NCBI RefSeq assembly: GCF_018143015.1
Contig: NC_054744.1
Span: 4,051,059-4,115,058, forward strand
Origin: Lytechinus variegatus
Lineage: Eukaryota; Echinodermata; Echinoidea; Temnopleuroida; Toxopneustidae
Direction: 5' to 3'
Length of the DNA stretch: 64,000 bases
The stretch's first letter is position 1; each line of letters opens with the position of its first letter. Position numbers and translations under genes: made by a program. Below are positions 1 to 64,000 of this stretch, one piece after another. The notes below the pieces were generated by a model, which saw only the letters and a program-made list of their open reading frames with translations, made no database searches and was not told where the DNA came from.

Positions 1-79
1 TATAAGGGAGACATATTATTCACACAAGTATGACATAATGAAAAAAATATGATTTTATGTAACATAAGAAAACAGAAAG

Positions 80-267
80 TGGAGATGTGACATCATCAGC
101 TCACCTAATGAATATTCATGACGACTGTTTTCACAAAATATTGCTAAACTTTAAACTTCAATAACTTTATCATTTGTCATCCGATTTTGATGAAATTTTC
201 AGCATTTTGCTCAGTGAATTCTACTCTGTATATTAAGATATATTTCCAGCCCGGACCATCCCTTTAA
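80..267. mobile_element. Half of a foldback MITE (TTAA-bounded family)
   Basis: This stretch matches the right half of the palindromic elements at 23796-24401 and 49315-49923. It shares the block reading CCGATTTTGATGAAATTTTC, the GACATCATC motif and the TTAA end at 264-267. The left half is not recognisable here. It lies upstream of the splice acceptor at 872-874, so it is probably intronic. Confidence 0.6.
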
Positions 268-871
268 TGTGTGTTTAAAGAATGTGGGTCAAAATTATTT
301 TGCGGTGAAGATGATATAAATGCACAAATCATCAGTCAACCAAATTGGCCAATCGATGATAGCACCAACTACCTTTTGGAAGAAACTGACAAAGTGGATG
401 GATATGAAACTGATAAGTTGAAAGGGCATACAATCAATGAGCAAAATATAGGACCTGCCATACTCTATATATTGGTTTGCATCTTGAATCGTTGAAATAT
501 AAATTTTAAGTTGTTGAGCAAAGTTGAAAATATAAACAATGCATGTTCTTAATATTTCTTTCGCCTGAGCAAAGTTTGGCCGAGACCTAGTTATGACTTT
601 TTCTGTTAGTCTGTTACAAAAGTTTAAAAGGTTTTTTTAATGAGCTGTCATGGTGCATAAATTGTTCCAACATTTTGTTACAAATGATCTTTGGGGTATT
701 AGTACATGTGTGTTCATGAGGATGATGGGTTCGAAGGTCATCTGGGGTCAAAAGACCATATTGCATATAGATAATGAAATCAGCGAGACTCATGGTTTTG
801 AAATTTGAACGACCTTGTTATGGATAAATTATGTATTAGCAACACAATTTTTCTTTTCCCCCTTCTTATTT
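268..871. other. Probable intron, nothing else recognised
   Basis: AT-rich sequence without a convincing coding signal. It leads into a pyrimidine-rich tract (about 849-871) and the acceptor AG of the exon starting at 875. A 74-codon open frame at 271-495 has no recognisable domain and is probably chance. Confidence 0.4.
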
Positions 872-874
872 CAG

Positions 875-1270
875 TCAAAAAGGAAAGAAGGGTCTGACAT
901 TGATGCCCCCCAAAAGAGCAGTAAAAGACCACCAAAGCGCAAATCGACCACTACCTCTGCAACAGAAGCAGTACCCAAAGCCCCACGACCATCACAGAAG
1001 AGGAGAAATTCAAGTAAAGAGGCAAGCGGTGAGAAAAGTGAGGAGAGTCGGAAAGGAAAAAGTAAGAATGGGAAGGGAACTTCAAAAAGTGTGCAATCCG
1101 GAAAAGATTTGAAGAAGAAAGCTGCCAGTGTGAAGGGCCGCAAGAAAGGTAAAATAAACGCACTAGCTAAAGAAGATGAAAAGGCAGAGATTGTCAAACA
1201 GAATGGAGTTACGAGCAAGAGAGGAAAAGGGCTGCAGAGAACAAGTAGGAGGTCAGCAAAACAGAAATGA
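875..1270 (+). CDS. Terminal exon of a lysine-rich, probably nuclear protein
   Basis: A strong acceptor (pyrimidine tract then TTTCAG ending at 874) opens a frame of 131 codons that ends at TGA 1268-1270. The peptide is extremely rich in Lys, Arg and Ser, with many KR/KK clusters (SKRPPKRK, KRRNSSKEASGEK, KKKAASVKGRKKGK) that would serve as nuclear localisation signals. It looks like a disordered basic C-terminal tail of the kind found on chromatin or nucleolar proteins. The exon is read in phase 0; earlier exons would lie before the window. No folded domain is visible, so the family cannot be named. Continuous reading with biased but non-repetitive codon use supports real coding sequence. 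The frame is open upstream to an ATG at 815, but the acceptor makes an exon start at 875 more likely. Confidence 0.6.
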   Translation, partial: SKRKEGSDIDAPQKSSKRPPKRKSTTTSATEAVPKAPRPSQKRRNSSKEASGEKSEESRKGKSKNGKGTSKSVQSGKDLKKKAASVKGRKKGKINALAKEDEKAEIVKQNGVTSKRGKGLQRTSRRSAKQK

Positions 1271-1601
1271 TTTATTCTGCATAAAGGATATGTTCATCAG
1301 TACTGAGTCAAATTCAATGGAGATATTGGATGTCATTTACGAAATCATGATCATCAGGCAACGATGGCAGTTATTTCCAAAAGTCCAAAAGGGTATTAGT
1401 GGATATCAATAGAGGGCATATTGAAGGTCTATAGATGCTATCTTCCTCATGTCCATTATTTTTGTATTAGCCAAGTCAAGGATCACATTCCAATTGAAAG
1501 TTGGGAGCAACTGTGGTCCCTGGTGATGAAGTTTGAATAGAAATTTCTTAAAGGCAATCTTTTTTTTGTGTTCGTCACGACTACCTGACAATCATTGAAT
1601 C
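1271..1601 (+). other. 3' UTR of the lysine-rich gene
   Basis: Non-coding AT-rich sequence after the stop codon. No other feature was seen before the MITE that begins near 1602. The transcript probably continues through that MITE to the poly(A) signal at 1946. Confidence 0.4.
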
Positions 1602-1805
1602 CCGAGGTAGATCCAGGATTTTCCAGGGGGGGCACATTTTCCTGATGAATATTTGACAAAAAAAAAAAAATGTCCTCACTTCCAAAAAGAGGGGGGGGGG
1701 CACACATGGGTAAAAAAAAATGCATATTTACAATAACAGTTTTGATTATGACTCTCAAAGGGGGGGGGGGGGATGGGCCGGATGTCCCCCCTGGATCCGC
1801 CACTG
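1602..1805. mobile_element. hAT-like MITE with CAGTGGCGGATC ends
   Basis: The right end reads CTGGATCCGCCACTG and the left end is its degraded inverse (GAGGTAGATCCAGGATTTTCC). The internal layout of G-runs, the 'GGGGGGGCACATTTTCC' block, an A-rich tract and a final G-run matches the better preserved copy at 21838-22053. That copy has a perfect 8-bp target duplication. This copy sits in the 3' UTR of the lysine-rich gene. Confidence 0.65.
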
Positions 1806-1945
1806 TTCTAATATTTTAACCTTCCACTTATCCATTATTTCTTGACCAAGCCACATGTATTCTATTTTACAAACGTGCATGGAAACGTAAGGTCAGAGCT
1901 ACATATATATATATATGTATGTATGGTCTCAAGGTGACGGTCATG

Positions 1946-1951
1946 AATAAA
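1946..1951 (+). promoter_or_regulatory. Poly(A) signal AATAAA (candidate)
   Basis: First canonical AATAAA found downstream of the stop at 1270. It implies a 3' UTR of about 700 bases that includes a MITE. Use of this site is inferred, not shown. Confidence 0.4.
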
Positions 1952-2663
1952 CATTTACTTTCAATGGAATGTTATCACCAAACATAGAAATCTATCAAAG
2001 ACAGTGTTATCATTAATCAGTATAATGCTCATTCCTCAAATTACATTTACATAAATGAGGATGTAATGATGATCACCTGAATATGTGCATGATACTTTCA
2101 CCTTGACACAAACTCATTTTTTTTTATTTATGTTGATATTCTCATTTTACCCAATTTGTGTATCAAGTCTGCCAGACAATCATTCCCGGGGGGGGGGGGC
2201 ACTTACATTGAAGAGTGGATACCATGTGCGACCAAAGAAATATGTAAAAAGGATGTCTTTTTCAAGATACATGTAGGGCACGTTGCATACATAGCGTGAT
2301 GAGGGTGTCAAAAACACTGAAATAATGAAAAAGGGGTATCTATTTTGCTAGGAAAGCTACGTGTTTAGGGTCAAATTTGCAGGGATGATAAAGCAAAATT
2401 AAAATGTTTTATAAAGGATGTCCTTTTTGCCCCAACACTACGTGTTTAGAGTCCAATTTGCGCGAGGTGTGGAAGGTGCAGCCGTACTAAACCAAAATGG
2501 TGTGTAAAGGTGAAACCGACGTGACATAACAAAATATATCTTTACTTGTTTAGGGGTTCATTTCAGGGAATACTTGCCAGGAGTATCGTTTTGTTTCCAG
2601 TACCTCTTAAGGGTAGGGTTTCACATGCCAATTTCTTGTTAAGGGGTGCATTTTCAGAATTAA

Positions 2664-2996
2664 TGTATTAAGTAAGTATGATTGAGGCACTTACTGGATA
2701 AATGCCCCTGAGCTCCAAGGTGTATAATATCCCTCGGTAGTACGTGGTGTCCAGCGTAAATCCACTGGTACTCTATGTTGCGGCTGAACACGTACTTGAC
2801 TTGACCTTCTTTCTCCAGACACAGAACTCTCACTGGTTAACCTTGACACTCGTCGATCGTCGGGGGTAATTTTGGGGGTATTGCGGGCGCATCGTGCGTA
2901 ATGTTCATTCATGCACGGATGTGAGTGAAGGGCTATTAATCGTCTATATGGCCGGTTAGACCCAGGCGACATTGTTTAACGACCCTTTATGCAACA
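2664..2996 (-). repeat. LTR (3' LTR of the minus-strand element)
   Basis: 333 bp, TG...CA termini, matched by the copy at 9682-10014 with about 11 substitutions that fall mostly in two short clusters. A 93-codon open frame runs through both LTR copies on the element strand, but nothing shows that it is translated. Confidence 0.85.
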
Positions 2997-4500
2997 CACC
3001 CCCCGGCCCTATAGATTGGCAAATATTTTGAAATTGTGAATTCTAAATTGCCAATCTCTAAATATAAAATCGAATAAAAACAAACCAAATAAAAACAAAT
3101 GAACATAATCCCCAATTGTAAACAAAAACAAAGTTCAATGCTTTTATATACAATATTTACAAACAATGACTTCCTCCTCAGTTTCCCTGAGATGGATAAA
3201 AATTAGGTGGAAATACCTGTAAATTACTCATGATTTCCCCTGTTATGATCAATCGGACTAATTATCAATATCCAATTGTCCGTTTGTTTACTTATGGCAT
3301 TTCTTTAGCCTGTCATGATTAACAACGGACGTGGAATTCCTATATGAGTTGCAATAGAGGTAGGGAGGGAGTTTTGTAAGCCTGGTCGGTATAGGCCCTT
3401 CCAGGGAGGAGACAGTTTCTTTGTCTTCCCCTTTTTGAGTGGCCGTGTCGAGTAAGTAAACTCGATCCCTCTTTTGGAATTCACGACAATAAACTCTGAC
3501 ATCTATTCTCTTTTTAAGCGCTCCTGGGTTGTCCGGAGCTTAGTCCTTGCAGTTTCATGGGCTTGGATAAGAGTCTGTTTGAGCTGAAAAACAAACTCCT
3601 CCGTTGAGCCTGATTCTGCTGCGGACGGAAGATCAGATCCGATGGCTAGCTCGTCTTTCGGCCAAGCATGAACATGTTTGGGGTGGATGTGATAGGCCTT
3701 GCTATTTGAAAGACTTACTTTTCCAATTGACTTTCCAATGGAGCACCTTATAGCCTGCATGAGATTTTGGTCAAACCGCCCAGCTTGTCGGTTAGCAGAT
3801 GGCCGATAAGGTGTGATAAGGTTGCGCCTCATTCTTTGTTTGATTGGCGCTACGTTTCCCGTGTTAATGTAATGTTCTATTTCGGTAAATTTCCCGAGGT
3901 CAAATTTATCTCTGGCAAAGAATTCTAACAGTAATTCCTTGAGAGTTCGATGGACTGTTCCCAAAGACCCTGTAAGTGAGCAGGGATTGGAGTCGGCGAA
4001 GATAAACAGACACCCCGCACTTGCTTAATGTCCTAGGTTGGTGGATTTTGTGGATCCAAGTCTGGTTTAATGGCGGTAGCTCCTAAGGCTTCCCCAATTA
4101 CCATGCCTTATTTCCAACTTAGGTTTCGGCCAGTGGCATTAAATACAAAAAGTTCAATGGCTCCTGCTGTTTCATGAACTGTGATCCGATTTTGGTTCAG
4201 CTGGTGGGGGCCATGGAGGTAGCACCCATGGGCAGGTTATACTAGATGAAGGCTGTCCCTTCCTTTCTACCAGGGTAGACTGCAACTGAGTATGTCCTCG
4301 GAAGTCTGCACCAGTATTACTCCTCAACTCTTCAGTTACCTTTGCTGAGGAAGCAAGAGTAGGTGAAGTAGAGGTGGGGCACACTACCGACTTATATTCA
4401 ACAGTTGCGTCAGTCACTTTATGTAAGGCAGGGAATGGGGGCACTCCATCTTTCTGGACTAGTGTACGAACCTGCGAAGAATTCTGACTAGTGCCCTGGG
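2997..4500 (-). pseudogene. Remnants of retrotransposon pol and 3' internal region
   Basis: Minus-strand frames here contain pieces recognisable as Ty3/gypsy pol. One has the motif that usually opens the reverse transcriptase region (NTGNVAPIKQRMRR, about 3850-3880). Another resembles the end of the integrase (KKGKTKKLSPPWKGLYRPG, about 3360-3430). Most of pol is missing, so this is a fossil. The 4172-4444 frame adjoining gag is Ser/Pro-rich and not recognised. Confidence 0.6.
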
Positions 4501-6831
4501 CTATGTGGATCGGGGTCGGGCTAGTTCCTCCGATCCCAACTCGTTTCCCGGTTCGTCACCAACAAATGAAACAGTCTTTAACTGTTCTACTTCTGGACAG
4601 TCCCGTTTAAAATGGCCGGATTTGCCACATTTGAAGCAAGGATTGTCTGGGCCAGGTGACCTCAGTTTTCCTCTGGCCGGGGACGCCCTTCCTGGGGACG
4701 ATCTGGGTTTAGGAAGGTCTCTTCTCATTTGAAGGGTCGTGATGAGCCCTTGCACCATAGAGTGAAGTGTTCCCACCTTTGCTTCGACTGAGTCTAGCTG
4801 CCCTTTGACAGAGTTCTGAAACGAATCAAATTTCTGTTCTAGTTGGGAGACTCGAGTTTCGAGGCTAAGATCGGAACAGTGAGAAGTAAGTGAAGATGGG
4901 ACAGGTATTTCCATCTTCCGCACTTTCTTCTCAAAGGGGTCTACACAGGTAGATAACTGTCTGATGTCCTTCCGAGGTTTGCCTTGCATGGCCTGTCTGG
5001 CATGCTGGAACATTCGGGAAACTCGTAAGGCATCATCAAGATTTAGGGGTTGATGATTTAGTGTGTGCTGCCCCGCTTCGCGATCAGTCGATCCCTGACA
5101 GAAGCGCAGCACAAGCTGCTTCTGCACGTAACTATCGGGCAGATTGGGGAATGCCTGAGATGCTAAAGCCTGTAGTCGCTCGGCCCACTCTACACATGAT
5201 TCTTCGGAAGTTTGCCTTGCATAATTAAAATGCACCTGGGCGACTTCCGGGAGTTCCTGTGGAGCAAATCGTTTCTCCAACTTCAGAACTACATCATAGT
5301 AGCTTATGGCCGGTTCACGTCTAATCAGTGAGGCGTAGTACTCGCTGGCTTTCCCATCTAATGCCCAACACAGTTGGTTTTGCCTATGTTGTTCATCCCA
5401 ATTACTATCATTGGCAAATGATGTAAACTTGGCAAAAAATGCGTGCCAGCTCCCTGAACCATTAAAAACAATTGTTCTAGGTAAATATGTCCTGGGAGCG
5501 GGCTTGGGAGGCATTCTTGAATTTCCTGAGGAAATGGTGGGGGGAACTATCTCGGGCCGGTTTGAACTATGGCCCTGAAGTTTGGGTGAAGGCCTTGGCT
5601 CTGGCTGGTTGAACTTTGGAACTGTAACGGAAGAGACATTCTTCTGTCGGGTAGGTCCAGAACCCAGCTTAAATTGATTGGACCTAGGAGCCGGCTTAGG
5701 AGGCTGATTCAGTTCGGGATGAGGCAGTGGTGAGAGCCGGCGAACAGGTGGCGGCGACACCTTTACTGATGCTGAATATCCCCTCTGGTTTCCACCCTGA
5801 TTGGGATAAAAATCATCATCCCTTAGAGCATGAGTTGGGGTCCGATCATAAGTCTGACGAGTATGATAACAATCACGATCGTCAGGGAGATATCGATCAC
5901 GAATATGAGTACATCGATCATAATAGAGATCATCCCTTGGTCTTCGGGGAAACGACCCATTAAATTGATCCTCTTTCAGCTGCCTTGGGGGCACTTCCAT
6001 CTGAAACAGAGAAAGTAACTCTCTCAAAAGATGTGAAGCCTCCTGGATGGAGTGCTCCCTTGGAAGGCGAGACTGTTTTACAGTCTGGAAGGCAGATGGA
6101 CCAATTGGCTCGCCATATGAATGCAGTGGCTCGTCCATGGGACCACTTGGCTCGCCATACATATGCTGTAGCTCGTCCATGGAGCCAGCGCGATGGCGCT
6201 CGTTGGGATCGCCACTGATGTGCGGTTGTACCCCGCAATCGGGGATTGTTTCAAGATGATCTCTCGGCACGCCCTGGGTTTGCCTTCCCCCCTCTCCCAT
6301 TAAGGGCTGTTCAACCTTATTCCTCTGGGGTGTGGAGGCTCCTTGCTGAGCACCCTGTAATTGTTTAGCTACTGTGGCCCGCGGTGTCGCAATGGGCCTA
6401 GTAGCTTGAGGTCTACCGATGTCAAGTGGTAGGGATTGTCCCTGCTGACCATATGACACAGTAGAGTCAGAGAGTCTTATCGGGAGGGATGCAGCCCTAG
6501 GATGTCCTGGTGCCGGAAAACGATCATAAGGATACGGGGCAATAGGCGGTGGAGGAGTTCTCCTCCGTGCCTGAGGCACCGGTGAAATATGCGCGAGTGC
6601 ATCTGCACCAGCAGGTGTAAAATCAAAAGCATCTATCACTTCGTTTAAGTTACGAATATGCGGGACCGAAGCTAATAATTCGGGAGTGATGTTTTCGGTA
6701 GCTTCGCGTAACGCAAGAATGCGATCGGCAGTGGCGGAGCCAATGCCTGGTACTCGTAACAAGTCATCCCTATCACAAGAATTAATACGGATCTTATCCA
6801 TTGCGAAGAAAATTGAAATTAAAATCCGCAA
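4501..6831 (-). CDS. gag: Gag-like protein with N-terminal helix-hairpin-helix
   Basis: An open frame of 776 codons on the element strand. From the N-terminus it has: a helix-hairpin-helix-like segment (about residues 14-60, INSCDRDDLLRVPGIGSATA), similar to ComEA-type DNA-binding repeats; a long Pro/Arg-rich disordered region with a short internal repeat (MDELQHMYGEP / MDEPLHSYGEP); a retrotransposon capsid-like region (about 455-615, FNGSGSWHAFFAKFTSF and following); a probable coiled coil (about 660-700); and one CCHC zinc knuckle (CFKCGKSGHFKRDC, about 732-745). A second Met at residue 11 is an equally likely start. The capsid-like region and knuckle mark it as Gag of a Ty3/gypsy-like element. 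The helix-hairpin-helix head is unusual. The rest of the element is broken, so function today is doubtful. Confidence 0.8.
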   Translation of the reverse strand: MRILISIFFAMDKIRINSCDRDDLLRVPGIGSATADRILALREATENITPELLASVPHIRNLNEVIDAFDFTPAGADALAHISPVPQARRRTPPPPIAPYPYDRFPAPGHPRAASLPIRLSDSTVSYGQQGQSLPLDIGRPQATRPIATPRATVAKQLQGAQQGASTPQRNKVEQPLMGEGGRQTQGVPRDHLETIPDCGVQPHISGDPNERHRAGSMDELQHMYGEPSGPMDEPLHSYGEPIGPSAFQTVKQSRLPREHSIQEASHLLRELLSLFQMEVPPRQLKEDQFNGSFPRRPRDDLYYDRCTHIRDRYLPDDRDCYHTRQTYDRTPTHALRDDDFYPNQGGNQRGYSASVKVSPPPVRRLSPLPHPELNQPPKPAPRSNQFKLGSGPTRQKNVSSVTVPKFNQPEPRPSPKLQGHSSNRPEIVPPTISSGNSRMPPKPAPRTYLPRTIVFNGSGSWHAFFAKFTSFANDSNWDEQHRQNQLCWALDGKASEYYASLIRREPAISYYDVVLKLEKRFAPQELPEVAQVHFNYARQTSEESCVEWAERLQALASQAFPNLPDSYVQKQLVLRFCQGSTDREAGQHTLNHQPLNLDDALRVSRMFQHARQAMQGKPRKDIRQLSTCVDPFEKKVRKMEIPVPSSLTSHCSDLSLETRVSQLEQKFDSFQNSVKGQLDSVEAKVGTLHSMVQGLITTLQMRRDLPKPRSSPGRASPARGKLRSPGPDNPCFKCGKSGHFKRDCPEVEQLKTVSFVGDEPGNELGSEELARPRST

Positions 6832-8010
6832 ATAAGATTAATTCAAAGACAATTGATGAATATTCGCTAGAAAATAGTGGAGAAATACATCAATTACATT
6901 CAGCAATAATCATTTAAAATTTATCCACTTAATTCAGCAAACCAATCGCAAATTCAAATGATTTGCAATTTAACAGTTAATCAATTATTTGCAAATTGAA
7001 GCTGTATAAGCATTCATTCAACTATTGCAAATACAAATAGAAAATTACATCCAATTATATTATCAATTATTTACAAGTTATGAAGTTAACATCAAATAAT
7101 TGGTGACAATAGAGCGGATTCTCCAATTAACAATTATCTGCAATTATTTCCTAAAGTAGAGAATGACAAAATAACAATAATTAATTGCAAATTTCCTATC
7201 TATCATTCATCAACTTATTTATTGTAATCTTTCTGGTGCAGTGTGATAAATTGATCTTTACCACTGCCAATGTTTCCGATTTAGAAGTATCAGGAAACAA
7301 TATTGATTCCAAAAATAAGAGCAAATATCATGAAATGGAAACAATAATCGGGTCACAAAATTTAATTGCAAAAAGAGAACAATTAAATCTACATTAAATG
7401 CTAAATGAGACCGCCTGTGATAGCAGAGAACCTAAATAAGCATAAGGAATTTAAACTACAGGTTTTCCTTTTATATTTACTTATAGAGAACAGTAAGGGA
7501 AAGTTATATTTAAATTACTCGACCAATATTAAATTTTATTTAAAAGGATGCCAATATGAGAAAGGGAAAATTTATTTAACAGATTTATACTTTGCCTCCA
7601 ATTGTAAATTGGCAACAATTATCATTCGAGCCGCGTTTTTTACCGCTGGCGCGAAATTCGAGTCATGTGAGTCACGCCCGAATTCAATAGGCTATTCACA
7701 AAAGACAAAGGCAGCCACACGTAATGGCGGCATGCAGCTACGTTAGGGCGGAATGTTTTGCGTTTAAATAGCTAGTTTAAGCAATTTACGCCCTATACCT
7801 AGCCAGTGACAGTAATAACTATTTAATATGCCCTAACTAATTATTACAGACCTACTAACGTATATAAGCCCTATCTAACTAAGTTCCTAAGTCCTAACAC
7901 AAATTTTAATTCTATCCGGTATCCCGTGCAGAAAACGTGTTCCTTAAACGGGTTCAAAATGGTGAGCAGTGTTTAACATTTGATCACCAAAATGCTGGAG
8001 CTGCTCGGAC
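6832..8010 (-). other. Untranslated leader of the LTR element
   Basis: About 1.2 kb of very AT-rich sequence between gag and the primer-binding-like TGGCGCT (8011-8017 on the other strand). It is full of CAATTATTTGCAAATT-like words. Plus-strand open frames here (7185-7397, 7405-7746) have no recognisable features. Confidence 0.5.
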
Positions 8011-8061
8011 AGCGCCATTAATGTATTAATTAAGTATGATTGAGGCACTTACTGGATAAAT
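8011..8061. repeat. 51-bp direct repeat, left copy (LTR end plus primer-binding region)
   Basis: Identical to 9671-9721 except at one position. It consists of TGGCGCT (on the minus strand) plus the last 44 bases or so of the LTR. The two copies exactly bracket the SETD4-like sequence. The junction just after this copy forms a short palindrome, GGATAAATAATTTATCC. Confidence 0.85.
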
Positions 8062-8073
8062 AATTTATCCAAT

Positions 8074-9255
8074 ACTGGACGAGGACTAATGGCAAGAAAG
8101 AATTTTAGGCCCGGTGATCTGATAGTTGAGATTCCACGGCGTCTGCTTGTGACCCCGAAAGATGTCTTGAACACGGAATTAGGACCACTTATAAAGAGAC
8201 AACTGCAGAAACCAACCCCCTACCAAGCGGTCTGTGCATTCCTGATCACCGAAAGGACAAATGGCAAATCTTCTTTCTGGTACCCTTACATCAATGTCCT
8301 CCCAAAGAACTTCACCACACCAGCCTTCTGCTTCGCCACTCAAGCCCAATTTGATCTGCTGCCCTCTCAGGCACGGATAAGTGCCACCAAACAGCTACAG
8401 GATATCCGATGTGCTTTTGAGAGTGCTTCATGCTTGTTTGAAGACATCGAAAGGACCTTTCCCCGGTACAGGGGCGTCTTCGACTTTGGGTCCTTCCTGT
8501 GGGCGTGGTTCGTGATCAACTCTAGGTCGGTCTATATGGAGCCCAGCGGCTGCGAGACATTTGATCCAAAATCAAAAGACGACTTTGCTCTAGCTCCTTT
8601 CCTCGACCTTCTCAACCATTCTCCAGGTGCCGAGGTCAGTGCAGGCTTTGATTCAGCGTCTAATACGTATCAGATCAAGACACTAGACAGCTACCGTACC
8701 TATGACCAAGTCTTCATTCACTATGGCCCCCATGACAACGTGAACCTACTCTTAGAGTACGGCTTCGTGATCCCCTCCAACCCGCATGATGTAGTTTGCT
8801 TTGAGCTAGGTGAGGTTGTGGATGCAGTAAAATCTCAGCACAAGGGCCCTCTTAGCTGCAGAAAAACTCGAGAGGTTGCTGATTTGTGGGAGGTCAAATC
8901 TCGCACTTTGAAGGCTGCCAATGTAGATCTTGACCTGTCCTGCAGCATGTCGGGTCCCTCCTGGAATCTTCAGACAGCACTGAGAGTTCTTTGTATGGAG
9001 TACAACGAAATAGTGAACTGGAAGAGAGTTATTGCAGAGAACAATATCCCACCATCAACCAAGAACTTAATCAGAGGAGCCTTAGATAAGTTAACCACTG
9101 ATGAACAAGAGAGGGTGCTGTCTATGCTTCAGATACTTGATCGTGCAGACTTGGGAGAGAAGATGGGTGATTATATCCAGAATGTTAGAATACTGTGGAG
9201 CGAAAGACTGAACATCCTTCGGGCCACTCGGGCAGAGTTGGATCCCAACGGTTGA
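8074..9255 (+). CDS. SETD4: SETD4-like lysine methyltransferase, intronless and 5'-truncated
   Basis: An uninterrupted frame gives 393 residues from TGRGLM (8074) and 388 from the first ATG (8089), ending at TGA 9253-9255. Homology to SETD4 runs to the C-terminus. Diagnostic stretches are WAWFVINSRSVYMEP, DLLNHSPG (Asn176-His177 of the cofactor site, counted from the ATG), VFIHYGPHDN (catalytic-type Tyr212), EYGFVIPSNPH, GPSWNLQTALRVLC and LWSERLNILRA. SETD4 is a SET-domain lysine methyltransferase with a Rubisco-methyltransferase-type C-terminal domain. Human SETD4 is 440 residues, so roughly the first 60 are missing, up to the GTGRGLM motif. No splice acceptor precedes the homology. The lack of introns, the truncation and the 51-bp flanking repeats suggest a retrocopy trapped in the LTR element. 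The ATG is internal, so a product, if made, would lack the first SET motif. The intact frame is notable. Confidence 0.85.
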   Translation, partial: TGRGLMARKNFRPGDLIVEIPRRLLVTPKDVLNTELGPLIKRQLQKPTPYQAVCAFLITERTNGKSSFWYPYINVLPKNFTTPAFCFATQAQFDLLPSQARISATKQLQDIRCAFESASCLFEDIERTFPRYRGVFDFGSFLWAWFVINSRSVYMEPSGCETFDPKSKDDFALAPFLDLLNHSPGAEVSAGFDSASNTYQIKTLDSYRTYDQVFIHYGPHDNVNLLLEYGFVIPSNPHDVVCFELGEVVDAVKSQHKGPLSCRKTREVADLWEVKSRTLKAANVDLDLSCSMSGPSWNLQTALRVLCMEYNEIVNWKRVIAENNIPPSTKNLIRGALDKLTTDEQERVLSMLQILDRADLGEKMGDYIQNVRILWSERLNILRATRAELDPNG

Positions 9256-9545
9256 TGGAGAATGAGAAGATGACAGAAGTATTCCAGGACAAGAGAGTCC
9301 ATTAGACATGAATCTTCAAGACCGATCGGGCAGAGTTTTGAGAAGGAGAAGACAGGTGTATTCTGGTATGAGGCAGTCCATCGGAGACCTATATTTTCAG
9401 GACTTCTCATGCTGAGTTAGATCCCAACTGTTGATTGGGAATGAGGAGAAGACAGTTATATTCTAGGACAAGTCGGTCCATGAGACACGAATCTGCAGGT
9501 CCGATCGGGCAGAGTTTGGAGAATGACAAGACATGTCTTGGGTCC
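9231..9545 (+). repeat. Tandem repeats over the SETD4-like stop codon and 3' UTR
   Basis: Related units begin near 9231, 9329, 9411 and 9509. Units 1 and 3 share GATCCCAAC.GTTGAT and units 1 and 2 share GGCAGAGTT, giving a higher-order period of about 180 bp made of alternating units of about 98 and 82 bp. The first unit contains the last codons (RAELDPNG) and the stop. Confidence 0.65.
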
Positions 9546-9630
9546 TGGGTGGTATAGGAATGATTAGACAAGACTCAGTTGTAGTCGGATCATTTATTTG
9601 CCGGCCAGATCAAAATGCCATTACAATGGC

Positions 9631-9636
9631 AATAAA
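9631..9636 (+). promoter_or_regulatory. Poly(A) signal AATAAA of the SETD4-like sequence
   Basis: Canonical AATAAA about 375 bases past the stop and 35 bases before the 51-bp repeat. The position fits the end of a copied mRNA, although no poly(A) tract is present. Confidence 0.5.
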
Positions 9637-9681
9637 AACTGAAACGGAACAGAGACAAAACCCTGCTCGCAGCGCCATTAA

Positions 9682-10014
9682 TGTATTAAGTAAGTATGAT
9701 TGAGGCACTTACTGGATAAATGCCCCTGAGCTCCAAGGTGTATAATATCCCTCGGTAGTACGTGGTGTCCAGCGTAAATCTAGAGGTCCTGTATGTTGCG
9801 GCTGAACACGTACTTGACTTGACCTTCTTTCTCCAGACACAGAACTCTCACTGGTTAACCTTGACACTGACTGATCATCGGGGGTAATTTTGGGGGTATT
9901 GCGGGCGCATCGTGCGTAATGTTCATTCATGCACGGAAGTGAGTGAAGGGCTATTAATCGTCTATATGGCCGGTTAGACCCAGGCGACATTGTTTAACGA
10001 CCCTTTATGCAACA
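9682..10014 (-). repeat. LTR (5' LTR of the minus-strand element)
   Basis: 333-bp partner of 2664-2996. The 51-bp sequence 9671-9721, which overlaps its inner end, is repeated at 8011-8061 on the far side of the SETD4-like sequence. Confidence 0.85.
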
Positions 10015-10114
10015 GAATATAGAAAATAGGTGTTTAGGGTGCTTTTCGAGACCCCATGGTCGCGCATGATATCCACTCGTCAATGGAAGTGCCCCCCCCC
10101 CCCGGGCAATCATG

Positions 10115-10821
10115 TTTAAATCTTGCTACTGTTTTTGGCCATAATTTGACACCTTTTAATCGTTCAATCCATACTACAATTTTATAAACATTGGCTAGAG
10201 GGGGGGGGGGGTACATTGAGTGAAGATCTGCATAGCATAGGATAGAGAAGGCCTTATATTTTGCTCTTTTTTTCAATTATTTCTAGTAATACTAATGTTA
10301 TTTCGTGTGTGATAATACAAAAAAAAACAGTAATAGTAGTCAGGAAAGTGTTTGAGTGTGTTATGAAATCATCTGTTACCATGTTGATTTTTAACGTCAA
10401 AAGTCACGGATGGAACAGATGGAAAATTAATCATTGTGTCTACCTCAGATATTTTGCATTAAGATAATGTATGTACATGTACTTAAGGGCTTGTAGTCAT
10501 TGGCATGATACTACGTGTACATGCCTGGCAATGTATGTTTATGGCTTGTTTACTGTAATAAAGATATTTTAGTACTGTAGTATACGTTTACATTATAGAC
10601 ACGTTGTTATCACTAGACTGTTGCCATCTAACTTTTATGTTTGTCGTTATATAGTAAGACACTGAATTACATGCGTAGAGTAATAGAGATGTACAGTTTT
10701 ACCAGTTAGGTTAATAGTATCATGTTCTTAATGTTTTAATGTTGTAGCTATAGAAAATGTAATTACATGTATGTATAGAATGTACTTCATTCATATCTGT
10801 GATAAGTACTAGCAGGAGACT
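10115..10821. other. No gene seen
   Basis: AT-rich intergenic DNA with a G-run at 10200-10211. Short open frames show no coding features. Confidence 0.4.
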
Positions 10822-11133
10822 ATGGCCATATTCTGAAGTTGGGTTTAACTTAAATTCCGGTTTAAAGTTCTGGTTTAAGTATGGATAGCCAATCGTTAAA
10901 TATATTACTAACATTAGAGATATCATATATCAGCTACTTTGGCTTTCAAATCATTCATAATTGTCTTGGAAGTGTAAATAGATGATTGTCTTCACCGTCG
11001 ATGAATCAGGAAAGACCACACGAAACATAAGAAACATACAACTTGATAAAAATTTCGATACTTTTGGCTTGCCATAATTTTAGCACAGAGTTAGACCATG
11101 GTCTAAGTTAAACCTGACCTCAGAATACAGGCC
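10822..11133. mobile_element. MITE with ATTCTGA.GT..GGTTTAACTTA ends
   Basis: The left end (GGCCATATTCTGAAGTTGGG and following GTTTAACTTA) is inverted at the right end, where TAAGTTAAACCTGACC is followed by TCAGAATACAGGCC. About 310 bp with no coding sequence. The target duplication is not clear. Confidence 0.55.
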
Positions 11134-12481
11134 TACATGTATATGTTCACTGCATGGTGTGTAATTGTGTGAATACATTTTTATACGCCCTTCTAGACGG
11201 GACGTATTAACGATCAATCGCAAGTCCTAGTAAGATGTGCCCAAGAGGTCTAACACCACTTTGTCTATGTGATTATAAACTGCTTAATATCCACATTTTC
11301 ACTAATCATTGTGTAAAGATTATCTGGGCATTGGACTGAAAGGAGATGCATATTAGGGGCTGAAAACAATTATATCCAGATGAATAGAGTAAAATTCATA
11401 ATACCAGAAACCTGATCAATTCAAATATAACAATATATAGATCTTTAAAGCGCTTTATAGAGACGTGGTTCTGATATGTTAGGCTTTATATACATATAAA
11501 TGCATAATAATATTATTACTAATTCTCAGTCACATCTGTTCCCATGTCCACAATCGGAGGTGCGCTGCCCCCCCCCCCCCCCGACCCTATCCTGCAGGTA
11601 TAGACCCTTGCTTTTTACAATTCGCTCAGTGCATGATGCAGAGTCTGACGTAGTTAGACTAGGTTCACAATGTACTGTGAATCTTACCTGACACAAACAA
11701 GAGAGTTCAGAGCCTAGTCTTAACTCTATACATGTTTTTTTGTCAAATATTGCAGACTACCCTATCCCTGCTAAGTGCTATTCTGGAGCAAGTTGCTGAA
11801 ACATGTATTTTAACTTTAGTTTTCTTATATGAATAAGGATACAAATAAAACACAAGTAAGACAAAAGAGAAAGCAACTTCAAGATACACGAGGAGCTGTA
11901 ATTCTTTTTCCAATAGATACTTGTAAAAAAGGTGAAAAAGCAATACAAATAATAGATGATCATATGATATATATATTTTGTTTGTCTATATTTCAGCTTG
12001 TTGTATCCTTATAAGTATGACCATTTTGTATTCTTTTACACAAGGCATTTTATGTCTCTAAAAGTGGTGTAATGATGCAATATTTGAATTGCTTACCGGT
12101 ACCTTATAAATAATTCATGCCCCATTTTCTCAATGTATGGCTAATATATTCAGATTGGCATATCAAATCTTAAATTTCTTGTATCTTTTAAATCATATAT
12201 TGTGTAAAGACTGCTATTTTATATTTGATGAACACCAGAAAAATGAAATGTAGTTGACTTTTATTTGCACCGCATTAAAGGATTTTTTTTTTAATTTACA
12301 GATAGAAGTAACTTTAAAATTAGTTAAAATAGATATAGCATCCATGATCTAATAACCAGCAGTTGTAATATATTATATTTTTTATTTAAAATGGCTTTGA
12401 ATAGTATATAGGATTGAATTAAAGTATATCAGCTTAGACTAGTTTGATATAATATTTGCATACACCAAACAACAATAAGTC
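11134..12481. other. No gene seen
   Basis: AT-rich sequence with one C-run (about 11567-11582). Nothing else recognised. Confidence 0.4.
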
Positions 12482-12600
12482 ATGTTTGCATGGGAAGTTA
12501 CAAAGAAGTCTCTCTTTTTTTGTCTCAGTAGCAAATGCAGAGTGGTTGCTTTTACCCGTGCATCAAGGACATCATGTAAGGTGTGTTCAAGGTCGATTTT
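12482..12600. repeat. Dispersed direct repeat, copy 1
   Basis: The stretch from TTTGCATGGGAAGTTACAA to GCATCAAGGA recurs at about 13288-13370 with small gaps. Function unknown. Confidence 0.5.
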
Positions 12601-12879
12601 TAAATTTAAACAGCAAAATGAATCATGTTTGAAGACTCATTTCCAAAGTTCCGAACGCTTTCGTTATAGTCTGCAGGCACAGATCCTGATTGATACTTTG
12701 ATCCGCAAGTGTGTCTGTATGCCTAGACCAGAGGGCCTTCAGTAAATAAGGCATGAGTACATGTAGGCTGCACATTCAGACCCTTAATTGAGTGAAGGGT
12801 GTGCACAGCAGACTACTTTCATTTTAATGCTTTAACGCTCAGTTTGACCCATCACAAAAAAGGTCAGTTCCGGTACCTG

Positions 12880-13175
12880 TTCATGTAGGCTTCCAATGTG
12901 AGAGCAAATTTAATGATGTTTCAAAACGCAGTTGTGTTCAATGTTGATTCCCGATACTCAAAGTCGTAAATTTGAGCTGATCGCGTTTACAAATGCATTT
13001 TTTTAACGTTTAAATTTTCCTCTGAATCTTGATTTAAAACACGTTTACTTTTACGACCGGGAATAGTAGACATTGAACACGCCCTACATATGTTTCGCGT
13101 CATATATAAGCGTTTTGTAATCGCGTTTTCAATCATGATTTATGTTGCCGTTTAAATTTGGAAACCAACATCAAA
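12880..13175. repeat. Degenerate inverted repeat (old MITE?)
   Basis: Inner arms GTGTTCAATGTTGATTCCCG...GTCGTAAA and TTTACGACCGGGAATAGTAG...ACATTGAACAC are inverse to one another. Outer arms share TTCCAA...CAAAACGC-type words. Old and diverged, so boundaries are approximate. Confidence 0.45.
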
Positions 13176-13410
13176 CACACTCCTAGTCTGCTGGAACTGA
13201 GCAGTATCTGTACCAAGTCTGCAGATGAGATTCACAGTATAGACTATAGTTTGCTATATTTGCATACATTGAAACTCAATAGGCAATGTTTGCATGGAAA
13301 GTTACAACAAAGTCTTTGTCTGAGTAGCAAATACAGAGAGGTTGCGTTGATCTTGCATCAAGAATATAGTCTAGTCTGCCAGAACTGAACAGTATCTGTA
13401 CAGACTACGA
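13176..13410. repeat. Dispersed direct repeat, copy 2, with an inner duplication
   Basis: Contains the second copy of the 12482-12600 repeat. It also contains two nearby copies of CTAGTCTGC.GGAACTGA.CAGTATCTGTAC-like sequence (about 13182 and 13370). Confidence 0.45.
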
Positions 13411-14831
13411 TTTTCACAGAATTCACTCTATCTATAAATTTATAGTCAGACCTCATGGGACAGTAGAAACCTGTTTGACTTGTGCAAAATTTGAATTGAA
13501 ATAGTCATGTATCAACACTTGTTTTGCATACTCTGGGAGTCTGGGGGCCTGTAACACAAAGCTTAACAATTTAAAATAGAGCATTTTATTTTTACTTTTG
13601 ATTTTATGGGCTACAATGTACAATCAATCATGAAAATCAAGTGTACAATTATAGCTAATTTTTGTGTTATGTGATCCTTTGATATGCTATTTATTCTCCT
13701 TCTCTCTTGGATGTGTCATTGTAATCATTGGCAAAAGAATTGATGGAGATGAACATCTATAATATAGTTATATACACAAGACCTATCTATATTTGTGGCA
13801 CACTGAAGTTCAGCTGATTTGTTTTTGGCAAAATACATAATGAAATATTTAATTTGCATAGTATAAAATGCATAATTAGTATTTGAATATCATAAATCTG
13901 TGATGGTAACATAATTGTGTTAGTAAAGTTTTTATAACGATTCTTAATTTGAATAAAATGCACTCTTTTTATACCCTTTTTACTATTTACAAATAAAATC
14001 TGTATACTATTTATATATAAAATTGTTTCGATAAAATCTCATTGTATTAGGTATTTCAGTGATATATTTTTATTTACATAAGGATGTCAGTGAATAGTTC
14101 TTCATTTTGACATTTTAATTGTTCATCCTATGTTGATCAAACAGTTCTTCACCAAGGCCTGATAATTCACAGCTACTTGATGGACGTTTGTAAGCCTGGT
14201 ATACCACAGAAGTGGATCTAAATCTGATATATCCTTGTTTTTGGCACTTAAGCATGGCTGTCATTGTCATTTACTCTAACTCAGGACAGCAGTATGCCCA
14301 TTCTAGTCATCTTGAATGAATGTGGCATGAACCAATCCGACACAATGGAAGATGTCAGCATTCTGTCCTACATGCACTCGATCATACCTCATACCGAGGC
14401 TGGTCATGGTTCCCAGTCCAAGACCTATCCACGGAATCCTGGACCATATATATAGGAACATCCTGGAACATCTATCACACCTCAAGACATTGACTCTATC
14501 ATGTAGGTGAGAGCATGTCAACAGATGAGGTGCCGAAGCCATGTATTACAGAATTTAACCAACCAGGTTTGAAATAAGAGGTTGCTTCTCAACTGCTTTG
14601 TCAGGCAAATCACCTGGACACTGAACAAAATAATTTGCTGTGATAAAGTGTCACCTCACTAGTTGGCCATAATCTGTAACTAGGAACTAGGAAGTGTATG
14701 GCTGGTGACCATGCAACTGGTTCAGGGACATTTAACACATTATCCATAGTACATCTGTATATACCTTCCATTCTTTTGTTCCTAGGAGATTGAGAACCAG
14801 CATACAACTTGACATGTTGTTCATTGATAAA
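13411..14831 (-). other. Downstream region and probable 3' UTR of the SRCR receptor gene
   Basis: No coding signal. The nearest minus-strand AATAAA left of the SRCR gene stop is at 14074-14069, so 14069-14831 could be 3' UTR. The rest is AT-rich with nothing recognised. Confidence 0.35.
14069..14074 (-). promoter_or_regulatory. Candidate poly(A) signal of the SRCR receptor gene
   Basis: AATAAA on the minus strand, about 760 bases past the stop. No closer canonical signal was seen. Confidence 0.3.
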
Positions 14832-17800
14832 TCATACAAATGTACTAACACTCCATGGGGAGTATGGAGGCGGCTGTTCATTGGCTGCTGGAGAGAGTTG
14901 TCCATTGCTAGAGATTATGGAAGCTCTGTGGTGAGGAGATGATGGGGTGTGGTCACCATTGTGATCGTCAGTTGATGAAACGGAGTTGTGGGCCAAAGAA
15001 TCATCATACGGTGGTGGAAAGGCGCCACAGACAGGAGATTGATCTGGTTGGATGGTCACCCCAGTTTGTTCGGGACTCCCAGTCAAAATTGATATGCTTC
15101 CTTGTGTGTTCCTTTGGTCAGTGTCTTCCTCTGCAATAGGTGGTTGTTGGTCGCTGGATGGACTGTATGGCGGGGGCGATATCATCAGGCCTGAAGACAC
15201 ATTACTTCTAGCATCAGTGGTGGAAGGACTGTATGGCGGAGGTGAAGTTAGACCCGAAGGGAAGAGAAAAATTTGCCGATTGTCAGAGTTCACATTCACA
15301 GAAATGTTTGTAACATTGATTGGTGGACCATCGACGTATGAAGGACGGTGGTGATCAAGGTGAACCGTCAGTGGGTATTCCGGAGGAGGGTGGTGTGGGG
15401 TTAGTTCCCTCTCTTCCTGGTGGGTTTGGGATGCGTCCCTTGACTCGCCTTGGAAGGCGAATGGGTTTCTTATGTTTTCAGCCATATGCCTCATCCCAGA
15501 AGGACATGCTAATTTCTTGCCACGTTTGAAGTGTATGACGACAGCAACCATCAAGATTAGTAGGACGATGCTGGCAAAGGACAGGCATCCAACCAGCACT
15601 GATGATGTTGATGATGACGATGTTGACTGACTTTTGCCTATGAAGTAAAGAGGGGATGCAGGTATTATAAACTGAATGAAAAAACAAGAACTACAATTAT
15701 GTCATTAACTTATCACTAATAAAACTTTCCTTTCGAGTACACATCAGTGTTTTAACGGGCATTCTTGGTCCCGTTGTTGAAAGACTTTCAATGAAATGTA
15801 AATCCGAATGATTTTGAACCAACAGGAGCACACATATAGGAATCTATACGACTGGTCTCATGTCCCCATATCTTACAATATCTTCAGTAGAAAGTTTTTA
15901 AAAATCTGTATCTTTTCTCGTAAGAATTCATGCTTATTTTGAGGAAACCCGAACTCCGTTATCGGTCGTTTTGGTTCATAAAATATAAAAGATCGCTCAT
16001 GAAGAGTTTGAGATTTGATACCCTACACTACAGTAAAGGATGGAGACTCGGACTCACCGCATATGACACCAGCATCATCGGAATGGAAGCAGGAACTAGG
16101 ATACCATTCACTCGAACATGATAACAGACTGGACTCGCCTCCTGAGCAAGCGACGTTGCCCAGGACAACCCTCTGTCTCCCTCGTCCAAAATAGGCGTTA
16201 GACACAGCTGTCACGTGATCGCTTGGGAAGCCGACCTGACGACAGACAACCGAAGCATCATCTTCGTCCCATCTTGAATCGCAGATTGTACCCCATTGCC
16301 GGTCGTGGAAAATTTCTACACGACCTTCACTGCGCGATGAACCTCCCACCAGCCGTACGTCTCCATCCTTTGGAACTGAAATATTTAAAGGTTAATCAAA
16401 TTTTTTGGGGGGGTTCTGACGTAAATTTGACCCCCAAAAAGGGTTTCACTACACAATTCTGAAAGTCATTTGGTCATGAGATTATTTCATTTTTTTTACA
16501 TTTTCACTTCAGTGGGAGTTCTGTTCTCATGCACTCTCAAAAGATGAAATATTTAAAAGTTAATCAAATTTTGTGGGGGGGTCTGACGTAAATTTGACCC
16601 CCAAAAAGGGTTTCACTACACAATTCTGAAAGTCATTTGGTCATGAGATTATTTCATTTTTTTTACATTTTCACTTCAGTGGGAGTTCTGTTCTCATGCA
16701 CTCTCAAAAGATGAAATATTTAAAAGTTAATCAAATTTTTTTGGGGTCTGACGTAAATTTGACCCCCAAAAAGGGTTTCACTACACAATTCTGAAAGTCA
16801 TTTGGTCATGAGATTATTTAATTTTGTTTACATTTTCACTTCAGTGGGAGTTCTGTTCTCATGCACTCTCAAAAGATGTTAATTCCACTCCAAAAACGAG
16901 TGGTCCCCCGTCTCACTGAGAGGAGAGAGATTAGGAACCCCGAATTGGCTCGGTGCATGTAGGATTTGATTTTCATACATATTTCATTGAAGTTGCGTTT
17001 TGCATTTAGCAATTAGATATGGATGAAATGTCATTGATCTTACCACAGTCAACTCCAGCATCTTCAGAGTGTCTACAATTGCTCGGCCTTGACGAGCTCG
17101 GACAATGTACCAATTTCTCTTCTTGGCCGAAACACTGTACATTATCAAGTGATATATACCCAGTTCCCATGCCATAGACGGCTGAATACTGGGCGATAGC
17201 TCCATCCGGGTCATAACCGAGCTGTCGACAAACAACCATGGCATCTACGTTGTCCCAGTAATCATCACAGACCGTTGTCCATCGTTCGCCATCGTAGACC
17301 TCCACTCGACCTCGTGATGATTGGCCACCATTGATCAGCCTGACGTCGCCTTCTCGCTCTGGGTTATAAAATACACATGCAATATATTATATTATCGCAT
17401 TTGACAATTCACTCAAACAAAGCGATATAATTCTGCCTATTGTGTTTCATCAAATAGCTAGACTGTCGTTCTTTCGTTGCTTGAACCCCCCCCCCCCCCG
17501 ATATCAAACATGGAAGGAATGGTTCATAAAATTGTGATGAAGAGGCGGAGGGGGCCCTGCTGCTGGTACTGCTGCTGATAATGATGGCGATATGAGGATG
17601 TTGATGAAAATGATGACATGATGATGATGATGGTGATATGATGATGATGAGGAGGATGATGATGTTGATGGCGATATGATGATGATGATGGCTATATGAT
17701 GATGATGATGATGAATGATTATGATGATGATGATGGCGATATGATGATTATGCTGATGACGATATGATTATGATGGCGATATGATGGTTATGATGAGGAT

Positions 17801-18857
17801 GATGACGAATGATTATGAATATATGATGATGATTATGATGATGATTGGGATGATGATAATGATGGTGATGATGTGCAGTGATGATGATGATGATCATAAT
17901 GATACTGATGTTGATGTTGATGATAAAGCTAAGATGACGGATAATGATGGCGCTGTTAAGATCGAGTGGTGGACTTTGTGCAGTGATTATTTATACCCTT
18001 TTTCCCTTTTAACGGATCTATAATTATACGTCATTTATTCACTGGTGCGCAGATGGGGGTGGGGTAGGGGCTATAGTTTTGGGCTATGGACCCCAAAATT
18101 TTTACGACCGTAAAAAGGGGGAAAGAAAAATAAAAGGAAAATAACTAGTAAGGCAATGACTATTAATACCATGGTCACATTTGTTCTACGGCGGCCGTAC
18201 GGCGAGTCAAAAACAGTCGTTTTATTAATTTTTATTCAAACCACCTAATATGTAGCTGGTACAAAAAAATGTTAAAACGGCTGTTTTCGACTCGCCGTAC
18301 GGCCGCCGTAGAACAAATGTGACCATGGTATTGGGTCATTGCCTTACTAGTTAGCTTCGGTCGCTCTCTGCATTTAGTAAGAATTGCAGCATGCCTGGCC
18401 CTATCAAAATGTGTGGCTTATTGCCCTGCTAGTCTTATTCGAGATAAGGTAGATTAAACAGCAGCTTTCCCATGGTACTGATAACCAGAACCGCCGATTT
18501 TCTCGACTTTCCATAATCATCTTTGCAAATTTCTTTTCGAGAACGTTTTTCGTCGTGTCGATTCATTTTCATGCGTTGACTATTAACTGAAAATACCAAA
18601 AAAAAATCTTTGCACATGTACATGCACGTGAATTAAATAATATAGCCATACATATTTGTTTCGGAGTACATTATTCATTCAAGATACCGACAGAAAGGAT
18701 TCCAGATTAATCAACATTAGGCCCTGTAATGAAAAAATATACAGCAACAAATTAAAATGTTTAAAAAGAACTGAGTATACTCACGGGCTTGAATGAATCG
18801 AAGCCACAAAAGGAAGAAAATGGTGCACCAGAATATACTTGTACGCGTATTCTCCAT
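14832..18857 (-). CDS. Transmembrane SRCR receptor with PPxY-rich tail (4 exons)
   Basis: Coding exons are 18857-18785, 17358-17044, 16375-16058 and 15637-14832. All three introns are phase 1 with GT-AG ends, and the exons join into 503 codons plus a TGA stop. Exon 1 gives a signal peptide (MENTRTSIFWCTIFFLLWLR). Exons 2 and 3 each encode one SRCR domain (about residues 29-129 and 134-235) with six cysteines, the group A pattern (for example VCRQLGYDPDGAI, VCRQVGFPSDHVT). Exon 4 gives a Ser-rich stalk, a membrane span (about 249-271), a basic stop-transfer (HFKRGKK) and a tail of about 230 residues. The tail holds five PPxY motifs (PPEY, then PPPY four times), the docking site for WW domains such as those of NEDD4-type ubiquitin ligases. 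SRCR domains bind proteins and microbial ligands. Sea urchins carry very large SRCR families, so a coelomocyte-type receptor role is plausible but inferred. The start is chosen because the only good signal peptide follows it. Confidence 0.88.
16378..16877. repeat. Three tandem 167-bp repeats abutting a splice acceptor
   Basis: Units begin at about 16378, 16546 and 16713 and are nearly identical, each with a G-run, TGACGTAAATTTGACCCCC and TGGTCATGAGATTATTT. They fill most of the intron between the two SRCR exons. The unit nearest exon 3 supplies the sequence before the acceptor. In the other two units the matching site reads ATTTCAT rather than ATTTCAG. Confidence 0.85.
17560..17925. repeat. 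GAT/ATG trinucleotide microsatellite in SRCR intron 1
   Basis: Long imperfect run of GATGAT units interspersed with GGCGATAT. A C-run lies nearby (17487-17499). Open frames across it are artefacts. Confidence 0.85.
18144..18351. mobile_element. Near-perfect palindromic MITE with TA flanks
   Basis: Both halves begin ACTAGTAAGGCAATGAC and then share CCATGGTCACATTTGTTCTA and CGGCGGCCGTACGGCGAGTC, inverted about a short centre. Flanks are TA on both sides (18142-18143, 18352-18353), as in Tc1/mariner-type insertions. It lies in intron 1 of the SRCR gene. A degraded relative is at 24530-24690. Confidence 0.85.
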
Positions 18858-19227
18858 GTTGTTTTGGTACTGAAACCCAGCTTTATTCCATGATTATGAT
18901 ACTTTCCAGATGAGCGATTCGGGCTTTTGTTGTGCGAGCGAGCAACCTGACTGCTCTTGGTACGACCTTTTCATTGAATAGAGACCAGTGTTTGTGTAAT
19001 GACATCGAGCTTCAGTTGATCGGATAGAGGATGAATCATGATCTAGTCTTCGTTACAAGTACAAGTGTACTTTCCCACTCGAGAATTGTGGATGGAAATT
19101 ATAGGTAAGATTATGTGCTCAACATTTGATTAATTTAGTCTAATTGATTTAGTCTACTTAGAATATGTCTAAGAATACGAAACCTCGAGTATTTCCATCG
19201 TTTAAAACTATAATAATAATGATATAA
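18858..19227. other. Upstream region of the SRCR receptor gene
   Basis: Contains the 5' UTR and promoter of the minus-strand gene if transcription starts close to the ATG. No TATA box or other motif can be assigned with confidence. Confidence 0.3.
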
Positions 19228-19446
19228 CGTTTGATTAATACCCAGGGTAGCCACTTCAACCATGAGACTGCTCTTCCAGCAGGCCCTGCATCGCATAATA
19301 TGTCATTACCCCTCTCCAGTCTAAATGCTGAGCGCCAAGCAAGAGGGCAGAAGGTCCATTTTTTATCAGTCTTTGGTATGACTCGGCCGGGGATCGAACC
19401 CACGACCTCCCGTTCATGAGGCGGACGTACACTCCGTCTACCACTG
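19228..19446 (-). mobile_element. tRNA-derived SINE
   Basis: The minus strand begins with a box A-like GTGGTAGACGGAG and has a canonical box B (GGTTCGATCC, complement of 19391-19400) within GGTCGTGGGTTCGATCCCCG. A body of about 150 bp with no tRNA fold follows. This is the layout of a tRNA-headed SINE, not a tRNA gene. Confidence 0.75.
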
Positions 19447-19547
19447 TAACTATAACTAATACACCTTTAATAGGGTCAATGGACTTGTCAATTCACCCAG
19501 TCTATAGCTTCGAGAATGATAAAGTAATTTTAGTAATTTTTTCCTGA

Positions 19548-20050
19548 TTGCGACCGTCATTACATGAAATTCAGCAAGCCATAGACTTCATGCACATACG
19601 CCATCCCATTCTTTCTTCCCGTTCTTTACTTTCAATCCTCAGCAACTCTGCTTTGATCTTAAATTCTTTATTTTCCTTTTTCTTTTTAATTTTCCAAATC
19701 AGCTTTTCAGTCCAATAGCATTTTAGCTCATTCCATACTACCTTCATTTCCCGTCTCTTGCCTCTTTACTTTTTGCCCGTTCCATTTGCCAACTCTTAAT
19801 AATCATATTTCCCCTTTCTCACTCATTTATCATTATTTCGAGATGATTTATTCTTTCTCGCATGTTCTTTCCTTACTTTTGCGGGATTTTTCCTTCTTTC
19901 CTTTCGTCTCACCTTTCTGCTCATGTTCTGTTTTCCCTTTCCCTGTTTCATTTCCCTTACTTTAATCTCTTCCCTCTTTTTCTTCCCTTTTTCATTTGTT
20001 CCCTATCCTTTTTCCCCTTTTATACCGGGCCCTGCCTGTTACGCCACTGC
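19548..20050. repeat. Pyrimidine-rich dispersed repeat, copy A
   Basis: Starts with TGCGACCGTCATTACATGAA and then CAGCAAGCC, like 28753 onward. It runs through about 400 bases of C/T-rich sequence (TTTCCCTT words) and ends near GCCACTG. The long plus-strand open frame in it is low-complexity. Confidence 0.65.
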
Positions 20051-20570
20051 TTATGGTCCATTTTGAAGCCGCCACTGAGCCAAAAAGGCTTTTCTGATAC
20101 ATCATCATAATAGTAAAGCCATTTCTATTTTCGTGAAACCACTAAGAGACGAAAGAATATGATTTTTCTTTCAGCTAGTAAAGTAGAAAGTGCTGCTGAA
20201 TTCAAGCTCCAGCGGGGGGGGGGGGCTACCGAATTCAACCCACCCCCTTTTGCCGAATTTGCTTTATAGTAGGAAAATTCGCCATTTTTGAGCCACCATT
20301 GAGGCAAAAGGCGTTGTTGCTGTAAAGTAAAGTCATTTCTATTTTCGTGAAACCACTTGCATAACTTGGGGGGCGAAAGGGTAGGATTTTCCCTTTCAGC
20401 TACATATGAAAAGTGCTAGTACATCTAACCTCCCGTGGGGGGCTGCCGAACCCGAAGTTATCCAACCCCTTTTGCCGATTTTGCTTACTTATGTAGGAAA
20501 ATTAATTCGCCAGTTTGGAGCCATGATGGAGGCAAAAGGCGTTTTTGCTGGGAAGTTTGGAATAGCCCCT
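20051..20570. repeat. Two diverged tandem units of about 245 bp
   Basis: Both units carry GCCAC.ATTGAGGCAAAAGGCG-like sequence, TCATTTCTATTTTCGTGAAACCA in part, a G-run, and CCCTTTTGCCGA.TTTGCTT. The unit recurs about every 245 bases. Confidence 0.6.
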
Positions 20571-21056
20571 CATTATATTTTGATGATAAGCAGTCAACTA
20601 ATTCATCTGAAAGATTCAATATTTTAGGATGTCATATTCGTTATTCTCAAGTTCACCCGATTTTGAAGGAATCTGTAATGTACGATTATTAATTCATTTT
20701 CTACAACTCAATTGACTTTCTGCAGGGGTAACCCTTGTTCGTGAAGGATATGTAATCATCACCAAAGTGGTATACCATTTTCCAAGCCAAATAACATTTG
20801 TTTAAAAAAAAGAACCATTTCGTTAGGAGCAAAATAACCCCCCAAAAAACAAAAACAAAATAGAGCATTTCATGTGAAGATAAAGAAATTTTAATGAAAT
20901 ATTCAAGACTCATATTGCACATAAACAGCATACTTATACAGCACAGTTTCAAGATAACAAATTGCCAAATATAGCTGAGATCACACAAGAACTTAATACC
21001 CAGACTTCGTGCTTACAGTACACACCCATCGTTTCTAGGTTAATATCGCAAGCATT
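20571..21056. other. No gene seen
   Basis: AT-rich sequence, nothing recognised. Confidence 0.4.
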
Positions 21057-21243
21057 CATGGGCGGCAATCCCAGGGGGTACAGGGGGGGGACGTGTCCCC
21101 CGTACTCCAAATAGTAGCTTTGCTTTTCAAATTTATTTTCGTCGAAATCACCATAAATTTGGGGTGATAACTTTTTTTTTGCTGGTCAAATTTTTCGAGC
21201 CTCTTCACCCTCCCCTACCTTTTGGGAGAGATTTCCGCCCCTG
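21057..21243. mobile_element. hAT-like MITE with perfect 8-bp target duplication
   Basis: Ends CATGGGCGGCAATCCC and (inverse of the right end) CAGGGGCGGAAATCTC. Flanked by CAAGCATT at 21049-21056 and 21244-21251. Contains a G-run and no coding sequence. Confidence 0.8.
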
Positions 21244-21389
21244 CAAGCATTGTCAAATGAGTTTTTGAGATCCTTAACTGATTAAAAAATCTTTGAAACC
21301 AAAATGATCACTGCTAAATTATACAATATAATATTGTATTAATATCCACAATATTAATCAGTATGGAAACTAAACAGAAAATAACTTCC

Positions 21390-21575
21390 TTTTATATGTA
21401 TTACAATAATAATGAAGGTGATGATAATGATAACTATTTATGATAATTATTATAATAAAAACAATGATAACAGCAACGACAATAATGTTGATAATGATAA
21501 CAATAATAATGATAATAATGATAATACAGTTATATCCATACTATAAATGTTATGCATTATTATTATTATCAATAC
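21390..21575. repeat. ATA/GAT-rich simple sequence
   Basis: Imperfect AATAATGATAAT-type microsatellite. Confidence 0.7.
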
Positions 21576-21837
21576 TATTAAATAATTTAACCAAAGTTTA
21601 TGTATTGCCTGATGCGTAGTAGATTTGTTTTTATAAATACATGAAATAAATATAAATTGGCATTTGTACTTTGATAACACTTTGATCGGTCTGGCATCTT
21701 TCTCTTTTTTTGCGTGACTATAACACAGCAAAGCATGTACTGGCACATAGTTCTGTTATCAAATAGCATGGAATTAAATGATAGAATACTAGGCCTACTA
21801 GAAAGTTGGGAATATACGCTCATCGCATGTTCATGAT

Positions 21838-22053
21838 CAGGGGCGGATCCGGATTTTCCAAAAGGGGGGAGGGCACATTTTCCCCGAGGAAAAGTTTGAC
21901 AAGCAAACAAATAAAAGAAAAAAAGGGTATTCACTTTCAATGGGGGGGGCACACTTCTGCTCATATTATACATTAGATATTTTAATTGTGTCTCTCAAAG
22001 GGCGGGGGGGGGGGCAAGGGCCGGTTCTGCCCCCCTCCCTCGATCCGCCAGTG
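21838..22053. mobile_element. hAT-like MITE (CAGGGGCGGATCC) with perfect 8-bp target duplication
   Basis: Ends CAGGGGCGGATCCGG and CGATCCGCCAGTG are inverted. Flanks TTCATGAT (21830-21837 and 22054-22061) are identical. The internal pattern of G-runs is the same as in 1602-1805. Confidence 0.88.
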
Positions 22054-22061
22054 TTCATGAT

Positions 22062-23588
22062 GACATGTAGTCAAAATTACTGTTTCATCTGAAAAATCAA
22101 TACTTGAGGCTATCGTAATTTTTTTATTCTTCATCCAATTTCAAAGGAATTGCAGTGTATGCTCGTGAATTCGTACAACCTGTTTCTTAGGAATGGAACC
22201 AGTCTACTGTATACATATGTGACGAGCCGATAACAAGATGGAATGTGGTTTAAACAGGTGTTTCAATCATTCTTTTCAGGCTTTTCAATAGTCTAGATTC
22301 TAGACGTCGGTGTACTTGTTATTTCTCTCCATTTGCTTTATTCTCCATCCCCTGCGCGCCTTCCCCAGTGATCGCGCTATCCCCTCTCTTTCACGCCCTT
22401 CAATCGTGCTGTTTTCATTTCGGGCGTAGAGGTCGAAGATTGTGTTATTGATCAACAACATAACTGAAAAATAAAACAGTCCTGGCAAAGGACTAGCTTT
22501 TCAACGATCCAGACATTTTCAATTGGCGACAATTTCTCGGAGCAACAAGATAAATTATATTCTTACTTGATCTGTCAAGTTCCTAATGTTGCATTAGTAC
22601 GTACTGTGGGCATAGCGGGTATCAGCAAACAGAAATGATCATAATTCAATTAATATTATCATATTTACACAAGAACACGCATATATTATTACACAAAATA
22701 TGGTCATAATTGCATTACCAAACACATGTATATATTAGCATTAATCCTCATTTCTCTCTCTAAAAAAACACTGCTCCGAACTATCCAGAACGCCCTATTT
22801 TGAAACTTCTACTACAGTATCGAATCCGTAATGAAATGTGTATTCATTTATGTTGTAGGTCACTGTTTGTTTTTTGTGATGAATATTCCCAGTTAGCTGC
22901 CAAAATTGCCGATTGTGAACCCCGTGGGGACACAATTTGGCAATGGGATCCTTAAAATTGATTAGCTCGACATTTAATGTCTTTCGATAGTGGACCCCAA
23001 TTTCTCACGATTAACAAAGACCTTTTATTCAGCTATTCTATTGCCATGATTTTAAATCGATCCTTGATATCAACTAATTTACTTGTTGACTGAAAATATA
23101 TAACAGCAAAATAGGTGGCATACAACAAGAGTTGCATTTTTATCATTATAGCTCTAATATCAATCTTACATTTATTTTTTTCCGGTAACTTTGCTATTCC
23201 AAAATCATTTCATAAGAACAAGCTTTATTACTGGTAATAATTCTATACATTCATTTAAAGTAAACAGCATCACATGGAAAAAAATAGGTAAATTTGCATT
23301 GGCATTTGATGAGATGAAAATTAATAACATGAACAAATATTTTAAAATCATATGCCCACTTTTGTAGTACAACAAGTCCGACAATGCCTTGATCGGAAAA
23401 GTGAATTATGTATCAACCTTACTTATTGTATTGATATACAAATAGAAAACTTTACATCTCAAAGATAAAAATATGTCAGAATTACAATTTAAAGATTGAG
23501 ATACATATAATATATAGTTTTTTTTAATATATACATGTATATACATAGATGCGATTCAAAGCGAAACACAATATTGATTTAGTACAGT
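22062..23588. other. No gene seen
   Basis: AT-rich intergenic sequence. No domain, repeat pair or RNA gene was recognised. Confidence 0.4.
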
Positions 23589-23795
23589 ACACTCTTAGAA
23601 AAAAAAGGTGCAAATTGGAACAATTCCGCCCCGTATTTGGAGCCCTCGAGAAAGGAGTTCACAAAAAGATTATTTAGGTGCTCAAGAACCTTAAATGGTT
23701 TTATAATGTTCAAAAGTAGCAGTTTGGAACCTTTTAGAGAACCTTTAAAGGTTTCAAATACGAAACAAGCATAAAACCTTATAAGAATCCCTTTC
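23589..23795. repeat. Fragment of an ACACTCTTA-type repeat
   Basis: Begins ACACTCTTAGAAAAAAAAGG, a terminal motif shared with the MITE at 25094. A matching inverted end is not seen before the foldback element at 23796. Confidence 0.4.
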
Positions 23796-24401
23796 TTAAA
23801 AGACAAGTCAACCCCAACAAAAACTTGAGTTGAATAAAAAGAGAAAAATTCAACAAGCATAACCCTGAAAATTTGATTAAAATCGGATGTAAAATAAGAA
23901 AGTTATGGCTTTTAAAGTTTCGCCTATTTTCAACAAAATAGTTATATGACGAGCCAGTTACATCCGAATGAGAGAGCTGATGACATCACTCACTCACTAT
24001 TTCTTTTGTATTTTATTATATGAAATATGAAATATTTTTGTTTTCTCGTCATTGTCATGTGAAATGAAGTTTCATTCCTCCCTCAACACGTGGAATTCCA
24101 CTATTTTAACATTTTGTGCTTCAGGCAAGGAGGTCCTAATCGTCAAATTCGTAAAAATTGAAATATTGTATAATTCAAACAATAAAAACCAAAAGAAATA
24201 GTGAGTGACATCATCGACTCTCTCATTTGAATGTAACTGGCTCGTTCATATAATTATTTTGTCGAAAATAAGCGAAACTTTGAAATGTCATAACTTTCTT
24301 ATTTTACATCCGATTTTGATGAAATTTTCAGTATTGTGCTTGTCTAATTTTTCTCTATTGATTCAAATCAACATTTTTTCTGAGGTGGACTTGATCTTTA
24401 A
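23796..24401. mobile_element. Full-length foldback MITE bounded by TTAA
   Basis: The two halves are inverted over some 200 bases, for example AAAATCGGATGTAAAATAAG on the left and CTTATTTTACATCCGATTTT on the right. Both ends carry TTAA. The copy at 49315-49923 is closely similar and 80-267 is a half copy. No coding sequence. TTAA ends suggest, but do not prove, piggyBac-type mobilisation. Confidence 0.85.
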
Positions 24402-24529
24402 GCAGGATGCATATGTAGGGATATGAGGAATAATGATGTTTAATAACTTCCATTCCATTAAACCAATTAAATTAACGATCTATACAAGAGAATAATTCGT
24501 TAATGGGACTTCCATTTAAACTATTGATG

Positions 24530-24690
24530 TATACCTCAGTCAAATTCATTCTACAGCGGTGGTACGGCGAGTCGAAAGTAACCGGTTTAACATTTTATAC
24601 CAGCGACACAGGTTGTTTGAAAAAAAATGATTGAAAAGGGCCGTATGGCCGCCGGTTTGTTCGAGGAATTGTGACCGAGGTATTTACGTT
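24530..24690. mobile_element. Degraded relative of the MITE at 18144
   Basis: Inverted pieces ATACCTC.GTCA, ACGGCGAGTCGAAA and GGCCGTATGGCCGCCGGTTT correspond to the arms of the palindrome at 18144-18351. Confidence 0.6.
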
Positions 24691-25093
24691 GTAAGCGTGA
24701 ACTACCTGAAGAGATTATTACAGTGAGTCCCAGAAAAAAAAGAAATTGGGTCCTTCGTGATATTCATTTTATACCATCATGACCTTCAATTTGCCGTCTT
24801 TATTTCGATATAAAAAATGATCATATATTTTATGCTTAAATGACCAAGAAGAGTGTGAAAATTTAATAAAAAAAACAAGTTGCGCAGAAAATTGTGTCGA
24901 AATAAAGGGATAGCTAATTATCAGCACTTCTTTTGTTTCCCTTGTTAGGTTTCTAATTACAATAATCTCTAAATGAGAGTTGATTCAGATTCACATGCCA
25001 TGTAATTATTTGGTCTCAAACTGAAAAACACACACCGATATACTTTAAGTTATTGAGCTATTTTACTCTAAAAAGCATCAAGCTTTATGACTC
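24691..25093. other. No gene seen
   Basis: AT-rich sequence, nothing recognised. Confidence 0.4.
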
Positions 25094-25336
25094 ACACTCT
25101 TAAAATAGTTGGGAAAAATGCCCAACTTTTAACCAACCCTTGGCAACAAATTGTCCACACAACTATGGGTTAAAATCTGTCCAAATTGGGCAATAAAAAC
25201 TAATAATTGGGTCATAAATTTGCTCAATTGGATAATATAGATAGCCCAGAATAATATATACATGTATATTGTTTTTACCAATTGACATACATTACCTCAC
25301 AAAGTGGACAGTATGTTGCCCAAAATTTTAAGTGTT
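25094..25336. mobile_element. MITE with ACACTCTTAAAAT ends
   Basis: The left end ACACTCTTAAAATAGTTGGG and the inverse of the right end (AACACTTAAAATTTTGGGC) match. The interior is built from TTGGGCAA-like words in both orientations. Confidence 0.6.
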
Positions 25337-25971
25337 GCACAATTGTAATCGAATACATGTAACAATAATATACAAAAGAAAAAGAAAGAACCCAAATTAG
25401 GGTGAAAGACAAACAAGACGCAGGAACACTCGAGCATTATTAACAAAATAATCAATCAATCAATAAATCACTCGTGTCATTGGGAGTTCTGTTCGGAATG
25501 TGGCGCTATTAAAAAACATCCAAATCCGTTGGATTCCATGAATACTCTCTCCACTTCCCCAAAAAAGATTATTAGATAATAAATAATGAAATTGAACAAA
25601 AGTTGAAACAAACTGAATTGAATACTACTACTACTACTAATGATAATAATGATAACAAATTAATGACAATATATACATAATGATATAAACATATATACAT
25701 AAAGAAGTAAATCAAATAAATATTAAATAAATGAATGAAGGAATGATAACAAAGCAAATAAAATGGTTTCACAAACACCACATTGTTGTTCTTCAGGCTT
25801 TTAGCAACATTATTGGACCCGATTGGCCAACAGGTTCCAACATCACGATTATGATGGTTTGTATTCTATTTCTCCTAGTATTGGTCTTTTATTACGCGTT
25901 ATGAAATTTGTGATGGTCTGTTTGAATGAGAAGAAAACTGCTGGTGTTATGTTGGATCCTATTGGAATTAT
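25337..25971. other. No gene seen; simple repeats
   Basis: AT-rich DNA with small CTA and AAT repeats (about 25625-25760). Confidence 0.4.
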
Positions 25972-26159
25972 AGGTGGGGCCGTTTCATTAAGCTGTTCAT
26001 AAGTTAAGAGTGACCTTAAGAACGACCAATGACCCTTTCTTGTGGTAAATGACATTCGCCATTAAATGTTCATTGGTGATTATTTAGAGCGTAAGAAGGA
26101 TCACCAGTCGTTCGCAGCGTCGCTCTTAACTTACGAACAGCTTTATGAAACACCCACCT
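25972..26159. mobile_element. MITE with AGCTGTTC.TAAGTTAAGAG ends
   Basis: The left end (AGGTGGGGCCGTTTCATTAA, then AGCTGTTCATAAGTTAAGAG) is repeated inverted at the right end (CTCTTAACTTACGAACAGCT, then TTATGAAACACCCACCT). About 190 bp, non-coding. Confidence 0.8.
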
Positions 26160-26277
26160 GGAATGTAGTCACATGCTGGGTAAAACCTTTTAAAACTGCT
26201 CAGATAATATGAATAAATTACATGATTCAATCATATTCCAGCTTGTTCATTTTTGTCGATAGGCCTACATGTTTTAC

Positions 26278-26283
26278 TTTATT
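26278..26283 (-). promoter_or_regulatory. Poly(A) signal of the EGF-HYR-discoidin-lectin gene
   Basis: AATAAA on the minus strand, about 145 bases past the stop codon at 26430-26428. It gives a short, plausible 3' UTR. Confidence 0.6.
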
Positions 26284-26427
26284 GCACGTCATCCACAATG
26301 TTTTGTTTACTTGGTATAAAAAAATGAAGAATTAATATGGAGATTCTTAGGAGTTTAACTCTATCATGCATCCTTTTTGTTGAAATTCATTTTAATTTTT
26401 TATCCCTTTTTCGTCATCCATCACTTT

Positions 26428-26573
26428 TTACAAGAATATCTGACATATTGTACTGAATACATCTTGACACGGTGCATCAGCCCAGCCGCCACTCATCTGA
26501 CCAATCTCATCAGTTACCGGGATAGCTACACAGTTCTCGTCCTCGGAACCATCCGGTTCGCCAGCTAGCCATT
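26428..26573 (-). CDS. Last exon: C-terminal half of C-type lectin domain
   Basis: Reads (K)WLAGEPDGSEDENC and then AIPVTDEIGQMSGGWADAPC, followed by CQIFL and a stop. This is the second half of a C-type lectin domain: the W..GEPD loop, the ENC cysteine, WADAPC, and a final cysteine. EPD stands where EPN (mannose type) or QPD (galactose type) occurs in sugar-binding members, so calcium-dependent binding is possible. The acceptor is GGCACAG at 26574. Phase 1 fits the donor at 30210. Confidence 0.85.
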
Positions 26574-29500
26574 CTGTGCCAAAATAACAAATGTGAATAG
26601 AGAAAATATTAGCATGCCATGGTCTGAAGTCACAGTAAGGTTATTTTTGTCAGAACTAGATATTAAATTGTCTTCCCCTACACAGCAAAATCTGTGGTGG
26701 TAACCGGTGTACATAGAGGACCACACCAGTTATTTTACACCGGTGTTAAATTGGTGGTGTTAGTTTTACACCTATAGGTGTTATTACAACACATTTTGTT
26801 GTTATATTTACAATCTTTGATGTTATGTTCAATTTCTAGGGTGTAATTTTAACACCTCAGGGTGTGGTCCTCTATTAACACCAATTGGTGTCAGTTTTAA
26901 CACCGCAGTTTTTACAGTGTATCATTAATTGATTTGTTCAGATGACTATTGGCAGGTTTGCTCCTAATACCTTTTGCCTGATTTTGTTTTATTTTTCGTG
27001 GATTGAAATGTATTGCTTTTATTGTTAATTCGTATGGTTATTGTTCACTTTGACATCCTATTTTACTATTTGTTTCCTTCAAGTGCTTACTTTATTTCAA
27101 TTTCTATTGATTGTTTGCAGCAATTTTTCTTGACAACAAATCTATCGTGGCAAAAATAGGGCAAAAATCATGGTGAAAATAATTAAGTTTTCCATCTGCA
27201 TACCACTATCATATTATTTACACCGTTGTTATTTGTGCAAAGTTACAAATGGGAGATTTTCATTTATTCATTCATAATATGTCAATGGCCTCTTATGCTC
27301 GTGCCCGATCGTACGTCTTATATAATGCCCGTTTTTACTTCTTCATAAATACATGCTGCCGTCTTTTTCATGTTCTCTTAAGAGCATCTTGAAGAAGACT
27401 CAATAAGTCGTTCGGACTCAAGGGTAGCAAACCTATGGTTCGATGCCTTTTAAGCCCCTTTTACACCTTCACGGATGCAACACGGATCATCACGGATCTC
27501 AGTCCGTGATGATGCGGGGTGCCAAATTTGTATTTTCCTAGCATTCCCGGAGTGAGTACGGAGTTAACTGGTTATTAGCACGGATATGTACGGAAAAGTA
27601 CGGAGTCTACAAGGATAGGCAAGGTAGCAATAGGGATCCTGTTTGATATGCTCCCGGAGCCAACACGGAATACCCGGATGATCACGGATGTTACTGGGTC
27701 TTTACACGGACCTTAACGGTTGCTCACATTCTGTACTGGCTAGAATGAAGTTTCGTCCCTTTTTGCAGCATCTGGAGCATGCTCGTGCTTGGTTATGAAT
27801 ACGGACTATTGTTCATGTACGCAAACAATACAAACATTTGACCCCGGATAAAGCCGGTATCAACAAGGATCACCCGGTTCTTACAAGGAGCCTCCCGGGT
27901 GCATTCGGTAGCTACACGGATGTACAAGGAGGCTACAAGGATGAACACGGATGATTATTTGAAAAAAATTGAACATGTTCAATTTTTCTCCCGGAAATGC
28001 CGGTACATCAAGGATGGCGCCGGTGAGTAGCAGGAGTGTACACGGTAGTCCCGGACTGTACACGGATGACCCCGGATTGACAATCCGGGATGATCCGTGT
28101 TGCTTCCGTGAAGGTGTAAAAGGGGCTTTAGAAAGATGTTAGGATACGCGGTGGGATTCGAACACACGACCCATGATAATAGGAAAGAGACAGAGCCACT
28201 TATTTGAAATATTCCATTATAGGAAGTATTCAATCCATCTGTGGCCTAAGGGTGAGGGGGGGGGGGGTGGGTAGGCAAGAGCCGAAACTTCCCCGGTCAT
28301 AAATCCTGATGTGAACATGATTTTTCATTACTGTACGCGAGCTTCAGCGCGCTCTATGCGGCAGGAGCGTGATGAGTAAAAAAATAAAAAATAGATAAAG
28401 GGCACTGCATGGCGCATGCGACAAGAAAAGGCTGCTTAATACAACTCCTAATAGAGCGAGACCAAGTTTTCACCTTTTCATTTGGTCTTGGTCATAAAAC
28501 TCATTTGGGCCATGCCACCAAACTATTCCATTTGTGCTCCAGTGCTATGTTGGTAGCCTCCGGGGCGGAGCCTGTGAAACCTTTCCAAATTCAGCCATTT
28601 CAAACCTTCAAAGAAGGTCGTTATTTTCAATCAAATCACGGGTATAGGTTTTACACAACGGGTTAGTTCACCACAGAAGCGTAATAAACCAAAAATATTG
28701 AAGGGCACAACTCGGCAAATGTGGGTAAAGTTCTAAAATGTCGAGAGCGAGAGATTTGTCCAGATTGCGACCTATTCTGCATGAAATTAAGCAAGCCTAT
28801 AACATTCATACACATACACCATCCTATTCTTTCTTCCCATTCTCTATTCTGAATTATTGACAGTCTCGCCGTATTCTTGAATTCTGTTTTTTCTCTCCTT
28901 TTCCCTTTTATCCTTTTCAAATTCAATTTTCCCATAATAGTCTTTCAGCTTATTCTTTTTTACCTTCATTTCCCATTTATTTTAGTTTCTTTTCTTTTCC
29001 TCTCCCACCATAAATTCTCTTTCTATGTCATAATTTATTTCCCTTTTCTAATGTATTGGTATTTCGGGATGAATTTTTGCTCTTTCTTACATGCTCTTCT
29101 TTTCTTCCTTTATATTCTTCTTTCCTTCCGTTTTATTCTCTCACCTGAGAAGCAAAGTGAGACTATAGGCGCCGCTTTTCCGACGGCGGCGGCGTCAACA
29201 TCAAATCTTAACCTGAGGTTAAGTTTTTGAAAAGACATCATAACTTAGAAAGTATATGGACCTAGTTAAAACTTGGCCATAAGGTTAATCAAGTATTACT
29301 GAACATCCTATTAGAGTTTCATGTCACATGACCAAGGTCAAAGTTCATTTAGGGTCAATGAGCTTAGACCATGTTGGAGGAATCAACATCGAAATCTTAA
29401 CCTGAGGTTAAGTTTTTGAAATGTCATCGTAACTTAGAAAATATATGGACCTAGTTCATGAAACTTGGACATAAGGTTAATCAAGTATCACTGAACATCC

Positions 29501-32500
29501 TGCATGAGTTTCACGTCACATGACCAAGGTCAAAGGTCATTTAGGGTCAATGAACTTTGGCCGAATCGGGGGTATCTGTTGAATTACCATCATAACTTTG
29601 AATGTTTATTGGTCTAGTTCATTAAACTTGGACATTAGAGTAATCAAGTATCACTGAACATCCTGTGCGCGTTTCAGGTCACATGACCAAGGTCAAAGGT
29701 CATGTAAGGTCAATGAACTTTGGCCATGTTGGGTTTTTTGTTGAATAACCATCATATCTCTGTAAGTTTATTGGTCTAGTTCATAAAAAGTGGACATAAG
29801 AGTAACCATGTATCACTGAACATCTTGTGCGAGTTAGAGTAGTATTCAAAGTCAGCACTGCTGCTATATTGAACCGCGTGATGCAGGTGAGACGGTCAGA
29901 GGCATTCCACTTGTTCTTCTCTTTGTATTCTTTGTTACCCTTTATTTTTCCTTTTCCACTCTTTCTTCTTTTTCTTCCTTTTCTTTCCCTCTCCTTATTT
30001 ATTTCTTTCTATCTTAATTTCTTTCTTCTTTTCTTTCTTTCTATCTTCCTTTCTTCCTTTTCCTCCTTTTCCCCCCTTTTCCCGGTTTTTTTTTTTATCA
30101 TCCCAGTGGAATCAGCAGCAAGGGCGCCACTGATGTACGCTTTAGTTAATCCTGAAAGGAACGAGAATGCATAGGAGAAAGCAAAATTAAAAGATGTAAG
30201 TCATACATACTGGTCGTGCTTTGCAGAGTTCCTTTACCGTCTACGTCACAGATGAGTTCCTCTTCGGTTTGCTTGTCGTTGCAGTTAATCCAAACACCCG
30301 GCATGACCAGAGGCAAGTTCCAACCTCTCTCAATGATGTCTCGGATCTCATCATCGGTTTCCACATAGAGGAGAGACGGTTTCTTGTCTCCGGTTATCGT
30401 TGGTACACCCGGTAGGTTGCTGCAATACTCTTTCGCCCCTTCCCAAGTACGTGGGGCACCAAAGTGGTAGCACTTGAGCGATATGCATTCCCAGTTATTA
30501 GCAACGTCAGGGCCTTAATTTCAAGAAATAAATGAAGATGGCAATCGTGTTATATGTTTGTGAATATACCATTGCAATATTACTATCCATGGTGGGAATC
30601 ATTCCACTCTCTCTCTGACAGAAACACACGGGATTGAGCACTTGGTGGGGGAGACGCTGGGGGCCATACCCCCCCCCCCCCCGCCTTAAAAAAAAATCAT
30701 GTTTAACCAAATATGAAAAAGAGAAAAATACGGAAAGGAAAGAAGGTGAAACTGAAATGTCATATTATTCTTTAAGTATTAAGACAAAATCTAAAACCAA
30801 ATTAGAATATCGTATATGTAAAAGTCACATTCTTTTTCGCTTGATTCCCTCCCTCTCAGATTTTAAGTTTTATCTCCTTGGTAGAACTTAATATTTTGTG
30901 GAGCGATTACTGAATTTATCTCTTCAATCAAATACTTGAATGGATACTTCAATCAATCAATTTCGTTTAATAAAGCTTAAAATGTGCCTTGAAAGCTCAA
31001 TAAAAGACTCTAAATTCATTTTGGTTGACTTATCGTTGATTTAGGGGTGGCATGTCACATAATTTGACGGTGAGATCAAACTATTCGGCTCTCAGTACCA
31101 TCATATATGTTATAGTGTTTCACATAATATTTTAAGTTTTGTGTATAAAAATCAATTCGTCAATTCTCTACTAGTTCTGAAAAGATTCAAAGAAACAAAT
31201 GAGAAAATTCTAATTATGTAAATCTGGCTACTTCTCACCCACAATAGGAGGATCTCCGTATAACTCCATACGAAGAGCAATCCAGTGATTCCATGATATG
31301 GGTAGGAGACGGATAAAGCGACATACCGTGGGTTCGGGGAGAGCATTCTTCACAACAGTGTTGCGGTCTGAATTACCTCGAAACTCCTATAATGATATTA
31401 CACATAATTATGAGTATAAATTGTTATCATCCATTTCCCCCATCTTTATATGAAACATGATATAGGCCTATGTATATCTTTAAACATGTGTAATTCCCAT
31501 TTTTGTAATCTTTTGTCGTGATTTGATGAAGAGTTACCTATATTAGCAAATCTGCAAAAAAAAGTGAATATAGTTTAATTCATATACACCCCCACACACA
31601 AGAAATACAAAGTAAGTGTGTGACACCATGCAGGGGCCGCGGAACGGTTTTCAAAGTGGGGGGGGGGGGGGGCTGACCACGCTAAAAATCACAATTTTAT
31701 GGTCATTTACGTTTTTGTACACGGTTTTGGAAAAAAGTGGGGGGGGCTGCCCCCCCCCCCGGTTCCGCGGCCAATGCCATGAATTGAACTATCTGTGATA
31801 TTTGCAGATCATTTTGCCGTGCAGCACATAACTTTTTTGTTGAAAACTCAAAAAGCATGTCAATACTTTCTTCTTTTTTATCAAATTTTGACAAAGTTTT
31901 CAGCGTTATGTTGGTTTGGTGCATTTTTTATTCATATAGTTAGAGTGGTATTCCACTTTACAATTTGAAGAATTAGGCATGTTTGCCTTATGATTTTTCT
32001 TTTAAATCGTAGGAATGTGAAAGAAATTCCGATTGGTCTGCTGCCATCTAATGTCGTGAGATTGGTAAAAAAATTAGAAGTACCTTGTCGACAATCGGAT
32101 TCTTGCTGATATCCTGCAAGGTATAAAAGTTATTACCATCTTGACTGCAGTTGATCTTATAGCTAGTCACCCAATGAAGAGCGCCGTGGCTACCTTGTGT
32201 TGCCACTCCTCGTACTCGGTACAAGGTCAAAAGATCGACCTGAAGATTTTAAATTAAAATGAAATTAGGACAAATTAATGGCACAAATTCACGAATACTT
32301 GAATTAACACACAACAAATAATAAAGCGTTGTGCTCATTTTCAAACCATAGTTTAATTTAACCCAACTTTAGAGGACATGTTTTTAGTTCACACATTTTT
32401 CGCCTACAGATTTCTTCATTGTATCGATTCGTTCCCAACATGCAAAAATTGTGTGTATATATTATGTGTGGTGTGGATATAATGTATAAGCATTTTTCTT

Positions 32501-35500
32501 TATCAAAATTTCTATCTTTAGTTTAATCATTCTACACACAAGTAGCTAAACTTCAAATTTGATTATTTTCTTTAACTGGGATAGCGAAAAATAATTACCT
32601 CAGCTAAAAAAAAACCTTACTACGTGTATCCAGTTCTTTTTGGTTCCATATACAAATACTATTTCATGTGGTTTTGCATATTTCATTTTGCGATTCCAGT
32701 CCTACTCTAAAGAGCTTTTATTTCTTTTACCATCATGAGTGGATTTAAATGACGGTGTTTAGTCTAGATGTGCGTCTTCTCTGCATGCTTAGTATATGTT
32801 GACGTTGCTGGCCGTCCATAGTTGCGATTGATCAGATCAATCGTAACTCTTTGTAAGACTGGGCCCTGAACACATCTATCACACAAATATTCATCATAGG
32901 AACGAATAGTAGTTTTTTTTATTTTCCTTTTAGCTGACCATATATACATAATGGGCACGGGAATTCTACCACCCCCACCTCCTCGACCTAATATTTGCGC
33001 AACGCGAAAAATTCTTGCATCGATGTTTTGGGGATTTTTTCTTCTAGACTCCCCATGGCCGTGCGCAGCAGAGCTAGGGGCACGGGGGCATGTTTTAGTA
33101 ATAATAATTCGCTTTTATATAGCGTTTAATACAGTTGCCCCCACCCAAAATTTTGAAAACTTACATTTTCTACTGAATATTTTCACAAAATTAATCAAAA
33201 GTATGCATAAAATCCTTCAATTTCATTTGACGCAGTGCAAAAAATGCCCCCAAAACAAGCTCGGTCCCTTCGCTCCCTCGCTTTCATTTTTTTTTTCGAA
33301 AAGCTTACGTGTGCTGCCCGCCCAGCGAAAATTTATGCGTATGGCCATATGTCTCCGCACATCTTTTGATGACAAATTTGCGACGTCCAGGTTTTGAAAA
33401 TACGTATATGATAATACATCCATGTCGAACCCTAAATTGGTCAAATAAGCAATTTTCCGTAGATTTTCTATAAAATTACGATTTCAGCCGTTTTCATAAC
33501 TCATAAATGTTTTTGTGTCTACTGATTCAAATATTGATTTTATTATATCTCCACCGTAAAACCCACATTTGCAGCTTTTCCAAAGCCGTGTTCAAAATAT
33601 TTTCTAGCTGTGGTGTATATTCATGCATTCATTGTTTTCTTGAAAATTCACTGCGCTTCTGTTTGCATGCAAAGGACATTGTGAAAATTTTCGTCGAAAA
33701 AATATGACACTGATTGATTTCCATATGGAGTTATAGAGTTGATCAGACCAATCGTAACTCTGTAAGACGGAGCCCAGATCTGAAGGAAGGGGGGGGGGGT
33801 GCTGCGAACCCACATCTATTATGATCCCACAAAATACCCCGTCCTAGTTAGGGCTATAGGGGAAGTTCACGCTGACAAATAGCTTGCAAAATACAATACT
33901 ATTGATGAAAAATATCCATGTATATTTTAGTGAAATCCATGAAAGATTGAACAAGTTATTATAATTTGTAAGTCTTTGATAATGTGGACGTCATATACGA
34001 TCAGCAACCACATATGTATATTTTGACCCCAATTCACACACTTCAACCTCTCAAATTCATTCTATTCTGGGTTGGGACACTATTCAAAAGAGACAGTATA
34101 CTCACTTGATATTATTCATGTATAAGATTAGTAACAACATGTCCACTGAATATATGAAAAGTATGTTTCGTACAAAAGCTACTCCTTACCCTCTTAGAAA
34201 TGAAAATAACATATGTTTACCCAGACCTAGAACCAATAGTTGTAAAAGATCTTTCTCTTACCGAGCTGCCTCTGAATTCAACAGAATCCCTTTGTACGTG
34301 CGTAATGTCACCACTTTTAATTCTTTTAAAAATACATTTTTGAAATATATCTGTGCTAAATGAAACTAAATCACTGATTTGTACCGGGGGAGGGTGGGGG
34401 GGGGGGGGGTAAGTGTAGGTTATATGTTTTATTTTTTCTTTTTTTTAATGATTTCACTTTTATGTCTGAAGGTCAACTTCCTTTTCATTATGGTAATCAT
34501 AATATTGCAAGTAACCTGCTCCATGGAAGACCAGCAACAATGCATTATTGCAGCTGAAAATGGATTACCAGCCGTATAATTAAGTTTATTGCCTTACCTT
34601 TTTATTCTTGTATTTAACATTGACCTCATCATCTCTTGTTATGTGTATATGTACTTTGTATTTGTAATTTTATATACGGAAATAAAACAAACATTATAAT
34701 TCATGAATTCCACTAAAACAAAACCTCTATTTCACACGGCAATGGAAAATTATGATATTTTATCATTCAGATAATAAAATACATTAGAAATAGTGAGTGG
34801 ATGGGTTCATCGGTTCCCTCATTTGCATACTAGCCAGGATAACTGTTTTGCGAAATCAGTTTTTATTCAAATCAATTTATTGTTGGGATTCATGATTTGT
34901 TTCTTTCAGTTTCTTTCAGGAGTCTGAAATGATTTGTATGTTGATATACTAAAGGTACAATGAAACCGTGTTCATTTTTTATCTTTACATTTCTTCCCTT
35001 TTAACATGATATGGGGAAGCTGATTTAAAGGTGACATCACAAATAAACAAAAATTGTAATAACTTTTTAAAACCTAGATAGATTTTGTTTAAATCTTCAC
35101 AATACTTATCGTCTTTTATCTGTTATTTTAGATTAAGATTTATTTATTACTGTTCAACAAAGTTAAAAAAAATAATCGAAGTTACAGTACATGATCACAA
35201 TAATACAGACAAATCAAGGACATTCATATTGAAGTTACAATAACTGACCTGCCCAGAAACGCAAAGCTTGTATAAGAACCAAGAACCAAGGCCTTAACTT
35301 AGTTTATTTTTCAGAAAATATTCGTCAGTGTTGAACTGTTCCTTCAAGAGGCACACTGTCAAATTTTCTGGGGCATGGAGTGTTATAAGCTATAGCTCAC
35401 CTGCATCCAGTGGTTATTATTAGTATCAGCCGGTGACCAGGCTCCACAGAGTATGGTACCATTTTCTAGCTCTTCACTGCCTGTAGATAAACGCACCCTT

Positions 35501-38500
35501 TGTGGTGGACAGCTATAATGAATACCATCATGATTCCAATATCTATGCCAAAAACTTGAAGCCTTTAAACTTGAATCAGGAATAAATCCATTCTCAACGC
35601 CCAAGGGGTAATCGAAGTCACCTGGCATGTCTGGTGGAAATAAGAACGAACCTACTTTAGCATGCGGTTATGAAATTAATTTTATCAGTGTAGAAAACTA
35701 ATAAGAAAATAATTAATGACTAAGACTTAGTAGTAACCGCTATACTCTCAAACTTCCCAGATGAACTATATAGATAATCAGATCCTTTACATTTCAGTCT
35801 CCTGGTGAAATTCCCAATGTCTTGACTACAAGGGGAGTGGATGTATTGGTGTAAAATGACCCTAAGAAATATTAGGCTATAAACGGGGATATTTCATTTT
35901 GCAGATTAAAGTTGAGATTGCTGATATGATTTTACGGCCATTCAGAAGTGATTAAGGTCGGGACGCCAGGCTGAGAATGATATGATTTGAATAGGTAAAG
36001 AACAAGGCGGTTCACGAGTCTCGCCTGACTACGTGATCAATAAGATATGCACTACATAATAATTAAAATATAACTCTCCTAGATGAAAATTTTGAATCAA
36101 ATTATTGGTACTATTTGATTACAAAAAACCCCAAAGATCAAAGGAGTACTCCAAGATGACAAATCTAGATTGAACTGATAAATTAAGAACAGACAAGACA
36201 CTCTAAATTCGCCAAGAATTATACAAGAAAATAAGAAGACGTGACATTTTAATAAACTATACACAACAAAAAAGTAAGTCCCCCTTAAACAAACATCAAT
36301 AATTTCCGAACCAACGCGAGTTTTTAATATATATTTTTACAATGAGCGTGTTTATAAGCTACCCTCTGAATAAATGTCATGGACGTATTTTATGGCATGC
36401 TTCAGCGAGCACCCCTAGATGTCAAATTGTCACTTTTCAAAAGTCACAAGCCAAATATCATGATTTTGATTCCACTTTATTGGAACGAATTCCACATTCT
36501 CATCATGAAAAATAGTCAGAAGACTTGTTGTCAGATCTTGGGACTGAAATTCCCAGTCTGGTAATAGATTTGGTTCTGTTTGAAATGAACGTAGTTACCA
36601 CTTGCACTAATCACACAATCATTCAATATCTATAAGTAACATAAATTTAATTCAGAGCGACCAGCTCTATAAATGTACATATAGTTAAAGAAATTGAATA
36701 ATCAGAATTAGATCATGAATCACATGCATATCAACATAACATCAAACTGTATTCAGCAGTTAACATCAGCATGAATTAACCTATACTGAATATGTTGCAA
36801 TATGTATCTAATGAGAGTGATTTATTTATATTTAATCAAGGCCTAATAATTTGGCATCCAAACGTGACAATATTTTTGGTTATTAATTCCACCAATTAAG
36901 TTTCATCAAAAGAGGGTTTATACTTGGATGAATACATACACTGGACCGTAGTATATCTAATCTGGTTATAATTTATATTGTTCAGAATAAGGACCCCTTC
37001 GACATCGTCAATGACTATCGTTGGTCCGATGAATATAGTCGTCTAAGAGCGAGCTGCGGTGGCTTCGACGACGCGAAGTAAAGCGAGCGAACTCTCGACG
37101 AAAAGCCAGTCCAGATTCGCGGACGAAATGATGAGGGCTGAGAGCCACAGTACGAAGATTGCTACGATGAATCACAAGTCACGAACTCTGAGTTCAAGGA
37201 TGAAGTACGAGCCCAGCTCGTCCAGTTCTTTGGAACAGTCGTGCCTGGTGAGATGAGGGCAGATGTGGTGGCTTTACCTGGCCTGTGCTGCCTGGATCCA
37301 GCCTGCCAACGATGGGGATTAAGACTCCGCTGTGCCTGCACTACACAGCCTGCAACATACACCCAAAGTAATGGCCTACGAGAACCACACCCTCACACTC
37401 CGAGTTAAGACCAAATGTGGAAGGGTCTTCCTCTCCCGAGAATCAAACGATTTCTGATTTGCTTTTACTCAAACACCACTCCATCTTGACTCTCACAAAG
37501 ACAAAGTCATTAACATTCTCAATATTCCTCTGCTTTACTCTTCCACGCTGAACATATCCAATTAAAACTACTTAACTATCCAAGCTTTAATTTCACCTAT
37601 TCAAAACTCCCATCTCAAACATTCTCAACAATCTTTTCCTCTCATACATAAAAACAAACATCTATAGAATTTTAGAGACCCATTGAACTTAACAAAATAT
37701 ATCAAGTTAAATGACCCAATGCTCATGACCTAAGCTTGTCAAGAAGTCAAAGTAAAATTCTAATCCTTACACCCCAGCGGGTTTGATCACTTACTTAAAG
37801 ATACAGTTGATTGACTCTGGGACTTTGACAAGAGTCAACCACCCAAATTCCTTTTATTATATACAAGCTGAATGGTTACTAGGGGTTAACACTAAATAGA
37901 CTTACAGTCGCATTGTGACATATCTCCCCTTCCTTCAAGAAATTTCTATAATTTTTGGAGTGAGTTTCTCCGAACCTGGAAGGAAAATCAAACAATTAAT
38001 ATATATATATACAAATATAAATGTATTTACAAGAAAACCAAAAACACTCATCCTGGTTTCTGCTTCATGTAGAATCATTATCCGGTATCCTACTTAGGTA
38101 GTCTGCACCGACATTCTCTACACTTTTGATCGCTGTGATGGTGAACCGGAACGGCTGTAGTAGCAGAGCCCATCTCAGGATCCTTGCGTTTGCCACCTTC
38201 GACTTGGCAATACATTTCAGAGGTTGGTGATCCGTTTCTAGGTGGAAGTGCTTGCCATAGAGATACGGTTCAAACTTCAGAACTCCCCATACAACCGCTA
38301 AGCACTCACGTTCCATGACTGAGTAGCCTTGCTCTCTTGGAAGTAGCTTCTTGCTGGCATAGGCGATCGGAAACTTCTTACCTTCTGTTTCCTGAAGCAA
38401 GATTGCCCCGAGGCCATTATCTGAAGCATCGGTCCTCAAGATGAAAGGGTGATCTAGGTCTGGAAGATGGAGGATGGGTTCTCTAGCGAGCTTCGTCTTC

Positions 38501-41500
38501 AAGGTATTGAAGGCTGCCTCTTCTGCATCTCCCCATTTCACGAGAAGTGGTTCCCCCTTCTTCGTTCGATCAGTCAAGGGTACTGCTATGGCTGCAAAAT
38601 TCGGAATGAATCGCCTGTAATAACCTACAAGACCTAGAAAGGATCGAAGTTGCTTTTTGGTCTTCGGTCTTTGAGCTTCTTGCACTGCTTTGACTTTGTC
38701 TTGCACTGGCCGAAGCTCTCGTTGACCCACTCGATGACCAAGAAATTCGATACTTACACATCCGATTGTACACTTCGTTGGTCTGGCCGTCAAGTTGGCC
38801 TTCTTCAGTCTCTCGAATACCTCCCGGAGGGTATCCAAATGTTCCTCAAAACTTACCGTGTGAATCAAAATATCATCAATGAAGTTGTCTACATACTTCA
38901 ATCCACGGAGTAGATCTCTCATAATCCGACTAAAACTTGCTGGAGCATTAACTAGCCCAAAAGGCATGCTTCGAAATTGGTACAAACCTTCTGGTGTCAC
39001 AAATGCCGTCAACTCCTTGGCTTCTTCTGTTAGGGGTACCTGCCAATAACCTTTGGTTAAATCAATTTTAGTGAAATACTTGGCCCTAGACAATTTAGCA
39101 AATATTTCTTCCTGATCGGGAATTGGTTCTGCATCAGTTATGGTGACTTGGTTTAATTTGCGATAATCACAACAAAACCTAATAGACCCATCTTTCTTTT
39201 TTACCATAACAACAGGGGATGCGTAAGGGGAATTGGACGGTTCCACTATCCCTAAATCCATCATCTTTTGAACCTCTTCGTTCACCTTACCTCGCAGAGC
39301 ATGTGGCAATGGATACGGCTTACTCTTAATGGGCTCCTTAGTGACAAGTTTAATGTCGTGTTTACCTAGGTTTGTCGATCCCGGCATATCTGTCAAGACT
39401 TCTTCATACTCATGTAAAAGAGAGTTGACTTTCTCTTGCTGGTCATCATCCAGTTGTGGACTGATTTGCACATCGTTGAGTGATTCTGTAGGGTTAAGAT
39501 TAGGGAGATGAAGAATGTCTTTTCTTACCGAAGGGTCCACATCTTCACTCTCTCCTTCACAATCCTGGGATACGTCCTCGTCCACTACAGAGACACAAAC
39601 AACATCAAACACTCCCGCACTTACCTCTTCTCTCCTGTAATATTTCTTCAGAAGGTTTGCGTGAAATGTCTTCGTCTTCCCGTCCAAATCGATTTTGTAG
39701 TCGAGAGGTCCTACCTTCTGCACCACCTTGAAAGGTCCTTTCCAGTGCATCAAGAACTTGTTGTTGTCGCTTGGAAGTAGAAGAAGAACTTCGTCGTCGA
39801 CTTCAAATTTTCGCTCCTTGGCTTTCTTGTTGTACTGTCTTCTGTATGTCTCTGCTGATTTGCTGAGATTCTGCTGGGCAAGTTGACACGTCGACTCCAG
39901 CCTCTCCTTCAGATCCAGTACGTATTGGTAAGTAGTCTTGGTATCTGGCTCGTCAACCTCACCCGTCCAGAGCTCTTGAAGAATAGCAAGAGGGCCTCGA
40001 ACTGCTCTCCCATACAGGAGTTCAAAGGGTGAGAAGCCTGTGCTCTCCTGCACTGAATCTCTGTAAGCAAACAAGAGGGGGTTAAGATACCTTTCCCAAT
40101 CCTTGGGTCTTTCTTCACACATTTTGCGGAGCATGGACTTCAAGGTACCATTGAAGCGTTCAACTAGCCCATTGCAAGCAGGATGATAGGGTGTAGTAGT
40201 CATCTGCCGGATGGAGAGTAGACGACTCACTTCCTTCATCAGCTCTGATGTGAATTGGCTGCCACGGTCTGTCAACACCTCTCGTGGTATCCCTACCCTG
40301 GAGTAGATGTCCATCAGTGCCTCCGCAACCGTCTGTGCGTCAATACGGCGAAGCGCTACTGCTTCTGGGTAACGAGTAGCATAATCTACAACAGTTAGTA
40401 TGAATCGGTTACCTTTACCACTAGCCGGCTCTATCGGTCCAACCAAGTCCATCGCCACACGTCTGAAAGGTTCATCGATGAGAGGGGTTGATCCCAGAGG
40501 TACCTTCGTGACCTTTCCCTTCGGCGAAGTACGTTGACATGGCCCACATGACCGACAATACCGGACTACATCTGCATGCATACCTGGCCAGAAGAAATGC
40601 ATCAAGATCTTTTCACAGGTCTTATTCCCTAGATGACCACCTAGAATCGACTCATGAGCCAGTTTTAAGACTTGATTTCTGAACTTGGTGGGCACGACAA
40701 CTTGTAACAGAACATCTGACCCTGGGGTTGCATCCATGTATTCCCTATAGAGTACATCCTTCTTAAAGAAAAAGCAAGATGAATTTCCACCCTTACTTAT
40801 CTTCTTTTCTCCTTTCTCAGCGGCTTTCCTAGAGGCATCCAACGAGCTGTCTTCCTTCTGGGCCTGGATGAGATTATCCACTGACACCATGTCTTCTAGT
40901 GGCTTGGTTACAGGAAGAGGGGGCCTTGTCCGTCCCGCCTGCCGCTTCTGCCCTCTTGTCTCCACTGCACTGCCTTGATGATCTCCTGGCGTCCAGTCTC
41001 CGTCTGGATCAGCTGGTTGCCTCGCTCCAGGAATATTACCTAATACAAGATCATAAACAGGGGTTGGTACACATAGAGCTTCTACCTTACCCTTGAAGTA
41101 TGGAGTATCTATGTCGATTTTGGCACGTCGGAAGTTTCTCAGCGTCCGGTCGACGAGCAAACACGTCAGCCTATCTCCAAAGAACTGCTCTTCACGCACC
41201 AACTCATATCGGACGATGACTGTTGTGCAACCACTGTCGCGAAGAACATCCACGGGCTTCCCATTCACCAATCCATCGACGACTGGCATCTCCACTTCTG
41301 ATCCACTCGCCACTGCCGATAGTACCGGTAGAGTGTCACCAGATGCCAACTTCACTCCGCTTCCATCTTCTGTGAGATTCTCCTGCACGATTAGACTCAA
41401 ACTCTTGCTGCAGCATCATCTCCAGCTGATGTGTCTTCTGCTGACCTGCCTGCGACAACACTGGCTCCCATCTCTCGACGACCTTTCTTGTTTGGACAAT

Positions 41501-44500
41501 TAAAAGAGATATGTCCAAATTTATTACAATTGAAACACTTCTTGTCATCAAATTTGGACTTACCCGGTTTTTCAACCTTAGTGTGACTAATTGCATTGTT
41601 ATTACTCTTATTCACATTAGGATTTACATTTTTAGAACTGGACTGATGGGCTTTATTCATTCTCCTTATTCTCATATCTGCATGGGCTTCATTGAATTGA
41701 TCAGCTAGGGAGGGGAGGGGCGGAATACTAGGCTTATGTGAATGCCCTGCACGTGAAACATTTTCTGTCCCATTATTTTTCCTTAACTCTTCAAGTTTAA
41801 TCCGTTTATCTAATAACTCTGATTCTTTTTTCCTAGCTTCATCCCGTTGAGCTATTATATAAGATTCTGCCTTCCTAGCTTCAATCTCGGCATTCCTAGC
41901 TTCAATCTCAGCATTCCTAGCTGCAACCTCAGCACTCCTTGCTGCTGCTCTTTCATCTCTAGCTTCTCGCACACATCCATCAACATATGCTCTCAATTTA
42001 TCACCCTCTAAACCAAACTTCTCTCCTTGTGCAATGAACTTGTCTCTCTCCATACTGTAGGCCACTCCACAGGTTTAGTTACAAACTTACCATATGCAGA
42101 CAGTTTACGCAGCGCAATGTAGTCCTGATGCACACAGCACTGGCACGTACAGGCGTACACGCAGTAAAGCCTCCTTGCCCTGACCTCCACATGCACCACT
42201 GTCTTCTACAACCTTGGACCTACAACAAACTTTGTAAAAACAACCAAATGGAAAAGAGATCAAAATATCATTATCAGATCTACATACAAGTATAATTACA
42301 ATCAATAACAATCATTTCATTATTAACCTAACCTATCAAATGGACAAGAGGGTCCCTTCGTGGTCGCCAAAATGTCAGATCTTGGGACTGAAATTCCCAG
42401 TCTGGTAATAGATTTGGTTCTGTTTGAAATGAACGTAGTTACCACTTGCAATAATCACACAATCATTCAATATCTATAAGTAACATAAATTTAATTCAGA
42501 GCGACCAGCTCTATAAATGTACCTATAGTTAAAGAAATTGAATAATCAGAATTAGATCATGAATCACATGCATATCAACATAACATCAAACTGTATTCAG
42601 CAGTTAACATCAGCATGAATTAACCTATACTGAATATGTTGCAATATGTATCTAATGAGAGTGATTTATTTATACTTAATCAAGGCCTAATAATTTGGCA
42701 TCCAAACGTGACAATATTTTTGGTTATTAATTCCACCAATTAAGTTTCATCAAAAGAGGGTTTATACTTGGATGAATACATACACTGGACCGTAGTATAT
42801 CTAATCTGGTTATAATTTATATTGTTCAGAATAACACTAAATAGACTTACAGTCGCATTGTGACACTTGTAAAAGGTACTTTCTAAAAGACGATACAACT
42901 TTTTAAAACTAAATTTCACGGTTGAATAATTACAAGTCCAAATTCGCTATAATTGGATTTTTTTTTTACACATTTATATTGATAAAAATGATCGAATCTG
43001 ATGACAGTTATTTTTGGGAAGAGTATCTTCAACGATATATATCGTTTCACGGTTCAATGAACATTTATTGAAAACAAAAAATGCGATTTTTCAAAATCAT
43101 ATTCAAGTGTTGTTTCATTTTGGTAACTGAAAATTATCTTTTCTCAACTTTTTTGTTACATTCATGACCGATTAACATGGTTCAATGATTCAAAGGCGTT
43201 CAATTAAACATTCACGCTTGAATGAACATGTAGAATGTGATTAGCTCTTGTTTACGTTATTCGAAAAAATGCAGTTGCTAACTATGGATATCTGTCACAA
43301 ACTTCCTTGCATAGTTCATTTGATTTGATTTTTATGAAAATCCCGATGTCTAATGCATCAGTGAGCACACAATTTAAACAAAACTATGCAAATGAGAAGA
43401 AAGTTCAAGGCCTTGGCCCCACTCTGTACCGTATCGATTGGTTACGTTGGTGTGCGCGCCTTTTGGAAAGTGTTACTCTCAAGCCATGTGCGAAGTTTCA
43501 TGAAATAACTGTTGGCAAAAGTAACAAAAACGGTCCATTAAACAAACCCTCATTTCACTTTTGCTAAAATTTTGACTTCTTCTCTCATAGACATTGTGGA
43601 CACTATGGGTGTGTGTGTTTATAAGAATAATTAACCCCTGATTCAATATGGTGCAACTTTTATTCATGGCTGTCTTTAGCGATGCCACTTGGCAGTAAAA
43701 TTTCTCAACCTATGGGCAGAATTCTGTGCAAAAATGAAATAGATTTATTTATGCAGGGGCCGCGGAACGGTTTTCAAAGTGGACTGAGCCAAAAGTGTGT
43801 GTGGGGGGGGGTGTTGCACCCACAAATGTAATAACGCCCACAAATGTAATAACGCCCACAAATGTAATAACGCCCACAAATGTAATAACACTTTACCCAC
43901 AAATGTAATAACGCCCACAAATGTAATAACACTTTACCCACAAATGTAATAATTTCACCCACAAATGTAATAATGCACTTTACCCACAAATGTAATAATT
44001 TTTGATCGCCCACAAATGTAATAATGACTTTACCCACAAATGTAATAAATTTGAAGGGATTTTTGGCAAATCCGTTCTGAACTAAAATCGTATAGTAATG
44101 CGTTCATATAGCACAAAAGTGCAAAGTCTCTTTTCCTGACCCGGTTAATTAACAAATTATACTATAAATCCAAAGTCTTTATTCCAGACCCGGTTGTTTC
44201 AAAAATAATAATATGAGCCCAAAGTCTTTATTCCAGACCCGGTTGTTTAAAAAATTATAATATAAGTACAAAGTCTTTATTCCAGACCCGGTTGTTTAAG
44301 AAATAATCATATGAGCCTAAAGTCTTTATTCCAGACCCGATTGTTTCAAAAATGATAATATAAGTCCAAAGTCGTTTCTCCAGACCCGGTTGTTTAAAAA
44401 ATTATAATATAAATCCAAAGTCTTTTTCCAGACCCTGTTGTTTCAAAAATTATAATATAAATCCAAAGTCTTTATTCCAGACCCGGTTGTTTAAAAAATA

Positions 44501-47500
44501 ATGATATAAGTCCAAAGTCTTTATTCCAGACCCGATTGTTTAAAAAATGATAATATAAGTACAAAGTCTTTATTCCAGACCCGATTGTTTCAAAAATTAT
44601 AATATAAGTCCAAAGTCGTTTCTCCAGACCCGGTTGTTTAAAAAATTATAATATAGATCCAAAGTCTTTTTCCAGACCCTGTTGTTTCAAAAATTATAAT
44701 ATAAATCCAAAGTCTTTATTCCAGACCCGGTTGTTTAAAAAATAATAATATAAGTCCAAAGTCTTTATTCCAGACCCGATTGTTTCAAAAATGATAATAT
44801 AAGTACAAAGTCTTTATTCCAGACCTGGTTGTTTAAGAAATAATCATGTGAGCCTAAAGTCTTTATTCCAGACCCGATTGTTTCAAAAATGATAATATAA
44901 GTCCAAAGTCGTTTCTCCAGACCCGGTTGTTTAAAAAATTATAATATAATCCAAAGTCTTTTTCCAGACCCTGTTGTTTCAAAAATTATGATATAAATCC
45001 AAAGTCTTTATTCCAGACCCGGTTGTTTAAAAAATAATAATATAAGTCCAAAGTCTTTATTCCAGACCCGATTGTTTCAAAAATGATAATATAAGTCCAA
45101 AGTCTTTTCTCCAGACCCGGTTGTTTAAAAAATAATAATATAAATCCAAAGTCTTTATTCCAGACCCGGTTGTTCAAAAGATAATAATATATGTCCAAAG
45201 ACCCGATTGTTTCAAATATTATGATATAAGTCCAAACTAAGATACGATAATGATGTTCCGGTGGAATAAAAATGAGAATCGAGCCTAGTCTTCTCTCCAG
45301 ACCCAGTTAATTAAAACTGGTGGAATCAAAGTCTTTGTTGTCGTTTTAAATTATACTGAACGTATTGTGAATATACGCGCTATGAGTAAACTGAGAATCA
45401 AGCATAGTCTTTTCTCCAGACCCGGTTATTTAAAACTAAAAACTAAAACCCTATAGTAATGCCTTCATATAGCACAAAAGTCCAAAGTCTTTTTCCAGAC
45501 GCAGTAGTTTCAAAAATTATAATGTAAGTCCAAAGTCTTTTTTCCAGACCCAGTTATTTCAAAAATTATAATATAAGTCCAAACTAAGATACCATAATGA
45601 TATTCCAGTGGAAAAAGGAAAATCGAGCTTAGCCTTTTCTCCAAACCCTGTTATTCAAAAATTGTAAATAACAATACAACAACAACAAAAACCGTATAAA
45701 GACCCCATAATGTTATTAATGCTGGATAACATGGACATATAGCGTAGTCTTTCAGCCAGACCCAGTCATTTGTTTTTCAAAATAAGGCTAAGAGTAAAAA
45801 TATAAATAACTCCAAATCTAATACCAAGCAATCATTGAACCTAAGAACATGTTTTTAAAAAGAGGTTTAGAATGTTGTCTTTATTCCAGACCTAATTATT
45901 ACAAAAATTACGAAAAAAATCTAACATAAGACCCTATCATATTCTCTTGGAATAACATGAGTTGTAAAACGTACTCTTTCCTCCAGACCAGGTTATCTAA
46001 GAAATGAATTAAAAAAGAAAATCAAATCTAAAACCAGTTTTCAAAAGTTACACCCAGTAAAAAAATATGTCTGTACCTCACACCCAGATTCTTTTGTATA
46101 ATAATACTAAGACCCCTACAAAACATTGTAATTATGCATTTGCAAAGAAAACGTCCATTTTCCAGACTTGGTTATTATTTAAAAATAAAATTGTCTAAAA
46201 CAAATACCCAATAATCTAACTACTGTGGAATAACATGGAGATCGATTGTAGACTTTTCTCCAGACACAATTATTTCAAGAATAAAAAACAATAAAACCCA
46301 ACCCCCAACAACGAATCTAAGAACCAACAATCCTCCAAATTAAGACCAAGTACAAAAGCACATGTTTAGAGCGTTGTCTCTATTCCAGACCCAGTCATTT
46401 AGAAATTAATTCAAACAATCTTAAAAACATAAGACTTTGTCATATTCTTATTCCTGTTGAATAACATTATTATTATGCTTAGACCTTCGTCTAGACCCAG
46501 CTATTTATAAGATAAATAAATATTGAAAAAAAATTAAAGCTAAGACCAATCTTTAAAATTAAACCCAGTTAAATGCTTGGGTTTAGAGAGTTGTCTTTAC
46601 CCCACATCCAGTTCTCTTAAAATACAAATTAAGCAAAAGATTAATCTAAAAACTTAGACACCAGCATCTCCCAAACTATAAAACCCTGTGATAAGGCATA
46701 CCGTAAGTTGGTATACAACTTGTTTTTGTTTGATGGAAGTGAAATAAATAAAATTGAATTGAATTGAATACCACAAAAACGTCAAATTAATAAAAGGCGT
46801 AAATATTCAGATCTGAATGGTACGCGCCTTAAAGACCCAAAATAACAACAACAACAACGTTATTCTACATCAATGATATTGTGGCGTCTTGGTTAATATT
46901 GTTTGTCTGTTTTTATCGTTTCTAATAATTTCCTATTTTGAAATAACTGCATGGGTCTAGAGCAAAGACTACACCATATTTAAAGACTGGGCGTTGTGGC
47001 GTGCGCCTGTAATCCAAGCTGTGGGGAAGTTACAAATTGATGCAGAGGGTCGAGGTTCGAGCCCTGGTCACGTCTTTCGGATGGTGACGTTAAAGGTCGG
47101 TCCCAGACGTAAATAATCATATCTGATTGATACACGTCTGACAAAACTCAAATACACACACACACACACACACACACACACTGGTCGTTGTTGCGTGCGC
47201 CTGTAATCCAAGCTATGTGGGGAAGTTACAAATTGATGCAGAGGTTCGAGGTTCGAGCCCTGGTCACGTCTTTCGGATGGTGACGTTAAAGGTCGGTCCC
47301 AGACGTAAATAATCATATCTGATTTAGACACGTCTGACAAAACTCAAACACACACACACACGTTTGCCCCATGGAAAGATTAAACCTCAAAATGTTGATG
47401 GACCTGAATCCACCGACGGGACAGCCTAACTCCGTAACTCTGGTACGGGTGTGGGAGGGGCCCTTCTTTCTTTGCCTGTCTCTCTTTCAGTCATTTCAAA

Positions 47501-50500
47501 TCAGTTTTTTTTTTCCTATCTTATCACTTCTTGATCACATAAATCCTCTCTCTCTCTCTCTCTCTTTACTTACTTAACGGGTCAATATAACCCCAGAAAA
47601 TATATCTTAGGCCACTGAGATTATTGGAATTGTAACTAATAAAAAGAAATGCTGAATATATTACAAATAGTGCTTGGTACACTGAAAATTTAAAATACCG
47701 AAGAACTTGTTAAAACTTTATCCCTCTTGCTAGAATGATTTTCTTTATATAATATCTCATAGATCGTCGATCAACAACCTTATCGTTTACGGGAAGTAAT
47801 CCCCATATTGTGTGCTGATATCTTATTCCTCGGTTTTTTGTTTTATATGTATTTAAAGGTTTTGTGTTTTTTCATTAAAAAAAGGAATGAATATACAAAA
47901 AAATAATAATAATAAACAAGTGGAATGCCTCTGGCCGTATCACCTACATCACTCGATTCAAAATAGCAGCAGTGCTGACTTTAAAAACTACTATAACTCG
48001 CACAAGATGTTAAGTGATACTTGGATACTCTTATTTCCACGTTTTATGAACTAGACCAATACACTTACAGAAATAGGATGGTAATTCAACAAATACCCCC
48101 AATGTGGAAAAAATTCATTGACCTCACATGACCTTTGACCTTGATCATGTGACCTGAAACTTGCACAGGATATTCAGTGATACTTTATTACTCTTATGTC
48201 CAAGTTTCAAAAGTCAGATCAATAAACTTGCAAAGTTATGATGGTAATTCAACAGATACCCCCATTATGGCCAAAGTTCATTGACCTTTGACCATTGTCA
48301 TATGACCTAAAATGCACACAGGATGTTCAGTGATACTTGATTACTCTTATGTCCAAGTTTTATGAACTAGACCAACATACTTTCAAAGTTATGATGGTAA
48401 TTCACCAAAAAAACCCGATTCGGCCAAAGTTAATTGACCCTAAATGACCTTTGACCTTGACCATGTGACCTGAAACTTGCCCAGGATGTTCAGTGATACT
48501 TGATTACTATTATGTCCAAGTTTCATGAATCAGATCCAAAACCTTTTTAAGTTTTGATTGTAATTCATCAGATACCCCCAAATCGGCCAAAGTTCATTGA
48601 CCCTAAATGACCTTTGACCTTGGTCATGTGACGTGAAACTCATGCAGGATGTTTGGTGATACTTGATTAATCTTATGTCCAAGTTTAATGAACTAGGTCT
48701 ATATATTTTTAAGTTATGATGATATTTCAAAATCTTAACCTGAGGTTAAGATTTTGATGTTGATTCCCCCAACATGGTCTAAGTTCATTGACCCTAAATG
48801 ACCTTTGACTTTTGTCATGTGACATGAAACTCTGATAGGATGTTAAATAATATTTGATTAACCTTATGGCCAAGTTTCATGAACTAGGTCTATATACATT
48901 TCAAAAACTTAACCTTAGGTTAAGATTTGATGTTGACGCCGCCGCCGCCGTCGGAAAAGCAGCGCCTATAGTCTCACTCTGCTATGCAGGTGAGACAAAA
49001 AGAAGTAATAAAAATAATACTAAATAAAATTGTTACCCTACTTCTCATACAGTGGGTGGCATAAATAGTCAATCATGACTTATTGCCAAATAAAAACATG
49101 GAATGGAATGGTTATCCCCTCTTGTTAGAATGTTTTTCTTTTATATAATATATCATAGATCGTCAATCAACAACTTTATCGTTTTCGGGAAGTAATCCCC
49201 CTATTGCTTACTGATATCTTATTTCTCAGTTTTTTTTTCATATGTATTTTAATGTTTTATTATTTAGGTTTTTTCATAGAAAAAAGGAAGGAATATACAA
49301 GAAATTATTTTTTTTTAAGGACAAGTCCACCCCAACAAAAACTTGATTTGAATAAAAAGAGAAAAATTCAACAAGCATAACACTGAAAATTTCATCAAAA
49401 TCGGATGTAAAATAAGAAAGTTATGGCATTTTAATGTTTCGCTTCATTTCACAAAACAGTTATATGCACATCTCGGTCGGTATGCAAATGAGGAACTGAT
49501 GACATCACTAACTCACTATTTCTTTTGTATTTTCTTAAATGAAATATGAAATATTTTTATTTTCTCGTCATCGTCATGTGAAATGAAGTTTCATTCCTCC
49601 CTGCAACACGTGGAAATTTATTATTTTAACATTTTGTGCTTTAGGCAAGGAGGTCCTAATCGTCAAATTCGTAAAAATTGAAATAATGTATAATTCAAAC
49701 AATGAAAACCAAAAGAAATAGTTTGTGAGTGACATCATCGACTCTCTCATTTGGATGTAGCTGGCTCGTTCATATAACTATTTTGTTAAAAATAAACAAC
49801 ATTTTTAATGTCACAACTTTCTTATTTTACATCCGATTTTGATGAAATTTTCAGCATTGTGCTTGTCTGATTTTTCTCTATTGATTCAAATCAACATTTT
49901 TCTGAAGAGGACTTGACCTTTAATGGTTGCAGGGTCTTTGTTTTGTTGTTGTTGTGTTTTTAATGACTTTTATAACTGGGTCTGACAGAAAGACTACGCT
50001 ACATTTCCATGTTATTCAACATAAATAGGATCGTGGGTCTTTGTTTTTTATAATTATTATAATTTTTGAAATAAATGGGTCTGGAAAAAAGACTTTGGAC
50101 TTATATTATAATTTTTTAATTAACCGGGTCTGGGAAAAAAGATTTCGCATTTTTGTGCTATATAAACACATTACTATAAAGTTTCAGCTTTTAGTTACCG
50201 GGTCTGGAGCAAAGACTATGCATGATTTTCAATTTACCATTAGCGTGAGGAGAAATGACTAAGCTCGATTCTAATTTTTATTCCACTGGAATATCATTAA
50301 TGTATCTCATTTGGGACTAAAATTATAATTTTTTAAACACCCGGGTCTGGAAAAAAGATTTTGGATTCATATCATGATTTTTGAAACAACAGGGTCTGGA
50401 AAAAGACTTTGGACTTGCACTATTATTGTTTAAACAACCGGGTCTGGAATAAAGACTTTGGACTAATATTATCATTTTTGAAACAATCGGGTCTGGAATA

Positions 50501-53500
50501 AAGACTTTTGGCTCATACGATTATTTTTTAAACAACCGGGTCTGGAATAAAGACTTTGGACTTATAGTAGTATTTTTTTAACAACCGGGTCTGGAATGAA
50601 GACTTTTGATTTATATTATAATTTTTAAAACAACAGGGTCTGGAAAAAGACTTTGGATTTATATTATAATTTTTGAAACAACCGGGTCTGGAGAAAAGAC
50701 TTTGGACAAATATTATCATTTTTGAAACATCGGGTCTGGAATAAAGACTTTTGGCTCATATGATTATTTTTTAAACAACCGGGTCTGGAATAAAGACTTT
50801 GGACTTATATTATTATTTTTTTAACAACTGCGTCTGGAATGAAGAGTTTTGATTTATATTATAATTTTTGAAACAACAGGGTCTGGAAAAAGACTTTGGA
50901 TTTATATTATAATTTTTGAAACAACCGGGTCTGGAGAAAAGACTTTGGACTTATATTATTATTTTCTAAACAACCGGGTCTGGAATAAAGACTTTTGATT
51001 TATATTATAATTTTTGAAACAACAGGGTCTGGAATAAAGACTTTGGATTTATATTATAATTTTTGAAACAACCGGGTCTGGAATAAAGACTTTGGGCTCA
51101 TATTATTATTTTTAAACAACCGGGTCTGGAATAAAGACTTTGGACTTATATTATTATTTTTTTAACAACCGGGTCTGGAATGAAGACTTTTGATTTATAT
51201 TATAATTTTTGAAACAACAGGGTCTGGAAAAAGACTTTGGATTTATATTATAATTTTTGAAACAACCGGGTCTGGAGAAAAGACTTTTGGATCATATGAT
51301 TATTTTCTAAACAACCGGGTCTGGAATAAAGACTTTTGATTTATATTATAATTTTTGAAACAACAGGGTCTGGAGAAAAGACTTTTGGATCATATGATTA
51401 TTTTTTAAACAACCGGGTCTGGAATAAAGACTTTGGACTTATATTATTATTTTCTAAACAACCGGGTCTGGAAAAAAGACTTTTGATTTATATTATAATT
51501 TTTGAAACAACAGGGTCTGGAATAAAGACTTTGGGCTCATATTATTATTTTCGAACCAACCGGGTCTGGAATAAAGACTTTGGATTTATATTATAATTTT
51601 TGAAACAACCGGGTCTGGAATAAAGACTTTGGGCTCATATTATTATTTTTAAACAACCGGGTCTGGAATAAAGACTTTGGATTTATATTATAATTTTTTA
51701 AACAACCGGGTCTGGAGAAAAGACTTTTGGATCATATGATTATTTTCTAAACAACCGGGTCTGGAATAAAGACTTTTGATTTATATTATAATTTTTGAAA
51801 CAACAGGGTCTGGAGAAAAGACTTTTGGATCATATAATTATTTTTTAAACAACCGGGTCTGGAATAAAGACTTTGGACTTATATTATTATTTTCTAAACA
51901 ACCGGGTCTGGAATAAAGACTTTTGATTTATATTATAATTTTTGAAACAACAGGGTCTGGAATAAAGACTTTGGATTTATATTATAATTTTTGAAACAAC
52001 CGGGTCTGGAATAAAGACTTTGGGCTCATATTATTATTTTTGAAACAACCGGGTCTGGAATAAAGACTTTGGATTTATATTATAATTTGTTAATTGACCG
52101 GGTCAGGAAAACAGACTTTGCACTTTTGTGCTAAATGAACGCATTACTATACGATTTTAGTTCAGAACGGATTTGCCAAAAATCCCTTCAAATTTATTAC
52201 ATTTGTGGGTAAAGTCATTATTACATTTGTGGGCGATCAAAAATTATTACATTTGTGGGTAAAGTGCATTATTACATTTGTGGGTGAAATTATTACATTT
52301 GTGGGTAAAGTGTTATTACATTTGTGGGCGTTATTACATTTGTGGGTAAAGTGTTATTACATTTGTGGGCGTTATTACATTTGTGGGCGATTATTACATT
52401 TGTGGGTGTAACAGGGGGGGCCTTGTTACAACCGATAATGTCGCAATTGCGACATTATACGTGACTGTGACATTATGCGTTGGATGATTTTGGCATAATG
52501 TCACAGTCAATGCATAATGTTGCAGCTTAAATTACTAATGCATAACGTCGCAAGTCTTAACGCATAATGTCGCAACGGTATTTTATTCAGGAATCGAGTT
52601 GCAGATAAAATATAAGATATGTTTTTCTCAGTAATTCAGTCAAACTCTGTCATCTGAAAGTTTTTGAAAGTGCGTTTGGTGGGACAGGCGCGAATGTAGG
52701 GGGGCAGTATTGAATTAATTTTGATGAAGAGTGGTCGCCACTTATTAGGATTTAATATTTAATCGTTGTTCATGACATTTCAAGAAAGTTATCATATTTC
52801 GTATTGTAACTCGGAATGTACCGTATGAAAAATAGTTTTAAAGCGATAGGTCCTATACAAGTTTCCCCTGGGGGAAGGGAGCACGTGATAAATAAATAAC
52901 ATGTAGGTACGTAGCGGGAGGGGCAGAATTAACCACCCCCCCCCCGAAAAAACGTTAAAACCTTCCTTTCTTACTGAAGAGTTTTACAAACCTCACTAAA
53001 ATGTGCACGAAATCATTAAATATCAGATTCGTTTTTCACATTATCACATCCCATCCTCACAGAGAAAAATCTGTGGATGTATTTTTTTAAAATATACTTT
53101 AAAAATTTACCGGGTATTAAAACACTTTACAAGCATTGACAAACTGTTTTCGTTTCTCTTCTAAATAACGAGAGCCCCCGGGCAGTGGCGGCACCAGGAT
53201 TGCAAAACTGGTGAATGGCAAAGAAAAGGGATAGAGGGGGACTAAATTTATTTTGCATGTTTCACAAAAGCGCGACTAGGGCGCGGGATCCAACTTTTGG
53301 GTCCCTGCTGGAGTCCGGAGTCAGAGCACCTACGTACTTGTTTTTAATGCAGTATGTAAAGAGGATTACGCCAAAAGGGTGGGGGCGCAGAATTTTTTCA
53401 TTCATGTTTTCCCGATGGGCCGCTAAAAGCCAATTTTTTCGCTGTTGGTTTATAGAAGGGGTAGTCCCAAATAAAGACTGAGGTTTTAAGTACATTTAAT

Positions 53501-56500
53501 AAGCTTTATTCTTACAAACAAGATAGGCTATCTCACATTGCCTAAATAGATGAGCGCGCGAAGCGCGAGTTCTACTTTTTGGATATTTGATGCATTTAGA
53601 CTAAAGCAATGAACATTCTGAGCAGTTTTTGGCAGTATAGGATATGCGAGCGCGAATCGCGCGCTAATTTTAATATTGATGGGACATTCCGAGTAACAAT
53701 TCGAAATATGATTTCTTTATTAAAATGTCATGAAAAACAATGAAGTGTAACTAAATTTGTATTTAATTTTCAGCTAGATGACTTTACTCTCCTGCAAAAT
53801 AAGTTGAATTGCATGTATAGCGATATGCACAGGTGATTGGTGGTATGCGTATACTTGCGTTTCACTAGTCCACACATTAACATTTTCAAAGTCCACCCCC
53901 CCCCCAGAGTCGTCGATCCTGGGGGGGGGCGATAGCCCCACCAATCAAAATATTGATTGCTTTGATACAGTACACGTATGGGAGAAGAAATACATCTTTT
54001 CGGCATTACCAATTTTTCAAAGGGTAGATAGCTCTGGGGAACCTTGATTTAAGCTATGCCTACCATTGTTCTCTTCATCCATTTCTTTACAAAATATATA
54101 TATATAAATATAAATAAATATATATATATATATATACACATACATACATATACATGTATAGGTCTATGTGTAGTGTGTGTGGGTGCGCTTGTTTTGTGGT
54201 TGAATTCTTTCGGAACTTTGATTCATGATTTTGCCCCCCAATCTGAAAAAAAAATCGACGCCCCTGACCCCCCCCCCTTCTGATAATGAATTCGATACTG
54301 ACCCCTCAACAATCTTGAAGACATCATCAGGGCATGTAACATTAGGAGGGGTCGTGTCAACTGATAAAATACATTTAAAAAGAGAAGAAATAAAGAATAT
54401 GATTGGTTATTCTCATGATATATCTGGCTATATATGATGAGCTTTACTTACTTTTAACCTCAAACATACAGTTTTCCTAAATGAATTTGAAATGCAACAA
54501 CAAATACTAATTGTCAAAATGAAACCACAAAATTAAGTTCTTACCTGTATTGACGACCACTGTGAAGTTGCACGATGCTTGATTTCCGCTCGCATCAGAA
54601 AACACATACTCAACGAGAGTTGACCCAACTGGAAATTCATCACCAGAGCTGTAGTTTCCGAAGACCAATGTAGCATTGTCTGATATATCAGTAGCTGATG
54701 GCTCAGTAAAGTTGATGGGTACTTTAAGAGTACCAAGCTCAACAATCTTGAAGACATCATCAGGGCATGTAACATTGGGAGAGGTCGTGTCAACTGATAA
54801 AACACATTTAAAAAGAGAAGAAATAAAGAATATGATTGGTTATTCTCATGATATATCTGGCTATATATGATGAGCTTTACTTATTTTTAACCTCAAACAT
54901 ACAATTTTCCTAAATGAATTTGAAATGCAACAACAAATACTAATTGTCAAAATGAAACCACAAAATTAAGTTCTTACCTGTATTGACGACCACTGTGAAG
55001 TTGCACGATGCTTGATTTCCACTCCCATCAGAAAACACATACTCAACGAGGGTTGACCCAACTGGAAATTCATCACCAGAGCTGTAGTTTCTGAAGACCA
55101 ATGTAGCATTGCCTGATACATCAGTAGCTGATGGTTCAGTAAAGTTGATGGGTACTTTAAGAGTACCAAGCTCAACAGTCTTGAAGACATCATCAGGGCA
55201 CGTAACATTAGGAGGGGTCGTGTCAACTGATAAAATACATTTAAAGAGAAGAAATAAAGAATATGATTGGTTATTCTCATGATATATCTGGCTATACAGT
55301 GCGTCCCAGAAAAAACGAAACCGAGATTTAGCGATAATTTATCATTACTTAATCGTAAATAAAATACACAAATGACCTACCAATTTAAAGCTTAGAATCT
55401 CCTCTTTCATCTGGTATCATCCCTTACCTTATTGACTTATTGAATTCTATATAAATGAATATTCTCATAAATTTTGTGAAGATTTTGTTTACTTTTCTTT
55501 TAGATAATTACTTTTCCAACACCAAACTAAGCTTAGATTTTTTTTTTCTTTTTTCTGTCGTTTAAATCTTTTTCATCAACTGCATTATAGCACGTTTGCT
55601 AATCGCTTTATATATCAATTAATCTATGAGTTCTCACAGAGTTTTTTTTTTTTTTTTAATTGCCAAGTCTTCCGGAATTCAAATACATCTGTTAGCCTTC
55701 CTAAACAATTATAGCATTACTTTTCAAGTTACTATGACATATAACTACTCACATCGTAACAATATAAACCAGTGGTAAACTATGAACGAACATCTTTCAT
55801 TTATTTTTTATGAGTGTAATACAAAGTGTCAATGTTTCTCTATGTGCAATACTCAATTTTTATGATGATAATGTGAATAATAAAAGGGTAGTTAAATATG
55901 ATATTAATAATAATGATAAAAACAATAATAATCAAATCTTAGATTAATTATGATAATGAATCAAATAGTAAATGGTTACAAAATGATTGTATTACAATGA
56001 TGACTGATTTGCCAATAACGTATGTATGTATTTACCCCAGGCATGTGATTTTTCCCCCCAAATTATGTTTTTAATTCCCGTTTCTCATTATGTTGTAATT
56101 TTCATGTATATTTTTGTATTTGTCTGAAAATCTGTAATTCGGCCTTTGGGCCGCGAATGATTTCTTTTGTTCAAATAAACCATTTCTATTCTGTTACTTA
56201 AATTATTTCTCATTCACGCATGAGTGAGCAAATACAATTTGAAGAAAGAATATCAAAAACTCGTTTGGCGGGGGTATCTGGGTTTCAAAAAGAAAACCAC
56301 ATTTTTGGAAAGTTCAATATCTTTTCTTTAATTTGATACCTAAATTACAGAAAATGGTCAAGAAATAACAAAGTTCTGGTCATTTGAAATAAGGCTTGAA
56401 TTTCAATAATTTCATAAACTGAAGAGGCTCTCTAGGATGGCTTGCAAACTCACTCGACACTCCGTTTTGTTGACGATCAGCCATGCATTAAATCTTTTGT

Positions 56501-59500
56501 TCACCATGCGAAAGCATGTAACATTGGGAGAGGTCGTGTCAACTGATAAAACACATTTAAAAAGAGAAGAAATAAAGAATATGATTGGTTATTCTCATGA
56601 TATATCTGGCTATATATGATGAGCTTTACTTATTTTCAACCTCAAACATACAATTTTCCTAAATGAATTTGAAATGCAACAACAAATACTAATTGTCAAA
56701 ATGAAACCACAAAATTAAGTTCTTACCTGTATTGACGACCACTGTGAAGTTGCACGATGCTTGATTTCCACTCCCATCAGAAAACACATACTCAACGAGG
56801 GTTGACCCAACTGGAAATTCACCAGAGCTGTAGTTTCTGAAGACCAATGTAGCATTGCCTGATACATCAGTAGCTGATGGCTCAGTAAAGTTGATGGGTA
56901 CTTTAAGAGTACCAAGCTCAACAGTCTTGAAGACATCATCAGGGCACGTAACATTAGGAGGGGTCGTGTCAACTGATAAAATACATTTAAAAAGAGAAGA
57001 AATAAAGAATATGATTGGTAATTCTCATGATATATCTGGCTATACAGTGCGTCCCAGAAAAAACGAAACCGAGATTTAGCGATAATTTATCATTACTTAA
57101 TCGTAAATAAAATACACAAATGACCTACCAATTTAAAGCTTAGAATCTCCTCTTTCATCTGGTATCATCCCTTACCTTATTGACTTATTGAATTCTATAT
57201 AACTGAATATTCTCATAAATTTTGTGAAGATTTTGTTTACTTTTCTTTTAGATAATTACTTTTCCAACACCAAACTAAGCTTAGATTTTTTTTTCTTTTT
57301 TTTCTTTTTTCTGTCGTTTAAATCTTTTTCATCAACTGCATTATAGCACGTTTGCTAATCGCTTTATATATCAATTAATCTATGAGTTCTCACAGAGTTT
57401 TTTTTTTTTTTTTTAATTGCCAAGTCTTCCGGAATTCAAATACATCTGTTAGCCTTCCTAAACAATTATAGCATTACTTTTCAAGTTACTATGACATATA
57501 ACTACTCACATCGTAACAATATAAACCAGTGGTAAACTATGAACGAACATCTTTCATTTATTTTTTATGAGTGTAATACAAAGTGTCAATGTTTCTTTAT
57601 GTGCAATACTCAATTTTTATGATGATAATGTGAATAATAAAAGGATAGTTAAATATGATATTAATAATAATGATAAAAATAATAATAATCAAATCTTAGA
57701 TTAATTATGATAATGAATCAAATAGTAAATGGTTACAAAATGATTGTATTACAATGATGACTGATTTGCCAATAACGTATGTATGTATTTACCCCAGGCA
57801 TGTGATTTTTCCCCCCAAATTATGTTTTTAATTCCCGTTTCTCATTATGTTGTAATTTTCATGTATATTTTTGTATTTGTCTGAAAATCTGTAATTCGGC
57901 CTTTGGGCCGCGAATGATTTCTTTTGTTCAAATAAACCATTTCTATTCTATTACTTAAATTATTTCTCATTCACGCATGAGTGAGCAAATACAATTTGAA
58001 GAAAGAATATCAAAAACTCGTTTGGCGGGGGGTATCTGGGTTTCAAAAAGAAAACCACATTTTTGAAAAGTTCAATATCTTTTCTTTAATTTGATACCTA
58101 AATTACAGAAAATGGTCAAGAAATAACAAAGTTCTGGTCATTTGAAATAAGGCTTGAATTTCAATAATTTCATAAACTGAAGAGGTTCTCTAGGATGGCT
58201 TGCAAACTCACTCGACACTCCGTTTTGTTGACGATCAGCCATGCATTAAATCTTTTGTTCACCATGCGAAAGCATGTAACATTGGGAGAGGTCGTGTCAA
58301 CTGATAAAACACATTTAAAAAGAGAAGAAATAAAGAATATGATTGGTTATTCTCATGATATATCTGGCTATATATGATGAGCTTTACTTATTTTCAACCT
58401 CAAACATACAATTTTCCTAAATGAATTTGAAATGCAACAACAAATACTAATTGTCAAAATGAAACCACAAAATTAAGTTCTTACCTGTATTGACGACCAC
58501 TGTGAAGTTGCACGATGCTTGATTTCCACTCCCATCAGAAAACACATACTCAACGAGGGTTGACCCAACTGGAAATTCACCAGAGCTGTAGTTTCTGAAG
58601 ACCAATGTAGCATTGCCTGATACATCAGTAGCTGATGGCTCAGTAAAGTTGATGGGTACTTTAAGAGTACCAAGCTCAACAGTCTTGAAGACATCATCAG
58701 GGCACGTAACATTAGGAGGGGTCGTGTCAACTGATAAAATACATTTAAAAAGAGAAGAAATAAAGAATATGATTGGTAATTCTCATGATATATCTGGCTG
58801 TATATGATGAGCTTTACTTATTTTTAACCTCAAACATTTATAGTTTTCCTTAATGAATTTGAAATGCAACAACAAATACTAATTGTCAAAATGAAACCAC
58901 AAAATTAAGTTCTTACCTGTATTGACGACCACTGTGAAGTTGCACGATGCTTGATTTCCACTCCCATCAGAAAACACATACTCAACGAGGGTTGACCCAA
59001 CTGGAAATTCACCAGAGCTGTAGTTTCTGAAGACCAATGTAGCATTGCCTGATACATCAGTAGCTGATGGTTCAGTAAAGTTGATGGGTACTTTAAGAGT
59101 ACCAAGCTCAACAGTCTTGAAGACATCATCAGGGCATGTAACATTAGGAGGGGTCGTGTCAACTGATAAAACACATTTAAAAAGAGAAGAAATAAAGAAT
59201 ATGATTGGTAATTCTCATGATATATCTGACGATAAATAGTGAGCCACGTTCTTTCCTAAATAAACTTGAAATGAAACAACTGATACTGATTGTTAAAATG
59301 TTAAAATCAAACCACAAAGTTCTTACCTGTATTGACGACCACTGTGAAGTTGCACGATGCTTGATTTCCACTCCCATCAGAAAACACATACTCAACGAGG
59401 GTTGACCCAACTGGAAATTCATCACCAGAGCTGTAGTTTCTGAAGACCAATGTAGCATTGCCTGATACATCAGTAGCTGATGGTTCAGTAAAGTTGATGG

Positions 59501-61957
59501 GTACTTTGAGAGTACCAAGCTCAACAGTCTTGAAGACATCATCGGGGCATGTAACATTAGGAGGTGTCGTGTCAGCTGGAAGCATAATAAAAGTGCATTG
59601 GCAGACAGTAAAAACATCACTGAAAAACAAACGTAGCAGCATAATTTAAACAAGGTGCTAAAAGCAAATTTCATGTGTATACCCTAGATTATATCATTTG
59701 CCTCAATATATTTTTGTTACAGAGTCGTTACATTATTATTAGTTTCCAGGCATGTTGTGTGTTCAACCATTGTTCACAACAAACAAGAGTTTTTGTCTTG
59801 TTCTATTTTTATACAGATTATGATATACATGTACAAATGAAAGATGGTTCCAAATTTTTTTTAAAAAGAAAAAAATGTATAAATTGTATATTATTTTACA
59901 AGCACATTAGATTTAAGCCTAAAGTCATTCTGACATTGACAATGATGAAGAAAGTGGCAAAGCGCAGGAGAGCGTTTCATAAAAGGACTACTGTCAAGAC
60001 AAGAATCATAAGCTCTCTATATGGACCCATCTTTTGATCTATTTCCCATGAAAAGGTAAGAAGTATCAAAAAGGTGGTGAAGTGGGGGTAGTCATGGGAT
60101 TTACAAAAAATACCTTTATTCGAAGTCGGTGGAGTTGTCGTGGAAACTTGAGAACCTGTATCGTGAAGAAAAGATCAAAATAATGTTTGTATTCTTTATA
60201 AATGAAAAAATGTTGCTATCGGTAATAAAAGAATGAATTTTATATCTGTGAAATGATAAATGGTCGCTTGACAATTCAAGAATATAGTCAGATGTAGGGG
60301 CTGCGGACTGGTTGGCACTTGCCCCCTAAAAATTCTTCTTTAGGAAAAATATGCCTTTTATTCAAAATGGAAAGTGCCCTTTTTCAAAATGAAACGTGCC
60401 CTTTTTTCAAATGAAATACCTTTTCTGAGGTAAAACATAATACATCTTACGTTAGAAATCACAAAATTTTTGGCTCGCGCATCGCACTCGCGCCAATTAT
60501 TGTTTAGTAAGATATTTGTAATACAAAAAACTGCTTAGAATGCTGCAGTGTTCAGGTTGGAATATCACGAATTTTCAGCTTGCACTTAGCCCTCGCATTA
60601 TTCGATCGGTGGTATATATATATATATCATATTAATCAGTCACTAAATGCAGTCCCTCTTATCTGGTCAGTATATTAATGATTTCAGCTCGCGCTTTGCG
60701 CTCGCGTCAATTCTTTAGCTAGATACACAACTTTTTTTCATGATGATAAAAATTGCGTGGAATGTTTGATTTTCATGTCTTATCGAATGAAATTCCCAAA
60801 AGTGTAAGCTTGCGATTCGCGCTCACAACATCTCGCCAGGGTGCACCTATTACAGTAATAAGTGCCATAATTACACACAAAAAGCGAGTTGAACAACTTT
60901 AGATTTGATTTATTTTCTTCAATAAATCACTACGATCACTCGTGGAAAAAATATAGCCTAAATATATATTTCATCCATCAAAAATCACTTTTAAAAAGGC
61001 CTTTCTCAACTTAATTACCACAAACACACAACTACTTCACACAGAAGATAATCATAAGGTGAAAATATTCGTTTGCATTATAATGCCAATTTTAACATAA
61101 TCATAAATGCCGTTTTGGGGCTTTGCCCCCAAACAAAAATACTTTCCGCCGCCCCTGCCCCGTTGATTTTACCACCATTTCGATAATCAATTCATTTTGA
61201 TTTATATTATTTATTTAGGTTTATGAATAAATGGAGAAGAAGCAAAGAAAATGAGAGTTGAAAATCAAAAGAGGGTACAGAAAGGAAAGAACCATGAAAA
61301 ACGGCAAGTCATTAAAATAGCCCATTTTCAGGTCTGTGCATTAACATCTGCTCGCGCTCCGCACTCGCATTATTGATCTCGTCTTTACGAAGTACCCTTT
61401 TTTGTAATAATAAAGCTAACATTTACTTCAATTTTCCGTCTTGAGGGCTACCCCCCCCCCCCCCCTCCCCCCTGAGTGTCACTTGGGGGCTCATTGACCA
61501 TCAAAGAGTCTCACTACGATAAGAATTAAGTAAGACAAATTGAGAAAAATGGAAAGGAAAGGAAATGAAAGGAAAGGGAAGGGGAGGAAAGGAAAAAGAT
61601 ATAAAAAATGTTACATTAATTTTTGTTTTATATTTTGTCAAAATCCATCACAATTTAATCGTTGTGGTAAACACGTATGTCATTTTAACAGCTGTTTAAA
61701 CTTTTAAACAACTGTTTATTTTTTAGACAAGTTGTTTGAAATGAAACAATTACAAAATAAGTTTAAACAGCTTGTTGTTAGAGTAAAAGGCTTAAACAAC
61801 GTATTTTCTACTTTTTTTACTGTTAACTATAAAAACAAACACCAATGATTCTTACGTTCGTCACAGTGTTTTCCTTGGAATTCATCTGGGCAATGACATT
61901 CATAGCCTTCCATAGTCTCCTCGCACCAGCCGTTCTGACAAGGATTGCTCTCACAGT
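26428..61957 (-). CDS. Mosaic secreted protein: EGF, 6 HYR, F5/8 type C, C-type lectin (13 exons, 5' partial)
   Basis: Exons, in order: 61957-61856 (EGF), 60155-60114 (linker), 59575-59327, 59162-58917, 58730-58485, 56972-56727, 55226-54978, 54793-54545 (HYR 1-6), 35630-35401, 32239-32084, 31386-31239 (F5/8C), 30513-30211 and 26573-26428 (lectin, stop TAA). Every junction has GT-AG and keeps frame: phase 1 throughout except two phase-0 introns inside F5/8C. Together they give 869 residues. The first exon opens in phase 1, so the signal peptide and any earlier domains lie beyond 62 kb. There is no membrane span after the lectin domain, so the product should be secreted. EGF, HYR, discoidin and lectin modules bind proteins or sugars in the extracellular space. 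A recognition role in immunity or matrix is plausible but inferred. The 18.9-kb intron 8 holds two large mobile elements and could hide further exons, though none was found. Joining all exons in one gene rests on strand, order and phase, not on a transcript. Confidence 0.8.
26679..26921. mobile_element. MITE with TACAC.G..AAAA ends and TA flanks
   Basis: TACACAGCAAAATCTGTGGTG at the left end is inverted as CACCGCAGTTTTTACAGTGTA at the right. Next to each end is AGAGGACCACACC in inverse orientation. Internal ACACC/GGTGT words are numerous. It lies in the last intron of the lectin gene. Confidence 0.85.
27452..28128. mobile_element. Inverted-repeat element filled with short CGGAT words
   Basis: Terminal inverted repeats of about 45 bases begin AAGCCCCTTTTACACCTTCA then CGGA.GCAACACGGATCATC. 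Between them, the words ACGGAT, AAGGAT and CCCGGA recur about every 11-12 bases over 600 bases. No coding sequence and no clear target duplication. In the last intron of the lectin gene. Confidence 0.75.
28131..28205 (-). mobile_element. tRNA-like SINE fragment
   Basis: On the minus strand GTGGCTCTGTCTC (box A-like) is followed by GGGTCGTGTGTTCGAATCCC (box B GTTCGAATCC). No complete tRNA fold. Confidence 0.5.
28206..28752. other. Intronic sequence, nothing recognised
   Basis: Contains a G-run near 28257-28267. No coding signal or repeat pair seen. Confidence 0.35.
28753..30130. repeat. Pyrimidine-rich dispersed repeat, copy B, interrupted
   Basis: Opens with TTGCGACCTATTCTGCATGA and AAGCAAGCC like the copy at 19548. 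C/T-rich sequence runs to 29140, is broken by the element at 29141-29910, and resumes to end near GCGCCACTG. Confidence 0.6.
29141..29910. mobile_element. Element with tandem units carrying AGGTCAAAGGTCA
   Basis: Starts TCACCTGAGAAGCAAAGTGA and ACTATAGGCGCCGCTTTTCC, and ends ATGCAGGTGAGACGGTC.AGAGGCATTCCAC. Between are units of about 150 bp, each with GTCACATGACCAAGGTCAAA and a TTGGTCTAGTTCAT block. An inverted, longer copy lies at 47920-48996. No coding sequence. Confidence 0.75.
30211..30513 (-). CDS. Exon: N-terminal part of C-type lectin domain
   Basis: Encodes GPDVANNWECISLKCYHFG and then APRTWEGAKEYCSNLPG, followed by a DDEIRDIIERGWNLP stretch and GVWINCNDKQTEEELICDVDG. The cysteine spacing, W.GAKEYC and the central W fit the first half of a C-type lectin domain. 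303 bases, phase 1 at both ends, donor GTATGT. Confidence 0.85.
31239..31386 (-). CDS. Exon: F5/8 type C domain, part 3
   Basis: Encodes EFRGNSDRNTVVKNALPEP, then TVCRFIRLLPISWNHWIALR and MELYGDPP. RFIRL.P..W...IALRMELYG is the typical ending of a discoidin domain. Starts in phase 0, ends in phase 1. Confidence 0.9.
31631..31776. mobile_element. MITE with GGCCGCGGAAC ends and 5-bp flanks
   Basis: CAGGGGCCGCGGAACGG at the left is inverted at the right (GGTTCCGCGGCCAATG). Flanks are CCATG on both sides (31626-31630, 31777-31781). The interior has long G- and C-runs that could pair. A left-end fragment of the same family lies at 43755-43802. Confidence 0.75.
32084..32239 (-). CDS. Exon: F5/8 type C domain, part 2
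   Basis: 52 codons in phase 0: VDLLTLYRVRGVATQGSHG, then ALHWVTSYKINCSQDGNNF and YTLQ. RVRGVATQG, WVTSYKI and SQDG are hallmark motifs of discoidin (F5/8 type C) domains. Confidence 0.92.
32821..33772. repeat. Pair of related palindromic repeat ends
   Basis: GATCAGATCAATCGTAACTC (from 32830) and GATCAGACCAATCGTAACTC (from 33741) are each followed by .GTAAGAC.G.GCCC. The first forms a 27-base near-palindrome. Probably MITE termini; the whole elements were not resolved. Confidence 0.4.
34090..34690 (+). mobile_element. 5'-truncated LINE, 3' end with end of ORF2
   Basis: A plus-strand frame to a stop at 34361-34363 contains YPLRNENNICLPRPRTNSC, then KRSFSYRAASEFNRIPLYVR and TFNSFKN. This resembles the extreme C-terminus of the reverse-transcriptase ORF of non-LTR elements (LR....LP.P......SF.Y.....WN.LP..IR). 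A 3' UTR of about 300 bases with a G-run follows, ending near GGAAATAAAAC. The rest of the LINE is absent. Confidence 0.65.
34691..35400. other. Intronic AT-rich sequence
   Basis: A short stretch near 34785-34860 (AAATAGTGAGTG...CTCATTTGCATACTAGC) resembles the foldback MITE family. Nothing else seen. Confidence 0.35.
35401..35630 (-). CDS. Exon: F5/8 type C domain, part 1
   Basis: Encodes (D)MPGDFDYPLGVENGFIPD, then SSLKASSFWHRYWNHDGIHY, and later GAWSPADTNNNHWMQ. PLG.E.G.I.DS...ASS and GAW.P......W.Q are the opening and middle of a discoidin domain. Acceptor CCACCAG, donor GTGAGC, phase 1 to 0. Confidence 0.92.
35631..36528. other. Intronic sequence, nothing recognised
   Basis: AT-rich, no coding signal. 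The Gmr1-type LTR element begins at 36529. Confidence 0.35.
36529..37920 (-). repeat. 3' LTR with a nested insertion (about 36990-37885)
   Basis: Matches 42373-42865 up to TTGTTCAGAATAA and again from AACACTAAATAGACTTACAG. Between them are about 895 bases absent from the other LTR, bounded by TAA and by GGACCCCT/AGGGGT-like ends. The insert is not recognised. Its duplicated TAA and imperfect inverted ends would fit a Harbinger-type insertion, but this is weak. Confidence 0.8.
38065..41400 (-). CDS. pol: Pol of Gmr1-type retrotransposon (PR-INT-RT-RH)
   Basis: A 1111-codon open frame. The N-terminal part has an aspartic protease motif (VLRDSGCTTVIV). Next comes integrase: an HHCC zinc-binding region (KLAHESILGGHLG ... 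CRSCGPCQ), a core with MDLVGPIEP and LTDRGSQF, and HPACNGLVERFNGTLKSML. After about 150 residues of linker follows reverse transcriptase (VKKKDGSIRFCCDYRKLN, YFTKIDLTKGYWQVPL, FGLVNAPASF, IDDILIH), then RNase H (LRTDASDNGLGAIL). Integrase upstream of reverse transcriptase is opposite to ordinary Ty3/gypsy elements. It enables replication and insertion of the element and is not a host gene. Confidence 0.93.
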   Translation of the reverse strand: MSLIVQENLTEDGSGVKLASGDTLPVLSAVASGSEVEMPVVDGLVNGKPVDVLRDSGCTTVIVRYELVREEQFFGDRLTCLLVDRTLRNFRRAKIDIDTPYFKGKVEALCVPTPVYDLVLGNIPGARQPADPDGDWTPGDHQGSAVETRGQKRQAGRTRPPLPVTKPLEDMVSVDNLIQAQKEDSSLDASRKAAEKGEKKISKGGNSSCFFFKKDVLYREYMDATPGSDVLLQVVVPTKFRNQVLKLAHESILGGHLGNKTCEKILMHFFWPGMHADVVRYCRSCGPCQRTSPKGKVTKVPLGSTPLIDEPFRRVAMDLVGPIEPASGKGNRFILTVVDYATRYPEAVALRRIDAQTVAEALMDIYSRVGIPREVLTDRGSQFTSELMKEVSRLLSIRQMTTTPYHPACNGLVERFNGTLKSMLRKMCEERPKDWERYLNPLLFAYRDSVQESTGFSPFELLYGRAVRGPLAILQELWTGEVDEPDTKTTYQYVLDLKERLESTCQLAQQNLSKSAETYRRQYNKKAKERKFEVDDEVLLLLPSDNNKFLMHWKGPFKVVQKVGPLDYKIDLDGKTKTFHANLLKKYYRREEVSAGVFDVVCVSVVDEDVSQDCEGESEDVDPSVRKDILHLPNLNPTESLNDVQISPQLDDDQQEKVNSLLHEYEEVLTDMPGSTNLGKHDIKLVTKEPIKSKPYPLPHALRGKVNEEVQKMMDLGIVEPSNSPYASPVVMVKKKDGSIRFCCDYRKLNQVTITDAEPIPDQEEIFAKLSRAKYFTKIDLTKGYWQVPLTEEAKELTAFVTPEGLYQFRSMPFGLVNAPASFSRIMRDLLRGLKYVDNFIDDILIHTVSFEEHLDTLREVFERLKKANLTARPTKCTIGCVSIEFLGHRVGQRELRPVQDKVKAVQEAQRPKTKKQLRSFLGLVGYYRRFIPNFAAIAVPLTDRTKKGEPLLVKWGDAEEAAFNTLKTKLAREPILHLPDLDHPFILRTDASDNGLGAILLQETEGKKFPIAYASKKLLPREQGYSVMERECLAVVWGVLKFEPYLYGKHFHLETDHQPLKCIAKSKVANARILRWALLLQPFRFTITAIKSVENVGADYLSRIPDNDST
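41397..42065 (-). CDS. gag: Gag-like protein of the Gmr1-type element
   Basis: 222 codons. An acidic/basic N-terminus is followed by a strongly helical, coiled-coil-prone repeat (AEVAARNAEIEARNAEIEAR), a Lys/Glu-rich stretch, an Asn-rich linker and one CCHC zinc knuckle (CFNCNKFGHISFNC). It is short for a Ty3/gypsy Gag and no capsid-type region is recognisable, so the copy may depend on relatives for particles. Its end overlaps the pol frame by a few bases. Confidence 0.8.
   Translation of the reverse strand: MAYSMERDKFIAQGEKFGLEGDKLRAYVDGCVREARDERAAARSAEVAARNAEIEARNAEIEARKAESYIIAQRDEARKKESELLDKRIKLEELRKNNGTENVSRAGHSHKPSIPPLPSLADQFNEAHADMRIRRMNKAHQSSSKNVNPNVNKSNNNAISHTKVEKPGKSKFDDKKCFNCNKFGHISFNCPNKKGRREMGASVVAGRSAEDTSAGDDAAARV
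42373..42865 (-). repeat. 5' LTR of the Gmr1-type element
   Basis: 493 bp, TGTCAG...TGTGACA, about 99% identical to the other LTR outside the nested insertion. Confidence 0.9.
42866..43754. other. Intronic sequence, nothing recognised
   Basis: AT-rich, with an open frame at 43307-43567 that lacks any recognisable domain. Confidence 0.35.
43755..43811. mobile_element. Left fragment of a GGCCGCGGAAC MITE
   Basis: GCAGGGGCCGCGGAACGG followed by TTTTCAAAGTGG repeats the left end of the MITE at 31631. A G-run (43803-43811) then abuts the giant inverted-repeat element. Confidence 0.6.
43817..44048. repeat. Outer array, left arm (11 units)
   Basis: Eleven CCCACAAATGTAATAA units separated by short spacers (CG, CACTTTA, TTTCA, TTTTTGATCG and others). 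The spacer order is the reverse of that in 52193-52408. Confidence 0.9.
44120..45240. repeat. Inner array, left arm (about 22 units of 50 bp)
   Basis: Units of AAAGTCTTTATTCCAGACCC then GGTTGTTTAAAAAATAATA and TATAAGTCC, with small variants. Diverged units continue to about 46680, with CCAGACC.A.TTATTT-like cores every 80-150 bases. Confidence 0.9.
46690..46775 (+). mobile_element. Possible LINE tail fragment
   Basis: GGTATACAACTTGTTTTTGT followed by GAAATAAATAAAATTGAATTGAATTG-type sequence resembles the short tandem-repeat tail of CR1/RTE-type LINEs. Short, weak call. Confidence 0.35.
46987..47361 (+). mobile_element. Two tandem 7SL/Alu-like SINE copies with CA tails
   Basis: Copies at about 46987-47150 and 47181-47348 are about 95% alike. 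Each ends CAAAACTCAAA followed by a CA run (47152-47180, 47348-47361). Copy 1 begins CTGGGCGTTGTGGCGTGCGC then CTGTAATCCAAGCT. This resembles the start of 7SL RNA and Alu (GGGCG..GTGGCGCG.GCCTGTA.TCC.AGCT). It is followed by a canonical pol III box B (GGTTCGAGCCC, 47054-47064). The body (GTCACGTCTTTCGGATGGTG and onward) is not recognised. No coding sequence. Confidence 0.7.
47362..47720. other. Intronic sequence with a CT microsatellite
   Basis: A CT run lies near 47548-47568. Nothing else recognised. Confidence 0.4.
47721..47905. repeat. Direct repeat flanking the nested element, left copy
   Basis: Sequence from CCCTCTTGCTAGAATG to GGAATGAATATACAA recurs at 49112-49300 (for example CATAGATCGTC.ATCAACAAC and GGGAAGTAATCCCC). 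The copies flank the element at 47920-48996. Confidence 0.7.
47920..48996. mobile_element. Second, inverted copy of the AGGTCAAAGGTCA element
   Basis: Inverse of 29141-29910, from GTGGAATGCCTCTGGCCG to the GCAGGTGAGAC end. It has about five to seven units, most with TGACCTTTGACCTTG.TCATG. The GC-rich end (GACGCCGCCGCCGCCGTCGG) also matches. Nested in the giant inverted-repeat element. Confidence 0.75.
49112..49300. repeat. Direct repeat flanking the nested element, right copy
   Basis: Partner of 47721-47905, about 1.39 kb away. Confidence 0.7.
49315..49923. mobile_element. Full-length foldback MITE bounded by TTAA, second copy
   Basis: Same family as 23796-24401, with inverted arms (CGGATGTAAAATAAGAAAGT / ACTTTCTTATTTTACATCCG) and TTAA at each end. 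Nested in the giant inverted-repeat element. Confidence 0.85.
50040..52120. repeat. Inner array, right arm (about 35-40 units of 50 bp)
   Basis: Inverse of the left inner array: CGGGTCTGGAATAAAGACTT then TGGACTTATATTATTATTTTT. It is longer than the left array and has a higher-order pattern of alternating unit variants (CAACAGGG versus CAACCGGG). Confidence 0.9.
52193..52408. repeat. Outer array, right arm (10 units)
   Basis: Ten TTATTACATTTGTGGG units with spacers in the reverse order of the left arm; one CG-spaced unit fewer. Confidence 0.9.
52435..52580. repeat. 24-bp perfect palindrome and array of CATAATGTCGCAA words
   Basis: ATAATGTCGCAA followed by its exact inverse (52435-52458). The following 120 bases hold about six related words in both orientations (GTGACATTATGCG, GGCATAATGTCACAG, GCATAACGTCGCAAG, GCATAATGTCGCAAC). 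Confidence 0.8.
52581..53172. other. Intronic sequence, nothing recognised
   Basis: AT-rich, with a C-run near 52936-52945. Confidence 0.35.
53173..53950. repeat. Dispersed repeat with CG-rich hairpin words
   Basis: Begins CAGTGGCGGCACCAGG and contains GAGCGCGCGAAGCGCGAG (about 53551) and GCGAGCGCGAATCGCGCGC (about 53646), each self-complementary, before G/C-runs near 53890-53930. Related to 60290-61490. Confidence 0.5.
54091..54150. repeat. TA microsatellite
   Basis: Imperfect TATATA/TAAATA run followed by CATACATA. Confidence 0.85.
54300..54362 (-). pseudogene. Remnant of a seventh HYR exon
   Basis: About the first 55 bases of an HYR exon (VDTTPPNVTCPDDVFK) behind the same acceptor and intron as the intact copies. 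Sequence then leaves homology, with no donor. It is the next expected 430-bp unit after HYR 6 and is truncated. Confidence 0.75.
54545..59575 (-). CDS. HYR domain array: six intact exons
   Basis: Exons 59575-59327, 59162-58917, 58730-58485, 56972-56727, 55226-54978 and 54793-54545 (249 or 246 bases, all phase 1-1) each encode one HYR domain: DTTPPNVTCPDDVFKTVELG at the start, FTEPSATDVSGNATLVF in the middle, and SDGSGNQASCNFTVVVNTG at the end. Two cysteines per domain. The three 246-base exons lack one codon (DEF versus EF). HYR domains are immunoglobulin-like extracellular modules used in adhesion. Exons 3 and 4 of the array encode identical peptides. Each domain carries five N-glycosylation sequons (NVT, NFT, NAT, NYS, NFT), about 30 in all. 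Basic spacing is about 430 bases (exon plus intron), interrupted by a 1.2-kb insertion in two places. Confidence 0.93.
55296..56512. mobile_element. 1.2-kb insertion of unknown type in the HYR array (copy 1; copy 2 at 57054-58270)
   Basis: Breaks the 430-bp HYR unit between an intron and the interior of an exon. Begins ACAGTGCGTCCCAGAAAAAA and includes CGGCCTTTGGGCCGCGAATG and CAAATAAACC. No inverted end or open frame explains it. The start resembles a mariner-type terminus, but the other end is missing. Confidence 0.5.
56513..56542 (-). pseudogene. Remnant of an HYR exon (twin at 58271-58300)
   Basis: Only the acceptor and about 30 bases of the exon (TTGACACGACCTCTCCCAAT) remain beside the 1.2-kb insertion. 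The second tandem unit carries the same remnant. Confidence 0.75.
59576..60113. other. Intron between linker and first HYR exon
   Basis: No repeat or exon recognised. A 120-codon plus-strand open frame (59675-60037) has no supporting features. Confidence 0.4.
60114..60155 (-). CDS. Micro-exon: Ser/Thr/Pro linker
   Basis: 42 bases, phase 1-1, encoding (R)SQVSTTTPPTSNK, a probable O-glycosylated linker between EGF and HYR 1. Acceptor ATACAG, donor GTATTT. The small size lowers certainty, but phase and composition fit. Confidence 0.7.
60290..61490. repeat. Dispersed repeat with CG-rich hairpin words, second copy
   Basis: From GGGGCTGCGGACTGGTTGGC to the C-run at 61451-61472. It contains five or six words of the type GCTCGCGC.T.GC.CTCGC (about 60474, 60590, 60688, 60810, 61352) spaced at roughly 100-500 bases. 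No coding sequence. Lies in the intron between the EGF and linker exons. Confidence 0.5.
61491..61855. other. Intron sequence with GGAAA repeats and GTTTAAAC words
   Basis: A GGAAA-rich simple repeat lies near 61550-61600. At 61690-61800 several AACAGCTGTTTAAAC-like palindromic words occur. Confidence 0.45.
61856..61957 (-). CDS. EGF-like domain exon (first visible exon of the mosaic gene)
   Basis: 34 codons, phase 1-1: (D)CESNPCQNGWCEETMEGYEC, then HCPDEFQGKHCDE. Six cysteines in the EGF pattern C-C-C-C-C-C with GYEC.C and a final G.HC. No calcium-binding D.D/N motif precedes the first cysteine in this exon. Acceptor CCATAG, donor GTAAGA. Confidence 0.92.
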
Positions 61958-62039
61958 CTATGGATTTTGAAAGAAATGATTTCTACATGAATATTAATGA
62001 AACATTTATAACCCCCCCCAAAAAAAAGTTTCATTTCGT

Positions 62040-62456
62040 CTGCCATTCTTCAACCGGGTCCAAATTTTGAAGATTGGTCTTATCTTTCTTTAATTTTTTT
62101 AAAGAAAGACCTTAATACTCATGTTATTCCACAGGAATAAGAAAATGATAGGATCTGAGGTTTCGAAGATTTTTTTAAATGAATGAGTCTTGAATAAAGA
62201 CAACGCTTAGTTTACAGGATTGCTTGGGAATCTTTTTTTTTCTGTTAGGAAGATTTTTTTCTCAAGTACTGGGTGTGGAGGAAAGACTGCGTGTATTACC
62301 CATGCCTTATTACAATGTTTTAGTTTAGAACAAATTTGAAAAATATCTCTTCAAATTTATTACATTTATGGGTAAAGCCATTATTACATTTCTGGCAAAA
62401 GTGCGTTATTACATTTGTGGGTAGAGTGTAGTTGCATCTGTGGGTGTAACAGGCCT
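62040..62456. mobile_element. Right-end fragment of a second giant inverted-repeat element
   Basis: Diverged inner-type units (GAGTCTTGAATAAAGACAAC, CTGGGTGTGGAGGAAAGAC) lead to the unique stretch CTTCAAATTTATTACATTTA. Four or so degraded outer units follow, then the terminus TGTGGGTGTAACAGG, as at 52413. Confidence 0.75.
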
Positions 62457-63850
62457 TCGTAATACCGTATGAAAGCTAGGGAAACTATGGGACACATTTT
62501 GAATAATCAAATTATGATTAATAAAACATAACATTAACTTCGATATCAGTCGTGTGAAAGCTGTATTCGACTAATGGGCTTTCTTCTTCTTGTTCTCCTC
62601 CTTCTAAAAGCGTTGTTGTAGGCTTTAGTCTGCATCTCCCACTCCCCCCCCCCCCTCCCCCTCTCCCTTTACATACCTCCCTTTCACTCACTAATCCCCA
62701 CTCTCTAAACGTGTAGGATGTGCTGTGAAACGCCTGTCAATCTGACATGCTTGGTTGGTAATTTGAAGAAGTACTTTTTTCACTCGTCAAGGAAATTCAG
62801 TAAATATAAAAAAAAATACAAGGACACAGTTTTGCTTAATATTAACAATTTGATATCGTTTTGTCCTGTTATTAGCTGCTGTACCGACAATTAGTCTTTC
62901 GGAATATCAAATTTCACCCATTAATAGAACGAGTTTTGTGCATAATACATGCTTTCGGATCCCATTAAAAATTCATTTCCGATCCTAAAATGATTAGATG
63001 AGATGAAATGTCGGATAACTGAATTTCATCTTCAAAAATTGTCAACTATGGTATTTAGCTCGGTGTTTTATTATTTTTTTATTTAATGAATAGGTAAAAG
63101 TGAAATGAAAAACGAGCAAGGGATAACAAATTTATGAACTTAAAAGGGGACACTAAAACTGTGCAAACTTCAAATTGACAACTTGATGAGTAGACTGTGA
63201 AAATGGCAAGGACAACATTCCCATTCGGTCCCTTTTTCAGACCATAATGAAAAAAAATAATATTTAAATATCCTCGTGATATGAATAGATATTCAGACCA
63301 TATATTTTAAATTTAATAAGTTTCTGTATTGAAGCAAGTAGAGGAGTAGTCCATTATACCCTATATACACACAAAAGTCTCCATTTTTTTCTATGATGTA
63401 TCAATATGCGGAAAAAAAGAAAAATATCGAGGAATTCACGGAATTTGAAAGAAAACACAAAATTATCCTGGTTAAAAATGCAAATAAATTTGATTCATGA
63501 AAACTGTAGTGAAAATCATGGAAATCATGAGAATCAGAGCGAATTGGATCGAATTAAAATAAAAAAAAATGTCCATAGAACCCAATAGCAATGTCTATAT
63601 CATTTTTGTTTTTATATCATTTTTCTATTTTTTTTTATTTACAGTCGTGTATTCATTTATTTGGTACATTTCACAGAACATGGAATGTGGTATAACACGA
63701 AGTTTACATTTATTCCTCCTTTTCAGTGTATTGAGTACCCGTTTTACAATATTTAAAACTTTATTGTCTTTCGAATTTTGTTCATACTTTTACCTGTTTA
63801 ATTACCTGTTTTTCTGCATTTTTCCCTTTTCATTAAGAAAACAGCTCTCT
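62457..63850. other. No gene seen
   Basis: AT-rich, with a C-run near 62645-62665. Further 5' exons of the mosaic gene must lie beyond, or were not recognised here. Confidence 0.35.
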
Positions 63851-63859
63851 ACTTGGGTT

Positions 63860-64000
63860 ACACTTCGTAATTCAGAAACACGTAAATTGCCTATACCTCG
63901 ATGTTCGTTAATCCGAAAACGTAAAAGGGTTCGTCAATCCAAACATTTGTGGCGTTATTCCGAAGGTTCGATAATCCGAGAACAAAATAAGGTTCGATGT
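63860..64000. repeat. Degenerate short tandem repeat at window edge
   Basis: Words TTCGTAATTC.GAA, TTCGTTAATCCGAA, TTCGTCAATCC.AA, GCGTTATTCCGAA and TTCGATAATCCGA recur every 22-40 bases to the end of the window. Confidence 0.6.

Follow-up and report, generated by a model that had tools for sequence, protein, structure and literature searches.

LTR retrotransposons are known to duplicate genes, and in old copies it is hard to see at what stage of reverse transcription the template is switched. Intronless copies of mRNAs also arise as LINE-1 processed pseudogenes. The primary paper on LTR-mediated retroposition is reportedly that of Tan et al. (2016, Genome Res 26:1663), and it may name the strong-stop step that is of concern here. 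Two reviews, in the passages that deal with this process, describe template switching at microsimilarities in general, and do not name a strong-stop step there (PMC5408686, PMC8277862). According to the relevant passage of one of them, the element Bs1 of maize made retrocopies of three genes (PMC5408686). A further source, in the part that treats reverse transcription, states that the plus-strand strong-stop DNA of HIV-1 halts at m1A58, with minor stops at 55 and 54, and gives m1A58 for primer tRNAs, that of serine included (PMC13191261). Strong-stop priming as a route for the capture of host genes was not named in the titles and abstract openings of openly licensed PMC papers among the matches listed, and passages of a review of Ty3 have no bearing on this question (PMC5371799).

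This study focused on a 64,000-nucleotide stretch of the genome of the sea urchin Lytechinus variegatus (the window, C5:4051059-4115058), in which a Ty3/gypsy-type LTR retrotransposon with LTRs of 336 nt carries an antisense copy of a SETD4-like gene. The name SETD4 is our assumption, taken from an earlier note on this DNA. Like LTR-mediated retroposition as those review passages describe it, the locus presents a spliced mRNA that was joined to an LTR element through a microsimilarity and integrated between LTRs; the copy of a multi-exon parent is free of introns, and the target duplication lies outside the two LTRs. It departs from that description in that both captures reported below join the element at the 3' end of the plus-strand strong-stop DNA, with an 18-nt tRNA copy, an insert lying antisense behind the 5' LTR, and a second U5 end with primer-binding site. 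As with Bs1, an LTR element was involved in making retrocopies of host genes, but here two separate elements took up one mRNA each, rather than one element three genes; this likeness is drawn from the review passage on Bs1. A LINE-1 processed pseudogene is likewise an intronless mRNA copy, but the copy described here has neither a poly(A) tract nor a directly flanking target-site duplication of its own, and is bordered by pieces of LTR and primer-binding site.

Results

The element lies on the minus strand of the window, at positions 2661-10014, with its 3' LTR at 2661-2996 and its 5' LTR at 9679-10014 (both 336 nt, minus strand). It is enclosed by a target-site duplication, GAAT (ATTC in element sense), at 2657-2660 on the 3' side and at 10015-10018 on the 5' side; the duplication reads ATTC, and may be as long as ATTCTG if another LTR start is assumed. 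The matching empty site was found in a related interspersed repeat at L022, which lacks the insertion. The combination of LTRs, a tRNA primer-binding site and a short target duplication is that of Ty3/gypsy elements. A polypurine stretch, GGGGGGTG (2997-3004, minus strand), precedes the 3' LTR, as it also does in L016, L017, L020 and L049. A gag frame with a CCHC zinc knuckle occupies 4501-6831 (minus strand), its match to Retrotrans_gag falling below the cut-off. No pol family was found in the single short frame scanned (3503-3964), and there is no longer frame in that region. In a longer relative, L018, gag is accompanied by a frame in which protease, reverse transcriptase, RNase H and integrase follow the Ty3/gypsy order. 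Elsewhere in the window, a second LTR-type element (38065-42065, minus strand) has a CCHC gag frame and an open frame of 1,111 aa with stretches that resemble integrase and reverse transcriptase, as judged by eye, and a 167-nt unit is repeated three times in tandem at 16399-16897, the units being 85-98% alike.

When pieces of the window were searched against the genome (870 Mb), the query 8011-9721 gave 61 candidates, of which 40 were scored. A parental gene in the same genome, which the earlier note had advised looking for, was recovered as separate exons at two multi-exon loci on C4, at about 48.21 and 47.15 Mb. Alignment to the parental exons delimits the copy to 8072-9666 (plus strand, antisense to the element), a spliced cDNA of 1,595 nt in which seven parental exons are joined, with AG/GT at every internal exon edge and no indels over the whole length. 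It has 20 mismatches to the 48.2-Mb locus, the nearer of the two, and 24 to the 47.15-Mb locus. Exon 5 (8811-9012, 202 nt) differs from both parental loci at 17 of 202 sites, against 3 mismatches in the remaining 1,393 nt and none in the 534 nt of the last exon and 3' UTR, both relative to the nearer locus. Over the 195 nt of exon 5 compared, the parental loci are identical to each other. An alternative exon 5 elsewhere in the genome was ruled out as the source, the only matches in the assembly being the copy and the two parental loci; an unsampled allele would be a guess.

The copy contains an open, intronless frame of 388 codons (8089-9255, plus strand) and has kept an AATAAA (9631-9636), as previously described, and it was also correctly placed antisense within an LTR element. 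The frame begins at the Met of TGRGLM and is truncated at the N-terminus: codons for TGRGL are present ahead of the first ATG, 15 more codons upstream of 8089 are open but without ATG (403 aa in all), and the parental upstream exon, which specifies the N-terminal part, is absent. Its SET domain scored 24.1 bits with Pfam SET, just above the cut-off of 22.4, and is of the SETD3/4/6 class; the best relatives among solved structures were SETD3, with SETD6 lower in the list, and a scan against NCBIfam returned no family.

Two occurrences each were seen of SETD4 (C4, 47.15 and 48.21 Mb), fibrillarin (C8, 8.08 and 15.74 Mb) and bindin (C13, 18.60 and 24.95 Mb), which are either haplotypes that were not collapsed or segmental duplications. 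The Bindin family, which is typical of sea urchins, gave four matches, all at the two places on C13, and none in 14 control genomes. L028, which lies upstream of SETD4 at 47.15 Mb, contains a long open frame that looks, on inspection by eye, like an endonuclease/reverse transcriptase of LINE type; among the frames displayed for the corresponding region at 48.2 Mb there was none like it.

At the 3' end of the copy, the SETD4 3' UTR passes directly, with no poly(A) at the joint, into a primer-binding site of tRNA type, TGGCGCTGCGAGCAGGGT (9660-9677, minus strand). By our own count of the tRNA numbering, its 18 nt correspond to positions 76-59 of tRNA-Ser(UGA), the 3' end of which, with CCA added, is ACCCTGCTCGCAGCGCCA (18 nt, positions 59-76, adjoining A58); three genes for this tRNA were found in the genome. 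Where the parent reads GAGACAAAACCCTGC followed by AAAGACAG, the window reads GAGACAAAACCCTGC followed by TCGCAGCGCCA and then the 5' LTR. Seven nucleotides of the site, ACCCTGC (9660-9666), are common to it and to the SETD4 3' UTR, so that the switch point may lie anywhere within tRNA positions 59-65. Among 2,070 positions of the copied mRNA and its 3' extension, ACCCTGC is the longest match to the strong-stop end, the next longest being one of 5 nt and three of 4 nt. A microsimilarity of the kind seen in LTR-mediated retroposition is present at the 3' joint; at the 5' joint it is harder to discern, with 10 nt of inverted LTR-like sequence in between. Priming near the end of the mRNA, but inside it, is possible, since an AATAAA precedes the 3' joint by 24 nt and about 110 nt farther along the parent there is also an ATTAAA.

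On the 5' side of the copy, in element sense, the antisense cDNA runs to 8072, a limit that coincides exactly with a parental exon start, and is followed by a 10-nt joint, AATTTATCCA (8062-8071), that is not parental but an inverted copy of adjacent U5 sequence. Then come 43 nt of the U5 end of an LTR (8019-8061, minus strand), a primer-binding site of genomic type, TGGCGCTGTCCGAGCAGCTC (7998-8017, minus strand), and the normal leader. The upstream SETD4 exon, recognised by eye in translation, was rejected as the source of AATTTATCCA, as it ends in CTTCTTTCCAG; derivation from the parent by a one-base deletion and a 4-nt match is possible. A variant, TTACTTAATAC, is found in both full LTRs and is absent from the U5 fragment and from the other LTR ends displayed, and this pattern suggests that the fragment may have been supplied by a second genomic RNA.

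The two primer-binding sites form part of direct repeats at 8010-8061 and 9670-9721, which are 98% alike, with one base different; a third copy (87%) lies at 2652-2703, in the 3' LTR. The earlier note had placed the SETD4-like sequence exactly between two 51-bp repeats one base apart. The repeats are as described, but the fit is not exact, as the parental match starts at 8072. A 51-bp target duplication was rejected, since one repeat holds the tRNA-type site and the other the genomic-type site; a site copied from tRNA in one and a genomic-type site in the other fit a second strand transfer gone astray. The palindromic junction, GGATAAATAATTTATCC (8054-8070), which had been taken as a trace of the event, is indeed present, and probably records the second template jump.

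LTRs made in one event should be alike. Those of the window element differ at 11 of 338 sites when compared without gaps (8 mismatches and 2 gap columns with gaps), which counts against a one-step origin, whereas the LTR pairs of L016 and L017 show 0/336 differences each. Ten of the 11 differences (2661-2996 compared with 9679-10014) sit in two short patches; of the patches in the 3' LTR, one equals the sequence in L023 and L058, and the other is absent from the 19 other LTRs aligned. The differences could have come from later conversion, from mixed templates or from a two-step origin. Dating by LTR divergence was dropped because of this clustering.

A tRNA-type site adjoining such an LTR end occurs at four places in the genome at one mismatch or less, among them L015 on C4, where a second capture was recovered. 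At that place, an antisense, spliced fibrillarin cDNA (Pfam Fibrillarin, 358 bits; the PDB match was also fibrillarin) comes after the LTR and 18-nt site, and its parents are two multi-exon loci on C8. The joint reads GCGAGCAGGGT and then AAGCTTC where the fibrillarin parent has GCAGCAGGGGTAAGCTTC, so that four bases match the strong-stop end without a bulge, and more if one G is bulged. The cDNA snaps back on itself, with exact inverted arms of 363 bp and a loop of 105 nt, a fold-back much larger than the palindrome of the window. At AGTAAGTGCC it rejoins the element, with U5 end, genomic-type site and leader in that order. Between its two LTRs, L015 has 1/336 differences, and its flanks agree at 3 of the 4 bases where a target duplication is expected. 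Similarity to the parents is 84-85% for the piece of 3' UTR beside the joint, 90-92% where the fold-back turns and 94-100% for the other exon pieces, with one 82% match that overlaps a better one. Of the other places with a tRNA-type site, L016 is an element without an insert, its site being nearly of the tRNA form, and L022 (C18:5586163; 6100-6230) has one LTR, to which no partner was matched within the 8 kb examined; its tRNA copy continues into the T loop and gives way to a U5 end.

Relaxing the genome-wide search for the tRNA-Ser type of site to two mismatches gave 34 places. Eleven were examined, comprising the four tRNA-type-site places, two tRNA genes, and five in L071-L073; more captures may be present among the remaining 23. 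Eleven of the 34 places carry AGTGGCGCTGCGAGCAGGGT, the exact 3' end of tRNA-Ser(UGA) after AG, and probably belong to another element family with the same primer. L073 (400-440; C5:5494100-5494900), a distant relative (85%), has an LTR, a copy of tRNA-Ser type and a short stretch like an LTR end. From their sequences, L022 looks like strong-stop DNA that jumped straight to U5, and L073 faintly so. L071 (C6:14528800-14529800) and L072 (C4:23309700-23310500) have distant LTRs followed by three and four successive matches, respectively, to the LTR end with primer-binding site.

A search with the leader and U5 end found at least 40 places (40 of 51 candidates scored), 24 of which continue into the leader. 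The earlier note had also proposed a comparison with other copies of the element, with or without the insert: 22 of the 24 leader junctions are of the ordinary order (LTR, primer-binding site, leader), and two are the SETD4 and fibrillarin captures. Among the 22 uninterrupted members, the primer-binding site is of the genomic type in 19 and has other forms in L016, L069 and L070; the LTR of L054-L057 differs in its middle part, L070 is a distant relative (79%), and for L018, L061, L064 and L066 the match covers just part of the LTR. Neither capturing element was seen to have multiplied with its insert, since SETD4 adjoins an LTR at one place (among the best 40 of 61 candidates) and fibrillarin also at one (14 of 14 candidates scored).

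Discussion

The explanation that we consider likely is that strong-stop DNA, having halted on its tRNA, used a packaged host mRNA as its next template and then returned to the element in U5. A Ty3/gypsy-type particle would have packaged, besides genomic RNA, a spliced SETD4-like mRNA of the host. The plus-strand strong-stop DNA would consist of U3-R-U5 and the copied 3' end of tRNA-Ser(UGA), halting after 18 tRNA nucleotides, presumably at a methylated A58; by analogy with the primer tRNAs described, sea urchin tRNA-Ser(UGA) would carry m1A58 and cause a stop there. Rather than pairing with the minus-strand primer-binding site, its 3' end (GCAGGGT-3') would have paired with ACCCUGC in the SETD4 3' UTR and been extended along the mRNA, and priming and extension of this kind would give a cDNA that is antisense to the element and has no poly(A) tract. 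Some 1.6 kb further on, synthesis would have switched from the mRNA back to the element, the new template being a minus strand whose own copying had passed the genomic-type primer-binding site and entered U5, probably on a second genomic RNA; the short inverted joint would have been left by this switch. Normal completion and integration would then have produced one unit with a 4-bp target duplication. We infer the packaging, the A58 stop in this tRNA, the second RNA and the order of these steps, while the spliced copy, its parent, the two types of primer-binding site, the 7-nt overlap, the empty site and the fibrillarin capture with the same joint are all seen directly. Some observations do not sit easily with this explanation: exon 5 differs far more from the nearer locus than do the other exons (17/202 against 3/1,393), the copy ends exactly at an exon start, which would be rare for random truncation, and at the fibrillarin joint only four unbulged bases match, beside a 3' UTR that is about 85% like its parents.

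Of the two origins offered in the earlier note for the captured host mRNA, template switching at the primer-binding site has gained strong support from the loss of introns, the absence of poly(A), the 7-nt overlap, the 18-nt site derived from tRNA, and the separate fibrillarin capture with the same joint. The other, an insertion with an unusually long duplication, is contradicted by the different primer-binding sites in the repeats. Insertion of a LINE-type processed pseudogene into the element, with 51 bp of target duplicated, would give an intronless copy between two near-identical direct repeats, but we attach practically no credence to it: besides the two kinds of primer-binding site, which refute it, poly(A) is missing, the 3' end of the copy falls on the 7-nt match to the strong-stop end, and the layout recurs in L015. 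An artefact of assembly that joined SETD4 to the element is highly improbable. The doubling of SETD4, fibrillarin and bindin does indicate that haplotypes may be incompletely collapsed, but a mis-join would not yield spliced exons, an exact tRNA 3' end and a matching empty site, nor a second case, fibrillarin, with the same joint.

It is also conceivable that the event took place in two steps, an ordinary element having inserted first and a strong-stop/SETD4 cDNA having entered it later, by homologous recombination in the LTR and end joining in U5. Such a history would agree with LTRs that are 11/338 apart beside a last SETD4 exon and 3' UTR identical to the parent over 534 nt, with a U5 fragment that lacks the variant common to both LTRs, and with the short inverted joint, which is like those left by end joining. 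We nevertheless regard it as unlikely: strong-stop priming would still be needed, 10 of the 11 LTR differences are clustered, and L015 has the same layout with LTRs only 1/336 apart and a 363-bp snap-back, for which one step is simpler. A question separate from that of origin is whether the copy is a functional retrogene, its frame kept by selection. Its 388 open codons speak for this, as do the 15 changed codons of exon 5, 7 of them being synonymous, but its chances appear slim, as the copy lacks the upstream SETD4 exon, its first ATG comes only after the TGRGL codons, the frame is antisense in the element, and SETD4 is joined to the element at one place only (best 40 of 61 candidates). The three changes outside exon 5 are too few for dN/dS, so that the suggestion of a maintained frame is not borne out; that of a young event suits the exons other than exon 5, but has no simple fit with LTRs that are 11/338 apart.

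Priming by strong-stop DNA on a host mRNA, as we propose it, is best read as a variant of the known LTR-mediated retroposition, the entry by way of strong-stop DNA being what sets it apart from the review accounts. In two separate elements, the joint tells at which step (the second strand transfer), on which template (tRNA-Ser(UGA)) and through which homology the switch occurred, and it provides a signature that can be searched for, namely an LTR, an 18-nt tRNA copy, an antisense cDNA with joined exons, and a U5 end with primer-binding site. Two captures with the same joint, compared here at the level of sequence, point to a repeatable route of gene duplication. Whether host mRNAs repeatedly gain entry where strong-stop DNA halts on the primer tRNA, with a 3' UTR match of 7-8 nt to the copy of the T stem being sufficient to divert the strand, is to our minds evenly balanced, and it amounts to a testable rule for which mRNAs are open to capture. 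If it holds, antisense retrocopies that lack poly(A) and lie behind an 18-nt tRNA signature would form a recognisable class, and the genes that an LTR element is able to duplicate would be predictable from its choice of tRNA.
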